This document shows positions 1 through 64,000 of a stretch of DNA of 64,000 nucleotides, one piece after another; positions within the stretch are counted from its first letter, which is position 1; each line of letters opens with the position of its first letter. Made by a program: the position numbers and the translations under genes. The stretch is from Devosia nitrariae (GTDB lineage Bacteria; Pseudomonadota; Alphaproteobacteria; Rhizobiales; Devosiaceae), in the NCBI RefSeq assembly GCF_030160115.1, contig NZ_BSNS01000012.1:124001-188000 (forward strand). Reading direction: 5' to 3'. Below the pieces are notes generated by a model, which saw only the letters and a list, made by a program, of their open reading frames with translations, was not told where the DNA came from and did not search any database.

Positions 1-385
1 CGTCGCCGAACATCACCCCGTCGCCGTTGACGAAGAGATCGGCATAGGCCTGATCCGTGACCGCCGCCTCCACCGGGTCGGTGACGATCTCGTCATAGCG
101 TTCGACGAATTCGGCCTCTTCCTCTATGACGATCCGGCGCCCGTCGATGACGACGTCGAGCGGATAGTCGACGAGCGAGGCGACGGTCTCGGCGTCATGC
201 CCGGCAATTGCATGCTGCAGCACCTCGAAGGCAACCTCGAACGCGTCGGCGTCGCCGAGCAGCGCTTCGATGTGCTCGTTGACCTCGGCAACGCCTTGCG
301 CCGCCACTGAAGACAGCATCGTGCAAAGGCCAACGCCCGCGAGCAGGGACGACCTTGCCAACCAACCCATGATGTTCCCGCGCAT
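1..385 (-). CDS. Secreted small protein, partial (left edge)
   Basis: The frame reads leftward from an ATG at 385 and runs off the window edge, so only the first 128 codons are visible. A second in-frame ATG at 370 is an equally good start. The N-terminus looks like a signal peptide: a short basic start, a hydrophobic run (LLAGVGLCTMLSSVAA) and a likely cleavage after AAQG. The mature part is acidic and ends with a pattern of the type FVERYDEI ... DLFVNGDGVMFGD, which is seen in NTF2-like/DUF4440-like periplasmic proteins of alphaproteobacteria. That family assignment is a resemblance only; no catalytic residues can be named. The gene is divergent from the M15-like gene at 485. Confidence 0.6.
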   Translation of the reverse strand, partial: MRGNIMGWLARSSLLAGVGLCTMLSSVAAQGVAEVNEHIEALLGDADAFEVAFEVLQHAIAGHDAETVASLVDYPLDVVIDGRRIVIEEEAEFVERYDEIVTDPVEAAVTDQAYADLFVNGDGVMFGD

Positions 386-484
386 TGCCGTCAAAACCGG
401 TTTGCCCCCAAGCCGTTTATATCGCTCAATACAAAGCGTTACAGCTTCGCCGTGATCACTCGGTTAAGATCGGGAGGGAAAGCC

Positions 485-1117
485 GTGCGCAAGCCGACAA
501 GCGTGAGATCGCTGGAAACGTTCGGGCGGGTGCGCCTGTCGAAGAGCTTTTTCATGCGCGACTTCCTCTATTCGGAAATCTCGGCGATACATGCCATCCC
601 CAACCTTCCCGACGATCCCGACCTTGCCATCGCCGCCGGCCGCAGGCTGTGCGACGAATTGCTGGAACCGCTCCAGGAGCGGTTCGGGCGCATCTCCGTC
701 CGCTCCTCCTATCGCTCGCCGGCGGTCAACCGCTTCGGCAACGAGAACAAGCTGAACTGCGGCAGCAACGAGAGCAACTATGCCGTGCATATCTGGGACC
801 GGCGCGATGCGGCCGGCAATATGGGCGCCACCGCCTGCATCGTCGTCAACAGCTTCATCGCCTACTACGAGCGCACCGGTCACTGGGAGGCCCTCGCCTG
901 GTGGGTGCACGACCACCTGCCCTATGACCACATGCAGTTCTTCCCGCACTATGCCGCCTTCAATCTCGGCTGGCGCGACACACCCAGGCGCGGCATCTAC
1001 AGCTACATTCCGCCACGCCGCGGATGGCTGACCAAACGCGGCATGGCCAATGCCGACGGCGATCACAGCGCCGAGTATGCCGAGATGCTGCGCGAGATCG
1101 AGTGCGCCCGAGCCTGA
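485..1117 (+). CDS. Peptidase M15-like hypothetical protein
   Basis: 210 residues. I chose the GTG at 485 because a strong Shine-Dalgarno (GGGAGG, 472-477) lies 7 bases upstream; an ATG at 452 and one at 555 are alternatives. The middle holds SSYRSPAVNR, then HIWDRRD, then later DHMQFFP, a spacing that recalls the H-x5/6-D and C-terminal His of D-Ala-D-Ala carboxypeptidase/peptidase M15 folds. Whether it still binds zinc is uncertain. No signal peptide is visible, so it is probably cytoplasmic. It stands alone and converges with the ABM/NIPSNAP pair. Family known mainly as hypothetical proteins in Hyphomicrobiales. Confidence 0.6.
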   Translation: MRKPTSVRSLETFGRVRLSKSFFMRDFLYSEISAIHAIPNLPDDPDLAIAAGRRLCDELLEPLQERFGRISVRSSYRSPAVNRFGNENKLNCGSNESNYAVHIWDRRDAAGNMGATACIVVNSFIAYYERTGHWEALAWWVHDHLPYDHMQFFPHYAAFNLGWRDTPRRGIYSYIPPRRGWLTKRGMANADGDHSAEYAEMLREIECARA

Positions 1118-1120
1118 AAC

Positions 1121-1465
1121 CTACCCGTGCGCGGCGCGACTGTCCTGCGGCGCCTGACCGCGCTCATGGAGCCCGTAGTCGCGTACGACCGCCGCCACCC
1201 GCAGCCTATAGTGTCGAAAGAGCCCCAAACGCCCCTTCGCCTGCGTGACGCGATGCACCGGATGGTTGCGCCAGGCTTTGACCGCCGCTTCGTCGCGCCA
1301 GAAAGAGAGCGAAAGCAGCTTCTCCGGCTCGGTGAGGCTCTGGAAACGCTCGGCGCAGATGAAGCCGTCCATCTCCTGAAGATCTGCCGCCAGAGCGCCG
1401 GCGTAGTCGAGATAGTGGCCCATCTTCCCCTCGGCCGGCACGACCTCGAAGATAACCGCGATCAT
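1121..1465 (-). CDS. Antibiotic biosynthesis monooxygenase (ABM) domain protein
   Basis: 114 residues. The first 95 form an ABM ferredoxin-like fold: [14 protein letters not shown] at the start, the mid-domain [13 protein letters not shown] and [22 protein letters not shown] are typical of this dimeric family. Members act as small oxygenases or heme/quinone-modifying enzymes, but the substrate cannot be read from sequence. The start overlaps the stop of the NIPSNAP gene by 4 bases (1462-1465), so the two are translationally coupled. Both are divergent from an ArsR-type regulator, which is the likely controller. Confidence 0.8.
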
Positions 1466-1791
1466 GGCCGCACCGGCTTGGCGTGCGGCGCCGAAACCAG
1501 ACGGAGGAAAATGCGATCCTCCCGACGGATGAATTTTTCCTGTCGCGCGAAGGTAAAGTTCTCCCTCCCCAACGGATCCTCACGCAACCGCGCGCGATAG
1601 GCTTCATAGGCCGAAAGACTCTCGATGTTGTAGATGCCGTAGGCTGTCGTTGCCGAGCCCTCGTGCGGAGCGAAATAACCGATGAGGTCGGCGCCGCAGC
1701 GCGGGATCGCCTCGCCCCAGTTGCGGGCGTAGTGTTCGAAGGCGTCGACGCGATCGGGTTCGATGTCATAGCGGATGAAGCAGGTGAGCAT
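1462..1791 (-). CDS. NIPSNAP family protein
   Basis: 109 residues, one NIPSNAP/dimeric alpha-beta-barrel domain: [45 protein letters not shown] is characteristic. A Shine-Dalgarno (GGAGAA) precedes the ATG. It is the first gene of a two-gene operon with the ABM protein, and both have the same fold, so they may form a mixed dimer or act on the same small molecule; this is inference. The promoter lies in the 73 bp shared with the divergent ArsR gene. Confidence 0.8.
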
Positions 1792-1864
1792 GGTCGTTCT
1801 CCAGGTCTCGACGCCCCGGTTCTAGCCCATTGCGATGCAATCATGCTTCGGCTACGGTCGAACT

Positions 1865-2545
1865 ATGAAAGACGGCCCTGTCATTGCCCAGGTCGCATCC
1901 CTGATCGGCGATCCTGCCCGCGCCAATATGCTCGAGGCGCTGATGGACGGTCGCGCGCTGACCGCTGCGGAACTGGCAGCTATCGCCGGCGTGACGGCAC
2001 AGACTGCCAGCAGCCATCTCGCCCGGCTCGAAACAGCCAGGCTCCTGACGGCGCGCAAGCAGGGCAGGCACCGTTATTTTGCCTTGTCAGGCACGGATGT
2101 CGCCGAGGCACTCGAAGCTTTGATGGGCCTCGCCCAACGCACCGGCGCCACGCGCGTTCGCACCGGACCGCGCGATCCGGCGCTGCGCATGGCGCGCATC
2201 TGCTACGACCACCTGGCGGGCGAACGCGGCATTGAACTCCTCGAAGGGCTGAAGAGTCGTGGACTGGTCGCGGGCGACGCCGGCCTCGGACTGACGCCGC
2301 AGGGCCGCGAGACCTTTACTCGCTTCGGCATCGATCTTGAAGCCATCGGCGCGACCCGCCGCCCGCTCTGCCGCGCATGCCTCGACTGGAGCGAGCGGCG
2401 CAGCCATCTCGCCGGCGCGCTCGGCGCCGCACTCCTCACCGCAATGATCGACAGGGGCTGGGTGAAGCGCGAAGCGGGCCGCGTGCTCACTTTCACCCGG
2501 CCGGGTCTTGCCTCGTTCCGGGAGACCTTCGGCACCGAGACCTGA
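1865..2545 (+). CDS. ArsR family transcriptional regulator
   Basis: 226 residues from ATG 1865; an upstream in-frame ATG at 1835 would add 10 residues that do not look like the family start. Residues about 5-80 are a winged helix (IAQVASLIGDPARANMLEALMDGRALTAAELAAIAGVTAQTASSHLARLE). The longer C-terminal half (RTGPRDPALRMARICYDHLAGERG ... CRACLDWSERRSHLAGALGAAL) is the second domain seen in a subgroup of ArsR regulators with a CxxC-DWSERR motif, a possible metal or redox site. It is divergent from the NIPSNAP/ABM operon and most likely represses it. Confidence 0.85.
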   Translation: MKDGPVIAQVASLIGDPARANMLEALMDGRALTAAELAAIAGVTAQTASSHLARLETARLLTARKQGRHRYFALSGTDVAEALEALMGLAQRTGATRVRTGPRDPALRMARICYDHLAGERGIELLEGLKSRGLVAGDAGLGLTPQGRETFTRFGIDLEAIGATRRPLCRACLDWSERRSHLAGALGAALLTAMIDRGWVKREAGRVLTFTRPGLASFRETFGTET

Positions 2546-2755
2546 CTAGTTTCCGTTCAGGTCGGCGCAAGCAACCAGACCATGAGGAAAACCGCCGATA
2601 ACCACCGATCGCCTACACCACCTCCAAGGACACGACCTAGTCTTTCCGTCGTGGGCTGGGACGAGGAAGGTTCGCAAATATCTTGAACTTGCTGATGACG
2701 AATGCCGCCTATGGCAATAAACGGGCGCATCAGGTGGCGATTGAGGTTGGTGCAG

Positions 2756-3397
2756 ATGTATGTCGGGCGGATTGTAGGGGTGGGGCGTACCCGTAAGGGA
2801 GAGCTCGTGGCTGCCTATAGGGTTTCAAGCCGATCATTTCCGAACCGAATTGCGCAGAGAACAGGCCAGGCCGTACAGATAGTTGCTCGGCCTGGCAGTG
2901 CGGATGCTGTGTCCGACAGCCCCTATATTGCTTATGAGTGCGTGCTCTGGAACGAACGATATTCTGTAGTCAGCAACGGAACTCATACGCGGCCGATTTA
3001 TGAGCGGCTGAAATCGGGCAACGACCCCCGAGACGCGATTCTCAGTGTTCTGATAGGCCTCGACCGAGAATTCGACCAGTATGACACTCCACGTATTTGC
3101 GGACTGATAGACCGTGCTGAAAATAGGCTCTGGTTAGGTAGTGTGACCGCGACCAGCTTGGTGGTGATGCCGGTTGAGGCTTCCAGTGGCCAAATGGCTT
3201 CCATCACCACCTACGAATTCCCGCTTCCGCAAAAGGGGCAGATAGATCCCGACTTCAATGAAACCAAGGCGATTGACGTTTGCCATCACATCACCGCTTC
3301 CTCAGTATTTTCAGATTTCGAAAAACCGATTTGCGCGGCGGCTTCCGTAGCAACGAGCGCGGGCGTCGAGGTTGCAACACTCAATGTCTCAGCTTGA
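2756..3397 (+). CDS. purO: IMP cyclohydrolase, archaeal type (PurO family)
   Basis: 213 residues. The start ATG 2756 gives MYVGRIVGVGRT and has GAGG about 7 bases upstream; ATG 2702 would add a tail absent from the family. MYVGRIVGVGRTRKGELVAA, YRVSSRSFPNR, VSNGTHTRPI and DQYDTPRICG match the IMP_cyclohyd (PurO) family, an NTN-hydrolase-like fold that closes FAICAR to IMP in archaea. Bacteria normally use PurH, so this copy may be a laterally acquired paralogue or have a different folate- or purine-related role. Codon use is visibly less GC-rich than the neighbours. It leads a unit with folD and a cyclodeaminase gene, spaced 109 bp from folD. Confidence 0.8.
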   Translation: MYVGRIVGVGRTRKGELVAAYRVSSRSFPNRIAQRTGQAVQIVARPGSADAVSDSPYIAYECVLWNERYSVVSNGTHTRPIYERLKSGNDPRDAILSVLIGLDREFDQYDTPRICGLIDRAENRLWLGSVTATSLVVMPVEASSGQMASITTYEFPLPQKGQIDPDFNETKAIDVCHHITASSVFSDFEKPICAAASVATSAGVEVATLNVSA

Positions 3398-3506
3398 TGC
3401 GGACCTGGAGCTCGTGGATGTCGCTGCCCAGGACCTATGAGAGACGTTGATCTCCGGTGCACTTGTCGATCGGAACAATTGCCCAGCTGTGGGCGGAAAG
3501 GTGACG

Positions 3507-4364
3507 ATGGCACCGGTCTTGACGTCGAAGGAGCTGGTAGAGGGCGCGCGCCGGGAAATTGTCGCCCACGTCGCAGAGGAAAAGCAGGCGGGACGGGTAC
3601 CGTGCATGGCGGTGGTCGTGGCAACCGACGACAGTGCCGCATTGTCATACGCCCGCGTCAAGGACCGGATCGCCAAGGAGCTCGGCATCGAGGTTCGGAT
3701 CGAAGTTCTTGATGCATCGACGACCCAGGCGGCCCTCAATCAGCGGATGGAGGCATTGTCGAACGATCCCATGGTCCACGGCGTCCTGCTCGAGCTGCCG
3801 CTGAGGCGCGGTCTCGATGCAAACATTGCGATCAACTGCCTCGCCCCCCAGAAGGACATCGATGGGCTGAGCGATTTCAACGTCGCGCGGGTCGCCGTAG
3901 GAAATGAGGAGGTTGCGATCGCGCCCGCAACGCCGCAAGCCTGCATCGCACCTGCCGAAAGTGAAACCAAGGTTGCAGGAAAGCTCGTCACCGTCATCGG
4001 ACGCGGACGCACCGTGGGAAGGCCCCTCGCGCATATGCTGATCAACCGCGGAGCCACGGTCATCCACTGTCATTCCGGCACATCCGATTTGCCGTCGCTC
4101 ACCAGCCAGTGCGACATCCTGTTCACGGCCACCGGTCGAGCTGGCCTTGTTGGTGCCGCGCATGTGAGGGCGGGCCAGGTCGTAGTCGACGCCGGGACAG
4201 ACTACAGCTCCGGCAAAGTGCTCGGTGACGTGGACGCCGAGGCTGTGGGCCACGTGGTTAAGGCCTACACCCCTGTCCCGGGCGGTGTCGGCCCGCTGAC
4301 CACGGTGTTTCTCTTCAAGAACCTGTTGAAGGCGATTGCCCTTCAGACCGGGAGCGAGCAGTGA
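3507..4364 (+). CDS. folD: FolD-like methylene-THF dehydrogenase/cyclohydrolase
   Basis: 285 residues from ATG 3507, which has AAGG (3498-3501) upstream; longer frames reach back to 3447 without family similarity. The catalytic Y-x3-K is present in SYARVKDR, as are PQKDIDGLSDFN, the nucleotide loop VIGRGRTVGRPLAHML and PGGVGPLT. The usual PCTPxG loop reads PATPQACI, so its Cys is missing, and LPLPxH is LELPLRRG. The protein should interconvert methylene-, methenyl- and formyl-tetrahydrofolate, but it belongs to a divergent branch and is probably a second FolD. Its stop overlaps the next gene by 4 bases (GTGA). Confidence 0.85.
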   Translation: MAPVLTSKELVEGARREIVAHVAEEKQAGRVPCMAVVVATDDSAALSYARVKDRIAKELGIEVRIEVLDASTTQAALNQRMEALSNDPMVHGVLLELPLRRGLDANIAINCLAPQKDIDGLSDFNVARVAVGNEEVAIAPATPQACIAPAESETKVAGKLVTVIGRGRTVGRPLAHMLINRGATVIHCHSGTSDLPSLTSQCDILFTATGRAGLVGAAHVRAGQVVVDAGTDYSSGKVLGDVDAEAVGHVVKAYTPVPGGVGPLTTVFLFKNLLKAIALQTGSEQ

Positions 4365-4960
4365 CAATCTGGAATACGTCGTTGGCTGATTTCGCCGATG
4401 AGGTCGCAAGCAGCAGTCCAACACCCGGCGGCGGCTCGGTGTCGCTGGTGGCGGGAGTCCTTGGTGCCGGGCTGGTCGCGATGGCCATCAACGTATCCCT
4501 GAAAGGCAAGGCTGGAGCCGCTCACGGGGCCGTGCTCGGCGAGTCACTGGGCACGATCGAGGCGCTTCGCCGCAAGCTCGCGGACCTGGCCGACGCCGAC
4601 ATTGCCGGGTTCAGCCAATTCATGGCTGCGTACCGATTGCCAATGCAAGACGATGTCCAGAAGTCGACCAGGGATCGGGCTTTGGCTGCAGCCGCCGCAG
4701 CGGCCTGCAATGTTCCCCTCGACGCCGGAGAGGTTGTGGTCCAGGCCTTGCATCTTGCCCACGACGTCAAGCCGCTGGTCAGCAAGATGATCGTCAGCGA
4801 TGTCGAGGCCGGCATGCAGCTGCTGCGCTCCGCCGGGCTTGCTGTCTTGCTCAATGTCGACGCTAATCTAACCTGGCTGCCCATCGAACAGCGCGATACT
4901 GTTGTGGCACGAGCCACGCAGCTCAGAGATGCGATCCGCGCTTCGGAGGCAGGCAGCTAG
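4361..4960 (+). CDS. Cyclodeaminase/cyclohydrolase family protein (FTCD C-domain, FchA-like)
   Basis: 199 residues, GTG start overlapping the folD stop. The protein is a single formiminotransferase-cyclodeaminase C-terminal domain: SLADFADEVASSSPTPGGGSVSLVAGVLGAGLVAM is the family signature. Alone, this domain occurs as methenyl-THF cyclohydrolase (FchA) or formimino-THF cyclodeaminase. Next to FolD, a methenyl-THF cyclohydrolase role is the simpler reading, giving a methylene-to-formyl-THF module. No formiminotransferase domain or histidine-degradation gene is adjacent. Confidence 0.8.
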   Translation: MTIWNTSLADFADEVASSSPTPGGGSVSLVAGVLGAGLVAMAINVSLKGKAGAAHGAVLGESLGTIEALRRKLADLADADIAGFSQFMAAYRLPMQDDVQKSTRDRALAAAAAAACNVPLDAGEVVVQALHLAHDVKPLVSKMIVSDVEAGMQLLRSAGLAVLLNVDANLTWLPIEQRDTVVARATQLRDAIRASEAGS

Positions 4961-4972
4961 GGTCAGGACCAA

Positions 4973-5308
4973 CTAGAGAAAATCAGCCCGGTGCGGCATG
5001 AAGACGTCGATGAGCCGGCCGGCCTCGAGCGCGACCACTCCGTGCTCGAGCCCCGAAGGCACGATGAAGCTGCCGCCCTTGTCGACCACCTGCGTTTTGC
5101 CGTCGATCGTCACCTCGAACCGACCTTCGGCGACGTAACTCACCTGCACATGCGGATGCGAATGCAGGGCGCCGACCGCGCCCTTGTCGAATCCGAACTC
5201 GACCTGCATCAGGTCGGGAGTGTGGATCAGCACCCGGCGGCGGTTGCCATTGCCGAGATCGGTCCAGGGCGTCTCACCCGGCTGAGCAACGAGCTTTGCG
5301 GTGGCCAT
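4973..5308 (-). CDS. Cupin domain protein, KdgF-like
   Basis: 111 residues from the ATG at 5308, with GGGAGAG upstream on this strand. A single cupin: HSHPHVQVSYVAEG (motif 1, three His plus downstream Glu) and PSGLEHGVVALEAG (motif 2). The ending LIDVFMPHRADFL matches KdgF-type cupins, which linearise 4,5-unsaturated uronates from pectin or alginate. The role would suit the kduI-kduD locus 35 kb away, but distance and the broad family keep this tentative. Convergent with the cyclodeaminase gene (12 bp apart) and divergent from yejB. Confidence 0.65.
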   Translation of the reverse strand: MATAKLVAQPGETPWTDLGNGNRRRVLIHTPDLMQVEFGFDKGAVGALHSHPHVQVSYVAEGRFEVTIDGKTQVVDKGGSFIVPSGLEHGVVALEAGRLIDVFMPHRADFL

Positions 5309-5534
5309 ATATTCTCTCCCTGATGGCGCTATGGGCCGATGCCGGTAGCACATCGCAGGCGCGGTGGCGAGCCCGCCCTGCCCTGCCATCCGATCAAAAC
5401 GCGCCTGCTTGCCAAGGCCCGGCGAACATGGTGGATTCGGGACAAGCCCTGTCACCGCAAGGTGATTTGCTCCGGGAGCCGGCGAGAGCAAGGCTTTAGA
5501 AGTCAGAGCCCGGACCGGTCGGGCGGGAGACGCA

Positions 5535-6635
5535 ATGGCCGCCTATATCCTGCGCCGTTTGGCCCTGATGATACCGACCATCTTCGGCATCATGGTCATC
5601 TCCTTCATCGTCGTTCAGTTCGCCCCGGGCGGGCCGGTGGAGCAGGCCATCGCTCAAATGAGCGGCACAGCCGTCGGAGTTTCCGAGCGCATCACCGGCA
5701 GCGAGGGAGGCGATTTCGCCGGCCAGGCCCAGCCGGCCCAAGGCGAGCGGAGCGCCTATCGCGGTTCGCGTGGCCTGTCGCCCGAGCTCATCGCGCGCAT
5801 CGAAGCCCAGTTCGGCTTCGATAAGCCGCCCCTCGAGCGGTTCGTCACCATGCTCGGCAACTACCTGCGCTTCGATTTCGGTCGCAGCTACTACCGCGAT
5901 ATCTCGGTCATCGACCTCATTGCCGAAAAAATGCCGGTCTCGATCTCGCTCGGCCTGTGGATGACCCTGATCGGCTACGGCATCTCCATACCGCTCGGCA
6001 TCCGCAAGGCCGTCAGGGACGGCTCGCGCTTCGACGTCTGGACCTCGACCATCGTCGTCGTAGGCTACGCGGTACCCGGGTTCCTCGTGGCCATCCTGCT
6101 GATCGTGCTCTTTGCCGGCGGCAGCTTCTGGTCGATCTTCCCGCTGCGCGGCCTCACCTCTTCCGGCTGGGAGACGATGCCCTGGTACCGGCAGATCCTT
6201 GACTATTTCTGGCATCTGACGCTGCCGATCATCTCCATGGCAATCGGCGCCTTCGCCACGGTGACGCTCCTGACCAAGAATTCCTTCCTCGACGAGATCG
6301 GCAAGCAATATGTGGTCACCGCCCGCGCCAAGGGGCTGACCGAACGCCGGGTGCTGTACGGTCACGTCTTCCGCAACGCCATGCTGCTGATCATCGCCAG
6401 CTTTCCGGCCGCGTTCGTTTCGGCGTTCTTTACCGGCTCCGTGCTGATCGAGACCATTTTCTCGCTCGACGGGCTGGGGCTGCTCGGCTTCCAGGCGATC
6501 ACCAACCGCGACTATCCCGTGGTGTTTGCCACCCTCTACATCTTTTCGCTGCTGGGGCTGATCATCGGTCTGATCTCCGATCTCGCTTATATGTGGATCG
6601 ACCCGCGCATCGATTTCGAGAGCCGAGACGTATGA
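5535..6635 (+). CDS. yejB: Peptide/microcin C ABC transporter permease YejB
   Basis: 366 residues. MAAYILRRLALMIPTIFGIMVISFIVVQFAPGGPVEQ is the first membrane segment of DppB/YejB permeases, and the long periplasmic loop with ERITGSEGG...RGLSPELIARIEAQFGFDKP is specific to YejB. The EAA loop appears at YVVTARAKGLTERRVLYGHVFRNAM. About six transmembrane helices. With YejE, YejF and YejA it imports short peptides and peptide antibiotics such as microcin C. Overlaps yejE by ATGA at 6632-6635. Confidence 0.93.
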   Translation: MAAYILRRLALMIPTIFGIMVISFIVVQFAPGGPVEQAIAQMSGTAVGVSERITGSEGGDFAGQAQPAQGERSAYRGSRGLSPELIARIEAQFGFDKPPLERFVTMLGNYLRFDFGRSYYRDISVIDLIAEKMPVSISLGLWMTLIGYGISIPLGIRKAVRDGSRFDVWTSTIVVVGYAVPGFLVAILLIVLFAGGSFWSIFPLRGLTSSGWETMPWYRQILDYFWHLTLPIISMAIGAFATVTLLTKNSFLDEIGKQYVVTARAKGLTERRVLYGHVFRNAMLLIIASFPAAFVSAFFTGSVLIETIFSLDGLGLLGFQAITNRDYPVVFATLYIFSLLGLIIGLISDLAYMWIDPRIDFESRDV

Positions 6636-7761
6636 ACGAGGTCCTGAACCCGGCCGAAACCCGGCCCACCGGATGGCTCTCACCGATCAACCGGCGGCGG
6701 CTCGACAACTTCCGACGCAACCGGCGCGGCAGATGGTCATTCTGGATATTCCTCGTGCTTTTCGTCGTGACCCTCGGCGCCGAGTTCATCGCCAACGACC
6801 GTCCAATCATCGCCATGTATAAGGGGGAATTGCTGGTGCCGGCCCTCGTCAATTATCCCGAGGCCAAGTTCGGCGGGTTCCTCGCCCTGACCGACTACCG
6901 CAATCCCCTGAACTACGAGGAAATCGAAGCCAATGGCTGGATGGTCTGGCCGCCCATCCGCTTTTCCTATTCGACCGTCGACACGGCCGTTCCCGTCCCC
7001 TTTCCCTCTCCGCCCTCATGGATGATGAGCTGGCAGGAGAACTGCGCCGGTCTGCCTGGCGGCCTCCAGGATCCGTTCTGCATCAACGCCAACATGCACT
7101 GGCTCGGCACCGATGCCAGCGGCCGGGACGTCCTCGCCCGGCTGATCTACGGCTTCCGCATCTCGATTCTCTTCGGGTTGACGCTAACCATCATCTCCTC
7201 GCTGGTCGGAGTGGCGGCGGGCGCTGTCCAAGGCTATTTCGGCGGCTGGACCGACCTCATCTTCCAGCGCTTCATCGAGATCTGGACGTCGATCCCGTCG
7301 CTTTATGTGCTCCTCATCATCTCGAGCGTCATCGCCCCCAGCTTCTGGGTGCTGCTCGGCATCCTGCTGCTGTTTTCCTGGGTGTCGCTGGTCGGTATCG
7401 TGCGTGCTGAATTCCTGCGCGCACGCAATTTCGAATACGTCAATGCCGCGCGCGCGCTCGGCGTCTCCAACGCCACTGTGATGGTCCGACACCTGTTGCC
7501 CAATGCGATGGTCGCAACCCTCACCTTCATGCCCTTCATCCTCTCCGGGTCGGTCGCAACGCTCACTTCGCTCGACTTCCTCGGCTTCGGCCTGCCGGTC
7601 GGATCGCCCTCGCTCGGAGAACTCCTGGCACAGGGCAAGAACAACCTGCAGGCCCCCTGGCTCGGCATCACCGGCTTCGCAACCATCTCGGTGATGCTGA
7701 CCCTTTTGGTCTTCATCGGCGAAGCCGTGCGCGACGCCTTTGACCCGAGGAAGACGCTGCG

Positions 7762-7765
<4 letters not shown>
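6632..7765 (+). CDS. yejE: Peptide/microcin C ABC transporter permease YejE
   Basis: 377 residues from the ATG that overlaps the yejB stop. The opening LSPINRRRLDNFRRNRRGRWSFWIF and the long first periplasmic loop (EFIANDRPIIAMYKGELLVPALVNYPE) are hallmarks of YejE. The permease core contains HWLGTDASGRDVLARLIYGFRISI and an EAA loop at YVNAARALGVSNATVMVRHLLPNAM. Partner of YejB in the inner-membrane channel. Ends in an ATGA overlap with yejF. Confidence 0.93.
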
Positions 7766-9369
<1,604 letters not shown>

Positions 9370-9463
9370 GCGCTCCCGAAACGGTTGCCCCGCGGGCGCG
9401 TTGTAGAACTCGCACCGGCTATCCACTAAGCTGAAACAAAAGAACCTGCCCCAGGAAGCCCCG

Positions 9464-11317
9464 ATGAAAGCCGCCCTCGCACTCACTGCCGCCCTGATGA
9501 TCGCCGCTTTCGTCCCCGCACAACAGAGTCTGGCGCAGGAGCGTCTATGGCATCATGCAACGTCCCTCGGCGTGGAACCGAAATATCCGGAGGGGTTCGC
9601 CCACTTCGACCACGTCAATCCGGACGCGCCCAAGGGCGGGCTGGTCCGTCTGGCTGCAACTGGCGGCTTCGACACATTCAACCCCGCTCTGCCGCAGGGC
9701 GAACCCGCTGACGGCCTCGGGCTGATTTATGAGACGCTGACGACGCCCTCGTTCGATGAGAACCTGGTCGATTATGGCCTTCTGGCCGACGCGATCAGCT
9801 ATCCGGATGACTATTCATCGGTCACATTCCGGCTGAATCCTGACGCGCGGTGGCATGATGGCGACCCGGTGACGGCCGAGGACGTGATCTGGTCCTTCGA
9901 GACGATCGTGGAGATCAATCCCAATCAGGCCCAGTATTATGCCAATGTCACGGGCGTCGAAGAGACAGCGCCGGGCGAAGTGACCTTCACCTTCGATCAG
10001 GCGGGCAACCGCGAGCTGCCCAAGATCGTTGGACAACTCCTCGTTCTGCCAAAGCACTGGTGGGAAGGCACCGACGCCAAGGGCAACAAGCGCGATATCC
10101 GTCGCTCGACCCTCGAACCTCCGCTCGGCTCCGGCCCTTATCGCATCAGGAATTTCGAGGCCGGGCGCTCGATCACTTATGAGCGCGTGTCAGATTATTG
10201 GGGTCTAGACCATCCGACCCAAATCGGGGCCAACAATTTTGATGAAATCCGATACGAATATTATCTCGATACGACCGTCCAGTTCGAGGCCTTCAAAGGC
10301 GACCAATTCGACTGGTGGCTCGAAAATACCGCCCGCCGCTGGGCGACCGGCTACGACTTTCCGGCTGTACGTGAAAACCGCGTGATTAAGGAATTGTTCC
10401 CGCAACAGTACAACGGCAGCGGCGTGTTGTTCGGCTTTATCCCTAATCTGCGTCAGCAGCGATTCCAGGACTCGAGGGTCCGGGAAGCGCTGAACTATGC
10501 GTTCAATTTCGAGGAGTTGAGCCGCACCCTATTCTACGGGCAGTACGACCGCATCGATTCCTATTTTTTTGGCCTTGATGACCTTCGATGGAAAGGACTG
10601 CCTGAAGGCGAGGAACTGGAGATTCTAGAATCGGTGCGCGATCTCGTTCCGCCAGAAGTCTTCACCGAGGAATACAAAAACCCGGCAAGTGAGGACGCCA
10701 GGGCACTACGCGAAAACCTGCGCACAGCACTTTCTCTGTTGACGGAAGCTGGATATCGCCTTGAAGGCACCCAGCTCGTAGATGCTAACGGCCAGCAGCT
10801 TGCCTTTGAAATCCTCCTCAATGGTCCCGTGATCGAGCCCGTCGCATCCAGCTTCCGTGACCATCTCGCGCAAATCGGCATCGCCGCCACCATCCGCGTC
10901 GTCGACTCGCCGCAATACATCAATCGTGTACGCAGCTTTGATTTCGACATGATCTATAGCGCCTGGGCGCAATCGGCTTCCCCGGGTAACGAGCAGCGCT
11001 ACTTTTTTGGCTCGGTATCAGCCAATGAGGAAGGTTCCAGCAACTACGCCGGCATCGCCGATCCGGGCATCGACGCGCTCATCGACAAGGTCATCTTCGC
11101 CGATGATCGCGAAACGCTGGAAGCGGCAACGCGCGCCCTCGACCGCGTGCTTATGGCCCATCATTTCGTCGTCCCCAGCTACACCCTGCGCACCGCCCGC
11201 ATCGCTCGGTGGGATCGCTTCAGTCATCCGCCGACGCTGCCAGAGTATTCCATCGGCTTTCCGACGATCTGGTGGTACGACGAGGAGAAGGCCGCGCGCA
11301 CGGGCGTTGCGCGCTAG
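9464..11317 (+). CDS. yejA: Peptide-binding protein YejA (extracellular solute-binding, family 5)
   Basis: 617 residues. Signal peptide MKAALALTAALMIAAF...SLAQ, then RLWHHATSLGVEPKYPEGFAHFDHVNPDAPKGG, the typical start of mature YejA. SBP family 5 core throughout (ADGLGLIYETLTTPSFDEN, VTFRLNPDARWHDGDPVTAEDVIWSFE). AGGAAG precedes the ATG. The gene follows the membrane genes, whereas in enterobacteria yejA leads the operon; a separate promoter in the 94 bp upstream (9370-9463) is possible. Confidence 0.93.
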   Translation: MKAALALTAALMIAAFVPAQQSLAQERLWHHATSLGVEPKYPEGFAHFDHVNPDAPKGGLVRLAATGGFDTFNPALPQGEPADGLGLIYETLTTPSFDENLVDYGLLADAISYPDDYSSVTFRLNPDARWHDGDPVTAEDVIWSFETIVEINPNQAQYYANVTGVEETAPGEVTFTFDQAGNRELPKIVGQLLVLPKHWWEGTDAKGNKRDIRRSTLEPPLGSGPYRIRNFEAGRSITYERVSDYWGLDHPTQIGANNFDEIRYEYYLDTTVQFEAFKGDQFDWWLENTARRWATGYDFPAVRENRVIKELFPQQYNGSGVLFGFIPNLRQQRFQDSRVREALNYAFNFEELSRTLFYGQYDRIDSYFFGLDDLRWKGLPEGEELEILESVRDLVPPEVFTEEYKNPASEDARALRENLRTALSLLTEAGYRLEGTQLVDANGQQLAFEILLNGPVIEPVASSFRDHLAQIGIAATIRVVDSPQYINRVRSFDFDMIYSAWAQSASPGNEQRYFFGSVSANEEGSSNYAGIADPGIDALIDKVIFADDRETLEAATRALDRVLMAHHFVVPSYTLRTARIARWDRFSHPPTLPEYSIGFPTIWWYDEEKAARTGVAR

Positions 11318-11340
11318 CCAACGAAGGTGCATCGCGGTCC

Positions 11341-11612
11341 CCTCCCTCCCCCTTGTGCGGGCTTGTGAGCGGCCCAAAGGGACAAATCGCTCCAGTGGAG
11401 CGATTTGAGCGAGCAAGGCCATGAGAGCTACGCTCGAATGGCAGGGGAAGCGAGATAGGACTTAGCGCCAGCTAAGTCCGTGATCGAGCAGGGTGGGAGT
11501 ATGCCGCAGCAAACGCGATGCGACGGCTCCTGCCGAGGCAGACCCCCACCCCTAGCTTCGCTAGGGGCCTACGGCCCAAGCTGCGCTACCCTCCCCACAA
11601 GGGGGAGGGAGG
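11341..11612. repeat. Large multi-hairpin intergenic palindromic element
   Basis: The gene-free stretch 11318-11660 is filled by one structured element. Its outer arms (11341-11355 and 11598-11612) are a perfect 15-bp inverted repeat of the type CCTCCCTCCCCCTTG. Inside lie further perfect hairpins: 11384-11406 (10-bp arms, 3-base loop) and 11458-11479 (9-bp arms), plus CCCCTAGC/GCTAGGGG near 11550. No coding potential is convincing. It separates yejA from the convergent tamB gene and may also act as a bidirectional terminator. Confidence 0.75.
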
Positions 11613-11660
11613 CCAGGACGCATCCAGTGCGCGTAGTGAGGCGCACACGGCGGGATGCAG

Positions 11661-14600
11661 CTAATAGTCCTTCTCGTAATAGACGCCGAGGCTGGTGTTC
11701 CCGTCGGCCCCGGCGGCGCCGGTGACCTTGATATCGTCGGTGACGTCGAGATTGATGGTGACCCGGCTCTGCGCGCCGGTGGCCTCGACCCCGAGATAGA
11801 CATTGTCCTGGAGATAGGTACCGGCGGCTACACCGACATTGCCCTCGTCGTCCGTGACGATGTCGAGGTCGGCAAGCCCCGCACCTTCGCGCAGGGACCC
11901 AAGCAGCCCTCCGCCGCCGCTGCCTCCGGCAAGTTCGGCCGCCGCGGCCGCCAGGCGCGCCACCTGCAGCGGCGTCAGTTCTCCGACCGAGCGGTTGAAG
12001 ATCAGCCGGGCCAGCACCTCGTCCTGCGGCAGCGCGGGGTTTGAGGTGAAGGTGACCTCGAGATCGGACACGCGTCCGGCAACAGTCACAAAGACAGTAA
12101 TGCCGTCCCCCTCTGAGCGGGCGACGAAGTTGAGCGCCGGATCGAGATCGCCGAGGAGCGTGACTGAACCGGTCTCGAAGGTGATGCGCTGGCCGAGGAT
12201 GGCAAGGCGGCCGCGGGTCATTTGGAAGCCGCCGACGGGCTGAATGTTGTTGATCGGGCCGGTGAGCCGCACCGAGCCGCCGACCTCGGCATCGAGCCCA
12301 CGCCCGCGGATGAAGATCTGGTTGGGTGCATTGACCGTGACGTCAAGCAGGATTCCCGGCGGGCGGGTGCGCGGGGTGGGCGCGCCACCCTCGGCTATGC
12401 GCGCCCGGGCCAGCGTGGCCTCGACCGGTCGGGGTGTGTGGACATGCTCCACATCGATGAGCACCGCCCCGCCGCCGAAGGACTCAGGAACAGTGATGTT
12501 GGCCTCTTCGATGAGGACGTTGCCCGCAATGAGTGGATTACCCAGAAGATTACCGGTGACGGCGAGGTTCCCCGACGCTGTCGCAACAAAAAGCTCACCG
12601 TCTGTATAGCGAGCCGAATTGAGCGACAGGGTAAGATTGGCAGGAAACTGGCCCGAGAGCCCGATCGTGCCCGAGCCCGAGATGCTGCCGCCGGTCGAGA
12701 GCCCGGCGGAAAGACTTTCAATCCGCGCCTGCGTCCCGGAAAGCGTGGCGCGCCCGTTGATGCCGACCAACCTCAGGTTGGCCTCGGGGTCAGTATAGCT
12801 GGCATCACTGACCGAGACGCTGCCGCTGAACTCTGGGCTGGAGAGACTCCCCGATACACGCGCATCGAGGTTGGCAACGCCCGTCGCCTGCCCGCCGCGA
12901 TCGGCAAGGTAGCGGTTGGCAAGCGAAAGCGGCGCCGAGCCGGTGAGCGTCAGGGCAAGGCCCCCACCCTCCAGCGGCACCGTGCCGGAGCCGGAAATCT
13001 GCAGTCCGCCGGCGCCACTCGCCCGCACGGCAGCGAGCGTGACGGTGTTGCCGGCAAAGCTGCCATTGACCGAGGCAGTGAGCGGAGCAATGCCGATATC
13101 GCGAATGGCGGCCGCGTCGAGTCCGGTGCCTTCGGCGGTAAAGCTTACGCGCGGGTCGCTGCCCGTGCCGGTGACCTGCGCCCGCCCGTCGAGCGTGCCC
13201 GCAAGGCCGAGGTCAGGCGCTACGGTGTTGGCGATCGACAGCGGCAGCGCGTTGACAGCAAGATCGATCGAAAGCGTTTCGCCGGCTGTACCCGAGGCAG
13301 TGATGCTACCCGAACCGACATTGAAGCGCACCGCGTCGAGCGACACGGACGAACCCTCGACAACGAGGACCGTCGGATTGGCAAGCCGCGCCGAAAGCTC
13401 GCCCTGCACCAGATTGGCGCGGTCGAGGGCGAGGCGATAGCCTGTGCCCTCCGGTGCGAGCGAGCCGGCAACGTCGACATCGGTGCCGGTCGCAAGGTTG
13501 GCCTGTGCATCAAAGCTCGTAGTCTCGCCGCTCTGGCTGGCGGTGGCGGTGAGCTGACTCACCTCGACTCCGGCAGCGGAGATGCCGCTGCCGGTCAGCC
13601 GCCCATTGACGGCCGGCACGCCGAAGAGATCGCTCGCGGTCGCGGTGATGTCGGCAGAGGCGACGCGGACGTTCTCGACGGCAAGATCCCGAACGGACCC
13701 GACGATCTCGGCGCTCTGTGTCTCCTCGACGATCGAGAGGGTGACGTCGGCATCGACGGCGCCGCTGGCCTCGACCAGCGCCAGCGCGGCGGCATTGGCG
13801 ATATCGGTGGCGTCGACCGACAGATTGCCTGACATCAGACCGTCGGGGCGTCGGGTGATATCGCCGGTGACGCGTGTCCCGGCGGTCTCGAACGCAATGT
13901 TGGAGAGCCGCGTGCCCTGGTTGTTGGCGGCAACGTCTGCTGCAAGGCCCACATTGTGGCCATCGAGCAGGGCGTCCCCGCTGACCCTTCCGGAAATCGC
14001 GGATTCGATCAGCGTCCCCTCAAAGCCAAACTGCGCCTGCCGCAACGGACGGCCGACAAGCTCGCCAGACGGCACCGTGGCATCGAGGTCGAGCGCGACG
14101 GTGCCTTCCTCGCCGCGCGCGGTGCCAGTGACAGTCAGCCGCCCGGACGCTTCCTCGGAAAGGAGCGCGAGATCGGCGAGATCAAGATCGAAGCCGAAAT
14201 CGGCAGTGCCGGTGGCGATGGTGCCGTCGGCGGTCAGAAGCAGCTTGTCATTGCCGAGCCGGAAGCCTTCCGCCTCGAGCCCCGCTTCGGTGCGCGCCAC
14301 GCGTCCGGAAAGGGCGACCTCGCCTTCGAGCAGCCGGTCGGCGATGTCGTCGCTGATGGCAAGGCCCGTGCCGGTGCCGTCGAGCGTGAGGTTGAAGCCG
14401 CCGGTCAGCGGGCTGATGGTGCCGCTCGCCGCCAGCGTCAGCCCACCAGAGAGATCGCGGCCCGCAAGATCCGAAAACGGCGCGATGCTGGCGGTCTCGA
14501 GGCCGATGTCGCCGTCAAAAACCATATCGTCGAGGGTGCCGCCGAGTGCCATGGTCAGCGCCTCGCCCGCCACACGCAACTCGGCGATCTGGATTGGCTC

Positions 14601-16016
14601 GCCTGCGGTCCACAGCCCGGCAATGCCGAGCCCGATGGAATCGCCAAGCGCCGCCTTGACTTCCTCGGAAGCCGCGATCCCCGAGAGCGTGCCGTCGCCA
14701 TTGAGCGTCACGCGCCGGCTGGTTGGATCGTCAAGGTTTGCCGCAACGCCCGAGAGGTTGAGCGCTGTCCTCTCGGCAGCGAACCCGCTGGTGGAGAGTT
14801 CCGAGACGACGACGTTTGCGCTCCACGCTTCGGAATCGTCGGCACCGTAGTCGACGGTTATGCGCGCTGACTCGACGGTGGTATCGCCACCCGGAACTGG
14901 CAGTGTCACCGACCCGCCTGAAGGGTTGTCGATGACTGCTTCGAGGTCCACACGGCGCAGGAAGTTGTCGGGCGTGGTTTCGAGATTGCCGGAAAGCGCC
15001 AGCTGTCCGCCCGTGATCTCCAGGTTGGAGATGGCAAAGCCACCCTCGCTGCGCACCAGAGCATCAGCGGTGAGCCGCGTTTCTTCGCCAAAGAACTGCC
15101 GGTAAGGCGCAGCCATCAGATCGGCAAGCGCCCCGGTGAGGTTCGCGCCGACGAGGAAACCTGCCTCCGTTTGGGTGATGGTCGCCGCACCCGCAAGCGC
15201 GGTCCGATCGTTGGCAGTGAAGGTCAGCTCCGTCGTCAGATCCGAAACCGGACCGCTGCCCGCCAGCGTCAGCTCCACCGCCGGGCGCCCCTCCAGGTTG
15301 AGGAGGTTGGCAAGAATGCCGTTCGGCGGCTCGGTAAGGGTCACACCAATATCGACGTTCTGGTCGGCGCCGGTATAGGCGACATCGAGATCGAGTGTGC
15401 CGCCAGGTCCGTCGAGGCGCTCGATGTCGAGCGTGGCGTCGAGATTGCCACCTTCGAGGGTGAAGGCACCGGTGAGCGAGATTTCTGATCCGAGGCCGAA
15501 GACGCCTTCCCCGAAGGTGACGCGCGGCACCGAGAGTTGCTCGATGAGGACCGCTACCGGAAACTCCGGCACCTCGAATCCGCCGGCCTCGGGTGACGGC
15601 AGGTCCGGCGATGCGTCCCGGCTCGGCACTGCGTTACGGATATATTCGATGGAATCGGCCGTCAGCGAGCGCACCTCCAGCCGACCGACGAACAGTGCCG
15701 CCTGGTTCCAGTTGAGACGCGCATTGTTGATGCGCAGCCACACGCCCTCAGCATCGGAAATGGTGATGAGCCGAACCGAAACGTCCGAGCCGAGAATCCC
15801 ATCGATGTTGGAAAGGCTGATTTGCCGTTCCGGGGTCGACAACCGATCCTGAACGAACTGGGTCAGCCAGTCCTTCTGCTCTTCGTTCGACAAGTCCTGG
15901 TAGGCCTCGCCGTCCTGGGCGAAGGCAACGACGAAAGGAACGGCAACGAACAGCGCCAGGCCCGCGAAGACGAGCGCGGCGAAGCGATACGGCAGCAATG
16001 TGCGGCGCTTGAGCAT
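11661..16016 (-). CDS. tamB: Translocation and assembly module protein TamB
   Basis: 1451 residues. An N-terminal signal anchor (YRFAALVFAGLALFVAVPFVVAFA) holds the protein in the inner membrane; the remainder is a very long, repetitive beta-rich periplasmic body (many repeats of the type GxxxLxGxxxxxxxxxLxLxxD) ending in the conserved TamB/DUF490 C-terminal domain (GSVRLTGPINNIQPVGGFQMTRGRLAILGQRITFETGSVT). It bridges the periplasm to TamA for outer-membrane protein and lipid handling. ATG overlaps the tamA stop (16016), so the pair is co-translated. Confidence 0.92.
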   Translation of the reverse strand: MLKRRTLLPYRFAALVFAGLALFVAVPFVVAFAQDGEAYQDLSNEEQKDWLTQFVQDRLSTPERQISLSNIDGILGSDVSVRLITISDAEGVWLRINNARLNWNQAALFVGRLEVRSLTADSIEYIRNAVPSRDASPDLPSPEAGGFEVPEFPVAVLIEQLSVPRVTFGEGVFGLGSEISLTGAFTLEGGNLDATLDIERLDGPGGTLDLDVAYTGADQNVDIGVTLTEPPNGILANLLNLEGRPAVELTLAGSGPVSDLTTELTFTANDRTALAGAATITQTEAGFLVGANLTGALADLMAAPYRQFFGEETRLTADALVRSEGGFAISNLEITGGQLALSGNLETTPDNFLRRVDLEAVIDNPSGGSVTLPVPGGDTTVESARITVDYGADDSEAWSANVVVSELSTSGFAAERTALNLSGVAANLDDPTSRRVTLNGDGTLSGIAASEEVKAALGDSIGLGIAGLWTAGEPIQIAELRVAGEALTMALGGTLDDMVFDGDIGLETASIAPFSDLAGRDLSGGLTLAASGTISPLTGGFNLTLDGTGTGLAISDDIADRLLEGEVALSGRVARTEAGLEAEGFRLGNDKLLLTADGTIATGTADFGFDLDLADLALLSEEASGRLTVTGTARGEEGTVALDLDATVPSGELVGRPLRQAQFGFEGTLIESAISGRVSGDALLDGHNVGLAADVAANNQGTRLSNIAFETAGTRVTGDITRRPDGLMSGNLSVDATDIANAAALALVEASGAVDADVTLSIVEETQSAEIVGSVRDLAVENVRVASADITATASDLFGVPAVNGRLTGSGISAAGVEVSQLTATASQSGETTSFDAQANLATGTDVDVAGSLAPEGTGYRLALDRANLVQGELSARLANPTVLVVEGSSVSLDAVRFNVGSGSITASGTAGETLSIDLAVNALPLSIANTVAPDLGLAGTLDGRAQVTGTGSDPRVSFTAEGTGLDAAAIRDIGIAPLTASVNGSFAGNTVTLAAVRASGAGGLQISGSGTVPLEGGGLALTLTGSAPLSLANRYLADRGGQATGVANLDARVSGSLSSPEFSGSVSVSDASYTDPEANLRLVGINGRATLSGTQARIESLSAGLSTGGSISGSGTIGLSGQFPANLTLSLNSARYTDGELFVATASGNLAVTGNLLGNPLIAGNVLIEEANITVPESFGGGAVLIDVEHVHTPRPVEATLARARIAEGGAPTPRTRPPGILLDVTVNAPNQIFIRGRGLDAEVGGSVRLTGPINNIQPVGGFQMTRGRLAILGQRITFETGSVTLLGDLDPALNFVARSEGDGITVFVTVAGRVSDLEVTFTSNPALPQDEVLARLIFNRSVGELTPLQVARLAAAAAELAGGSGGGGLLGSLREGAGLADLDIVTDDEGNVGVAAGTYLQDNVYLGVEATGAQSRVTINLDVTDDIKVTGAAGADGNTSLGVYYEKDY

Positions 16017-17920
16017 CAGAAAGCCTGTCCTATGCCCAGATAGATCGCATAGTCCGGGTCGCCGTCGCGCTTGTTGAGCGGGAAGGCGAGATCGGCCCTG
16101 AGCGGTCCGAGACCGGTGTCGTAGCGCACGCCTATGCCGGCACCAAGCCGCAGGTCCTCGAGGCCCGGGAAAGTATCGGCGGCAACATATCCGCCGTCAA
16201 CGAACCCGACGACGCCGATGTCACCCGTCACCCTGACCCGTGCCTCGAGCGAGCCTTCAAGAAGATAGCGGCCTCCGGTCACGGTATCGCCCGGTCCGTC
16301 AACGCCGATCGATTTGAAGGCATAGCCGCGCACCGACCCCCCACCACCGGCAAAGAACAGCCGGTCCGGCGGGATTTCGTCGAGGTCGGGGCCAATCAGC
16401 GCCCCCGCTCGCACGCGCGCGGCGAGCACGACATTGTCGGTCTCGCCAAAGCCGAAATAAGTGCGTCCCTCGATCACTGCGCGCGCCGCTGGATTGCCGT
16501 AATTGAACTCGTAGAACGGCTCGATCAGCGCCGAGGCATAGAAGCCTTCGGTGGCATCGAGCGGGTTGTCGCGATTGTCGAACGTGATGCCGCCATAGGC
16601 GCCGGCGATCATGAAGTCGCGCGTGCCGAAATCATCGTCAAACCGCGACACCTCGAAAAGCGCTCCACCTTCGGCCGTGATGTGATCGGAAAAGACGTGG
16701 GTCAAACCCACCCGGCCACCCGCCGAGGTTTCCGTATAAGAATCGAGCACCGTGCGCTCAGCCGAGACGGTCGTCACCAGATCGGTATCGGGCGTGAAGA
16801 TGCCCGGTTTGGTGAAGGTGCCGCCGAAGAAATAGTCGAACTCTTCGGTCTCGACCGGGAAACCGATACCGGCGACCCGTGCATCGAGCCGCAGCCGCTC
16901 GGCCTGACCAAAGAGGTTGCGCCAGAGGTGATAGGCCTCGACCCCGAGCCCGTCGACGGTCGAGAAATTCGCACCCACCCCGAACCGGCGCAGCGGCTGT
17001 TCCTGGACGATGAGCGTATAGGGCAGGAGCCCATTTGGGCTTATCGTCTCTGCCGCACTGAGTCGGGCGGCGCGGAAGACTTCCAGCCTGTCGAGGCGCT
17101 TCTGGGCGAGCACCAGATCATCGGGGTCGTATTCCTGTCCCTCGACGAGCCCGGTTTGGCGGGCAACGAACGCCGGGTCCATGTGCTCGGTGCCCTGGAC
17201 CTGGATCGAACCAAAGCGGGCCGGCCGGCCAGGTGCGACGGTGATGGTGACGTCGACAGTATTGGTGGCGTGGTCGGCAACCACTTCCCGACTAACGATC
17301 TCGGCCTTGGCATAACCCTGCTGACGCCACGCTTCGAGCGCGACCCCCTCGGCACGGATCACCACTCCCGAACGCGCGACCTGCCCCGTTGCATAGCCGA
17401 GCGTTACAGGAGGATCGACATGGTCGGCCGGATCGTCCGTCGGCGGCGCCTGGTTGACGATGGCGAGGCGGTTGAAGCGGAACTCGGGGCCCGGGTTGAC
17501 GATAACCTGGACGGCAATCGGATCGGGCAGGTTGACGTCGGGCGCAAGGCTCGCCGCTTCCACACCGCCGACGAGGATGTTGACCGTACCGCCATAATAG
17601 CCTTCGCCATAGAGCGCGGCGGTGATGCGGCGGTAGTCGCCGCGTGCCTTGGCCAGAAGCCCGGCGGCACCCGAAGCGGGCTCCTCCTGATCGGCAACGA
17701 GCATGGAGGCGTTGCGGATGGCGCTGTCGAGATCGCCGGTCGCATTGGTGACGATCTCGGCGCTGTAGGGCTGCGGATCGACGATCACCGCCTCGGCATC
17801 GCGGTCGGCGTCGTCTTCGAAGAAGCGGATGCCGAAGAGTTCGAATGCAGCCGCGCGCGGCGTCAGGAGGACGCTTGTTGCGGGCAACGCGATACTCAGG
17901 ATGCCCAGGCAATAGATCAC
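16016..17920 (-). CDS. tamA: Outer-membrane autotransporter assembly factor TamA (Omp85 family)
   Basis: 634 residues from a GTG at 17920; no in-frame ATG is found upstream, although the open frame continues through RQLTLAR, so the true start could be slightly earlier. After a signal region ending LLTPRAAAFEL come POTRA domains (RPARFGSIQVQGTEHMDPAFVARQTGLVEGQEYDPDDLVLAQKRLDRLEVF) and a C-terminal 16-strand Omp85 barrel, with the lid-lock motif GGGGSVRGY and a terminal Phe. Works with TamB. The 341 bp upstream is shared with a divergent SDR gene. Confidence 0.92.
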   Translation of the reverse strand: MIYCLGILSIALPATSVLLTPRAAAFELFGIRFFEDDADRDAEAVIVDPQPYSAEIVTNATGDLDSAIRNASMLVADQEEPASGAAGLLAKARGDYRRITAALYGEGYYGGTVNILVGGVEAASLAPDVNLPDPIAVQVIVNPGPEFRFNRLAIVNQAPPTDDPADHVDPPVTLGYATGQVARSGVVIRAEGVALEAWRQQGYAKAEIVSREVVADHATNTVDVTITVAPGRPARFGSIQVQGTEHMDPAFVARQTGLVEGQEYDPDDLVLAQKRLDRLEVFRAARLSAAETISPNGLLPYTLIVQEQPLRRFGVGANFSTVDGLGVEAYHLWRNLFGQAERLRLDARVAGIGFPVETEEFDYFFGGTFTKPGIFTPDTDLVTTVSAERTVLDSYTETSAGGRVGLTHVFSDHITAEGGALFEVSRFDDDFGTRDFMIAGAYGGITFDNRDNPLDATEGFYASALIEPFYEFNYGNPAARAVIEGRTYFGFGETDNVVLAARVRAGALIGPDLDEIPPDRLFFAGGGGSVRGYAFKSIGVDGPGDTVTGGRYLLEGSLEARVRVTGDIGVVGFVDGGYVAADTFPGLEDLRLGAGIGVRYDTGLGPLRADLAFPLNKRDGDPDYAIYLGIGQAF

Positions 17921-18261
17921 GCGCGCGAGAGTCAGCTGTCTCGTCCCATCGTGTACTGACCGCGCCAGGAACGCGGCGCGGTATCTGGCGCAGAAAGGCC
18001 AGAAAATTCCGTTAACTCTTGCGGCACAGCGGCGCCGACACCTCGCGCCGCAGTCCCCATCCCTTTCGAGGACATGAGCTTACGGCGGATGGAGAGCTTT
18101 GAATACCGCAAGTGCACAAAATTGCTGCTTCCGGTCGCCGGCAGTGGCAACGCGGCCACAGGTGGGGCTGAGGATCCCGCAAAAATCCAACACGCCGCCA
18201 ATGCCTTGCGCGGCCGAACGTGCTATTGCGAACGCCCTTACGCATATCGTTGGAGCCAGCC
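17921..18261. other. Divergent intergenic region between tamA and an SDR gene
   Basis: 341 bp without a supportable gene. It must contain the promoters of tamA (leftward) and of the SDR gene (rightward). I see no clear palindrome, riboswitch or repeat here. The Shine-Dalgarno GGAG of the SDR gene sits at its right end. Confidence 0.5.
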
Positions 18262-19035
18262 ATGTATCAGACGCTCGATCCCCGCAATTTCACCGTCTTC
18301 ATCACCGGAGCGACCTCGGGGTTCGGCGCGGCGGCGGCCCGGCGTTATGCCGAGGCCGGATCGCGGATCATTGCCGTCGGGAGGCGGCAGGAACGGCTGG
18401 AAGCTCTCGAGAAAGAACTGGGCGAGCGCTGCCATACAGTTGAGCTCGACGTACGCGACCGGGCCGCGCTCGAGACCGCTGTCGCCGCGATCCCCGCCCC
18501 CTTCGATGCCATCAATGTGGTGCTCGCCAATGCCGGGCTCGCCCTCGGTTTGCAGCCGGCCGCCGAGACCGACATCACCGACTGGGAGACGATGGTGGAA
18601 ACCAACGTCAAGGGCGTGATGTATACCGTGCGTGCTCTGCTGCCCGGCCTCATCGCCCGCGGCGGCGGCCACATCGTGACCATGGGGTCCGTTGCCGGCG
18701 ACTATTCCTATCCGGGCGCCAGCGTCTATGGCGCGAGCAAGGCGTTCGTAAAGCAGTTTGCCCTCAACCTGCGCTCAGATGTTCAGGGCAAGAAGGTGCG
18801 GGTCACCAATATCGAGCCAGGGCTGGCCGAGACCGAGTTCTCGGTGGTGCGATACAAGGGCGACGCCGAGCGCGCCGCCAAGCACTACGAGCGCACCCAA
18901 TCGATGACCGCAGAGGACATTGCGGAGGCCGTGTTCTGGGCGACGACGATGCCGGCGCATGTCAACATCAACCGCATCCAGATGATGGCAACGACCCAAG
19001 CCTTCGCGCCATTCGACATCTATCGGGAAGATTGA
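18262..19035 (+). CDS. SDR family oxidoreductase, YdfG-like 3-hydroxy acid dehydrogenase
   Basis: 257 residues from ATG 18262 (GGAG upstream; the longer frame from 18220 adds nothing family-like). Rossmann motif TGATSGFGAAAARRYA, NAG at VLANAGLAL, catalytic Ser in VTMGSVAGDYSYPG and Y-x3-K in YGASKAF. The ending (HVNINRIQMMATTQAFAPFDIYRED) matches the YdfG group, NADP-dependent dehydrogenases of serine, 3-hydroxyisobutyrate and related 3-hydroxy acids. Single gene. Confidence 0.85.
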   Translation: MYQTLDPRNFTVFITGATSGFGAAAARRYAEAGSRIIAVGRRQERLEALEKELGERCHTVELDVRDRAALETAVAAIPAPFDAINVVLANAGLALGLQPAAETDITDWETMVETNVKGVMYTVRALLPGLIARGGGHIVTMGSVAGDYSYPGASVYGASKAFVKQFALNLRSDVQGKKVRVTNIEPGLAETEFSVVRYKGDAERAAKHYERTQSMTAEDIAEAVFWATTMPAHVNINRIQMMATTQAFAPFDIYRED

Positions 19036-19050
19036 GGGCAGCGGTTGCGA

Positions 19051-19132
19051 TAGGGTGTGTTGGGATTCAGGTCAGGCCGAGGCGAAAATGGGCATTTGCA
19101 GACCGGCATCACCTGAATAGCGACACACCCTA
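19051..19132. repeat. 82-bp inverted-repeat element (MITE-like)
   Basis: TAGGGTGTGT plus ATTCAGGT at the left (19051-19071) is mirrored by ACCTGAAT plus ACACACCCTA at the right (19111-19132), about 22-bp arms with four central mismatches. The right arm supplies the TAG stop of the J-domain gene. No transposase is nearby; it may be a non-autonomous insertion remnant or a terminator for the two convergent genes. Confidence 0.65.
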
Positions 19133-19744
19133 GCCGGTCGCCTCGGACTGCAGCGCCGAAAGCAATTCGACCTCGGTATCGTAGTTGCCGAGTTCGACCA
19201 TGGCGACCTCGAAGACGTGCACGCGCCGGCGCAACTGCGCCTGCGACTCGGCCTTGGCGGTGATCTGCTCGTCGAGCCGCTCGGCGAACATGTTGGTGCC
19301 CTCGTCGTGCCGCCTGATGCGCTGCCTGAGCCCGCCCAGCGCAGCCATCTCGCTTTCGATGCGTTCGGCCTGGTCGCGTGCGTCCTCGGCATTGTTCCGA
19401 ACCGCGCTGGTCATCATGTCGATGAAATCGACACTCTCGAGCGGAAGCCCAGTATCGACCGCGGTACGCACGGCCGCATCGAACATGTCGGCGAGAACCA
19501 CAGCCACGTCGCTGCGCAATTTGGTCGCGGCCTGCGGGTCGACGACGCCGGTCTCGTCGAACATGCGCCGTGCGTCCGGGTCCGAAAGCACGTCGAACGC
19601 CTTGACGATGGCCATGAACTCGTCGGGGTCGCCTCCCTTGTCGGGATGGGCGGTGCGCACGCGCATGCGATAGGCCGCCTTGACGGCGCCTGCTGCCACT
19701 GTCCGCTCGAGGCCGAGCACGAGATAGGGATCGAAATCGGTCAT
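19130..19744 (-). CDS. J-domain (DnaJ) protein
   Basis: 204 residues from ATG 19744 (the longer frame from 19858 overlaps the LacI promoter). An N-terminal J domain, DPYLVLGLERTVAAGAVKAAYRMRVRTAHPDKGGDPDEF, contains the HPD motif needed to stimulate an Hsp70 ATPase. The remaining 140 residues are helical and charged, probably coiled coil, with no zinc finger or DnaJ C-terminal domain. It is therefore a specialised DnaK co-chaperone with unknown clients. Divergent from the LacI gene. Confidence 0.8.
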   Translation of the reverse strand: MTDFDPYLVLGLERTVAAGAVKAAYRMRVRTAHPDKGGDPDEFMAIVKAFDVLSDPDARRMFDETGVVDPQAATKLRSDVAVVLADMFDAAVRTAVDTGLPLESVDFIDMMTSAVRNNAEDARDQAERIESEMAALGGLRQRIRRHDEGTNMFAERLDEQITAKAESQAQLRRRVHVFEVAMVELGNYDTEVELLSALQSEATG

Positions 19745-19851
19745 GGCCTGCTGATACCAGTTCGCAACGGCCTGTTGAAGGTGTTCCGGCCAACCGCCGG
19801 CAATTGGATTTGTTCCACACCGGTGTAGAATTGTGGCAATAACGAGGAACC

Positions 19852-20895
19852 ATGGCAACCGATACCGACAGCAAGGACGATGGTCCGTCGACAGGCGGGC
19901 CGCGCCGCGCCACCCTCAAGACCATTGCCGAGATCACCGGCCTCAGCCTTTCGACCGTTTCGCTGTCGCTTCGCGGCGGCGCCGCGCTCAAGGAGGAGAC
20001 CCGCCGGCGCGTTGCCGAGGCGGCCGCCCAGGTCGGTTACGTGCCCGACCGAGCCGGCGTGCGCCTGCGAACGGGCAAGACCAATGTCATCACCCTCGTT
20101 CTCGACAGCGGTGAGGAGTCGATCGATTTCGCCCGCCACATGCTTCAGGGGATCGGCGAGGCCATCCGCGGCACCCGCTACCACCTGACGGTTGCCCCCG
20201 AGTTCGACCGCAACACTTCGGTCGACACCATCCGCTACATCCTCGGCAATCGCACCGCAGACGGCGTCATCATCACCCACACCGCCCCCGAGGACCCGAG
20301 GGTGAAGCTGATGATGGAGGCCGGGTTCCCCTTCGTCAGCCACGGGCGCACCCGTTTTGCTGAACCGCACGCCTTCCACGACTTCAACGCGGAAAAGTTC
20401 GTCACCATGGCCGTCGAGCGCCTGGCCGCCAGGGGGCGGCGCCGGCAACTGCTGGTTCTGGGGGAAGCCACGACCACCAACTATGTCAACCTCATCGACG
20501 CGTTCGAGGTCGCGACGGCAGAGGCGGGCGTCATGGGCTCGATCATCGACGCCAAGGTGCCACACCAGCGTACCTCCGAGATGCGCGACTATGGCCGCTT
20601 CCTGGCAGGCGCCGGTGACAGACCCGACGGCATCGTCTGCGACAGCGAGCTGGGCGCCATTGCCCTGATCGGAGGTCTGCAGGACGCGGGGCTCGCCCTC
20701 GGTCGCGATGTCGAGGTCATCGCCAAGCAGACCTCGGACGTGCTGCCGACGTTCTTTCCCTCGGTCGATACCCTTTCCGAGGACATCCACGCGGCCGGCG
20801 TCGAACTGACCCGCCTGCTGCTGCGCCGCATTGCCGGCGAGCCTGCGACTGCCTTGCAGACACTGGGCGAGCCGCTGCCGCACTGGAGGAGTTGA
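19852..20895 (+). CDS. LacI family transcriptional regulator
   Basis: 347 residues. GAGGAA lies upstream of ATG 19852. HTH at about residues 20-45 (TLKTIAEITGLSLSTVSLSLRG, a variant with SLSLRG where LN/LRG hinge entry is expected), followed by a periplasmic-binding-protein-like effector domain (NVITLVLDSGEESIDFARHMLQGIGEAI). Effector unknown, probably a sugar or sugar derivative. Neighbours are a J-domain gene (divergent) and the convergent M81 gene, so its target is not obvious. Confidence 0.88.
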   Translation: MATDTDSKDDGPSTGGPRRATLKTIAEITGLSLSTVSLSLRGGAALKEETRRRVAEAAAQVGYVPDRAGVRLRTGKTNVITLVLDSGEESIDFARHMLQGIGEAIRGTRYHLTVAPEFDRNTSVDTIRYILGNRTADGVIITHTAPEDPRVKLMMEAGFPFVSHGRTRFAEPHAFHDFNAEKFVTMAVERLAARGRRRQLLVLGEATTTNYVNLIDAFEVATAEAGVMGSIIDAKVPHQRTSEMRDYGRFLAGAGDRPDGIVCDSELGAIALIGGLQDAGLALGRDVEVIAKQTSDVLPTFFPSVDTLSEDIHAAGVELTRLLLRRIAGEPATALQTLGEPLPHWRS

Positions 20896-20923
20896 GAGGC
20901 TTGATTGTTGGTGGCTCAGAAAG

Positions 20924-21074
20924 ACCCCTCACCCTGTCCCTCTCCCCAGAGGGGCGAGGGACCCTGTGGATGCGCATGGTACAGCCATAGGCGCCGAGTT
21001 CACCTCGCCCCTCCGGGGAGAGAGCCTGCCCCGGACCTGATCCGGGGTCGGTCCGAAGGACCGGGTGAGGGGTT
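20924..21074. repeat. Palindromic intergenic repeat, family A copy 1
   Basis: About 151 bp between two convergent genes. Outer arms ACCCCTCACCC (20924-20934) and its complement (21063-21073) enclose two smaller hairpins, CTCTCCCCAGAGGGGCGAGG and the CCCCTCCGGGGAG stretch near 21009. Its reverse complement shares several blocks with the element at 39752-39915 (GAGGGGCGAGGTGAACTCG and CCACAGGGTCCC), so they are copies of one dispersed family in opposite orientations. Confidence 0.8.
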
Positions 21075-21081
21075 ACCACCC

Positions 21082-22515
21082 CTACCCTGCCCTCGCCGAA
21101 CGAATAGCCCTCGGCGTCCACTCAAATCCATCATCGAACGGGAAGGTCGGACGTACCTTGTGCTGCCGCGCGAGTCGCTCGACGAACTGATCGACGACGC
21201 CGGGCGAGAGCGCCATGAGGCTGGGATTGGCGATCGGGCCAAGTTCGGGCGAAAGATAGCCGGATTTGACCACGACGATGCGCGCGGTTCTCGGATCAAG
21301 GCCGAGCCGGGTGAAGTCGGCGATGTTGTGGAACGGCCGCCGCCGGGCCGCGAGCACAAGGTCGATGCCGCCGATCGAGACCACCGCCTCGCGCAGCAAA
21401 CCATCCTCGACCGGCAGCAGGTTTTTGACCATGGCCGCGGTCCGCACCGGCGTGCTCGACGTATCGAGGGTCGCCCCAATGCTGAGTTCAACCGTCGCTC
21501 CGATGCCGGCGGCATAGGCCGCGTCTGTAGCCGGTCGGTCGGTGATGCCGGCAAAGACAACGTCCTCTGCATTGCGCGCGATCAGCGCCGCCAGCACCTC
21601 GGCGCGGTCCCCGACCCCACCGCCGGTTGGATTGTCCCCGGATTCGGCCAGTACCACCGGCCCGGTCGCCGAGGCGACGGCCGCATCCACGCACTCCTCG
21701 ATGCTGCCGGTCGTCGTGCCGAAAACGAAATTGCGCCGGATATTCCAGTAGTCATTGGCGAGGCTCTCGGCGATCCTCTCCTGCAACTCCGGATCAGTAC
21801 CGGTAACGAGCGCAGCGGCGGTCGCGCGCGGTTCGTCCGCCCAGACATAGCCGACTTGGAACGAAGCGTCCCAGATACCCACCGGCTCCTCGATTTCGCT
21901 GAAGCGCGCATAAAAGCTGCGGCCCGGCTCGTCCTGCGTGCTGGTGCGTTCCCCTGGCAGCAGCACCGGCACCGGCACCCAGACCAGCGAGGGCCTGACC
22001 CCCGTGCGCAGGGCCCTCACCAGCATGTCGACCGCGCGCCTCATGGTGTCGGGCACGTCGATATGGGGGGCAGTGCGGTAGGTCGAAAACATATCGAGGC
22101 TGTCGACGATGCGCTGGCTGGCATTGCCGTGCAGGTCATAGCTCGCCGAAATGAGGACATCAGGCCCCACCACCGAGCGCACCGCTGAGATGAAATCGCC
22201 CTCGGCATCGAACATGCCCTCGACAAACATGGCCCCATGCATGGCAAGATACACGCCATCGACCGGCAGCGCCGCCTTCAGCCCCGCCAGGATCTCCGCC
22301 TTCCAGGCCTCATAGATGCCGCGTTCCACCGGCCCGCCGGCAATGGCGCGCGCGTGAAGGATGGTGACGAACTCCGCCGGAAAATGCGTCAGGAACTCGA
22401 AATACCCATCCTTGGCCATTGCCGCACCCCGCAGCACGCGGAACTCCGGCTCACGGATGAGCACAGGATTATAGGTGCTGCACTCGGTATGCAGGCCGGC
22501 AACAGCGATGCGCAT
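21082..22515 (-). CDS. M81 family metallopeptidase (MlrC-like)
   Basis: 477 residues, full length for the family. N-terminal MlrC domain starts MRIAVAGLHTECSTYNP; metal-binding positions are expected at the MHGAM and SYDLHGN motifs. The C-terminal MlrC_C domain carries ESGDNPTGGGVGD. MlrC was described in microcystin degradation, but most homologues sit in catabolic or ABC transport loci with unknown substrates. Divergent from the ROK regulator, with 189 bp carrying a likely operator pair. Confidence 0.88.
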   Translation of the reverse strand: MRIAVAGLHTECSTYNPVLIREPEFRVLRGAAMAKDGYFEFLTHFPAEFVTILHARAIAGGPVERGIYEAWKAEILAGLKAALPVDGVYLAMHGAMFVEGMFDAEGDFISAVRSVVGPDVLISASYDLHGNASQRIVDSLDMFSTYRTAPHIDVPDTMRRAVDMLVRALRTGVRPSLVWVPVPVLLPGERTSTQDEPGRSFYARFSEIEEPVGIWDASFQVGYVWADEPRATAAALVTGTDPELQERIAESLANDYWNIRRNFVFGTTTGSIEECVDAAVASATGPVVLAESGDNPTGGGVGDRAEVLAALIARNAEDVVFAGITDRPATDAAYAAGIGATVELSIGATLDTSSTPVRTAAMVKNLLPVEDGLLREAVVSIGGIDLVLAARRRPFHNIADFTRLGLDPRTARIVVVKSGYLSPELGPIANPSLMALSPGVVDQFVERLARQHKVRPTFPFDDGFEWTPRAIRSARAG

Positions 22516-22645
22516 GGGAACCTCTCGGGCGGAATGTCAGGTGAATAGTGGCACGCGGATTAGGGCTGTCAACCGCGACCGATGCTACAGGTTTTGTTGC
22601 TTCCGAAAACTAAAACGGCACTCTGAGCCTTGCCCTGCAATATAA

Positions 22646-22687
22646 GTTGACGAACAGACCAAAAACTGGGCGATAAGTTCACTGAAC
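22646..22687. promoter_or_regulatory. Probable tandem operator for the ROK regulator
   Basis: Two similar boxes: GTTGACGAAC (22646-22655) and the perfect palindrome GTTCACTGAAC (22677-22687), each embedded in ATAAGTT...GAACAG. Their starts are 31 bp apart, close to three helical turns. They lie just before the ROK regulator start and in the divergent promoter region of the M81 gene, as expected for autoregulation. Confidence 0.5.
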
Positions 22688-22704
22688 AGGCCGTTGGAGC
22701 TCCA

Positions 22705-23856
22705 ATGCCGGCAATGGCGCGCAAATTCAATGCCTCGCAGCAGGCGATGATCCACCTCATCGCCACCATGGGCCCGCTGAGCCGCACGCGCCTGGCGCGG
22801 GCCCTCGGCGTCGGGAAACCGGCACTGACGGCGCTGACCCGCACCCTGATCGAGGCGGGCATCGTGCTCGAGGCGCGCGAGGAAGCCGAAGAGCCGCGCC
22901 AGGGCCGCCCCTCGATGCTGCTCGCCATGAATCCCGATTATGGTTATTTCGCCGGCGTTTCCATTACGCTCGAGCAGCCGGTGCTGGTGCTGGTCGACCT
23001 CGTCGGCCACGTTACGGCCCGCGTCGAACTGCCCTTCTCGCGCGACCCCGATACCGTTGCTGCCCAGATCGCCGAGGGCGTGGATGTGCTGATCGCCGAG
23101 GCCGGCATTCCGCGCGAGCGGCTCTTTGGCATCGGCGTTGCCGTTTCAGGGCTGGTCGATGCCGGGCACGAGATCTGCCTCAACTCCACCCATCTCGATT
23201 GGCACAACATCCCCCTCGCCCGCCTCATTCGCGAAAAGACGGGCCTGCCCGCCTATCTCGAGAACGACGCCAAGACCGCCGCCACGCGTGAAAAGCTCTT
23301 CGGCGAAGCGCGCATCCTCGACGACTTCGCCGTCGTCACCATCGGCGACGGCGTCGGCTGCGCCAGCTTTATCGACGGCAAGCTGAGGCGCGGACACAAT
23401 GGCGGTGCCGGCGAAATCGCCCACACCACCGTCGAGACGGGCGGCCGGCCGTGCAAATGCGGCAAGCGCGGCTGCCTCGACACTGTCGCTGCTCCCGGCG
23501 CGATCCTCCACGACGCCCGTGGCGCGGGCCTCAAGGTCGCGACAATCGCCGAGATCGAGCATCTGGCTGCCCGCAACGATCCCGTGGCGCTGGACGTGCT
23601 GCACAGGGCCGGCGCGACGCTCGGTGCCGTCATCGCCCATCTGGTTCAGGTCAACGATCCGGAAGCAGTATTCGTCATCGACACCAGTGCTGCCATTGGC
23701 ACGCTGATCCGCACCCTCATCCAGCAAACCGTCGGCGCCAACGTACTCCCCGATATGGGCGCCACACTCCGCCTCACCTTCAGCCGCGTCTCGGGCGATT
23801 TCTGGTCGCAGACCGCCGCGAGCGTTGCTGCCCACAAATTCTTCGTGCCCGATTGA
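22705..23856 (+). CDS. ROK family transcriptional regulator
   Basis: 383 residues. An N-terminal winged helix (QQAMIHLIATMGPLSRTRLARALGVGKPALTALTRTLIEAG) is followed by a ROK sugar-kinase-like domain with the zinc motif CKCGKRGCLD and ENDAKTAATRE. This NagC/XylR-like arrangement senses a sugar or sugar phosphate. GGAG precedes the ATG. It heads a three-gene unit with a ROK kinase and CutC and probably controls them and the divergent M81 gene. Confidence 0.9.
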   Translation: MPAMARKFNASQQAMIHLIATMGPLSRTRLARALGVGKPALTALTRTLIEAGIVLEAREEAEEPRQGRPSMLLAMNPDYGYFAGVSITLEQPVLVLVDLVGHVTARVELPFSRDPDTVAAQIAEGVDVLIAEAGIPRERLFGIGVAVSGLVDAGHEICLNSTHLDWHNIPLARLIREKTGLPAYLENDAKTAATREKLFGEARILDDFAVVTIGDGVGCASFIDGKLRRGHNGGAGEIAHTTVETGGRPCKCGKRGCLDTVAAPGAILHDARGAGLKVATIAEIEHLAARNDPVALDVLHRAGATLGAVIAHLVQVNDPEAVFVIDTSAAIGTLIRTLIQQTVGANVLPDMGATLRLTFSRVSGDFWSQTAASVAAHKFFVPD

Positions 23857-23866
23857 GGACGCCGCA

Positions 23867-24781
23867 ATGATCGTCTGCTTCGACATCGGCGGCTCGGCCA
23901 TCAAGACGGCGACCGCGACAAGCCCGGCGGACATGAGGATGCTCGGCCGCCGGCCGACGCCGCTCGATGATTTCGACGCCTTCGTCGCAGCCCTCGCCGG
24001 CGCCATCGACGAGGCCCAGGCCCCTGCGGGCGCTCCCGTCGCCATCTCGATCACCGGCGTCGTCGACCCGGCTGACGGCGTCATCAAATGCGCCAACATC
24101 CCGGCCGTCGACGGGCTGCGGCTTGCCGACATGCTCTCGCGCCGCCTCGAACGGCCCGTACGGATCGCCAACGACGCCGACTGCTTCGCCTTGGCCGAGG
24201 CCGGCATGGGTGCCGGACGCGGCCATTCGATCGTCTTCGGCGCGATCCTTGGGACCGGGGTCGGCGGCGGCCTCGTCATCGACGGCCGGCTGGTGACGGG
24301 TGCCGGCGGCTTTGCCGGCGAGTGGGGGCATGGACCGGTGGCCGCGACCCGCGCCGGTAATCCACCCGTCGACATCCCGCGCCTACCCTGCGGCTGCGGG
24401 CTCGCGGGGTGCGTCGACACCATCGGCGGCGCGCGCGGCATGGAACGGCTGCACAAGCACCTGCATGCACGTGAACTCATGAGCCATGAGATCGTCACCG
24501 CCTGGGACGCCGGAGACGCGGCGGCCACACGCACCGTCGAGGTTCAGGTCGACCTCCTCGCCGGTCCTCTCGCGCTGGTCGCCAATGTGGTTGGCGCCGA
24601 TATCATTCCGGTCGGTGGAGGTCTCGCCAATTCCGCGCGCTTTGTTGCGGTGCTCGACGAGGCGGTGCGCGCGCGCATTCTGCGCAAGGCCGCCACCCCG
24701 CTGGTGGTGCCGGGCACGTGCCGGAACGAACCTGGCCTCATCGGTGCGGCCCTGCTGGGTTTCTCGGGAACCGCCACATGA
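23867..24781 (+). CDS. ROK family sugar kinase
   Basis: 304 residues from ATG 23867, 10 bp after the ROK regulator. The phosphate loop FDIGGSAIKTA, catalytic ANDADCFALAE, the E-x-GH segment GEWGHGPVA and the zinc motif CGCGLAGCVDT are all present. Resembles N-acetylmannosamine/N-acetylglucosamine or fructokinase-type ROK kinases; substrate cannot be decided. Overlaps cutC by ATGA. Confidence 0.87.
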   Translation: MIVCFDIGGSAIKTATATSPADMRMLGRRPTPLDDFDAFVAALAGAIDEAQAPAGAPVAISITGVVDPADGVIKCANIPAVDGLRLADMLSRRLERPVRIANDADCFALAEAGMGAGRGHSIVFGAILGTGVGGGLVIDGRLVTGAGGFAGEWGHGPVAATRAGNPPVDIPRLPCGCGLAGCVDTIGGARGMERLHKHLHARELMSHEIVTAWDAGDAAATRTVEVQVDLLAGPLALVANVVGADIIPVGGGLANSARFVAVLDEAVRARILRKAATPLVVPGTCRNEPGLIGAALLGFSGTAT

Positions 24782-25545
24782 GCCGCATCCTGCTTGAGAT
24801 CTGCGTCGCCGACGTCGAAAGCCTCGATGCCGCCATCGAAGGCGGTGCGGACCGCATCGAACTCTGCTCGGCACTGGAGCTTGGCGGTCTCACCCCCTCC
24901 CCCGGCCTCATGCGCCGGGCGGCGCAGGCGCCGATCCCCGTCTATGCGATGATCCGCCCGCGCGCCGGCGACTTCGTCTTCGATGCGCGTGAGGCCGAGA
25001 TCATGCTCGCCGACATTACGGCGGCGGGCGAAGCGGGACTTGCCGGCGTCGTGCTCGGCGCGTCGCAACCGGACGGCACGCTCGATGCCGACCTGCTCGC
25101 GCGCCTGACCACCGTTGCCGGCGACCTCGGCACCACGCTCCACCGCGCCTTCGACATGGCCCCCGACCTCGGCGCGGCGCTCGAAATCGCGATCGAAATC
25201 GGCTTCGAGCGCATCCTGACTTCGGGTGGCGCCAAGTCGGCGGCCGAGGGCGTCGACAGCCTCAAGCACCTTGTTGTCAGAGCCGGGGAGCGGATTACAG
25301 TCATGGCGGGATCGGGCGTGCGTGCGGCCAACGCCGCCGCTCTCCTGACCCACGTGCCGCTGAAGGAAGTCCATGCCTCCTGTGCGCTGCCGGTCGCACA
25401 GAATCCTGCAGCTGCCGGTTTCGGCTTTACCACCGCAGCGCGGGGAGTGACGAGCCGCGCCGAAGTGCGGGCGTTGCGTGCCACGCTCGACGCAGCCGCG
25501 CCGAGCATTTTTGCGGTTCGAAAACGCGACGGCTCAGCAACTTAG
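24778..25545 (+). CDS. cutC: CutC family protein (copper homeostasis-type TIM barrel)
   Basis: 255 residues from the ATG that overlaps the kinase stop. LLEICVADVESLDAAIEGGADRIELCSALELGGLTPSPGL and the AFDM, LTSGG and MAGSGV stretches are diagnostic. CutC was named for copper tolerance, but the TIM barrel and the recurring linkage with sugar or amino-sugar genes, as here with a ROK kinase, suggest a metabolic role. The TAG stop is part of a small palindromic repeat. Confidence 0.9.
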   Translation: MSRILLEICVADVESLDAAIEGGADRIELCSALELGGLTPSPGLMRRAAQAPIPVYAMIRPRAGDFVFDAREAEIMLADITAAGEAGLAGVVLGASQPDGTLDADLLARLTTVAGDLGTTLHRAFDMAPDLGAALEIAIEIGFERILTSGGAKSAAEGVDSLKHLVVRAGERITVMAGSGVRAANAAALLTHVPLKEVHASCALPVAQNPAAAGFGFTTAARGVTSRAEVRALRATLDAAAPSIFAVRKRDGSAT

Positions 25546-25585
25546 AGCTTCCGTTCTGATACAATAAGAGCGGGAAAAGGCTCTA
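25543..25585. repeat. Small palindromic repeat overlapping the cutC stop
   Basis: TAGAGC at 25543 pairs with GCTCTA ending at 25585, with imperfect inner complementarity (TCCGTTCT against AGAGCGGGA). The form is typical of short dispersed palindromes in Hyphomicrobiales genomes. It lies at the gene end and could act as a transcript-stabilising hairpin. Confidence 0.5.
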
Positions 25586-25636
25586 GCCATCGCGCCACTT
25601 TTGCGCATACTCACCAGCCGATCGGAGGAGGACCTC

Positions 25637-26014
25637 ATGCTCTACGCGGTGCTTTGCTACAACGACGAGAACGCCGTCGCCACCTGGACCAAGGAAGAGG
25701 ACGATGCCTGCATGGCCCGGCTGACGGAGGTCACGCAGCGAATGCAGGTTAAAGGCAAGCTCGGACCTGTCGCGCGTCTCAGGGATACGAACGAAGCGCG
25801 CACGCTCCGCAAGAACGGGGAAAGGCCGATGGTCGTCGACGGGCCCTTCGCCGAAACCAAGGAGCAGTTCCTCGGCTTCTACGTCGTCGACTGCGACACC
25901 ATCGGCGAGGTCGAGGACTTCGCCCGCGAGCTCGCTGCCGCCAACCCCGGCGCGGGCTCCTACGAGATCCGCCCGCTCTCCCTCTATATGCCGAGCGCCC
26001 TGCCGGCTGCCTGA
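25637..26014 (+). CDS. YciI family protein
   Basis: 125 residues from ATG 25637 with GGAGGAGG upstream. One YCII dimeric alpha-beta domain: MLYAVLCYNDENAV at the start and the hallmark DGPFAETKEQFLGFYVVDC. Such proteins often accompany ECF sigma factors, but none is here. Function unknown, possibly a small-molecule enzyme. Convergent with aztD. Confidence 0.85.
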   Translation: MLYAVLCYNDENAVATWTKEEDDACMARLTEVTQRMQVKGKLGPVARLRDTNEARTLRKNGERPMVVDGPFAETKEQFLGFYVVDCDTIGEVEDFARELAAANPGAGSYEIRPLSLYMPSALPAA

Positions 26015-26075
26015 TTGTTCGCGGCTGTCGCCGCTAAACCGGCCCGCCCGACCGAATGCCGGGCGGACCGCGCTT

Positions 26076-27275
26076 TTAGTGGCTCTCACCGGAGCCGCCG
26101 AGCGCGACGATGTTGTAGGGCATGCCCTCCACGGGAATATCCCTGTCGAGAGCAAAGCTCTCGGTGTCGACGATGTGGATCGTCCCCTCCAGCGGGTCGG
26201 TGACGGCGATCTCGCCGCCGGCAGCTGCGATGCGCGGACGCGGCAGGCTCCATTCCCCGTCCATCGAATAGGGCTGCGTGACCGCGAGCGACCGGCTGAT
26301 CGTACCGGCAACGATGTCGATCTCGTTGAGCACGCCATCCTCGGTCAGGACATAGGCAAAGCCGGCGCGCGCCGGATCGACGACGAAATGCACGCGCCGC
26401 GTCGGCAGATCGACGAGACGGAAGGGCGCCTCGTCGGCGGGATCGATGATGGCGACGCGGTCGGCGCCGTAATTGCCGAGCCAGTACTTGAGCCCGACGC
26501 CGCCAAGGAGCGTGGTGGTCTTGCCTTCCGGCAGATCCTCACCATAGGCCAGGAAGCTGATCTGCGACCCTTCAGCGCCCTCATCGACGAAGAGGAGGCC
26601 GGTCGCGCAGGCGATGGCGAGCGTGTGGCCGGAAGTGGCCTCGCCGTGGAGGTTCGGGCACTCGTGGAGCTCGCCGATCGGTTTGCCCTCGGCATCGAAG
26701 ACATCGACGCCGACCGGTAGAGCCGTGGGATCGTCGACATTGGGCCGGCTCATCAGGATATGATCCCCGACCGGCGCGGCAACGCCGTGATGCGGCGCTG
26801 CGGTGGCGAACGTGCGCACGGCAGCGTCGTCCGCCAGCAAGTCGCGCTCCGTAACGAGCTGCGCCGTGCCCTCGCCATCGAAGAACACGGCGATCTCGCC
26901 ATCGTGCTCGACGAAGTGCACGGGCCGGTCGCCTTCAATAGCGATGTCGAGCAGTTCCGGATTGGCTACTTCGAGATCGCCGTGATCCCCATGGTCCTCG
27001 AAAGTGAGGCCCGAAGAGATGACCGAGACACGGCCGCCGGCTCCCTGGACAGCGTAGACGGCAGCCTTGCTTTCGGTGATGTAGAGGGCGGCGGGCGAGG
27101 AAACTGCGAAGGCGCCGAGTTCGTCTCCCGTTTCGAGGTCGATGGCGCGCACGACCGGTTCGCCATGGTCGGCAACGAACAACCTCCAGGTGGAAACGGC
27201 TTCCTGTGCAGGGGCCGCGAGCGTCGCGGCGACAAGCACCAGTGCCGCGCCTGCCGTCAACGTGGTCAGTCGCAT
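26076..27275 (-). CDS. aztD: Periplasmic zinc metallochaperone AztD
   Basis: 399 residues. Signal peptide MRLTTLTAGAALVLVAATLAAPAQ, then a seven-bladed beta-propeller (WRLFVADHGEPVVRAIDLETGDELGAF). The His/Asp-rich loop EDHGDHGDLE and further loops with APHHG and ECPNLHGE fit zinc binding. AztD passes zinc to the AztC binding protein of the AztABC importer. No aztABC genes are adjacent, so this copy is separated from its transporter. Two palindromes resembling Zur sites precede it. Confidence 0.88.
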   Translation of the reverse strand: MRLTTLTAGAALVLVAATLAAPAQEAVSTWRLFVADHGEPVVRAIDLETGDELGAFAVSSPAALYITESKAAVYAVQGAGGRVSVISSGLTFEDHGDHGDLEVANPELLDIAIEGDRPVHFVEHDGEIAVFFDGEGTAQLVTERDLLADDAAVRTFATAAPHHGVAAPVGDHILMSRPNVDDPTALPVGVDVFDAEGKPIGELHECPNLHGEATSGHTLAIACATGLLFVDEGAEGSQISFLAYGEDLPEGKTTTLLGGVGLKYWLGNYGADRVAIIDPADEAPFRLVDLPTRRVHFVVDPARAGFAYVLTEDGVLNEIDIVAGTISRSLAVTQPYSMDGEWSLPRPRIAAAGGEIAVTDPLEGTIHIVDTESFALDRDIPVEGMPYNIVALGGSGESH

Positions 27276-27285
27276 CGATATCTCC

Positions 27286-27301
27286 TAATGTTATTACATT
27301 A
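27286..27301. promoter_or_regulatory. Zur-like palindrome, proximal
   Basis: TAATGTTATTACATTA with perfect 6-bp arms (TAATGT/ACATTA), 10 bp upstream of the aztD start codon. The AT-rich palindrome resembles alphaproteobacterial Zur boxes. A position over the ribosome-binding site suits repression. Confidence 0.6.
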
Positions 27302-27356
27302 CAGATCTAGTTCGAGGTTCGCCCAGGAAGGCGGATAGAACGATACTTCCTATCTG

Positions 27357-27372
27357 TAATGTTATTACATAA
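27357..27372. promoter_or_regulatory. Zur-like palindrome, distal
   Basis: TAATGTTATTACATAA, identical to the proximal box in its first 14 bases and 71 bp away. The two boxes bracket the only plausible promoter of aztD. The nearest gene on the other side (cobM) ends here, so both sites should serve aztD. Confidence 0.6.
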
Positions 27373-27448
27373 TCAAGCGAGAGTTGGACTTTTCCGCAAG
27401 TACGTGGACGGCCCCATCGCGTGTGACAGGAGCTGTTGCGTCGCCTGG

Positions 27449-28207
27449 TTAGTCTCTACCGCGAAACCGGCGCTGGTAATCCGAATCGTAGAGAGCGCTC
27501 TCGCGGAAGCCTTCGGCCGAGAGCGTGCGACCGACGAGGATCAGGGCAGTGCGCGCGATGGGGTCGGCGGCGAGTTTGCCGACGATATCGGCAAGCGTGC
27601 CCATGATGATCGTCTCGTCGGGCCAGGATGCGCGGGCAACCACCGCAACGGGGCAGTCGGGCCCATAGAGGGGCGTGAGTTCGGCAACGACATCGTCGAT
27701 CGCGTGGATGGCGAGGTGGATGGCGAGGGTCGCGCCCGACCGGGCGAAAGTGGCAAGCGTCTCGCCCCCTGGCATGGGCGAGGCGCGGCCGGAAACGCGG
27801 GTGAGCACCAGGCTTTGCGCAATACCAGGAAGGGTGAGCTCACGTCTCAGTGCCGCGGCGGCGGCGGCAAAAGCGGGAACGCCAGGCGTCATCGTATAGG
27901 CGATGCCATGCTTTTCGAGGCGCCGGACTTGTTCGGCGACAGCGCTCCACACGGAGAGGTCCCCCGAGTGCAGCCGGGCGACGTCCTGCCCGGCGGCATC
28001 GGCCTTGAGGTACTCGGCCTCGATCTCATCGAGAGAAAGCGGCGCGGTGTCGACGAGGCGGGCGTCGGCCGGGCACCAGGCCAGCATCTCGCGCGGCACG
28101 ATGGAGCCGGCGTAGAGGCAGACCGGGCAACGCACCAGAAGGTCACGGCCGCGCACGGTGATGAGATCGGCGGCTCCGGGCCCTGCGCCGATGAAGTGGA
28201 CGGTCAC
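27449..28207 (-). CDS. cobM: Precorrin-4 C11-methyltransferase
   Basis: 252 residues from the GTG at 28207 that overlaps the cobL stop (GTGA). A tetrapyrrole methylase: [32 protein letters not shown] and [15 protein letters not shown] identify CobM, which methylates precorrin-4 to precorrin-5 with SAM. Last gene of the operon cobF-G-H-I-J-L-M. Confidence 0.93.
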
Positions 28208-29418
28208 GGGGCCTCTCCCTTGACCCACACCCATTGCGTGACGGGCATTGCCGGACGCCAGCCAGTCATGGTGCCGACAGGGTCAGCGCGAGCGATGGCC
28301 ACGCGGGTTAGCGATCCGCCAAGGGCGGCCTGGCGAGCAAGGAGAAGCGCTTCGAATTCGACGGTGACAGCGTTGGCAACCAGCACGCCGCCGGGCTTCA
28401 ACGCGGCGACCGCTGCCTCGACCACCCCGGGATCGCTGCCGCCGCCACCGATGAAGACGGCGTCGGGCGCGGAAAGGTCGGCCAGCGCCTGCGGCGCCTC
28501 GCCGTGAACGACCTCGAGATCCGGCGCGCCGAAAGCAAGTGCGTTGCGGCGGATGCGCATCGCGCGCTCACCATCGGCCTCGACCGCAATGGCGCGCATG
28601 GCCGGATCGGCAAGCATCCACTCGATAGCGACTGAGCCCGCACCCGCTCCAATATCCCAGAGCAACTGCCCGCGTTTGGGGGCAAGGGACGAGATCGTCA
28701 GCGCGCGGATCTCGCGCTTGGTAATCTGCCCGTCATGCTCGAAGAGATCGTCGGCAAGACCCGGAGCGCGGATCAGCACACGCGCGTCGGAGTCCGCGGC
28801 AACCTCGATGGCGACGAGATTGAGCGGGTTGACCGTGGCAGAAGCGAAATCCTCGGCATGATGCTGGCTGATGCGCTCGTCGGGCCCGCCCAGAGCCTCG
28901 AGCAGGATGAGACTCGACGGACCGAAGCCGTTGGCTGAGAGCAGTTGCGCGATGGCGGCCGGCCCGTCCTCGTCGGAGGTAAGCATCAGCAGGTGCCGGC
29001 CGGGCTGCAGGTGCGGCAGGATGAGCTCGATCGGGCGGCCATGCGCCGAGACGGTCGTCACGTTCTGAAGCGGCCAGCCGAGCCGGGCTGCCGCAAGGCT
29101 GAAGGCCGAGGGCGCCGGCACGACATGCATCTCCTCGACCGGCACGGTGCGTGCCAGCGTCGCCCCGATGCCGAAAAGGAAAGGATCTCCCGAGGCGAGG
29201 ACGCAGACCCTGCGCCCCCGCTCGGCCGCAAGTACTTCGAGCGACCGGGTGAGCGGGGACAGCCAGGCATGGCGTTCGCCGGCGATCAGCGAATCGGCAA
29301 GGCCTAAATGCCGTTCGCCGCCAAAGACGATCTCTGCGTTGGCGATCACGGCCCGGGCATGCTCGCCGAGGCCTGCAACCCCGTCTTCACCAATACCGAC
29401 GACCGACAGCCACCTCAT
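28204..29418 (-). CDS. cobL: Precorrin-6Y C5,15-methyltransferase (decarboxylating), CbiE-CbiT fusion
   Basis: 404 residues from ATG 29418, which overlaps the cobJ stop. The CbiE half (residues 1-200: [38 protein letters not shown]) is fused to a CbiT half ([35 protein letters not shown]). Catalyses the C5 and C15 methylations and the acetate-chain decarboxylation giving precorrin-8. In many relatives cobK sits beside this gene; here cobJ is directly adjacent. Confidence 0.93.
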
Positions 29419-30179
29419 GCCGGCGAGCCCTTCGAAAACCGCGGTGTGTAGACGAGGTCGGGCAGGTCCGCGCGGGGGACGCGGCGGGTTTCGGGAGAGC
29501 CGACGATGATGCAGGTGGCCATGTCGGCCAGCGCCGGGTCGGCCTCGGCGAGGGTGGTGACGACGATATTCTCGTCCGGGCGCCCGGCCGCGCGGCCGAA
29601 GACGATAGGGGTTTCGGCGGTGAGAATGGCGCGCAGGATCTCGAGCGCCTCGCCCAGCTGCCATGGCCGGTGGCGGCTGACGGGATTGTAGAGCGCGATG
29701 ACGAAGCCGGCCGCGGCCACGGCCTTGAGGCGGCCGGTGATGACCGGCCAGGGCTTCAGGTTATCCGAGAGCGACATAGCGCAGAAATCATGGCCGAGCG
29801 GCGCCCCGACACGGGCGGCGACGGCCAGCATGGCGGTGACACCGGGCACGATGTGGATGTCGAGCGCGCGCCATTCGGGCGGTCCCGCCTCGACCGCCTC
29901 GCAGACGGCGGCGGCCATGGCAAAGACCCCCGGATCTCCGCCGGAAACGAGGCAGGCGACATTGCCCGCTGCAGCACTTTTGAGCGCAGCATCGGCGCGC
30001 GAGAGCTCCTGCCGGTTGTCAGAGGCGATGCGGCGCTGGTCGGGCCGCAGTTCGAGCCGATCGACATAAGGGCCATAGCCGTAGATCTCGCTGCAGGCGG
30101 CAACGGCGGCAAGCGCCTCGGGCGTGACCTCATCGGGATTGCCGGGACCGAGGCCGACAACATAGAGCCTGCCGCTCAT
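29415..30179 (-). CDS. cobJ: Precorrin-3B C17-methyltransferase
   Basis: 254 residues. Tetrapyrrole methylase with LYVVGLGPGNPDEVTPEALAAV, the CobJ-specific IYGYGPYVDRLELRPDQRR, and VSGGDPGVFAMAAAV. Performs the ring-contraction methylation of precorrin-3B to precorrin-4. Coupled by ATGA overlaps on both sides (cobI upstream, cobL downstream). Confidence 0.94.
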   Translation of the reverse strand: MSGRLYVVGLGPGNPDEVTPEALAAVAACSEIYGYGPYVDRLELRPDQRRIASDNRQELSRADAALKSAAAGNVACLVSGGDPGVFAMAAAVCEAVEAGPPEWRALDIHIVPGVTAMLAVAARVGAPLGHDFCAMSLSDNLKPWPVITGRLKAVAAAGFVIALYNPVSRHRPWQLGEALEILRAILTAETPIVFGRAAGRPDENIVVTTLAEADPALADMATCIIVGSPETRRVPRADLPDLVYTPRFSKGSPA

Positions 30180-30913
30180 GGCGTCGCCTCTCCCCGCCCG
30201 CGCCAGCCGGGCACCAGTACCAGGGCGAAATAGGGCGCGATATCGTCGGCTTTCTCGGCGAGCGGCAGTTGGCGGGCGGCAGCCATGGTACCGCGCTCGA
30301 CATAGATGGCGCCTTCGAGCCGCCCGGCGGCGGCGAGCGCCCGGCGGACCTTGGGAAGGTTGCGCCCGAGCTTCATGACGACGACCGCCTCGCTCTCGCC
30401 AAGCCGGCGGGCAAGGTCGGCCTCGGGCAAGGTGCCGGGAAGCACGATCATCACATCGTCCCCCTGCACCATCGGAACGCCCGCAGACGACCAGCAGCCG
30501 GACATGGCGGTGACACCGGGAATGACCTCAGTCTCGAAGCGGTGAGCAAGGCGCACATGCATGTGCATGTAGGAGCCATAAAAGAGCGGATCGCCCTCGC
30601 TCAGTGCCGCAACACTGCGGTCGGCAGCGAGGTGGGCGGCAAGGCGTTCTGCGGCGGCATCGTAGAAACCAGTGATAGCCGAGACATAACCGGGATCGTT
30701 CCGCTCGATCTCTGTGGTGACGGGATACAGCAGTGCTTCCTCCACCTGCTCGGGGCCAATGAGATCGGCAACGATGGCGCGCGCATTGCTGCCATTGCCG
30801 GCCTTGGCGAAGTACGCCACGACGTCGGCCGATCGGACGGCGCGCACGGCCTTCAGCGTCAAAAGCTCCGGATCACCCGGGCCGGTGCCGACACCGATGA
30901 GGCGACCGCTCAT
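30176..30913 (-). CDS. cobI: Precorrin-2 C20-methyltransferase
   Basis: 245 residues. MSGRLIGVGTGPGDPELLTLKAVRAV and LSEGDPLFYGSYMHMHVRLAHRFETEVIPGVTAMSGCW identify CobI/CbiL. Converts precorrin-2 to precorrin-3A with SAM. Overlaps cobH and cobJ by 4 bases each. Confidence 0.94.
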   Translation of the reverse strand: MSGRLIGVGTGPGDPELLTLKAVRAVRSADVVAYFAKAGNGSNARAIVADLIGPEQVEEALLYPVTTEIERNDPGYVSAITGFYDAAAERLAAHLAADRSVAALSEGDPLFYGSYMHMHVRLAHRFETEVIPGVTAMSGCWSSAGVPMVQGDDVMIVLPGTLPEADLARRLGESEAVVVMKLGRNLPKVRRALAAAGRLEGAIYVERGTMAAARQLPLAEKADDIAPYFALVLVPGWRGRGEATP

Positions 30914-31542
30914 AGTCCCGGCCTCGCCAGTGCGTTGAGGGCGGCGGCGGTCATGGCGCTGCCGCCGAGCCGGCCGGTGACCACGGCGTAGGGTACGCCA
31001 TAGGCATTCTCGGCCAGTGCTGCTTTGGACTCGGCGGCGCCGACGAACCCGACCGGCATGCCGAGAATGGCAGCAGGCTTGGGCGCGCCGTCCCGTAGGA
31101 GCTCGAGCAGATGGAAGAGCGCCGTCGGAGCATTGCCGATGGCAACGACCGCTCCCGCGAGGCGCTCGCCCCAGAGGTGCAGCGCAGCGGCAGACCGCGT
31201 GTTGCCAAGTTGCTGGGCGATCTCCGGTACCGCCGGGTTGCGCAGGGTGCAGATCACATCGTTGCTGGCCGGCAGGCGCGCGCGGGTAACGCCGTGGGCA
31301 ACCATTTCCGCATCGCAGAAAATAGGGGCACCCGCTGCGAGCGCCGCGCGAGCGGCGGCGACGAACCCGGACGAAAAAACGATACTGGCGGCAGCTTCCA
31401 CCATGCCGGCGGCATGGATCATGCGCACGGCCACATCCGCCTCCTCCGGCAAGAAACGGGCGAGGTCCGCCTCGGCGCGGATGATGGCAAAGGACCGCTC
31501 GTAAATGGCGGCGCCGTCCTTGATGTAGTCGTAGTGCGTCAT
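30910..31542 (-). CDS. cobH: Precorrin-8X methylmutase
   Basis: 210 residues from ATG 31542; longer readings in this frame run into cobG and are not real. MTHYDYIKDGAAIYERSFAIIRAEADL and FCDAEMVAHGVTR are typical, the latter containing the active-site His. Moves a methyl from C11 to C12, giving hydrogenobyrinate. One base separates it from the cobG stop. Confidence 0.93.
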   Translation of the reverse strand: MTHYDYIKDGAAIYERSFAIIRAEADLARFLPEEADVAVRMIHAAGMVEAAASIVFSSGFVAAARAALAAGAPIFCDAEMVAHGVTRARLPASNDVICTLRNPAVPEIAQQLGNTRSAAALHLWGERLAGAVVAIGNAPTALFHLLELLRDGAPKPAAILGMPVGFVGAAESKAALAENAYGVPYAVVTGRLGGSAMTAAALNALARPGL

Positions 31543-31543
31543 C

Positions 31544-32809
31544 CTATCCCCGCAAGGCCGCCGCGATCCCCTCGGGACCGAGTCGGACGAGCCATTCGGC
31601 CGCGCTCTCTTGTGCATGCTCGCGCGCGCGATACAAGCGCTCGAGCATGAGAAAGCCTGCGGGAATGGCTCCAGCAGGAAAGACGGCGGCCGGTTCGGCC
31701 GAGGCGGAGCCGGCAAAGACGAGGCCGCAGGTGCCATCCGGCTGACCGACAAGCACCAGCGAGGCCGGGCGCGGATGGGCGCAACCCTTGGCGCAGCCGG
31801 AGACGTGGAGGGCGATGCTGCCGTCGAGGAAAGACGGAGCGGCTTGCGCAAGGCGAGCGGCTAGAGCACGCGTCGCGATCCCGCCCGAGGCGCAGCCGTC
31901 ACGGCCGGCGCAGGCGGCGATCGCGAGGCGCGGGTCGGCAGGGTCGGCAACGAAGCCGAGCGCAGCGGCGCGTTGGCGCAGTCGGGTCACGGCCCCCGCG
32001 CCAGGGCCGACGACATAGAACCCGCGGCGGGGGGCGAGGCGCACCTCGCGTGCGCCAGCGTTGCCGGCAGCCTCGGCAAAGGCGGCAAGCGCCGGGGCCT
32101 CGATACTGCCAAACGGGAGCGCGAGGCCGAGAGCATGAGTGCCGTCGGCAAGCTCCAACGTGCCGATAGGTGCAGGGATGGAAGCGGCCGGTGCGGGGCG
32201 GCGAGCGCGGGCCAAGGGTCCCCGAGCGGCGATAGCGTCGAGTTTACCAAGGGTCGCGGCGATGGCGGCCGCTTCGCCAAGAGCTTCGCCTGCATCAATC
32301 CGCCAGCCGCCTTCGGCGGCTTCGACCCGAATGTCGGCGGCAAGGCTCGCGAGGATCATGCCGCCATCGACAATGACGGTGACTTTCGGCGACAGGCGTT
32401 CGGCAAGGCCCGCATTGGCGATGGCCCTGCGCAGCGCAGCGGCGAGCGGCCGCGGATCGGCGCGCTCGGCGGGATCCAGCCCGGCGAGCGGCGCCGTTTC
32501 GATCGGCACCCCCTCTTCGACCGCAACCGCCGCCCTTATGGCACGGGCAAGCGGGGCAGCGGTCGCCGCCGTGAGCCCGCGCACCTGCAGGCTGCCGCGC
32601 GCGGTGATCTCGATGAGGCCGTTGCCGTACGCTTCTGCGGCGCGGGCGACTGCGGTGAGAGCCGCAGGGGTCAGCGTACTGTCGATCGGGCGGAAGCGGG
32701 CGAGGAGGCCATCACCGGTCGGCATCGGCTCGCGCAGCGTCGGGCAAGCCCCGCGCCGCGATGGCGCGGGCGGTTCGGCACGGACAGCAGTGGCAGGCGT
32801 CTGCGGCAA
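31544..32809 (-). CDS. cobG: Precorrin-3B synthase
   Basis: 421 residues from a TTG at 32809; the upstream frame has no ATG or GTG before a stop, so TTG or an internal ATG (MPTGDGLLARF) must be used. Nitrite/sulfite-reductase-like protein with RRGACPTLREPMPTGDGLLARF and the four cluster cysteines in CAGRDGCASG and CAKGCAHP. CobG needs O2, which marks this as the aerobic cobalamin route. Confidence 0.9.
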   Translation of the reverse strand: MPQTPATAVRAEPPAPSRRGACPTLREPMPTGDGLLARFRPIDSTLTPAALTAVARAAEAYGNGLIEITARGSLQVRGLTAATAAPLARAIRAAVAVEEGVPIETAPLAGLDPAERADPRPLAAALRRAIANAGLAERLSPKVTVIVDGGMILASLAADIRVEAAEGGWRIDAGEALGEAAAIAATLGKLDAIAARGPLARARRPAPAASIPAPIGTLELADGTHALGLALPFGSIEAPALAAFAEAAGNAGAREVRLAPRRGFYVVGPGAGAVTRLRQRAAALGFVADPADPRLAIAACAGRDGCASGGIATRALAARLAQAAPSFLDGSIALHVSGCAKGCAHPRPASLVLVGQPDGTCGLVFAGSASAEPAAVFPAGAIPAGFLMLERLYRAREHAQESAAEWLVRLGPEGIAAALRG

Positions 32810-32860
32810 GGGTCTTGTTCCCGAAACGAGCGAATGTTCTAGCCTGCGCTGCCGCGCGTG

Positions 32861-33616
32861 TCATGCACCAGCGCGGCGGCGCAGCAGATAGGTGTCCATG
32901 ATCCAGCCATGGCGGGAGCGGGCTTCCGCACGCCGGCGCTCGATGTCTTCGGCAACGTCCGAGAGACGCCCGGAGACGAGGACCTCGTCCGGCGTGCCGA
33001 GATAAGCGCCCCAGTGGATGTCGTAATCCTCGCCCTCGAGCGCCTTGAACGCCAGCTGGCCGTCGAGCATGACCACCGTGTCGGTTCCGATAGGAGCCCC
33101 GGCGAGGCGCCGGCCGGTGGTGACGAGCACCGGCTCACCGACGCGGTTCAAGGGGATGGCGTGGGCGGCGGTGAGCGCCTGCAGGCTGGTGATGCCGGGG
33201 ATGACTGCGACCTCGAACGGCGGCGCACCGATCTCTTTGACGCGGGCGAGGATGCGCAACGTGCTGTCGTAGAGGGAGGGATCTCCCCAGACGAGAAAGG
33301 CGCCGGTGCCGTCTTCCTCCAACTCCTCGGCGATGAGACGGGCATGGATCGCGGCGATGGTCTGGTGCCAGTCGGCCACACGGGCGGCATAGGAAGCGGT
33401 CGTCTCGTCGCGCACCGGCATGGCAAAGGGCACGAGCCGCCCGGCACCGGTGACGTAGCGAGCGACGATCTCGCGGCGCAGATCCGCCAGGTCCGCCTTG
33501 TCGGCGCCCTTTTCGGGAATGAACAGCGCATCGGCCCGGTTGAGGGCGTTGATCGCCTCGATGGTGATCTGTTCGGGATTGCCGGGACCGATGCCGACGA
33601 CGAGAAGCCTGCGCAT
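32861..33616 (-). CDS. cobF: Precorrin-6A synthase (deacetylating)
   Basis: 251 residues. MRRLLVVGIGPGNPEQITIEAINALNRADALFIPEKG, DWHQTIAAIHARLI, VWGDPSLYDSTLRIL and HWGAYLGTPDEVLVSG are CobF signatures. Methylates C1 of precorrin-5 with loss of acetate. First gene of the cob operon; only 43 bp separates it from the upstream LysE-type gene, and no cobalamin riboswitch is visible there. Confidence 0.93.
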   Translation of the reverse strand: MRRLLVVGIGPGNPEQITIEAINALNRADALFIPEKGADKADLADLRREIVARYVTGAGRLVPFAMPVRDETTASYAARVADWHQTIAAIHARLIAEELEEDGTGAFLVWGDPSLYDSTLRILARVKEIGAPPFEVAVIPGITSLQALTAAHAIPLNRVGEPVLVTTGRRLAGAPIGTDTVVMLDGQLAFKALEGEDYDIHWGAYLGTPDEVLVSGRLSDVAEDIERRRAEARSRHGWIMDTYLLRRRAGA

Positions 33617-33659
33617 GGACGAGAGCGTTACCGTAAGCAGCGCCTCTCGCCAAGTCCGG

Positions 33660-34271
33660 CTATCTACCCGAAAAGGCGAGCCTCAGGCCAAGCAGTGCAA
33701 AGGCACCGGCAAAGCCGCGCCGCAGCCAGGCCATGATCTGCGGCCGGCCGATGACATGCCGTCGCGCCGCCGCAGCGAAGGCGCCGTAGACAATGAAGAC
33801 GGCGAACGTCAGCACCATGAAAATGGCACCGAGGGCCAGCATTTGAAACGTCGCCCCGTCGGCATCCATGGCGACGAATTGCGGCAGGAACGCAAGGAAG
33901 AACAGCGAAAGCTTGGGGTTGAGGACGTTGATGAGCAGGCCCTCAATGACGATGCGCAGCCCAGAACGTTCGCCCCGGCTTTCGCTGATTGTCAGCGCTC
34001 CGCCATTTCGCAACACCCCCCAGGCCATCCAGAAGAGATAGGCAACGCCCAGGTACCGCACGAACTCGAAGGCGAGCGCGCTGGCATGGAGAAGCGCCGC
34101 AAGCCCGGCAACGCTCGCCACGATATGCGGGAGGATACCGAGCGTGCAGCCAAATGCCGCGAGAACACTCGCCCGCAGGCCGCGCGAAAGGCCGAAGGCA
34201 AGGGTATAGAGCACGCCCGTGCCTGGCAGCAGAATGACGATGAGGCTGGTCAGCAGATATTCGACGGTCAT
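33660..34271 (-). CDS. LysE family amino-acid exporter
   Basis: 203 residues from ATG 34271. Six predicted membrane segments; the N-terminus MTVEYLLTSLIVILLPGTGVLYTLAFGLSRG carries the conserved PGP-like turn as PGTG, and NPKLSLFFLAFLPQF is the family motif. Exports amino acids or homoserine-lactone-like compounds. Same strand as the cob operon, but probably unrelated in function. Confidence 0.88.
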   Translation of the reverse strand: MTVEYLLTSLIVILLPGTGVLYTLAFGLSRGLRASVLAAFGCTLGILPHIVASVAGLAALLHASALAFEFVRYLGVAYLFWMAWGVLRNGGALTISESRGERSGLRIVIEGLLINVLNPKLSLFFLAFLPQFVAMDADGATFQMLALGAIFMVLTFAVFIVYGAFAAAARRHVIGRPQIMAWLRRGFAGAFALLGLRLAFSGR

Positions 34272-34419
34272 GACGGGTTCTCCAGTGGACACCCCATTCA
34301 ATCGCCGACTAGATGACCGCGTCTTGAACGCAATTGCGGGAACGGCACGCAACGTCCCGGAGGCACGTCTCCCGTTGATGAAGAACGCGCCGCCCTCCAA
34401 GCCCAACCCCAGCAAAGCA

Positions 34420-35409
34420 ATGAACGAAACAACACAGTTCTTGGAACTCCCTGTGCACGCGTTCGGATCGGTCGCGCCGCTCTTTGCCGACCAGACCATG
34501 CACTTGAGCGTAGCGGCGGTTCTGGCCGGATCTGCCGAGGGCGCCGTTTACGTGGACGACATCGCGGCGCCGCGCCTCGCCGTGCTGGAGGGACCCGAGG
34601 GTTACTATATCGGTCGGGACACCTCGTCGGCCGCTGCGCGCGGCGGAATCGACGAGATCATTCCACCCTGGGCCTATGTCTACGCGCCACCGCAGGAGGA
34701 ACATGGCATCCCGTCGACCGCCCAGATCTACCCTTGCATGCTGCGCCATCCGCGCGTCTGTCTGACGCTCGATCTGTCGCGCTGGGAGGCGCCGCCGACA
34801 CCTCACGGCAATGATTATCTGGTCGAGGTGACATCCGAAGGTGTCAGTATTCTCAAGGAAACTGGGATCGTTGCCTGGTGCCGACGCGACGTCATACTGC
34901 ATGAGCGTGCCGAGATCGGTGTTGGAACATCGGCCGCCTTTCGCCGACTTGGGCTCGCGAAACACGCCGCTGCGGTTTACCTCCAATTCCTTCAAGGCGA
35001 GGGAATCCGCAGCGTAGGCTGGCACTGCCATCTCTCCAACCGGGGCTCCCGCCGCCTTGCCGAAAGCCTCGGCTTCATTCCGTTGCGCCAGTATTATGCG
35101 TTCAGCGCCAGCCTGCCGGCGGAAAATCCCGGTGATCTCGAAACGTCCGAGCTGGAAGCCTTCGGCCACCACTTCGCCGAAGCTGCCACAAACGTGAACT
35201 GGCTGGATTTCCATGCCGCTGCCGCCTACGCCCAGGCCGGCCGGACCGACCTTGCCCTTACCTGTCTGGAGCGGCTCGTCACGGGAAACTGGCAGGGCCA
35301 GGCCTCTTGGCTGGTCGCACATTGGGCGCTGGCGCCACTTGCAGGCGAGCCGCGATTTCAGGCCTGCGTCACCGAGCAGGCCCAGAGGCGCAAAGTACCG
35401 GCCGTATAG
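34420..35409 (+). CDS. GNAT family N-acetyltransferase
   Basis: 329 residues from ATG 34420, chosen because upstream codons overlap the divergent lysE promoter. The acetyl-CoA site region reads IGVGTSAAFRRLGLAKHAAAVYLQFLQGEGIRSVGWHCHLSNRGSRRLAESLGFIP. An N-terminal domain of about 150 residues precedes it, and a TPR-like helical tail follows (AAAAYAQAGRTDLALTCLERLVTGNWQG). Substrate unknown. Convergent with the AraC gene. Confidence 0.75.
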   Translation: MNETTQFLELPVHAFGSVAPLFADQTMHLSVAAVLAGSAEGAVYVDDIAAPRLAVLEGPEGYYIGRDTSSAAARGGIDEIIPPWAYVYAPPQEEHGIPSTAQIYPCMLRHPRVCLTLDLSRWEAPPTPHGNDYLVEVTSEGVSILKETGIVAWCRRDVILHERAEIGVGTSAAFRRLGLAKHAAAVYLQFLQGEGIRSVGWHCHLSNRGSRRLAESLGFIPLRQYYAFSASLPAENPGDLETSELEAFGHHFAEAATNVNWLDFHAAAAYAQAGRTDLALTCLERLVTGNWQGQASWLVAHWALAPLAGEPRFQACVTEQAQRRKVPAV

Positions 35410-35418
35410 ACGGGGTTA

Positions 35419-36210
35419 CTAAACGCGGGCGGCTGCGTAGGCTCCCGGCGTCAACCCGTATCTGCGCACGAATGCTCGCGTCATATGGCTCTGGTCGGCA
35501 AAGCCGGCGGTCGACGCCGCCTCGGCGAGCGGCATGCGCCGGGCGATCAGGCGGCGGACGAGATCGATGCGGCGCTGCACCTGGTAGGCGTGCGGGGTGA
35601 GCCCCGTCTCCCGAGCGAAGGCGCGTAGGAGCTGGAAGCGGGTAACACCGGCAGTTCGCGCGAGCTCGGCGAGCGACACCGCAGCGGCCGGATCGTCATC
35701 GATGCGGCCGCGGGCAGCGGCGATGCTTGCCAGAGAGCGGGTGCCGAGCCCCTGCCCCGTCTGCCGGCGCAGGATGTCGCCAACGAGCGCCAGCAACGCG
35801 GCCTCGCTCCCCGGATCGGCGATGGTGGATAGGAGCCGCGCAACCCGCGCAACCACACGCGGATCGGCGAGGACGGGATCATGGAACTCGAAGGCACGGG
35901 CGGCCGGATCGATATCGGCGACCGCCCCGGCGATTACCTCCGGATCGACATAGAGCATGCGCCAGGCACGGCCGGCGTCGCCGATCGGGGCGCCGTCATG
36001 CACTTCGCCCGGATTGACGGTAATGACGTCGCCTGCCCCGGCCTCGACGGTGCCCCGACCGCTCAGGGATCTCTGCGCCCCGCGCTCGACAACTCCGATA
36101 CCGAAGGCCTCGTGCGTGTGGCGGGCAAACACCTGGGCGGAATCGGCTGCGACAACTTGGATGCCGGCAAGGGCACTTGAGAGAACTCGAAACTGCCCGC
36201 GGGCAGTCAC
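35419..36210 (-). CDS. AraC family transcriptional regulator
   Basis: 263 residues from the GTG at 36210 that overlaps the GST stop. N-terminal cupin sensor (FARHTHEAFGIGVVERG, VITVNPGEVHDG) and a C-terminal double HTH (VSLAELARTAGVTRFQLLRAFARETGLTPHAYQVQRRIDLVRRLI ... AGFADQSHMTRAFVRRYGLTPGAYA). Last gene of the Rieske/GST operon, so it likely regulates that operon in response to its substrate. Confidence 0.88.
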   Translation of the reverse strand: MTARGQFRVLSSALAGIQVVAADSAQVFARHTHEAFGIGVVERGAQRSLSGRGTVEAGAGDVITVNPGEVHDGAPIGDAGRAWRMLYVDPEVIAGAVADIDPAARAFEFHDPVLADPRVVARVARLLSTIADPGSEAALLALVGDILRRQTGQGLGTRSLASIAAARGRIDDDPAAAVSLAELARTAGVTRFQLLRAFARETGLTPHAYQVQRRIDLVRRLIARRMPLAEAASTAGFADQSHMTRAFVRRYGLTPGAYAAARV

Positions 36211-36857
36211 GATGCCTCCCGCGCGCGGCTCGCCGGAAAGACGCCGGACATGGCGGTGAAGCCTTCGATGCGGCGGACGCGGTCGAGCCAGCGGCGGATG
36301 GCCGGATAATCCTGGCGGGAAATGCCGCCTTCCTCGGAAAGCGCCGTATAGGGAAAGCAGGCGATGTCCGCGGTCGTCGGATGATCGGCCTTGCACAGCC
36401 ATTCCCGACCCTCTCTTTCCGCGAACCACAAATGTTCGTCCATGGTGCGGAACAGTTGGTGCGCTCCCGACTGGGCTTTCTCCAGGTCGAAGTCATAGTT
36501 CATGGTGATCGTGAGCCGTGCCGCCGAGGCGGTGCCGGTGATGCGATTGGCAAAATCGTGCCAGATCTCGATCTCGGCCGTGAGCGCCGGATCATCGACC
36601 GGAAACCACTTGCCGGTCGTATCGTACTTGCGCGCCAGGTAAACGAGGATCGCCTGGCTGTCGCGCAGCACCAGGCCGTCGTCGACCAGCACCGGAAGTT
36701 CGCCGAACGGATTGAGCTTGAGGAACCAGTCCGACTTGTGTTCGCGGCCGGGATAGAAATCGACCGGCACGATGTCGTACCGGACCCCCAGGATGCTCAT
36801 CATCAGTCGGAGTTTGTAGCAGTTGCCCGAGAGCTCGAAGTCGTAGAGCGTGATCAT
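36207..36857 (-). CDS. Glutathione S-transferase-like protein (NdmE-like)
   Basis: 216 residues from ATG 36857, overlapping the stop of the Rieske reductase by ATGA. Thioredoxin-like N-domain (MITLYDFELSGNCYKLRLMMSILG, NPFGELPVLVDDG with cis-Pro, LRDSQAILVYLARKY) and a helical C-domain. In the caffeine degrader Pseudomonas putida CBB5 a GST homologue, NdmE, stabilises the NdmC-NdmD complex rather than acting as a transferase; the position and coupling here suggest the same role. An ordinary detoxifying GST remains possible. Confidence 0.75.
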   Translation of the reverse strand: MITLYDFELSGNCYKLRLMMSILGVRYDIVPVDFYPGREHKSDWFLKLNPFGELPVLVDDGLVLRDSQAILVYLARKYDTTGKWFPVDDPALTAEIEIWHDFANRITGTASAARLTITMNYDFDLEKAQSGAHQLFRTMDEHLWFAEREGREWLCKADHPTTADIACFPYTALSEEGGISRQDYPAIRRWLDRVRRIEGFTAMSGVFPASRAREAS

Positions 36858-38575
36858 ATGTCGAGCACCAGCCGGTCGGATTTGGCGCGCGACACGCAGG
36901 TCATCATGCAGCTGTTGGAGCGCCGCTCGGTGTCGTTGAGGTAGACGTCCTGGTGGTCGGGGATGCCCTCGAGGACCGTGGTCAGGCACGTGCCGCACGC
37001 GCCCTGTTCGCAGGACGACGGCGCATCCACCCCATTCTCGCGCATGACCTCGAGGATCGACTTGCCCGAGGGAATGGCCAGCGTCAGCGCCGAGCGGGCG
37101 AGCTCGACGGTGAAGGTCGAGGAGAGATCGATCTCGTTGACATTCTTGAAATACTCGAAATGCACCGCCTCTTCCGGCCAGCCGGCTTCGGCGGTGCGGC
37201 GCCGTACGAGATCGAGCATGGGGCCGGGTCCGCAGACGTAGAGGTGCCGTGCAAAGCCATAGCCCGAGACGAGCTGCTCGATTTCGGCTGCGGTACCGGC
37301 CGGATCGAGCCCGATATGCGGGACAACGCTCTCCCCCAGCTTGTCGAGCGCCTCCGGGAAAGCGACGTGCTCGGGTGACCGGGCGAAGACGTGGAGCTCG
37401 AACGGCAGCCGCGAGGAGGCAAGGGTCTTGGCCATGGCCAGCAGCGGCGTGATGCCGATACCGCCGGCGATGAGGATCGTTCTCGTCGCGTCGCGCCGCA
37501 GCGGGAAGTTGTTGCGCGGTTCCGAAATGGCAACGACATCGCCCTCGCGCAGCTCGTCGGCGATGGCGACCGACCCGCCGCGCGAGTCCGGCTCACGCTT
37601 GACGCCGACGGTGTAGCTCAGAAGTTCGCCCGGACCATTGGTGATCGAATATTGCCGGATAAGCCCGTTAGGCAGGAAGAGGTCGAGATGCGCGCCCGGC
37701 TGGAAGGTCGGTAGGTGCCCCTCGAGCGCGGCGAGTTCCAGCCCCGTCACATCCGCCCCCGCCTGCCACTTGCGCGCCACGCGAACCCTGAGCTTCGCTT
37801 GCCGGCCAAAACGCAGATCCGGCATGGTGGCGAGCTCGAGCGAGACCGGCTCGTAGACAGGGACCAGCGGCTCGGGCGCCTCTTCCAGCGCCATCTCGGC
37901 CTCAACCTGCCGGCGCAGGGTCGAAAGGCGCTCGTTGAAGAGGCGCAGGAGTGAAAGCTGGTCATCCCAGGATTCCGCTTCCACGACGCCGCGGATGACG
38001 GCCCGCCCGGAATCGACCGGCTGCACGAAGAACACGGCAGCCCGACCGTCGACGCCGGTGAGAACGAGCCGCGCACCGAGTGGCGGCAGGCTCTCGACGT
38101 CGCTTTCCGCCTCGCGCGCCGCCGTCAATGCGGCGAGAACCGCGCCGGGGCGGGCGTTGACCGGGAGCGGGCGCAGCGGCATCCAGTTACCTTCGGGCAG
38201 CGGCGGCGCGAAGGGCGTGACATCGCCCATGGCCGACCAGACGAGGCCGAGGCTCTCGACCGCCGGGAAGGTGCGGTTGGTGATGCGCCGGGCCGGGGCA
38301 TCGGCCGGATGGGCCGGAATATAGGTGCAGCCCGCCGAACGGTTGGCATAGCGCCAGCCGTGGTACTGGCACTTCAGTTCCGCACCTTCGTTGAGGCCGA
38401 TGGAAAGTCTGACCCCCCGGTGGAGGCAGCGGTTCTCCCAGACATTGACGTTGCCGTCATCGGCCCGCCACACGGCGAATTCCTGGCCGAGCAGTTGGCC
38501 GTGATAGACGTGGCGGAAAGGCAGGTCTTCGCTCGAGGCGATCGGGTGCCAGGCGGGATGGCGGATGTCGGTCAT
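36854..38575 (-). CDS. Rieske-FMN/NAD reductase-ferredoxin fusion (NdmD-like)
   Basis: 573 residues from ATG 38575 (a GTG at 38587 is possible). Three modules: N-terminal Rieske domain with cluster ligands C50, H52, C69, H72; a phthalate-dioxygenase-reductase-type FMN/NAD unit (RQYSITNGP, ILIAGGIGITPLLAMA, LYVCGPGPML); and a C-terminal plant-type 2Fe-2S ferredoxin (CEQGACGTC ... SCMMTC). Normal class IA reductases lack the Rieske domain; this order is that of NdmD from methylxanthine N-demethylase. It should carry electrons from NADH to the Rieske-less catalytic subunit encoded upstream. Confidence 0.85.
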   Translation of the reverse strand: MTDIRHPAWHPIASSEDLPFRHVYHGQLLGQEFAVWRADDGNVNVWENRCLHRGVRLSIGLNEGAELKCQYHGWRYANRSAGCTYIPAHPADAPARRITNRTFPAVESLGLVWSAMGDVTPFAPPLPEGNWMPLRPLPVNARPGAVLAALTAAREAESDVESLPPLGARLVLTGVDGRAAVFFVQPVDSGRAVIRGVVEAESWDDQLSLLRLFNERLSTLRRQVEAEMALEEAPEPLVPVYEPVSLELATMPDLRFGRQAKLRVRVARKWQAGADVTGLELAALEGHLPTFQPGAHLDLFLPNGLIRQYSITNGPGELLSYTVGVKREPDSRGGSVAIADELREGDVVAISEPRNNFPLRRDATRTILIAGGIGITPLLAMAKTLASSRLPFELHVFARSPEHVAFPEALDKLGESVVPHIGLDPAGTAAEIEQLVSGYGFARHLYVCGPGPMLDLVRRRTAEAGWPEEAVHFEYFKNVNEIDLSSTFTVELARSALTLAIPSGKSILEVMRENGVDAPSSCEQGACGTCLTTVLEGIPDHQDVYLNDTERRSNSCMMTCVSRAKSDRLVLDI

Positions 38576-38626
38576 GGTCTGGGTCACGGGGCAGGTGCCT
38601 CGAAAGGTGCGAAGCGGGCGGGATCA

Positions 38627-38741
38627 CCCCCCTCCCGGCCTCCCCCACAAGGGGGGAGGTGCTGGTCCCGTGGCTTTGACGGGATCGGGTCAAAAGCACA
38701 ATGCGGCACCTCCCCCCTTGTGGGGGAGGCTGGAAGGGGGG
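38627..38741. repeat. Large inverted repeat, family B, inside the Ndm-like operon
   Basis: 34-bp arms at 38627-38660 and 38708-38741 with two mismatches and a 47-base loop. The inner motif CTCCCCCACAAGGGGGGAGG recalls the arms of the 11341-11612 element. It lies in the 199 bp between the catalytic and reductase genes, so a transcript would form a strong hairpin there. Confidence 0.85.
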
Positions 38742-38774
38742 TTCTACCGTGAGTGCTCAAGTTCAAAGCCGTCC

Positions 38775-39635
38775 TCACGCCGCCTGCGGGATGACGCCGT
38801 AGTTCACGCCCTTCTGGCTCAGCCACCGGCGGTAGGCGATGGCTGACTTGTCGGCGCGGATCGGGGTTTCGGCGCGCGGATCCAGCGGCAGCCTCTTCGG
38901 GTACTGGTTCTCGAGGATGGGCTTGTCCTGCCCGAAGATGGTCTGTTGGAAGCGGCGCATCGCCGTGATGGTGTTCTCGTCGTCGATCATCGACTGCAGG
39001 AGATGGGCGCGGATCGTCTCTTCGGTCATCGGCTGGCAGAAGATACCGATCACATCGAGCCGGCTCTCGTCGGCCGGGCACGACTTGTAGAGCACCGAGC
39101 AATAGGGGTGCGGCACGCGGTAGATATACTCGACATCCTGTCCCTCGTCGGCCGAAAGGGCCGCGCGCGGCTGATAGAAGCGACAGCGGGTGGCCAGGAT
39201 CTCGTCGCGCTCATAGGAGATCTCGACATCGTATTCCTTGACTTCCGTGTGCGGCTCTTCGCCGAGGATCCCCGTATGGACATAGGGGAAGTGCCCCATG
39301 TCGAGGAAGTTCTCGACGGCGCGCGGGGCCGAGACGTTCACGCCCAGTGAGCCGCAGCTCATGTTCTTGCGGTCGGGTTCGTAGAACTCCGGGATGGAAA
39401 ACAGATCGTCGGGCGGACTGCCGAGGCTCGTCCAGGCAAAACCGTAGCGCTCGATGACCAGAAGAGCCGCGCCGGTATCGCGCCGGCGCACCTCGACCTC
39501 GCCATTGGTCCCGCGCCGATAGTCGAGGCGCGTGTCGAGCAGCAGCGTCGAGCGGTAGGGACCGGGGCCGATCTCGGCGGCAGCCGAAAAGACGTGCCAG
39601 GCATCGAGAATGGCGGCGCTGGGCGCGATGGGCAT
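38775..39635 (-). CDS. Rieske oxygenase catalytic subunit lacking the Rieske cluster (NdmC-like)
   Basis: 286 residues. The mononuclear-iron site is intact: D112, H115 and H120 in ENFLDMGHFPYVHTG, with acidic residues D218-E220 as third ligand. The N-terminus keeps the edges of a Rieske fold (DAWHVFSAAAEIGPGPYRSTLLLDTRLDYRRG ... ERYGFAWTSLG), but the CxH and CxxH loops are missing. NdmC, the 7-methylxanthine N7-demethylase subunit, has this same deletion and borrows the Rieske cluster of NdmD. Substrate here is unknown; an N- or O-demethylation is the likely chemistry. Confidence 0.82.
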   Translation of the reverse strand: MPIAPSAAILDAWHVFSAAAEIGPGPYRSTLLLDTRLDYRRGTNGEVEVRRRDTGAALLVIERYGFAWTSLGSPPDDLFSIPEFYEPDRKNMSCGSLGVNVSAPRAVENFLDMGHFPYVHTGILGEEPHTEVKEYDVEISYERDEILATRCRFYQPRAALSADEGQDVEYIYRVPHPYCSVLYKSCPADESRLDVIGIFCQPMTEETIRAHLLQSMIDDENTITAMRRFQQTIFGQDKPILENQYPKRLPLDPRAETPIRADKSAIAYRRWLSQKGVNYGVIPQAA

Positions 39636-39751
39636 GAGAGAGCCTCAGGCGAATAGGTGATTCCGAGGCCGGCGCGATGACCGGCCAAACATGCAGTTAT
39701 TCATGCATGGGGGTGCGGGTCAACGGTGAGGGTGTGTCGCCCAGACGCTGG

Positions 39752-39915
39752 AAGGCCCCTCACCCGCCGGCTCCGCCGTCGACCTCTCCCCAGAGGGGCG
39801 AGGTGAACTCGAGTTGTGCTCGTGCTAGGATCACGCGCACCCACAGGGTCCCCTCGCCCCTCTGAGGAGAGGGACAGGGTGAGGGGAGTGGGGGTAGCGG
39901 GGGGTGAGGGGCCTT
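39752..39915. repeat. Palindromic intergenic repeat, family A copy 2
   Basis: 164 bp between kduD and the catalytic Rieske gene. Perfect 14-bp outer arms (39752-39765 and 39902-39915). Inner parts CTCTCCCCAGAGGGGCGAGG and CCACAGGGTCCC match the reverse complement of the 20924-21074 element. The gap between the two genes holds no ORF I can support. Confidence 0.82.
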
Positions 39916-39932
39916 CTGCCTCGGCCTTTCAC

Positions 39933-40697
39933 CTACCGCGCCAGCCACCCGCCATCGACCGGCACCACCGCGCCATGCATATAGTCGGAAGCAGGCGCAA
40001 GGAGGAACGAGACGGCATCACCGATATCGGAGGGTTCACCCCAGCGTCCGGCGGGAATGCGGGCAAGGATCGCGGCGGAGCGGTCCGGATCAGCGCGCAG
40101 CGCCTGGGTATTGTTGGTCTCGATGTAGCCGGGCGCGACGGCGTTGACGTTGATGCCCCTCGCCGCCCATTCGCAGGCGAGAAGCCGGGTGACGCCGAGG
40201 ACGCCGCTCTTCGACGCAGTATAGGAAGCGACACGGATGCCGCCCTGGAAGCTCAGCATCGAGGCGATGTTGACGATCTTGCCGCGCCGGCCGGCGGCGA
40301 GGGTGCGGCGGGCGAAAGCCTGGCAGAGGAAGAACAGGGACTTGAGGTTGACGTCCATGACGCTGTCCCAGTCCTCCTCGGAAAAGTCGAGCGCGTCGAC
40401 ACGGCGGATGATGCCGGCGTTGTTGACGAGCCCGTCGATGGGACCATGCGCCTCCCAGGCGGCGTCGAACATCGCCTGGGCATCGGCCGCAACCGAAAGA
40501 TCGGCCTCGAGCGCAGTGAAGCGCCCGCCGAGACCGGCAACGAGACTCGCGGTCTCGCCCATCGCGGAGCGGCCGGCGCCGAGCACGTGCCCGCCGGCAC
40601 GCGCGAGGGAAAGGGCGATGCCCTGCCCGATACCCGTATTGGCGCCGGTGACGAGGACGGCTTTCCCTTCGAGGCTGAATGCGGAAAGATCTGCCAT
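39933..40697 (-). CDS. kduD: 2-dehydro-3-deoxy-D-gluconate 5-dehydrogenase KduD
   Basis: 254 residues from ATG 40697. SDR with LEGKAVLVTGANTGIGQGIALSLARAG, NNAGIIRR, Ser in NIASMLSFQGG and Y-x3-K in YTASKSG; the ending YMHGAVVPVDGGWLAR fits KduD. Reduces 2,5-diketo-3-deoxygluconate to KDG in unsaturated uronate breakdown. Its ATG overlaps the kduI stop (TAATG). Confidence 0.92.
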   Translation of the reverse strand: MADLSAFSLEGKAVLVTGANTGIGQGIALSLARAGGHVLGAGRSAMGETASLVAGLGGRFTALEADLSVAADAQAMFDAAWEAHGPIDGLVNNAGIIRRVDALDFSEEDWDSVMDVNLKSLFFLCQAFARRTLAAGRRGKIVNIASMLSFQGGIRVASYTASKSGVLGVTRLLACEWAARGINVNAVAPGYIETNNTQALRADPDRSAAILARIPAGRWGEPSDIGDAVSFLLAPASDYMHGAVVPVDGGWLAR

Positions 40698-41539
40698 TAG
40701 AGAAGCGCGCTCATCTCGACCTTCTCGACATCGGTGTAGTCGACATTGTCGCCGGCCATGGCCCAGATGAACGTGTAGCCCGCGGTGCCGGCACCTGCGT
40801 GGATCGACCAGGGCGGCGAGATCACCGCCTGCTCGTTGCGCATGACGATGTGGCGCGTCTCGTCGGGTTCGCCCATCAGGTGGATGACGAAGGCATCGGC
40901 CGGCAGGTCGAAATAGAGATAAGCTTCCATGCGCCGGTCGTGGACATGGGCGGGCATGGTGTTCCACACCGAGCCCGGCGCAAAGGTCGTCATGCCGACG
41001 ACGAGCTGGCAGGTCTTTGCCCCTTCCGCGTGGATGAACTGGAAGATCGAACGCTCGTTGCAGGTTTCGCGCGCACCGAGGTCGAGACGCTTCGCTTCCC
41101 CGATGCGGATGAGGCGGGTTTCGTGCGTAGCGTGCGCCGGGGCGCTCAACAGATAGAACTTGGCCGGATTGGCGGCATCGGCCGAAGCGAACGATATCGC
41201 GCGCGTGCCCATGCCGACATAGGCCATGTCGCGTGCGGCCATGTCGAACGCCGACCCGTCGGCGTTAATGGTGCCGGCCCCGCCGATATTGACGGCGATG
41301 AGCTCGCGCCGATCGAGGAAGTTGGCGGTGCCCGTCGGCTTGATCGCCTCCAGCGCCAAGGGGCCGGCGACCGGAACGGCGCTGCCGACCGCCATGCGGT
41401 CGTAATGGGTATAGGTCCAGTTGACGCGGTCGGACGCAAACAGGTCGTCGACGAGGAAATTCTCGCGCAGTTCGCCCGTGGTCATCATGGCGGCGCTCGC
41501 CGGATCGACGGCAAAGCGGATGTCGTAATCGGTGGTCAT
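40697..41539 (-). CDS. kduI: 5-dehydro-4-deoxy-D-glucuronate isomerase KduI
   Basis: 280 residues. Cupin-type isomerase with PAHVHDRRMEAYLYFDLP (metal His and Glu) and FASDRVNWTYTHYDRMAVG. Converts 5-keto-4-deoxyuronate to 2,5-diketo-3-deoxygluconate for KduD. 16 bp downstream of the GntR regulator gene. Confidence 0.94.
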   Translation of the reverse strand: MTTDYDIRFAVDPASAAMMTTGELRENFLVDDLFASDRVNWTYTHYDRMAVGSAVPVAGPLALEAIKPTGTANFLDRRELIAVNIGGAGTINADGSAFDMAARDMAYVGMGTRAISFASADAANPAKFYLLSAPAHATHETRLIRIGEAKRLDLGARETCNERSIFQFIHAEGAKTCQLVVGMTTFAPGSVWNTMPAHVHDRRMEAYLYFDLPADAFVIHLMGEPDETRHIVMRNEQAVISPPWSIHAGAGTAGYTFIWAMAGDNVDYTDVEKVEMSALL

Positions 41540-41555
41540 AACGCAGTCCTGACTG

Positions 41556-42311
41556 TCACGTGTTGCGGGAGGTGGCGCGCAGGTCTTTGAGGCGCTGCCG
41601 GTAGCGATCCTGACTGCGCGTCAGGTGCTCGCGCATGGCCCTCCGGGCCGCGTCCGCATCCTGCCGGGAGATGGCCGAGACGATCTGCCAGTGCTCGGCC
41701 TGCAGGCCGGCCTGATAGTCGTAGGTCAATGCGCTTTCTGTACCCCAGGGCGAGGCGATGTCGCAGGGGATGGTACGGCTGCCCAGCGCGTCGAGCACCT
41801 GGACGTAGAAGGGATTGTTGGTCGCCACCGCAATGGCCCGGTGAATGGCGAAATCCGTCTTGCCGGTGGGCACCCCGACGTCGAGGAGCCGGTCAAACTC
41901 GCCATAGGCTTCATGGATGGCGGCATCCTGGGAACTCGTGCGGCGCATCGCTGCGAGGCCGGCGCTCTCGATCTCGATGCCCATACGCACCTCGAGAACG
42001 TTGATGGCGTCCGAGATGCGATTGCCGGTTTCCGCGCCGATGGAGCGAATGGCCGCGTTGGGATTGGCGATGACGAAAACGCCCGCGCCCTGTCGGGCTT
42101 CGACGATCCCGTCGGCGGCAAGCGTGGCGATCGCCTCGCGGATAACCGTGCGGCTGACCTTGTAGTGCGCGGTCAACTGGCTTTCCGTCGGCAGCTTGTC
42201 GCCACGGGCAAACTCGCCAGCAGCGAACTGCTTGCGCAGTTGGCTGACGACCAGAGCTGCGAGCTTGGGCTTGCGGACCGCTATGCGGTCGATTTCGGCT
42301 TCGACGGTCAT
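41556..42311 (-). CDS. GntR/FadR family regulator of the uronate operon
   Basis: 251 residues from ATG 42311, overlapping the dctM stop. The longer frame extending to 43658 is an antisense-frame read through dctM and not part of the gene. Winged helix KLPTESQLTAHYKVSRTVIREAIATLAADGIVEARQGAGVFV, then an all-helical FCD ligand domain with metal-binding His (HRAIAVATNN, AEHWQIVSAI). Likely KdgR/UxuR-like repressor of the dctPQM-kdu operon. Confidence 0.88.
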   Translation of the reverse strand: MTVEAEIDRIAVRKPKLAALVVSQLRKQFAAGEFARGDKLPTESQLTAHYKVSRTVIREAIATLAADGIVEARQGAGVFVIANPNAAIRSIGAETGNRISDAINVLEVRMGIEIESAGLAAMRRTSSQDAAIHEAYGEFDRLLDVGVPTGKTDFAIHRAIAVATNNPFYVQVLDALGSRTIPCDIASPWGTESALTYDYQAGLQAEHWQIVSAISRQDADAARRAMREHLTRSQDRYRQRLKDLRATSRNT

Positions 42312-43603
42312 CGCGGCACCCGTGTGAAAACCGACGGCAGCCAGAGCGAAAGCGCCGGGATATAGGTGACGAGGATGAGGACGATGATGCCGGCAAGGTA
42401 GAAGGGCCAGATCGAGCGCATGGCGCGCCAGATGGAGATGCGCCCGACCGCGGCGGCGACGAACTGCACCGGCCCGAGCGGCGGCGTGTTGAGGCCGATG
42501 CCGAGATTGAGGATCAGGATCACCCCGAAATGGATGGGATTGACGCCGAAGGCAACGACGACGGGAAGGAAGATGGGCGTCGTGATGATGATGAGCGGCG
42601 CCATGTCCATGAACGTGCCCAGAAACAGCAGCAGCACATTGATCAGCATGAGGACGACGAGCGGATTGTCCGAGATCGTCTGCATGGCCGCGATCATATG
42701 CGCGGGCACCCTGAGAAAGGCCATGAGCCAGCCGAACGAGGCGGCCGTGCCGATGATGATGAGTACCATGGCCGTGGTCCGCACCGCCCCGAGCGTGGCG
42801 TCGACGAAGGCGCGCCAGCCGAGGGTGCGATAGACGAGCAGCGTCACGAGCAGCGCGTAGAGGACGGCGATGCACGAGCTTTCGGTGGCGGTAAAGACGC
42901 CCGAACGCACGCCCCCGAAGATGATGGCGATGAGCAGAAGGCCTGGCACGGCGACAATGAAGTACCAGCCTGTTCTTCGGAAGCCCGGAAAAGGCTCGGT
43001 GGGATAGCCACGCCTGCGGGCGACGAAATATGCGGTGATCATCAACGCGAGGGCGAGCAGGAGCCCGGGTATGATGCCGGCGGTGAAGAGATCGGCGATG
43101 GAGATGCGACCGCCCCCGGAGATCGAATAGATGATCATGTTGTGGCTGGGCGGCAGCAGAAGTGCGATGAGCGCTGCCATCGAAGTGACGTTGACCGCGT
43201 AGGCGGGGTCGTAGCCGCGCTGTTGCATCTGCGGGATCATGATGCCGCCGACGGCCGCCGCTTCGGCGACCGCCGATCCCGAGATGCCGCCGAAAAGGGT
43301 CGAGGCGGCGATATTGACCTGCCCGAGTCCGCCGCGCACGTGACCGATGAGCGAGCCGGCGAAGGCCACGATGCGCGAGGCGATGCCGCCGCGCACCATC
43401 AGGTCTCCGGCATAGATGAAGAACGGGATCGCCATCAAGGTGAAGACCGAGACGCCCGCGTTCAGGCGCTGGAAGACGACGAGCGGCGGAATACCCAGAT
43501 AAAGGACGGTGGCAAAGCTCGAGATGCCGAGGCAGAAGGCGATCGGCGTACCGATCAGCATGAGGACGATGAAGGTGCCGAAGAGGACAACGAGTTCCAT
43601 CAC
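42308..43603 (-). CDS. dctM: TRAP transporter large permease DctM
   Basis: 431 residues, about 12-13 membrane helices. FGGISGSAVAEAAAVGGIMIPQM and LLFLGTFMDMAPLIIITTPIFLPVVVAFGVNPIHFGVI are conserved DctM segments. Sodium-driven uptake of an organic acid, here probably an unsaturated uronate or oligouronide given kduID in the operon. Overlaps dctQ by 4 bp. Confidence 0.93.
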   Translation of the reverse strand: MMELVVLFGTFIVLMLIGTPIAFCLGISSFATVLYLGIPPLVVFQRLNAGVSVFTLMAIPFFIYAGDLMVRGGIASRIVAFAGSLIGHVRGGLGQVNIAASTLFGGISGSAVAEAAAVGGIMIPQMQQRGYDPAYAVNVTSMAALIALLLPPSHNMIIYSISGGGRISIADLFTAGIIPGLLLALALMITAYFVARRRGYPTEPFPGFRRTGWYFIVAVPGLLLIAIIFGGVRSGVFTATESSCIAVLYALLVTLLVYRTLGWRAFVDATLGAVRTTAMVLIIIGTAASFGWLMAFLRVPAHMIAAMQTISDNPLVVLMLINVLLLFLGTFMDMAPLIIITTPIFLPVVVAFGVNPIHFGVILILNLGIGLNTPPLGPVQFVAAAVGRISIWRAMRSIWPFYLAGIIVLILVTYIPALSLWLPSVFTRVPR

Positions 43604-44148
43604 TGCGCCTCACTGACATGGGCGACATCGGCCTCGCTGTCGACGTCGACGCCGGCAAGGCGCAGCACTATCCGCTCGAGGGTGAAGATGCAGATGAGGA
43701 GCCCTCCGGTCGTGACCGGCATGTAGTTGAAGCCGCCTGGCAGCCCGAGGACGGGAATGATCGCTGACCACGTCTGGATGATGAGCTGGAGTCCGTAACC
43801 GACCATGCCCACCCCGAAGGCAAAGACCGCGAGGTCGGCCAGTCCCCGAAGCCAGACCTTGGCGCTCGGCGGCAGGACATAGAGCAGCACGTCGAACCCC
43901 ATGTGGAAACGCTCGCGCACGCCGACGGCAGCGCCGAGGAAGATGAACCAGCTCATAACCTGGATGGAGGTTGCCTCTGTCCAACTCGGCGAATTGTTGA
44001 GCACGTAACGCGAAAAGACCTGCCAGGCGACGACCGCGGTCATGGTGACGAGGCCGAGGCCGGCGAGATAGAGGGCGACGCGGCTGGTCACCGAGAGCGC
44101 ACGGGAAACCGCGGCGAGCGGCCGGTCGATGCTGCGGGATGTCGACAT
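43600..44148 (-). CDS. dctQ: TRAP transporter small permease DctQ
   Basis: 182 residues, four membrane helices; WQVFSRYVLNNSPSWTEATSIQVMSWFIFLGAAVGVRERFHMGFDVL is the DctQ signature. Partner of DctM. Separated from dctP by 126 bp containing two hairpins. Confidence 0.92.
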   Translation of the reverse strand: MSTSRSIDRPLAAVSRALSVTSRVALYLAGLGLVTMTAVVAWQVFSRYVLNNSPSWTEATSIQVMSWFIFLGAAVGVRERFHMGFDVLLYVLPPSAKVWLRGLADLAVFAFGVGMVGYGLQLIIQTWSAIIPVLGLPGGFNYMPVTTGGLLICIFTLERIVLRLAGVDVDSEADVAHVSEAQ

Positions 44149-44168
44149 GGGTTTGCTGCCCCGGCTAG

Positions 44169-44213
44169 CGCGTTTTCAGCAAGTGGACACCACTTTCGCG
44201 GTTTGAAAACGCG
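44169..44213. repeat. Small Rhizobiales-type palindrome in the dctP-dctQ gap
   Basis: Outer arms CGCGTTTTCA (44169-44178) and TGAAAACGCG (44204-44213) enclose an inner hairpin AAGTGG-ACA-CCACTT (44181-44195). This nested shape is common as a dispersed short repeat in Hyphomicrobiales genomes. Confidence 0.7.
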
Positions 44214-44238
44214 AGAATTCAATGGATCCAGAGCCGGC

Positions 44239-44264
44239 CCCGGGGCGGATCACTCCACCCCGGG
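44239..44264 (-). terminator. Hairpin after dctP (partial terminator or processing site)
   Basis: CCCGGGG (44239-44245) pairs with CCCCGGG (44258-44264), extended by GGA/TCC. No T-run follows, so it is more likely a stabiliser or attenuator that lets the binding protein be made in excess over the permeases. Confidence 0.45.
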
Positions 44265-44274
44265 ACCCGGCGGA

Positions 44275-45252
44275 TTATTCGACCGCCTGGATGCGCGCCA
44301 CGAGATCCTTGAGCTCGGGCGTATCGGCATACTTCTCGTAGATCGGCTCCATGGCGGCGATGAACGGCGCCTTGTCGACCTCGGTGATCTCGCTGCCGGC
44401 GGCGATCACCGCCTCGCGGGACTTCTCTTCCTGCGCATCCCAGAGCTCGCGCTGGTAAGGTACGCTGTCCTTGGCCGCTTGGCGGATGATCTCCTGGTCC
44501 TCGGGCGAGATCGTGTCCCAGGTTGTCTTCGACATGACGAGGACTTCCGGCACGATGAGGTGCTGGTCGAGCGAGTAGTACTTGGCGACTTCGGCGTGAC
44601 CTGAGGTCTCATAGCTCGGCCAGTTGTTCTCGGCTCCGTCGATGACGCCGGTCTCGATGGCCGAATACACCTCGCCATAGGGCATGGGCGTCGCATCGGC
44701 GCCGAGCGCTTCGACCATGTCGACGAAGACGTCCGACTGCATGACGCGGAACTTCAGTCCCGAAAGATCATCGATGGACGCGATCGGCTTTTCGCTGTTG
44801 TAGAACGAGCGTGCGCCCCCGTCGTAGAAGGCCAGGCCGATGAGCCCATGTGGCTCGAAAGCGGCAAGGATCTCGTCGCCGATCTCCCCGTCCATGACCT
44901 TGCGCATGTGCTCGACCGAGCGGAAGATGTAGGGAAGCGAGGGGATTTTGGTTTCAGGAACCAGGCCATTGAATGGCCCAAGCGACACGCGGTTGAGATC
45001 GATGACCCCAAACCGCGTCTGCTCGATGGTGTCGGCTTCTTCGCCGAGCTGGGCCGAGTGGAAAACCTCAACCGAGTAGCGCCCGTCGGTCCGCTCGGCA
45101 ACGAGCTCACCGAAGCGCTTCACCGCCTCGACGGTCGGATAGCCGTCCGGATGCGTATCGGACGAGCGCAGAACGGTCTGGGCGCTGGCCGCCCCGATCG
45201 AAAGCGCCGTGGCGACGAGTGCGCCCATCGCCAGTTTCGGCAAATGCAACAT
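44275..45252 (-). CDS. dctP: TRAP transporter substrate-binding protein DctP
   Basis: 325 residues from ATG 45252, with GGAGG upstream. Signal peptide [25 protein letters not shown]; mature DctP fold with [31 protein letters not shown] and [47 protein letters not shown], including the ligand-pairing Arg in KFRV. First gene of the operon dctP-Q-M-gntR-kduI-kduD. Confidence 0.93.
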
Positions 45253-45407
45253 GAATGAATCCTCCCTTTTTGAGCGCCACCGCGAGCGGACTTTCTCCCG
45301 GCCGGTCGGTGTGGCGCAAGGCATCCGCCGCTGGCGGCGGATGCGCGGGCGAACGTCAAAGGTTGCGCCCGGAGGAATCTGGTATGGAAGATCGCCCGGC
45401 AAGTCAA

Positions 45408-45432
45408 CATACAAACGCCGGCAAGTTGTATG
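45408..45432. promoter_or_regulatory. Probable GntR operator upstream of dctP
   Basis: Inverted repeat CATACAA-N11-TTGTATG. On both strands the half-site reads TTGTATG followed by T/A-TGA, like FadR/UxuR-type boxes. It lies 156 bp upstream of dctP, in the divergent region shared with the SPW gene. Confidence 0.5.
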
Positions 45433-45519
45433 ATGAATTGCGCGGGGTTCTAACAACGGGTTTGGAACCACGCTTCCCGCCATCCGTTCGCCAAGTGTCC
45501 GTCCGGAAGGCAGAGCATT

Positions 45520-45891
45520 ATGCGGTTCATGTCAACTTTCCTCCATGGCATCGGCGACTACGTCGGCGGGATAGTGCTCATTCTCGCGCCTTACCTGTTC
45601 GGCTTTGCGACGGGCGGCATCGCACAATGGCTGCCTATGATCCTTGGGGCAGCGGTTATCGTCTATAGCCTCTTTACCGACTTTGAGCTTGGCGTCGTCA
45701 GAGTCATTCCGATGCGCCTGCACCTCATTTTCGATGGCATCGGCGGCCTTTTTCTCGCCGCCTCGCCATGGCTGTTCGGGTTCTCGACTGAGGTCTTCCT
45801 GCCCCACCTGATTTTCGGCATCCTCGAGATTGGGGCCAGCCTTACAACCCAGACCCAACCGAGGACCCGGTCGGCAGACCAAAGCGGCTGA
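45520..45891 (+). CDS. SPW repeat membrane protein
   Basis: 123 residues, four hydrophobic segments. Two SPW-family repeats: [32 protein letters not shown] and [27 protein letters not shown]. Function unknown; inner-membrane. GGAAGG precedes the ATG; a second ATG lies at 45529. Convergent with nrdB. Confidence 0.8.
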
Positions 45892-45913
45892 GCACACGAA
45901 ACCCCGGCCGCCC

Positions 45914-47014
45914 TTAGTCCCAGCTCAGCGATCCGCCGGACTGGTACTCGATCACCCGGCTCTCGAAGAAGTTCTTCTCTTTTTTGAGGTCCATCATCTC
46001 GCTCATCCAGGGGAACGGGTTTTCGGTCGGCGCAAACACCGGCTCCAGGCCGAGTTGCGCACAGCGGCGGTTGGCGATGAAGTGCATGTACTCCTCGCAA
46101 AGCGCCGCGTTGAGGCCTAGAAAGCCGTTGGGCACGGTGTCACGACCGTAGGCGGCCTCGAGCTCGGCGGCCGCACGCAGCATGGCGCGGATCTCGTCCT
46201 GGAACTCGGACGTCCACAGGCGCGGGTTCTCGTGCTTGATCTGGTTGATGACGTCGATGCCGAAATTGAGGTGCAGGCTCTCGTCGCGCAGGATGTATTG
46301 GTACTGCTCGGCGATGCCGACCATCTTGTTGCGCCGCCCGAGCGAGAGGATTTGGGCAAAACCGGTATAGAACCACATGCCCTCGAAAACGACGTAGAAG
46401 GCAACGAGGTCGCGCAGGAACGCCCGGTCCTTTTCCACCGTGCCGGTCGAGAAGGACGGATCGTCGAGGCTCTGTGTGTGGCGGAGCGCCCAGGCGGCCT
46501 TGTCGGTGATCGACGGCACCTCCCGATACATGTTGAAGAGCTCGCCCTCGTCGAGCCCGAGGCTCTCGACGATGTACTGGAAGGTATGGGTGTGCACGGC
46601 CTCCTCGAACGCCTGCCGCAACAGGTATTGCCGGCATTCCGGGTTGGTGAGGTGCCGGTAGATGGCAAGGACGATGTTGTTGGCAACCAGCGATTCGGAC
46701 GCGGCAAAGAAGCCGAGATTGCGCTTGATCATGCGGCGCTCGTCCTCAGTCAGCCCGTCCTTTGATTTCCACAGCGCGATATCGGCCTGCATCGACACTT
46801 CCGTCGGCATCCAGTGGTTGTTGCAGCCGGCAAGGTATTTCTCCCAGGCCCATCTGTATTTAAGCGGCAGCAGCTGGTTGACGTCGGCACGGGCGTTGAT
46901 CATCGCCTTGTCCGAGACCGAAACGCGAGCCCCGCCGCGCTCGATGGCGCCGAGCCCGGTAGCGTCAGCGGGGTTCGGGTGGTTGGTTGTTTCGTCCCAA
47001 GCTAGGGTCGACAT
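45914..47014 (-). CDS. nrdB: Class I ribonucleotide reductase, beta subunit
   Basis: 366 residues from ATG 47014. Di-iron ligands are visible in QADIALWK (Asp), [12 protein letters not shown] (E-x2-H) and [10 protein letters not shown] (E-x2-H). Houses the radical cofactor for NrdA. It follows nrdA by 185 bp that contain a long palindromic element, and falls under the same cobalamin riboswitch if the transcript reads through. Confidence 0.94.
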
Positions 47015-47036
47015 GGTGGTTTCCTTTCGGTTGAAA

Positions 47037-47200
47037 GACCCCCTCATCCGGCGCTGCGCGCCACCTTCTCCCACGAGGGGAGAAGGGAGGAGGGCTACTG
47101 AGATCGTGGGTCGTCGCTGAATTGGCGCCGGTCCCCTTCCCTTCTCCCCTCGTGGGAGAAGGTGGCTCGCGCTGAAAGCGCGAGACGGATGAGGGGGGTC
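47037..47200. repeat. Large palindromic element between nrdA and nrdB (family C)
   Basis: Outer arms 47037-47050 and 47186-47200 (one bulged G), and a perfect 28-bp inner inverted repeat at 47061-47088 and 47138-47165. Same architecture as the elements at 20924 and 39752 but with a TTCTCCCACGAGGGGAGAA core. It fills the spacer of an operon and starts at the nrdA stop codon. Confidence 0.85.
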
Positions 47201-50058
47201 TACTGACACGCCTCGCAATCAGGATCATCGATCGCGCATGCCTTGCCCTCGACCACCGCTTCCAATCCCGGCGGCGTCGCGGCCACAGCTGAAACCGCGT
47301 TGAGCTTGCCGTCGGTGCCTTTCAGCGTCGACTTCTCCACATGCGTCGCCGAACGCGAGCGCAGATAGTAGGTGGTCTTCAACCCCATCTGCCAGGCCAG
47401 CCGATAGATGGCATCGAGCGCCTTGCCGGAGGGGTTGGCGACATAGAGATTGAGGGACTGCGACTGGTCGATCCATTTCTGCCGGCGGGAAGCCGCCTTG
47501 ATCAGCCAGGCAGCGTCGATCTCGAAGGCGGTGGCAAAGACCGCCTTCAGGTCGTCCGGCACCCGGTCGATCTGGCCGAGGCTGCCGTCGAAATATTTGA
47601 GGTCCGCCACCATCACCTCATCCCAGAGGCCGCGGGCCTTGAGCGCGCGCACCAGCAGCGCGTTGACCACGGTGAAGTCGCCCGACATGTTGGTCTTGAC
47701 ATAGAGGTTCTGATAGGCCGGCTCGATCGACTGGCTGACCCCGCAGATGTTGGAGATCGTCGCCGTCGGCGCGATGGCAAGGCAATTGGAGTTGCGCATG
47801 CCGACGCTCGTCACCCGTTCGCGCAGGGCCTGCCAATCGAGCCGCTGCGTGCGGTCCATGTCGACGCCGCCGCGTGCGTCCGCCAGGAGCTCGATGGAGT
47901 CGATCGGCAGGATACCTTTCGACCACAGGGACCCTTCGAAGCTCGGATAGCGGCCCCGCTCCTCGGCAAGGTCCGTCGAAGCGCGGATTGCGTGGTAGGC
48001 GATGGCCTCCATGCTCTCGTCGGCAAAGGCGACGGCCGCCTCGCTCGCATAGGCGATCGCCTGCATCTGCAGGGCGTCCTGGAAACCCATGAGGCCGAGG
48101 CCGACCGGGCGGTGCTTCAGGTTCGAGCGCCGCGCCTCGGGAATGGTGTAGAAATTGATGTCGATGACATTGTCGAGCATGCGCATGGCGGTGCTGACCG
48201 TCACCGCGAGCTTCTCGTGATCGAGCCCGCTTTCGGTCAGGTGCGTTGCAAGGTTGACCGAGCCGAGATTGCAGACGGCCACCTCGTCGGCCGAGGTGTT
48301 GAGCGTGATCTCGGTGCAAAGGTTCGAGGAGTGCACCACCCCGACGTGCTGCTGCGGCGAGCGCAGATTGGCAGGATCCTTAAAGGTGATCCATGGGTGC
48401 CCGGTCTCGAACAGCATGGTCAGCATCCGCCGCCAGAGATCGACGGCGCGCAGGGTCTTTGAGACCTTGATGCGCCCGGCGACCGCATCGGCCTCGGCCG
48501 TTTCGTAGGCAGCCTTGAAGGCGGAGCCATAGAGGTCGTGGAGCTGCGGCACCTCGTCCGGCGAGAACAGGGTCCACGGCCCGTCCTCGGCGACACGCTG
48601 CATGAAAAGGTCCGGCACCCAGTTGGCCGTGTTCATGTCATGGGTACGGCGGCGGTCGTCGCCGGTGTTCTTGCGCAGGTCGAGGAATTCCTCGACGTCG
48701 ATATGCCAGGTCTCGAGATAGGCGCAGACGGCGCCCTTGCGCTTGCCGCCCTGATTGACGGCGATGGCCGTGTCGTTGGCGACCTTGAGGAACGGCACCA
48801 CGCCCTGGCTCTCGCCGTTGGTGCCCTTGATGTGAGCGCCAAGGCCGCGCACCGGCGTCCAGTCATTGCCGAGCCCACCCGAATATTTGGCCAGCAGGGC
48901 ATTGTCGCGGATCGACGTGAAGATGCCGTCGAGGTCGTCGGAAACGGTGGTCAGAAAACAGGACGACAGCTGCGGCCGGCGCGTGCCGGCGTTGAACAGC
49001 GTTGGCGTCGACGTCATGAAATCGAAGCTCGACAATAGGTCGTAGAAGGCGATCGCCCTGCCCTCCCGGTCGACTTCGCGCAGCGCCAGGCCCATGGCCA
49101 CTCGCATGAAGAAGGCCTGCGGCAGCTCATAGCGCGTACCGGCGGCATGGAGGAAATAGCGGTCGTAGAGCGTCTGCAGCCCGAGATACTGGAACTGCAG
49201 ATCCCGCTCCGGCTTCAGTGCTGCCGCGATGCGGTCGAGGTCGAAGCGGCCGAGTTCGGGATCGAGCATCTCAGCCTCGATGCCGGCCTTGACATAGGCC
49301 GGGAAATACTCGGCATAGCGGGTTTCCATGTCGGCCTGCGTTGCCTGCTCGGGCCTCGAAAAGACGAAGCTCATCGCCTCGCGGCGGAGCTTATCGAGCA
49401 GCAGCCGGGCAGCGACCTGCGCGTAATTGGGCTCGGTCTCGACGAGCGTGCGCGCCGCCATGATCGGGGCGAGCGCCAGTTCGTCCGCGCCGATACCGTC
49501 GTAGAGGTTGCGGCGGGTCTCGGAGAGAATCGGTCCGGCCGAGACGCTATCGAGGCCCTGGCAGGCTTCGAGGATCACCCGTTCGAGCCGAACCGTGTCG
49601 AGCGGGACGCGGGCGCCCGTCGCGTCGCGCATCGTCAACTCGGGTTCCTCGGGCACGACACGCGGCTTTCTCGCCTCCGCCTCGGCCCGCTCGCGGGCGC
49701 GGGCCTCGCGATAGAGCACGTAGGCGCGGGCGACCTTGTGGTGTTCTCCGCGCATCAGGGCGAGCTCGACCTGATCCTGGATGTCCTCGATGTGAAGGGT
49801 GCGGCCTTCGCTCGACCGGCGGGTCAGGGCCGCGACGATGTCGAGGGTCATGTCCTCGACAATCTCGTGGATGCGGCGCGAGGCGGACGCGCTGCTGCCC
49901 TCGACCGCGAGGAACGCCTTGGTCAGCGCTGCGCTGATCTTGGTCGCATCGAACGGCGTGACCGCGCCATTGCGGCGGATGACGTGGAAACCCGGCTCGG
50001 CGGGAGCACTGGGCGTGTTAGCCGCGGCGGGCGGCTCGGCATGGAGGACTTGCGACAT
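47200..50058 (-). CDS. nrdA: Class I ribonucleotide reductase, alpha subunit
   Basis: 952 residues from ATG 50058 (frame open to 50100). N-terminal ATP-cone ([26 protein letters not shown]), a second cone-like segment, then the barrel with [17 protein letters not shown] and SSNLCTEI (active-site Cys), and a C-terminal CxxC pair in DPDCEACQ preceded by a further Cys. Reduces ribonucleotides with NrdB using O2-derived radical, so it does not need B12. A cobalamin riboswitch precedes it. Confidence 0.94.
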
Positions 50059-50172
50059 CGAAACCCCGGTGGTTGCAGCGAGGGCCGAGCGGACGCGCAC
50101 AGGAACGAGAGCCTTCCGGCCCGCCCGCGAAACGCCTCACCGGGACACCCCGCCCGTGGAGATTAAATCAGC

Positions 50173-50342
50173 GTCGCGGCAGGTCTCCTGGCTCGCGGGT
50201 CGACACCGATCGCCGCCTTCCCAGCCCCAAAGGACCAGTGGACATGAAGGGATCGGCTCGCCGCTTACAGTTGCGGGGGCAGCGCCGGCATCGCACCGGC
50301 TTCCCTCTTGGCCCTTTATCTTGCGATGTCAAGGACCGCGAC
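50173..50342 (-). promoter_or_regulatory. Cobalamin riboswitch controlling nrdAB
   Basis: Read on the minus strand, the 170 nt contain GGGAAGCCGGTGCGATGCC, the core GCTGCCCCCGCAACTGTAAG, CCACTGG, GGGAAGGC and the B12 box AGCCAGGAGACCTGCC, in family order. P1 closes GTCGCGG (50336-50342) with CCGCGAC (50173-50179). It ends about 115 bases before nrdA, leaving room for an expression platform. When adenosylcobalamin is present it should lower class I reductase expression. Confidence 0.95.
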
Positions 50343-50467
50343 ACACTAGATATTGTGCCTGAGTCACGATTCCGTCAACCGGCAATTTTCGCCGAATTGG
50401 GTAGGAGCAGGTCCCAATTCATCAATCCACCCCGGTGGATTACTATAGCTCTGGGTAATGGCGATCC

Positions 50468-52738
50468 TCACACCCCCGCCCGCAGCCGCCTCGCCGCGGT
50501 CACCAGATTGGCGAGCGAGGCGGTGACCTCCGCCCAGTCCCGCGTCTTCAATCCGCAGTCCGGATTGACCCATAGTCGTTCGGGCGGGATCGCCTCGCCG
50601 GCCTTGCGGATCAACCGTTCCATATCGGCATCGTCCGGCACCCGTGGGGAATGGATGTCCCACACGCCCGGGCCGATCTCGTTGGGATAGGCGAAGGTCC
50701 TGAACGCCTCGATCAGCTCCATGTCCGAGCGCGACGTCTCGATGGAGATGACGTCGGCATCGAGCGCCGCGATCGCCGGCATGATGTCGTTGAACTCGGC
50801 ATAGCACATATGGGTGTGGATCTGGGTGGTGTCGGCGACACCACCGGCCGCGAGGCGGAAGCAGTCGACCGCCCAGGCGAGATAGCTCTCCCGGTCGTCA
50901 TGGCGCAGCGGCAGGCCCTCGCGCAGCGCCGGCTCGTCGATCTGGATCATGCCGATGCCCGCCTTTTCGAGGTCGAGCACCTCGTCGCGGATGGCGAGCG
51001 CGATCTGCCGGCAGGTTTCAGACCGCTTCTGGTCGTTGCGCACGAAGCTCCACTGCAGCATGGTGACGGGACCGGTCAGCATCCCCTTGACCGGCTTGGC
51101 GGTCAGCGACTGGGCATAGGCTGACCAGGCAACGGTCATCGGCGCCGGGCGCGAGACATCGCCGAAGATCACCGGCGGCTTGACGCAGCGCGAGCCATAG
51201 GACTGCACCCAGCCGTTCCTGGTGAAGGCGAAGCCGGCGAGCTGCTCGCCGAAGTACTCGACCATGTCGTTGCGCTCGAACTCGCCATGCACCAGCACGT
51301 CAAGCCCGATCTCCTCCTGCAGGCGTACCGCCCGTTCGGTCTCGGCCCTGAGGAAAGCCTCGTAACCGGCGGCATCGAGAGCACCCTTGCGGAAGGCCGC
51401 CCGCGCCTCGCGCACCGGCTTGGTCTGCGGGAACGAGCCGATGGTGGTCGTCGGGTAGGCGGGCAAATTGAAGCGCCTGGCCTGGACGGCGCGGCGCTCG
51501 GCATAACCAGCCTTCCGCCTACGGGCGGCCTCCGTCACCGCGGCAGCGCGAGCACGCACGGCCGGATCCGAAGTGTGCGATGACGCCTGGCGTGCGGCAG
51601 CAGCGGCCGCGCTCGCCTCGAAGGCGGCGCGCACCGACGACATCCCGGTGCGGATGGCTCCGGTCAGCGCTGCGACCTCCTCGAGCTTCTGCAACGCAAA
51701 GGCCAGCCAGGATCTGAGTTCGTCATCGAGCGCCGTCTCGAGGTCGAGGTCGACCGGACAGTGCAGCAGCGAGCAGGACGGCGCGATCTCGAGCCGCTCC
51801 GGACCGAGCCGATCCCAGGCACCGCGCACCAATGCGATCTGCTCCGGCAGGTTCGCCCGCCAGATGTTGCGCCCGTCGACGACGCCGATGGAGAGCACTT
51901 TTTCACTGCCAATGGCGGCGAGCACCGGGCCCAACTGCTCTGGCGCCCGCACGAGATCGATGTGGAGCCCCGCGACGGGAAGGCCTGTGGCAAGTTCGAG
52001 ATTGTCGCGCAGGCCCTCGAAGTAGCTGGCGAGCATGATCTTCGGCCCTACGGCCGCCAGCCGTGCATAGGCCGTCTGCAAAGCGGCCTGCTGCCTCTCG
52101 GAGAGGTCGAGCGCCAGCACCGGCTCGTCGACCTGCACCCATTGCGCCCCTTCCGCCTTCAAGGCAGCGAGAAGCTCGGCATAGACGGACAGCACGGAAT
52201 CGAGCAGGTCGAAGGGATCGAGGCCTTCGTCCTTGGCCTTGGCGAGTGAGAGCCAGGTGACGGGACCAACCAGGACCGGCCGGGTTTCGACGCCGAGTGA
52301 TCTGGCCTCCCGATACTCCTCCACGGCCTTGGCCGAGAGCAGCTTGAACGCTGTGTCGGCGTGCAGTTCAGGCACGATGTAATGGTAGTTGGTGTCGAAC
52401 CACTTGGTCATCTCCATGGCCGGTGCCGCGTCGGTACCGCGCGCCATGGCGAACTGCAGGGTGAGGAGATCGCCCTCTGCCGCGTGGGCGAAACGTGGGG
52501 GAACGGCGCCGAGCGCCAGCGTCATATCGAGGACGTGGTCGTAAAAGGAAAAGTCGTTGCTGGGCACGATGTCGATGCCGGCAGATTTCTGCAACTGCCA
52601 GTGGCGGGTGCGCAGCTCGCTTCCGGTCGCCAGCAGCGCCTCAGCGCTCGACTGGCCTTTCCAAAAAGCTTCGACAGCGGCTTTCAACTCGCGGTGGGCG
52701 CCGATGCGCGGAAAACCAAGATTGGCGGAACGGGTCAT
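50468..52738 (-). CDS. metE: Cobalamin-independent methionine synthase
   Basis: 756 residues from ATG 52738. N-domain starts [28 protein letters not shown]; the C-domain has the zinc ligands in [12 protein letters not shown] and NPDCGLKTR. Transfers the methyl group of 5-methyl-THF-polyglutamate to homocysteine. Expression is redundant when B12 allows MetH, and a cobalamin riboswitch upstream fits that logic. Confidence 0.96.
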
Positions 52739-52959
52739 GGAGATACCTGTGGGCAAGCGGCGTGAACGCCGCGACGGCGCCACGCTAGAACGATCGAAAA
52801 AGGGGTTGTGACCGCCGGCGCGAGGCGCAGCGGAAAATCGATCAGGAGCGCCGCATTCGCACGTTGATGCGCGTCGGGAACAGGTACGACAAGCTGCGTA
52901 CGATCATCGTCATTCTCCTCGCCGACACACCCCGGTCGGTCGCTCTGTGGAAACAGCGT

Positions 52960-53132
52960 CGAGGTAGGTCTCCTGGCTCACGGCCTTGGGGTCGCCCGCC
53001 TTCCCGGAAGCTTCCAGTGGCACAATGGGCGTCCCGACCGCCTACAGTTGCGGGGGCAGCTTCGGACTGGCGACCGGGACATATCCTGGAGCCGCGCACC
53101 GAATTCCCTGTTATCCCCTTGCGGGGACCTCG
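52960..53132 (-). promoter_or_regulatory. Cobalamin riboswitch controlling metE
   Basis: On the minus strand: GGGAATTCGGTGCG, the core GCTGCCCCCGCAACTGTAGG, GCCACTGG, GGGAAGGC and the B12 box AGCCAGGAGACCTACC. P1 pairs CGAGGT (53127-53132) with ACCTCG (52960-52965). It ends 221 bases before metE; the gene-free leader 52739-52959 should contain the expression platform. The whole gap 52739-53205 holds no gene. Confidence 0.94.
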
Positions 53133-53205
53133 GACACCACGAGACTGCCGCAGTTCGGCGAGGATGTCAAACGAGACATAAAGATTTCTTTATATCCTAT
53201 TTCCA

Positions 53206-53592
53206 CTACCCCATCGCCGCGCCGCGTTCCGCCAGCAGCTCGCGCAGCACGGAGCGGTGGCAGCGCTCTTCGCTCTCGCAATAGCAGCCGACGGCGAGGT
53301 TGGTGGTTCGTGACAGGGCGGTGAGGAGATCGAGGGTCTGGCTGGCGGCCGGCTGCTTCATCTCAGCCTTGAACTTGCGCACGAACGCTGCCCAAGCCTT
53401 GTCATCGGCTGCTGCCTGCGCCTCGACGACCAGCTCGGCGCTGGGCGAGAGCACCGGCAGCCACACATCGTAATAGTCGCGGCTGGCGAACTCGGCCTTG
53501 GGCACGCCCCGCGGCGGCCGGCGCACTGTGCCGAGTCGCAATCCCTCCCCCTTCGCCCGCGGCGAACCCAACCTGACGACATGGATGCTCAT
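53206..53592 (-). CDS. DUF488 family protein
   Basis: 128 residues from ATG 53592 with GGGAGA upstream. MSIHVVRLGSPRAKGEGLRLGTVRRPPRGVPK and the cysteine region VGCYCESEERCHRSVLRELL are family hallmarks; the CxC...CHRS segment could bind a metal or nucleotide. Biochemical role unknown. 74 bp upstream of the metE riboswitch on the same strand. Confidence 0.85.
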   Translation of the reverse strand: MSIHVVRLGSPRAKGEGLRLGTVRRPPRGVPKAEFASRDYYDVWLPVLSPSAELVVEAQAAADDKAWAAFVRKFKAEMKQPAASQTLDLLTALSRTTNLAVGCYCESEERCHRSVLRELLAERGAAMG

Positions 53593-53658
53593 GGCAGTCT
53601 CCCATCGCTCATGACGGCCTGAAGAATGATACGCGCCGCCAGAATCGAAAAGAGGAAG

Positions 53659-54555
53659 CTAGCCGGCAAGGTGCCGAGCCAGGAAGTCGAGGACGGCGGC
53701 GCGCATGGCGGACGTCTCCCTGTGCCCGACGCCGGCTTCGCGTGTGAGGACGAAGTTTTCCGGAGCGCCCGACGCCGCATAAGCCGCCCGCGTGTCCGCC
53801 TCGGCCCGATCGACGGATGCCGGAGGAGTCAGTGAATCCTCGCTCCCCACGCACACGAGTTGCGGGCGCGGCGCCACCAGCCCGGCGATCTCGCCGGTCG
53901 TGAGCGCCGCGAGCAGGCCGGGGACGGTCAGATAGTGGCCGTGCCCGTCATGGGCACCGGTTTGGACGAGTGTTGCAAAATCGGCATAGCAGCAAAGATG
54001 CGCGATCGCCGCCGGGCGGCTGTCGAGCGCGGCAAGCCAATAGGCGAGCGTCGCACCCATGGACATCCCGAGGACACCGATGCGATCGGCATCGACATCG
54101 GGCCGGGCCGCGAGCCAGGTGAAGGCTCCCGCCTGCTCACCGAGCATCTGCCCGAAGAGCGTGCGGCCATACCAGAGCGCCGCCTTGCTCGCCGCACTTT
54201 CGGTCACATGCGCGCGCTCGCCGAAGGTCGGCATGTCGATGCAAAGGGCAGCATAGCCGGCCCGCGCCAGCGCCGGCCCAGGCGCATCGAGGAGAGCCTG
54301 CCGGCCCTCGGTGAGCTCGCTCGCTCCGATATCGTACCGCCCGCCATGCGCGTGCGCATAGATGAGGCCCGGAAACGGGCCATGCCCCTGCGGCCGCATA
54401 AGGAAGCCGCGAACGGGCGACCCGTCGGCAAGCCGAAACGACAGATCCTCGCGAACGATACCGTCAACGTCGATAAGGGTCGCCGCCGCCAGCTCGAGAT
54501 CGGCCGGCTCGTATCCGAGCAGCCGACCGAAAATGTCGCGCTTGTCCTGGCCCAT
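53659..54555 (-). CDS. Alpha/beta hydrolase (dienelactone hydrolase-like)
   Basis: 298 residues from ATG 54555 (GGGGGAGA upstream). Nucleophile elbow GMSMG, lid-free core, probable acid Asp in GSEDSLTPP and catalytic His in GVGHRETS. HAHGGRYDIG supplies the oxyanion region. Cytoplasmic esterase or acyl-peptidase-like enzyme with unknown substrate. Confidence 0.8.
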   Translation of the reverse strand: MGQDKRDIFGRLLGYEPADLELAAATLIDVDGIVREDLSFRLADGSPVRGFLMRPQGHGPFPGLIYAHAHGGRYDIGASELTEGRQALLDAPGPALARAGYAALCIDMPTFGERAHVTESAASKAALWYGRTLFGQMLGEQAGAFTWLAARPDVDADRIGVLGMSMGATLAYWLAALDSRPAAIAHLCCYADFATLVQTGAHDGHGHYLTVPGLLAALTTGEIAGLVAPRPQLVCVGSEDSLTPPASVDRAEADTRAAYAASGAPENFVLTREAGVGHRETSAMRAAVLDFLARHLAG

Positions 54556-54720
54556 GTCTCCCCCCGCATTCAACGCACAGATTGATGCTGACACGGACCA
54601 CGCGGTGCACCAAGCCGCGATTGCGTGAACATTGACGCCGCGCCCTGCCAAATTCGCGCCTGACTCGGTGGGCGGATGGTGGCAGCAGGCAGGCTTGCCA
54701 CCAATACCTAAGCAAAACGC

Positions 54721-55038
54721 CTACCCTCCCTGGCGGTAGAAGATCATGCCGCCGTGATGGAGCACGCCGTCGATGAAATCGCCATCGGCGGTAAAGCCGG
54801 TATCGTCCCAGTACTCGATATGATCGCCAGTAACCTCGTAGCGACCACGATAAGCGCTTTCGCGATTGCCTCGCGCCTCATCGTAACGGCCATTCGACAG
54901 CAGTTGGTGACGGACATGGCCGTCTTGCGTCACCCACGTGCCGACGTAGGGATGGTCCGGTGCTGTCATCGCTTCCTCTGCATTGGCTGAAAAGGTGAGT
55001 GCGGCGCCTATCAGCGCGAGAGCAGTCCATTCACGCAT
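54721..55038 (-). CDS. Atu4866-family secreted protein
   Basis: 105 residues with a signal peptide (MREWTALALIGAALTFSANA). The mature part HPYVGTWVTQDGHVRHQLLSNGRYDEARGNRESAYRGRYEVTGDHIEYWDDTGFTADGDF is the Agrobacterium Atu4866 fold, a small lipocalin-like barrel of unknown role. Its ATG overlaps the SDR stop, and this family often follows such SDR genes, as here. Confidence 0.88.
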   Translation of the reverse strand: MREWTALALIGAALTFSANAEEAMTAPDHPYVGTWVTQDGHVRHQLLSNGRYDEARGNRESAYRGRYEVTGDHIEYWDDTGFTADGDFIDGVLHHGGMIFYRQGG

Positions 55039-55766
55039 CAGTGCGCTGCCTGCGTCGGACGGACGACGATCTCGTTCACGTCGACATCTTCCGGCTGTTC
55101 GATGGCGTAGCGAACGGCCCGGCCGATCGCATCGGGCTGCAGGGCGATGGCGCGGTAGGTCTTCATCATCCCGGCCGTCGCTTCATCGGTGATGTTGTCG
55201 GCCAGCTCGCTTTCGACGACGCCCGGATGGATGCAGGTCACGCGCAGGCGATCGTTCTCCTGACGAAGACCATCGGAGATCGCCCGCACCGCATATTTGG
55301 TCGCGCAGTAAACAGCGGCAGTGGGTGAGACTGTGAGCGCGCCCACCGAAGCGATGTTGATGACATGGCCCGATTGCTGGGCAAGCATTTCGGGAAGCAC
55401 AGCTGCTATCCCATGCAGCACGCCCTTGATGTTGACATCCACCATCCGGTCCCACTCGTCGACCTTCAAGGACGCCATCGGCGAGAGCGGCATCACTCCG
55501 GCATTGTTGACGATCGCGTCGATCCGCCCCCACCGGATTCGCGCCGCTTCGGCGAAAGCCTTTACGTCCGAGCGATCCGTTACATCGAGCCGACGCGTTT
55601 CAACGTTGCCACCCGTAGCCGCGATCTCTGCGGCGAGTGCCGTCAATCTGTCGATGCGCCGGGCACCGAGCAGGAGTTTCGCGCCGCCCGCCGCGAGTTC
55701 ACGGGCAATGCCAGCACCGATACCGCTCGAGGCCCCGGTGACTAGGACAACCTTGTCGATTGGCAT
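55038..55766 (-). CDS. SDR family oxidoreductase
   Basis: 242 residues from ATG 55766. VVLVTGASSGIGAGIARELA, NNAGVMPLSPM, Ser in NIASVGALTVSP and Y-x3-K in YCATKYAV. Classical SDR close to the YdfG/clavulanate dehydrogenase-like NADP enzymes with unknown substrate. Divergent from a LysR regulator, which probably controls it with the Atu4866 gene. Confidence 0.88.
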   Translation of the reverse strand: MPIDKVVLVTGASSGIGAGIARELAAGGAKLLLGARRIDRLTALAAEIAATGGNVETRRLDVTDRSDVKAFAEAARIRWGRIDAIVNNAGVMPLSPMASLKVDEWDRMVDVNIKGVLHGIAAVLPEMLAQQSGHVINIASVGALTVSPTAAVYCATKYAVRAISDGLRQENDRLRVTCIHPGVVESELADNITDEATAGMMKTYRAIALQPDAIGRAVRYAIEQPEDVDVNEIVVRPTQAAH

Positions 55767-55898
55767 GTCTAACTGTCCTTTCTCCGCAAGAGCTGTACGC
55801 AAGGCGTGATTGCTTTCCGCGCATCCGGATAACTAAGGCGGAGAGACTGTCGCGACAATTTGCGCAATGACGCATTCAATGGTAAGCGTTGCTAACCA

Positions 55899-56789
55899 AT
55901 GACCGTCGACCTGAACACCATCGAGCTCTTCGTCGCTGTGGCCGAAGCGCGCAACTTCCGGGCCGCCGCCGACCGGCTCGGTGTGACACGCTCGGCCGTC
56001 AGCCAAGGCATACGACGGCTCGAGGACAGGCTCGGTATAGCGCTCGTCAATCGCACGACACGCAGCGTCAGCCTTACCGAGGCCGGCGAACGCTTCTACG
56101 CCGACGTCGCGCCGGCAATGACCGATCTCACCGCGGCAATCGCTGCGACGGGCGAACGGACGGGTCCGCCAAGCGGACTTCTGCGGCTGGCGGTGTCCTC
56201 GATTGCGGAACGGTTCATCTCAGGAGAGCTTCTGGCCTCGTTCGCAGACGCCTATCCCGACGTCGAGCTCGACATCACCATGACCGATGATGAGTTCGAC
56301 ATCGTCGCCGAAAAGTACGATGCCGGCGTGCGGCTCGGCGAAGTCATCGAGCAGGACATGATTGCCGTTCCGATTTCAGGCGATCAGCGTCAACTGGCCG
56401 TGGCCGCACCAATCTATCTTCAACGGCACGGCCGCCCTGCGCATCCGCAGGACCTCACCGGGCACCGGTGCATCGGCTGGCGACCGGCGCCGGGTGTCGC
56501 CCCCTACCGCTGGGAGTTCGAGGAGGACGGTCGTGCCTTCGACGTTGCCGTCAACCCGCAGGTGACGACCAACGATATGTGGCTGATGATCCGCATGGCC
56601 TGCGCAGGCGGTGGCATCACCTTCGGCATGGAAGAGACATTCCGGCCCTATATCGAGCGCGGCGAACTGGTGCCGCTCCTTGAGGAGTTCCTGCCGCCGT
56701 TCCCGGGGTTCTTTCTCTACTTTCCCAGCCGCCGCAACCTGGCGCCCAAGCTGCGTGCGCTGATCGAGCATGTGCGCAAGGTTCGCTGA
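55899..56789 (+). CDS. LysR family transcriptional regulator
   Basis: 296 residues. HTH in the first 60 (LNTIELFVAVAEARNFRAAADRLGVTRSAVSQGIRRLEDRLG) and a LysR substrate-binding domain of the AaeR/DsdC-like group (YDAGVRLGEVIEQDMIAVPISGDQRQLAVAAPIYL). Divergent from the SDR gene with a 132 bp promoter region. Confidence 0.92.
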   Translation: MTVDLNTIELFVAVAEARNFRAAADRLGVTRSAVSQGIRRLEDRLGIALVNRTTRSVSLTEAGERFYADVAPAMTDLTAAIAATGERTGPPSGLLRLAVSSIAERFISGELLASFADAYPDVELDITMTDDEFDIVAEKYDAGVRLGEVIEQDMIAVPISGDQRQLAVAAPIYLQRHGRPAHPQDLTGHRCIGWRPAPGVAPYRWEFEEDGRAFDVAVNPQVTTNDMWLMIRMACAGGGITFGMEETFRPYIERGELVPLLEEFLPPFPGFFLYFPSRRNLAPKLRALIEHVRKVR

Positions 56790-56969
56790 TCAGCATTGCA
56801 ATGTCGAACCGTCGGTGCACGTCTCGAGCTCATCCGCCGGACCGGCACGATGGTCGTCATATCGTCCAAAACCGCCCCCCTCCGACCCTCTTCCCGTTCT
56901 AATCCATGATAGTTCTCGCAACGGCCATGGCACCCCTGCATTCCTCTTGATCAATGAGAGGAGTTCAAG

Positions 56970-57536
56970 ATGGCCAACGAGCGCCCCCTTACCGGACAAA
57001 ACGCCACCTCCACTTCCAATCCACGACCCGATCCGTTGAGCGAGGCGAAGACCGAGGCGCGCACTGCCGCTGAGGAGATCAAATCCGAGGCCTCCCGGGA
57101 GATGGATAAGGCCAGATCCGAGGTTGCCGCCGGCATGCACCGCGCCGAAGACGAAGCGCGCAGCTTTGCCAGAGACCAGAAGGACTATGCCGCCGGCCAG
57201 CTCGGCAGCATCGCCGACGCGGTGACCCGCGTCGCCGAGGAACTCGAGCAGCAGAACCAGACCAGCGTTGCCCGTTATGCCCGCGAAATCGGCCAGGGCA
57301 TGCGCGGTCTCTCGCAGACGGCGCACGACAGCAGCATCGATGAACTGGTGCACAAGGCGCAGTCCTTCGGACGCCGGAATCCCGCCGCCTTCCTCGGCGG
57401 CGCCGCGCTTCTGGGTTTTGCCGCCAGCCGATTCCTTACCGCCTCGGCGCATCGCCAAGAAACAAAAACTACAGCAACCACGACCGCCACGACCACGTCG
57501 AGCGAGGACGTCGGCTCGCCGCTGGCACCTCATTGA
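56970..57536 (+). CDS. LEA-like/nutrient-stress hypothetical protein
   Basis: 188 residues, GAGGAG before the ATG. The N-terminal half is charged, Ala-rich helix (SEAKTEARTAAEEIKSEASREMDKARSEVAAG) like late-embryogenesis-abundant or ElaB/YqjD proteins. A hydrophobic stretch (NPAAFLGGAALLGFAASRFL) near the C-terminus is probably a membrane anchor, followed by a Thr-rich tail. First gene of a conserved alphaproteobacterial trio with a holin-like and a DUF3618 protein. Confidence 0.75.
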   Translation: MANERPLTGQNATSTSNPRPDPLSEAKTEARTAAEEIKSEASREMDKARSEVAAGMHRAEDEARSFARDQKDYAAGQLGSIADAVTRVAEELEQQNQTSVARYAREIGQGMRGLSQTAHDSSIDELVHKAQSFGRRNPAAFLGGAALLGFAASRFLTASAHRQETKTTATTTATTTSSEDVGSPLAPH

Positions 57537-57551
57537 GCGAGGGGAACCAAT

Positions 57552-57977
57552 ATGGACAAAGCAGCAAATCCACACTCCGGTGAGTCCCTGCCCGAACTTG
57601 TGCGTGGTCTTATCGACGACGTGTCGACACTCTTTCGCAAGGAAGTCGCGCTCGCCAAGGCCGAGGCCGGCGAGAAGGTCTCCGGCGCGCTTGATGGCGC
57701 CAAGCTGATTGTTATAGGCGCCGTTCTGGCAATCGGCGCCCTCGGCGTGCTGCTGGCAGCGATCGTCGCCGTCGTCGCCGCCGGCCTTACCGCCATGGGT
57801 CTGGAGCCCTTCCTCGCCAACTCTCTCGCGGCGCTGATCGTCGCGGTGGTGGTCGGACTGATCGCCTGGGCCCTGATCAACAACGGCCTCGGTCATGTGC
57901 GGCAAGCCAATTTCAATATGCAAAAGACTGCCCGTGCGCTCAGCGACGATGCGGCGGCAATCAAGGAGAGGGTATGA
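57552..57977 (+). CDS. Phage holin family (YqjE-type) membrane protein
   Basis: 141 residues. Amphipathic N-terminus (LPELVRGLIDDVSTLFRKEVALAKAEAGEK) and two membrane helices (LIVIGAVLAIGALGVLLAAIVAVVAAGL and SLAALIVAVVVGLIAWALI). The family is named after holins, but these chromosomal members belong to stress operons, not prophages. Overlaps the DUF3618 gene by ATGA. Confidence 0.82.
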   Translation: MDKAANPHSGESLPELVRGLIDDVSTLFRKEVALAKAEAGEKVSGALDGAKLIVIGAVLAIGALGVLLAAIVAVVAAGLTAMGLEPFLANSLAALIVAVVVGLIAWALINNGLGHVRQANFNMQKTARALSDDAAAIKERV

Positions 57978-58984
57978 TGGCCTACGAAGAGCACCGTAGC
58001 AGCGAAGAGCTCCAGCGCGACATCGATCATCAGCGCCACGCCGTGGAATCGCGCCTTGATTCCCTGCAGGCCCGGCTTTCGCCCGGCCAGCTTCTCGACG
58101 AGGCCTTGCGCTATACCCGTGAGGGACCGGGCGCCGAGTATGTCGACAATCTCAAGCGCAGTGCCACGCAGAACCCCATTCCGGTGGCGCTACTGGGCAT
58201 CAGCCTCGCCTGGCTGATGGGGCGCCCGGCCGCCGCCCCCGCAAGTGACAATCACCAGTCAGCCTTTAACGAAGATCTCGACTACGATCCCTATCCGCTC
58301 GCAACCGTGAAGGGCACTTCGCTCCAGCGCCTCGGCCATTCACCGTATGACGATGGCCGTCACCAGAGCGAGTTTGTCGACGATGCCGGCAAGAAATACC
58401 GTGCCTTCGCCGACGAAACGGGCAGCCGCGCCGGCCATTTTGTGGACGAGACCGGCAACACCTTCCGCGGCTTCATGGACGAAGCGGGCAACCGCGTCAC
58501 CGAGTTCCGCGACGAGGCCGGAAACCTGCTCGACGAAGCCACCGGCTGGGCCAGCCATTCGTGGCGCGCCGCCGGCTCGGCCATGCACCGCGCCAAGGGC
58601 GGGATCGACAGCCTGCGCGACCGCACCATGCATGCGGGTGAAGGGCTCTATCGCCGCGCCGACCAGTTCGGCGGCGGTCTCGAGCACTTCCTGCGCGATC
58701 AACCCCTGGTTGCCGGCGCCCTGGCCTTTGCCATCGGTGCCGCCATCGGTGCGGCTGCCCCCCACACGCGCGAGGAGGATGAGCTGATGGGCGAGGCTTC
58801 CGACCGGCTCAAGGATCGCGCCGCTGACGAAGCGCGTGATCTATACCGCGAGGGCAAGGAGCAGGTGCAACAGCGCTACGGCGAGGCCAAGGAAGAGGCC
58901 GCACGCCTCTACGAGGAGTCCGGTGGCATATCCGGCCAGGAGGGTGACGGCCCGGACCCCGCCGATCGCAGCCGTCCGCACTGA
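57974..58984 (+). CDS. DUF3618 protein with tandem 11-residue repeats
   Basis: 336 residues. DUF3618 at the N-terminus (SSEELQRDIDHQRHAVESRLDSLQARLSPGQ), a hydrophobic segment (NPIPVALLGISLAWLMG), then five exact 11-residue repeats starting at F134, F145, F156, F167 and F178 of the form F-x-D-x-x-G. A second hydrophobic stretch (PLVAGALAFAIGAAIGAA) and an acidic, Gln/Glu-rich helical tail follow. Hendecad repeats are typical of LEA-like amphipathic helices that bind membranes. Role in the envelope is inferred. Confidence 0.82.
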   Translation: MMAYEEHRSSEELQRDIDHQRHAVESRLDSLQARLSPGQLLDEALRYTREGPGAEYVDNLKRSATQNPIPVALLGISLAWLMGRPAAAPASDNHQSAFNEDLDYDPYPLATVKGTSLQRLGHSPYDDGRHQSEFVDDAGKKYRAFADETGSRAGHFVDETGNTFRGFMDEAGNRVTEFRDEAGNLLDEATGWASHSWRAAGSAMHRAKGGIDSLRDRTMHAGEGLYRRADQFGGGLEHFLRDQPLVAGALAFAIGAAIGAAAPHTREEDELMGEASDRLKDRAADEARDLYREGKEQVQQRYGEAKEEAARLYEESGGISGQEGDGPDPADRSRPH

Positions 58985-59016
58985 CGTTCCGTTGCGCCTC
59001 AGACAACCAGCCACGT

Positions 59017-59036
59017 CGCGGCCTGAACCGGCCGCG
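59017..59036. terminator. Hairpin between convergent genes
   Basis: CGCGGCC (59017-59023) pairs with GGCCGCG (59030-59036) over a 6-base loop in the 91 bp between the DUF3618 and sulfatase genes. No T-tract, so a terminator role is only likely. Confidence 0.4.
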
Positions 59037-59075
59037 GCTGCGCCCTCACCTGATACTCGGCCGGACACGACCTCG

Positions 59076-60695
59076 TCATTTATCCTGCCCCTCCCAGAAG
59101 GCCTGCTCGCCCGAGGCAACCATGACGCTGAGGATTTTCTCGCGCGGGATGACCCCGCAGCGCTCTGCCCATTCCTCATAGCTCCTCGCCATGCCCTCGA
59201 CTTTATCGGGAAACTGGGGCGCCAGATCGTTGAGCTCCGTGCGGTCGGCCTCCATGTCGTAGAGCTCCCAGTCACCGGGATAGTTGCGAACGAGCTTCCA
59301 CTTGCCGTCGCGGACCGCGGCATTGCCTTCGTGCTCCCAGAACAGTGGCGGGCGGGTCACCGCGGGATCGTTGAAGGACGGAGCAAGGCTCACACCTTCG
59401 CACGGTGGGATAGCCATGCCGTTACGCGCTTCGGGATAGTCGCACTCGGTCACTTGCAGGATCGTGGCCATGATGTCGGGTAGCTGGCCAGGGTTATGGC
59501 GGATGCCGCCCTTGTCCTTGACGCCCTTGGGCCAATGCACGATCAGAGGGGTGGAAATGCCGCCCTCATGCGTCCAATGTTTGTAGAATCTGAAGGGCGT
59601 GTTGGAAAGATTGGCCCATGCGGGGCCGTAGCTCTGATAGGTGTCTTCTCCGCCCGGCATGACATCGCGATAGTTGCCTATGCGGACATCACGGCCGTCG
59701 CGCGTCTTGTATTGCGCGATCATCAGGTTCTCGACCAGCTCACGCGGGTCGACGCCTTGGGGAATATCCTCGGCACAGCCGCCATTGTCGGAGAGGAAGA
59801 TGACCACCGTGTTGTCGGCCTGCCCCGTTTCTTCAAGCGCCTTGAGAATACGGCCGATCCCCTGATCCATACGATCGATCTGGGCCGCATAGACCTCCAT
59901 GCAACGCGTCAGCCATTGCTTGTCCTCGGCCTCTTCGAAGGGCGGCTGGGTTACGTCGCGCGGCGAAAGCTGCCACGACTTGTCGAGAATGCCGGAGCGC
60001 ACGAGGCGATTGAGGCGCTCCTTGCGCAGCTTGTCCCAGCCGGCGTCGAATCTGCCTTTGTATTTGGCGATATCCTCTTCGTGAGCGTGCAGCGGCCAGT
60101 GCGGTGCGGTGTAGGCCACATACATGAAGAACGGATCTTCGGCGCTCCTGCGGTCGTGTTCGTGCACATAGGAGACGGCCTGATCGCTGATCGCGTCGGT
60201 ATAGAAGAACTCGGGATCGTCGATCGCCTCGTGCTCGGCATTTTCATTGCCGCGTGTGAGCGTATTGGGATGGTAGAAGCTGCCGGCGCCGATGATCGTG
60301 CCGAAAAACTCATCGAATCCGCGCTGCATCGGCCAAGCACTGGTCGGTTCCACCAGGTTGGAGGCGATGTGCCACTTGCCACTCATATAGGTGCGGTAGC
60401 CGTTGGCCTTGAGCACTTCGGGAATGGTGACGCACTGCTCGGTGAGATTGCCGGCATAACCCTCCGGCCCCATGTCGTAGGTGAGTACCCCGATCCCGGT
60501 CTGGTGCGGATGCAGGCCCGTCAGCAACGAGGCCCGCGACGGACTGCAGCGCGCTGTGTTGTAGAACTGGGAATACCGAAGGCCGTTGGCGGCAAGGGCA
60601 TCGAGGTTCGGAGTTTCCACCTCGCCGCCAAAGCACCCGATGTCGGAATATCCCATATCGTCATTCAGGACGACAATGACATTTGGTTTGCTCAT
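59076..60695 (-). CDS. Arylsulfatase
   Basis: 539 residues. Type I sulfatase with the formylglycine motif CSPSRASLLTG (Cys about residue 50), NVIVVLNDDMGYSDIGCFGG (two Asp metal ligands), MSGKWH and DNGGCAED. Needs oxidation of the Cys by FGE or a radical enzyme, neither in this window. No signal peptide is seen. Last gene of the unit phosphodiesterase-gntR-sulfatase; 5 bp after the regulator. Confidence 0.92.
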   Translation of the reverse strand: MSKPNVIVVLNDDMGYSDIGCFGGEVETPNLDALAANGLRYSQFYNTARCSPSRASLLTGLHPHQTGIGVLTYDMGPEGYAGNLTEQCVTIPEVLKANGYRTYMSGKWHIASNLVEPTSAWPMQRGFDEFFGTIIGAGSFYHPNTLTRGNENAEHEAIDDPEFFYTDAISDQAVSYVHEHDRRSAEDPFFMYVAYTAPHWPLHAHEEDIAKYKGRFDAGWDKLRKERLNRLVRSGILDKSWQLSPRDVTQPPFEEAEDKQWLTRCMEVYAAQIDRMDQGIGRILKALEETGQADNTVVIFLSDNGGCAEDIPQGVDPRELVENLMIAQYKTRDGRDVRIGNYRDVMPGGEDTYQSYGPAWANLSNTPFRFYKHWTHEGGISTPLIVHWPKGVKDKGGIRHNPGQLPDIMATILQVTECDYPEARNGMAIPPCEGVSLAPSFNDPAVTRPPLFWEHEGNAAVRDGKWKLVRNYPGDWELYDMEADRTELNDLAPQFPDKVEGMARSYEEWAERCGVIPREKILSVMVASGEQAFWEGQDK

Positions 60696-60700
60696 GCCTG

Positions 60701-61486
60701 TTAAACCTTGCTTCTGTTCAGCTTTATCGAGAACTGGAAGTAATCGGGCCGATAGACCGCACGAAGAAATTCAATGGCGCGGCCGTCGCTGGTCCGCGTA
60801 ACGCGGGTCATTGCGATCAGCGCCCCGGTGCTGGCCAGACCCAAAGCGACCTCCTCATCGCGATCTGAGAGGCGAGCACCGATGACCTGTTCGGCAGCCT
60901 TGATCTCGAGGCCCAGCTCTTTCTCGAAGACCTCGTACATCCTGATGGAAAGCAGATCGCGTCCGGCCAGTTCAGCACCGATGCCGGGCGGATAGAACGC
61001 CCATTCGATGGCAATGGGCGTATCGTTTGCGTAGCGAACGCGCTTCAGCTGCCAGACGGCGGGTTCCTCGAGCGCATCGCGCACCGCCTGATCGCACTCG
61101 CTGGTCATGCCCATGTCGAGGATGCGAGCGCCGGGACGGAAGCCGGCCTCGGTGATGGCTTCCTGAAATCCCAGCAATCGCCCGACCCAGCGCTCGGCCT
61201 GGTTGGAACGCAGGAACGTGCCGCGACCTGGCGTGCGATCGAACATGCCGCTCTCGACCAGTGGTGCCAGCGCGTTGCGGACTGTGACGCGGCTGACGCC
61301 GAAATACGCGACGAGTTCGGCCTCGGTCATGAGGCGACCGCTATCGTCCACGATCTCGCCGCCGAGAGCTTTCTGGCGGATCAACTCCCTCACCTGCAGG
61401 TACAGGGGCGAGCGATCATGGAAATCGTGGATCGTGGCGGTCAATGTCCGGTCCTCGCAGCGCGTTCGATCCGGCGTGAAGTTCAA
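60701..61486 (-). CDS. GntR/HutC family regulator (UTRA domain)
   Basis: 261 residues from a TTG at 61486 that overlaps the upstream stop (TTGA); no ATG upstream fits. Winged helix PLYLQVRELIRQKALGGEIVDDSGRLMTEAELVAYFGVSRVTVRNALAPLVESGMFDRTPGRGTF, then a UTRA effector domain (VGRLLGFQEAITEAGFRPGARILDMGMTSECDQAVRDAL). Sits inside the operon it presumably controls; the palindrome at 63006 is a candidate site. Confidence 0.87.
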   Translation of the reverse strand: MNFTPDRTRCEDRTLTATIHDFHDRSPLYLQVRELIRQKALGGEIVDDSGRLMTEAELVAYFGVSRVTVRNALAPLVESGMFDRTPGRGTFLRSNQAERWVGRLLGFQEAITEAGFRPGARILDMGMTSECDQAVRDALEEPAVWQLKRVRYANDTPIAIEWAFYPPGIGAELAGRDLLSIRMYEVFEKELGLEIKAAEQVIGARLSDRDEEVALGLASTGALIAMTRVTRTSDGRAIEFLRAVYRPDYFQFSIKLNRSKV

Positions 61487-62931
61487 TCGCGCGTGGCGCT
61501 CATCGCCATGTTGCGACCAGTGAGCCGGCGCAGGCTCAACGTCTGCCGATAGCTGCCCGCATCGACGCTGACCGCCTCTACCCCGGCGCGGGCATCGGCG
61601 GGCTCGGCGCCGTTGATCAGCAGATCCCCCAGTGCTCGCCCAACCATGGTGTCCGGCTTCGTGACACCAAGCACATCGAGAATAGTGGGAGTGATATCAA
61701 CTATGCCGCCGGCAGTCTCTGAGCGATAGCCTTCCTTGAAGTCCGGGCCCGCCGCAAAGCAGATATTGGTCAGTTCTTCATTGTGCAGTCCACCATGGGT
61801 GGAGCCCTTTCCGCTGGGATCGAGGGAGCGGCCGAACGGGAATTCTGGCGGCTGGGCAGGCAGCCGGCGCAGGGTGAACACGAGGTCCGGCGCACGCGGG
61901 TGGTCGATCGAGGCCAGCGCCTTCGAGAAGGTGCCCGAGATTACGCCGTTCACGCCATCGAGGTCGTCGGTGAAGAGATTGCCCGACCAGTCGTGACCTT
62001 GCATCCACTCGACGATGTCGGCCAGCACCTGCCGTGGCTGGTCGCGCAAATAGACGCCACCGCTGCCGAAGGGCAGCAGTAGCGCGCCCTTTTGGGTGGG
62101 GTCGATGGTGACTGGCAGCCCGGCGTCGCGCATCATCTCCCCGATGGGATAGCCGCCAATCGTTTCCACATGGCCATGGTCGGAAAGGATGATGAGATTG
62201 AGCGAGTCCCGGTCGGCCCGCGCCTGCCACCAGCTGACGACATCGCCGACCAGCGCATCGATATGCATGAAGGCGGCCTTGGAGACCGGGCCGCGCAACC
62301 CGTCCACATGCAGCGACTTGTCGGGCTCGTCAGACCAGATGAGGCCCACCTGCGGCTTGAGTGAGGGATAGAGCACACTCTTGAAGGCCTCGAAGGCAAA
62401 CCGGCTGCGGTTATAGTTCACGCCCTTGGGATCAGGCAGATCGCCGAGTTCCTCGAACACCAGGCGCGCCGCTTCGGCGGTGCTGTGGCCATAGCCCGCC
62501 ATCGAAACATGCTCCTGGCCGATACGATCGCCCCGGTAGTTGAGAAGCCACGGCGCGCCCGACATGCCGCAATGGACCAGCGCGAACTGATGCCCGGCGT
62601 CACGAAGCGCATGACCAATGGTGGTTGCAGTAATCAGCCGGCCCTGCGAATCCGCCTTTTCCACATCCGCATGGTCACCCAGGTCAATCACCTGATCAGG
62701 CGCCAGATTCGGATCATAGATCTTGTTGAAATGCACACCGTGATGTTTGGGCGTCGACCCGCTCGAGAAGCTCGTTTTGTTGACTCGGGTATGGGTCGGG
62801 AACTGTGCCTTGGACAAGGTGAGCGACGCGCCGCGATCACGAAACGCGGCAAGGTTGGGCATGTCCCGGCTGGTCACCAGATCGGGACGCAGACCATCCA
62901 GTACCAGGACCAGAAACCGGCTCTCACTCAT
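61483..62931 (-). CDS. Alkaline phosphatase superfamily nucleotide pyrophosphatase/phosphodiesterase-like
   Basis: 482 residues from ATG 62931 with GGAGGGAG upstream. LVLVLDGLRPDLVTSRDMPNLAAFRDRG and the nucleophile region AQFPTHTRVNKTSFSSGSTPKHHGVHFN (a Thr) are NPP-type; metal ligands recur in LSDHGHVETIGG and THGGLHNEE. Hydrolyses phosphodiesters or related esters. Together with the sulfatase it suggests breakdown of an externally derived phosphate or sulfate ester. Confidence 0.83.
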   Translation of the reverse strand: MSESRFLVLVLDGLRPDLVTSRDMPNLAAFRDRGASLTLSKAQFPTHTRVNKTSFSSGSTPKHHGVHFNKIYDPNLAPDQVIDLGDHADVEKADSQGRLITATTIGHALRDAGHQFALVHCGMSGAPWLLNYRGDRIGQEHVSMAGYGHSTAEAARLVFEELGDLPDPKGVNYNRSRFAFEAFKSVLYPSLKPQVGLIWSDEPDKSLHVDGLRGPVSKAAFMHIDALVGDVVSWWQARADRDSLNLIILSDHGHVETIGGYPIGEMMRDAGLPVTIDPTQKGALLLPFGSGGVYLRDQPRQVLADIVEWMQGHDWSGNLFTDDLDGVNGVISGTFSKALASIDHPRAPDLVFTLRRLPAQPPEFPFGRSLDPSGKGSTHGGLHNEELTNICFAAGPDFKEGYRSETAGGIVDITPTILDVLGVTKPDTMVGRALGDLLINGAEPADARAGVEAVSVDAGSYRQTLSLRRLTGRNMAMSATRD

Positions 62932-63005
62932 GGCAATCTCCCTCCGCTGAACAGGTTCCGACGTTGCTTCCACACCCCGTCGGATCGGCTCGACTATCGA
63001 TGATA

Positions 63006-63023
63006 CAAATGTGAATACATTTG
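63006..63023. promoter_or_regulatory. Candidate GntR operator
   Basis: Perfect 7-bp palindrome CAAATGT-GAAT-ACATTTG, 75 bp upstream of the phosphodiesterase-like gene in an AT-richer stretch. This is the only strong palindrome near the unit that encodes the GntR regulator. Confidence 0.5.
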
Positions 63024-63175
63024 CCCTATGTGCGCCCAAACAGAAGACACCGTCAACGCGAGTTTCTATTTGATTTCAATTATTTAATACATCTGCCACC
63101 GATCCGGCCGACATCGGCGGCAGCGCATGAGCGCTCCTGCGACAACTCCCGGATTCAACGCGACGTCGCTAAGGA

Positions 63176-64000
63176 CTAGGCAAAGTGGCAGGCAGCCAGG
63201 CGACCTCCATCGAGCGCACGTAGGGGCGGACGCTCATTCATGCATAAAGCCGGATCGGCTTTCGAACAGCGCGGATGAAAGGGACAGCCGGAAGGCAGCG
63301 CAATGGGGTTCGGCGCCTCTCCGACAATGGCTCCCTCTCTTTTGCGTCGCGTGCGTGGATCGAGCGCCGTGGCGAGCAGCATGGTCGAATAGGGATGCCG
63401 CGGTGTCTCGTAGATACCTGATGTCTTCCCTTGCTCGATGATCCGGCCGGCATACATTACCACCACTTCGTCGCAGAGGTAGCGAACGGTCGAGAGCTGG
63501 TGCGAGATGAAGAGAAGCGTCAGCCCCATGGACCGCCGCAACTCATCGAGAAGCGCAAGAATCTGCGCCTGAACCGACACGTCCAGAGCCGCGAGAGGTT
63601 CGTCGCAGACCAGGAGCTCCGGCTCTGCCGCGAGGGCACGGCTGATGACGACGCGCTGTCGTTGCCCACCCGACAACTCGTGCGGAAAGCGCGTCGCGAA
63701 TTCCGGGTTGAGACCGACGTTGCGCAGCAAGTCGTCGCGTCTTTCTGCCAGCCTCTCCTTGCTGCCGGAGGCAAGAACGAGGGCTTCCTCGATCTGTGCG
63801 CCGATGGTGAGGCGCGGGTCGAGCGCTGCCAACGGGTCCTGAAACACCATCTGGACCTTGCGGCGGCCCGGCATGATGTGCCCCTTGCTGTCGCGCTGCG
63901 GCTGGCCCTTGACCATCACCGAACCCGAAGAGGGCGGAACGAAACCGGCGGCGATCTTGGCAAGCGTGGACTTACCGCAGCCGCTTTCTCCAACCAGACC
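63176..64000 (-). CDS. Peptide-type ABC transporter ATP-binding protein (DppF/OppF), partial
   Basis: The frame enters from the right edge and its last 274 codons are in the window. Walker A GESGCGKST lies at the edge, followed by MVFQDPLAALDPR, signature [15 protein letters not shown], Walker B LLVCDEPLAALD, and the C-terminal oligopeptide-transporter domain with CPFHPRCSKADPALC (cluster-like Cys set). Powers uptake of peptides or similar solutes. Ends 244 bp before the phosphodiesterase gene; a shared substrate is possible. Confidence 0.88.
   Translation of the reverse strand, partial: GLVGESGCGKSTLAKIAAGFVPPSSGSVMVKGQPQRDSKGHIMPGRRKVQMVFQDPLAALDPRLTIGAQIEEALVLASGSKERLAERRDDLLRNVGLNPEFATRFPHELSGGQRQRVVISRALAAEPELLVCDEPLAALDVSVQAQILALLDELRRSMGLTLLFISHQLSTVRYLCDEVVVMYAGRIIEQGKTSGIYETPRHPYSTMLLATALDPRTRRKREGAIVGEAPNPIALPSGCPFHPRCSKADPALCMNERPPLRALDGGRLAACHFA

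Follow-up and report, generated by a model that had tools for sequence, protein, structure and literature searches.

An NdmCDE-type split Rieske oxygenase operon in Devosia nitrariae and its possible N-methylpurine substrate

We found an operon in Devosia nitrariae that encodes a catalytic subunit of the mononuclear iron oxygenase type without a Rieske domain, a reductase that carries one, a GST-like protein and an AraC-family regulator. The first three place the operon, with good support from sequence comparison, in the NdmCDE family. We believe that the triple probably acts as an NADH-driven N-demethylase of an N-methylated purine, with the N7 position favoured, and that it would release formaldehyde. 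Knowledge of the split-Rieske design comes from a single studied enzyme, and the design is widespread in Devosia genomes. Together with this distribution, its link in other bacteria to guanine deaminase, a BMP-type transporter and the disposal of formaldehyde makes a concrete test of the substrate possible and suggests that the enzyme of the caffeine pathway may have branched off from a broader metabolism of N-methylpurines. The window is the whole stretch of DNA that was analysed, 64,000 nucleotides in length.

Operon layout and family membership

The four genes run in one direction on the minus strand, from 39635 down to 35419. The original prediction had named an NdmC-NdmD-NdmE triple here without giving a strand, and its open reading frames were all confirmed. 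The features are as follows.

38775..39635, minus strand: NdmC-like catalytic subunit, 286 aa, a Rieske-less VanA_C-type mononuclear iron oxygenase (Pfam, alignment, structure model)
39276..39302, minus strand: D112, H115 and H120 of the NdmC-like mononuclear iron site (conserved in 116/116)
38925..38927, minus strand: D237 of the NdmC-like protein, probable third iron ligand (116/116; aligns with the Asp at this site in SxtT and NdmA)
38619..38749, strand not applicable: inverted repeat in the ndmC-like/ndmD-like intergenic region, its two arms 44 nt each with 89% complementarity
36854..38575, minus strand: NdmD-like fused reductase, 573 aa, with Rieske domain, linker, FMN/NAD reductase and plant-type ferredoxin (Pfam and homology)
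38306..38551, minus strand: Rieske domain of the NdmD-like reductase, residues 9-90, with C50, H52, C69 and H72 (Pfam)
36207..36857, minus strand: NdmE-like GST-family protein, 216 aa (Pfam, identity to P. putida NdmE)
35419..36210, minus strand: AraC-family regulator (profile match)

The GST-like gene is coupled to the reductase gene, as had been predicted: its start overlaps the NdmD-like stop by 4 bases (ATGA). The AraC gene had been described as the operon's own regulator, and this companion gene was confirmed as well, its likely GTG start overlapping the GST stop by 4 bases (GTGA). It found no other match at 1e-15 across the 86 loci that we compared, among which the D. geojensis contig ends 113 bases past NdmD. 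The ndmC-like and ndmD-like genes are separated by 199 bases that contain the long inverted repeat. Upstream of the NdmC-like gene, at a distance of 297 bases, lie kduD and kduI (TIGR01832 and NF002091, both above cut-offs). The window still holds TamB, an Omp85 gene and an SDR gene of a Devosia housekeeping block at 11661-19035, and the triple lies about 17 kb farther along.

The homology search suggested with the original prediction supports the family assignment. As a reference we used the ndm cluster on a plasmid of P. putida MT178, standing in for NdmC, NdmD and NdmE of strain CBB5. On that plasmid, the best matches of the two full-length oxygenases are CBB5 NdmA and NdmB, and the reductase shows a match to the ferredoxin chain of NdmD. 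Against this cluster, the window proteins are 46.0% (NdmC, over 274 aa), 40.1% (NdmD, 551 aa) and 60.2% (NdmE, 216 aa) identical. Within NdmD, the Rieske segment reaches 57.4% over 115 residues, compared with 41.2% for the reductase part. Thus, the parts that would be expected to dock, NdmE and the Rieske segment, are among the best kept. The two systems share a Rieske-less NdmC, a Rieske-bearing NdmD, a GST-like NdmE, the gene order C-D-E, the iron and cluster ligands, and the residues Q230 and F234 discussed below. They differ in that the window operon lacks ndmA, ndmB, a nucleobase symporter, frmA and fghA, and has an AraC gene.

Closer relatives are found in rhizobia. In S. meliloti R28 and M. 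ciceri WSM1271, the reductase-adjacent NdmC is 66-67%, NdmD 62-64% and NdmE 69-71% identical to the window proteins. Unlike the window operon, many Sinorhizobium and Mesorhizobium loci encode a GntR regulator, a BMP ABC transporter and, upstream, another NdmC paralogue, often with FrmA or FghA as well. The original prediction had stressed that the triple occurs outside caffeine-degrading pseudomonads. It does, but the layout is not new there: the available part of an earlier report already lists NdmCDE homologues in eighteen further organisms, mainly Sinorhizobium and Mesorhizobium, without assigned function (PMC4408171). We found no tested function for the Devosia/rhizobial branch in the open-licence literature. 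What is new here is that an NdmCDE-type reductase is common in the genus Devosia. We also considered the MocD/MocE/MocF system of rhizopine demethylation, which uses a separate Rieske-type ferredoxin. This reading was rejected, as the reductase scored 20 bits against the NCBIfam MocE model (TIGR02377), whose cut-off is 136.15.

Division of the oxygenase between two proteins

The NdmC-like protein matches the Pfam families VanA_C and KshA_C. It was predicted to have lost both cluster-ligand loops of its Rieske domain, and this held: Pfam found no Rieske domain in it at 0.001, and the CxH...CxxH motif is absent from all 116 NdmC-like proteins aligned from 84 loci, the window included. Conversely, D112, H115, H120 and D237 are unchanged in every one of these proteins. 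The first three had been named as the iron site. The residues were right, but their roles need refinement: for this enzyme class, we take D112 to be the bridging Asp and H115 and H120 to be the iron ligands, and the likely third ligand, D237, had gone unnamed. By its position in the alignment, D237 is probably that ligand. The retention of the bridging Asp in a protein without its own cluster is consistent with electrons arriving from a Rieske domain in trans.

The AlphaFold model of the NdmC-like protein (pLDDT 87.4, pTM 0.88) has confident strands within residues 14-69, and its confidence is lowest at 111-130 (block means 57 and 53), the region of H115 and H120. In Foldseek searches with this model, GxtA and SxtT aligned over about 330 columns, gaps included, with TMq up to 0.85; NdmA reached 0.71. 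Judging from the model, the N-terminal part resembles a Rieske-like scaffold that has degenerated.

The NdmD-like reductase carries the cluster that its partner lacks. As predicted, a Rieske domain stands in front of the FMN/NAD and ferredoxin modules, and its ligands C50, H52, C69 and H72 are unchanged in 86/86 aligned NdmD-like proteins. Cysteines 522, 527, 530 and 560 of the C-terminal ferredoxin (Fer2) are likewise kept in all 86. Residues 261-573 align with phthalate dioxygenase reductase (6.4e-67). Two apparent NdmD copies without a Rieske domain (genomes G052 and G065) were rejected as such; both end at contig ends.

Among solved oxygenases, SxtT scored best both for NdmC (5.4e-27) and for the Rieske half of NdmD (2.8e-21, with phthalate 4,5-dioxygenase close at 2e-20). 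This is as expected if one oxygenase had been split. We infer that the Rieske domain of the reductase came from one SxtT-like oxygenase, by transfer or by copying, and that NdmC kept a remnant without the loops. SxtT and GxtA (SxtDIOX) are the closest solved sequences to both halves and the closest fold to NdmC; they differ in having both domains in a single chain and, according to the available part of one report, they hydroxylate and do not demethylate (PMC8752792). The N1- and N3-demethylases NdmA and NdmB have a similar catalytic part and iron motif, and NdmD is their electron donor in P. putida. They differ in that the oxygenase has a full Rieske domain, and they are 16-20% identical to the NdmC-like protein in the structural match.

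Two positions in the catalytic subunit bear on specificity. Structures of the NdmA 'QL' mutant carry N-to-Q and F-to-L changes at what we take to be N282 and F286, which agrees with the chain position minus 18. Q230 and F234 of the window protein align to these positions without gaps. At the first position, 78/78 members of the window clade, the window protein among them, carry Gln, as does P. putida NdmC; 36/37 copies of the upstream paralogue carry Met. F234 is kept in nearly all NdmC-like proteins. Both paralogues were called in 32 of 84 loci, a set based on the best 80 of 161 relatives. As read from the alignment, the Q230 pattern would favour N7 specificity. A point against our reading is that P. 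putida NdmC itself is distant and does not clearly join the window clade: in a quick tree without bootstrap, it forms a long branch beside the upstream paralogue, and at 22 diagnostic columns it resembles the window clade in 7, the upstream paralogue in 6 and neither in 9.

Distribution and neighbourhood of the triple

For genome counts, we used the NdmD query at 1e-80. The reductase was found in 57 of 75 genus genomes, the D. nitrariae genome included, and in 60 of 136 family genomes; five of the 57 genus matches (G013, G052, G061, G065 and G078) are incomplete, interrupted or fragmented. It is thus no oddity of one genome. An order sample gave 22 matches in 397, 12 of them within Devosia, and a phylum sample gave 6 in 398. 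The nearest named relative is D. geojensis, with an NdmD 90% identical, and the matching genome (G021) belongs to the same genus.

The prediction had also called for a survey of the triple and its surroundings, for which we compared 86 loci: the best 80 of 161 relatives, five plasmid records (L005-L009) and a 28-kb piece of the window. Genes were picked by a codon-based method, and losses in a few loci were filled from length-based picks. In this set, based on the best 80 of 161, an NdmC-like gene was called in 84/86 loci (uncalled in L104 and L117) and an NdmE-like gene in 83/86 (uncalled in L039, L054 and L110), so the association is not chance.

We grouped 31 loci as Devosia-type (named Devosia, four relatives that are uncultured or classed at family level, and the window piece). 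Flanks were limited in D. geojensis to 113 bases after NdmD and in Devosia sp. RYN_506 to 845 before it. In most of the Devosia-type loci, housekeeping genes adjoin the triple; for instance, 25 loci have a radical-SAM gene and 23 a tRNA-synthetase-like gene, taken from their context to be EpmB and EpmA, respectively, while EF-P occurs in 21 and a TamA-like Omp85 gene in 19. An Ldh_2-family dehydrogenase is present in 18/31. Ureidoglycolate dehydrogenase belongs to this family; the representative scored 195.8 bits against the ureidoglycolate dehydrogenase model, far below the cut-off of 496.2, and therefore argues neither way on the substrate.

The 55 non-Devosia loci comprise 50 from the best 80 of 161 plus L005-L009, among which are the P. 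putida reference and near-duplicates from S. meliloti and S. medicae. A BMP-type ABC transporter is represented by three or more parts in 36 of the 55, and by at least one part in 50. FrmA is present in 21, FghA in 11, guanine deaminase (guaD) in 4 and adenine deaminase in 1; some one-carbon gene occurs in 26. When the 50 loci from the best 80 of 161 are counted alone, the figures are 33 for the BMP transporter (at least three parts), 19 for FrmA, 10 for FghA and 3 for guaD. FrmA starts 2.5-3.6 kb past the NdmD start, just downstream of the triple, in 20 of 21 loci, the last being the P. putida cluster. The guaD gene comes immediately after the triple in three loci and after FrmA in a fourth (L048), three of these four being Mesorhizobium. 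Representatives of FrmA, FghA and guaD exceed their NCBIfam cut-offs. For the BMP parts, the best named matches are NCBIfam B6-transporter models, all below cut-off, and BMP-family transporters are not purine-specific. XdhC-like small subunits lie near five loci; they are ambiguous with those of other molybdenum enzymes and were left out of the argument.

By the same search, the BMP transporter (at least three parts), FrmA, FghA and guaD were found in 0/31 Devosia-type loci, the window included. As purine genes lie beside the triples of relatives only, the purine case is carried over from those relatives. A bridge between the two settings is provided by Mesorhizobium sediminum (L085) and Aquamicrobium (L087), whose copies fall inside the Devosia clade in a quick tree and adjoin a BMP transporter.

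The genome of D. nitrariae offers a second connection. The absence of NdmA, NdmB and xanthine genes from the window, which had been predicted, was borne out by tblastn at 1e-5: P. putida NdmA and NdmB matched only the NdmC- and NdmD-like genes, and guaD, xdhB-type and xdhC-type queries found no match in the window. This absence is local, however, as guaD and xdhB occur farther along this contig, some 112-121 kb away from the operon, with a BMP transporter between them (C12:36982-47533). The parts of this transporter are 38-55% identical to those of the relatives, which links purine genes with the kind of transporter seen in the relatives. The genome also has frmA. Co-occurrence of guaD, xdhB and frmA with the triple was rejected as evidence because nearly all genus genomes have these genes, with or without the triple (72/75, 71/75 and 69/75, respectively); D. 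geojensis (G021) gave no FrmA match at 1e-120.

Proposed reaction, substrate and alternatives

We propose a model for complex formation, the electron route, the reaction and the substrate. Electrons would pass from NADH to FMN, to the plant-type [2Fe-2S] cluster and then to the Rieske [2Fe-2S] cluster, all on the NdmD-like protein. They would then cross the subunit interface via Asp112 of the NdmC-like protein to the iron held by H115, H120 and probably D237. In Rieske oxygenases, the distance to be bridged between the Rieske domain and the iron is about 12 A (PMC12445004). The iron would hydroxylate the N-methyl group of the substrate, and the methyl would be lost as formaldehyde. The GST-like protein may clamp NdmC and the Rieske domain of NdmD together, a role for which glutathione activity would not be required. 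As substrate, we consider an N-methylated purine base most likely, with an N7-methyl compound such as 7-methylxanthine or 7-methylguanine favoured, and the demethylated purine would feed the guanine deaminase and xanthine dehydrogenase of the cell. Formaldehyde had been predicted as a product; by analogy with the relatives that carry FrmA and FghA this seems plausible, but neither gene is in the window operon.

The same split complex and electron route could instead serve a non-purine N-methyl or O-methyl compound, the Devosia version having switched substrate. A different methyl compound was the suggestion of the original prediction, and we regard it as possible, though on the unlikely side. 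It would account for 31 Devosia-type loci without an adjacent purine gene or BMP transporter, more than half of them with the Ldh_2 dehydrogenase, and would suit an operon that has its own AraC gene, adjoins kduD and kduI and encodes an NdmC just 46% identical to that of P. putida. Against it, the neighbours in relatives point to purine, Q230 and F234 are shared with P. putida NdmC and the rhizobial reductase-adjacent copies, and L085 and L087 adjoin a BMP transporter from within the Devosia clade.

Two further alternatives concern the roles of single subunits. That the reductase serves another, intact Rieske oxygenase, with the short catalytic protein a dead remnant, appears to us very improbable. 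P. putida NdmD does serve NdmA and NdmB as well, according to the available part of PMC4408171, and the D. nitrariae genome has other Rieske-like matches, at C11:554323-557048, near a reductase-like match, and at C11:152464. Yet that reductase-like match lies close downstream of the C11 Rieske match and would be its own partner, the iron-site residues of the short protein are unchanged throughout, and its gene accompanies NdmD in nearly all loci of the set based on the best 80 of 161. It is also improbable, if less strikingly so, that the GST-like protein is a genuine glutathione-dependent enzyme, acting on the released formaldehyde or on a reactive product, and no structural subunit. The NdmE-like protein retains its GST domains, and across 83 NdmE-like proteins S10, N12, C13, Y14 and K15 show at least 95% conservation; P. 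putida NdmE, however, is described in the available parts of two reports as non-catalytic, structural and needed for N7-demethylation (PMC4408171, PMC13237722). That NdmE is the best-conserved subunit relative to P. putida argues weakly for an interface, as it would equally fit a catalytic role.

If the substrate is an N-methylated purine, as we prefer, a broader hypothesis may be considered, which we put forward as speculation and think doubtful in its full form. The Devosia/rhizobial branch could be a general salvage route for N7-methylguanine, in which 7-methylguanine that comes from degraded tRNA, rRNA or mRNA caps, or from alkylated DNA, would be converted to guanine and passed to guanine deaminase and xanthine dehydrogenase for nitrogen. 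The upstream NdmC paralogue of rhizobia would demethylate a second ring position, and the Pseudomonas enzyme that acts in caffeine breakdown would descend, as a specialist, from a more ancient family of purine-salvage enzymes.

Position of the operon and an internal inverted repeat

In Devosia, the usual position of the NdmC-NdmD-NdmE-like operon is marked by a block of three genes, and in the window this block lies about 17 kb from the triple.

11661-19035, TamB gene, Omp85 gene and SDR gene
38619-38749, inverted repeat with 44-nt arms that are 89% complementary

The inverted repeat is located between the first two genes of the triple, and within it a palindromic core of 22 bases occurs twice in perfect form (expected in shuffles, 0.00). 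A related core pattern was present in 12 of the 122 loci searched, one of which belongs to D. geojensis, the nearest relative.

NdmC paralogues and formaldehyde dehydrogenase in relatives

Two tandem NdmC paralogues, both without a Rieske domain, accompany one NdmD and one NdmE in 32 loci, namely L008, L068 and 30 others.

L008 6840-8672, tandem NdmC paralogue pair
L068 8160-9955, tandem NdmC paralogue pair

At the position corresponding to Q230 of the window NdmC-like protein, the upstream paralogue mostly carries Met, not Gln. An FrmA-type formaldehyde dehydrogenase was found in 69 of the 75 genus genomes; D. geojensis had no match at 1e-120.

Other genes in the window and in related loci

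In Mesorhizobium sediminum, the region past the transporter (L085:2300-4092) carries a FolD-like gene together with an AraC-family gene of GbdR-like type, and counterparts occur in an Aquamicrobium MAG. The window holds a FolD-like stretch (3615-4358; 34% identity to the M. sediminum protein) about 31 kb from the operon. An M81/MlrC family gene is found at 21082-22515 in the window, and three Aminobacter loci, among them L092 (1-2262), have one upstream of their triple; this shared occurrence is probably a coincidence. Beyond the AraC gene, on the plus strand, is a GNAT acetyltransferase gene (34219-35409), whose C-terminal TPR-end-like match was weak and fell below the cut-off.
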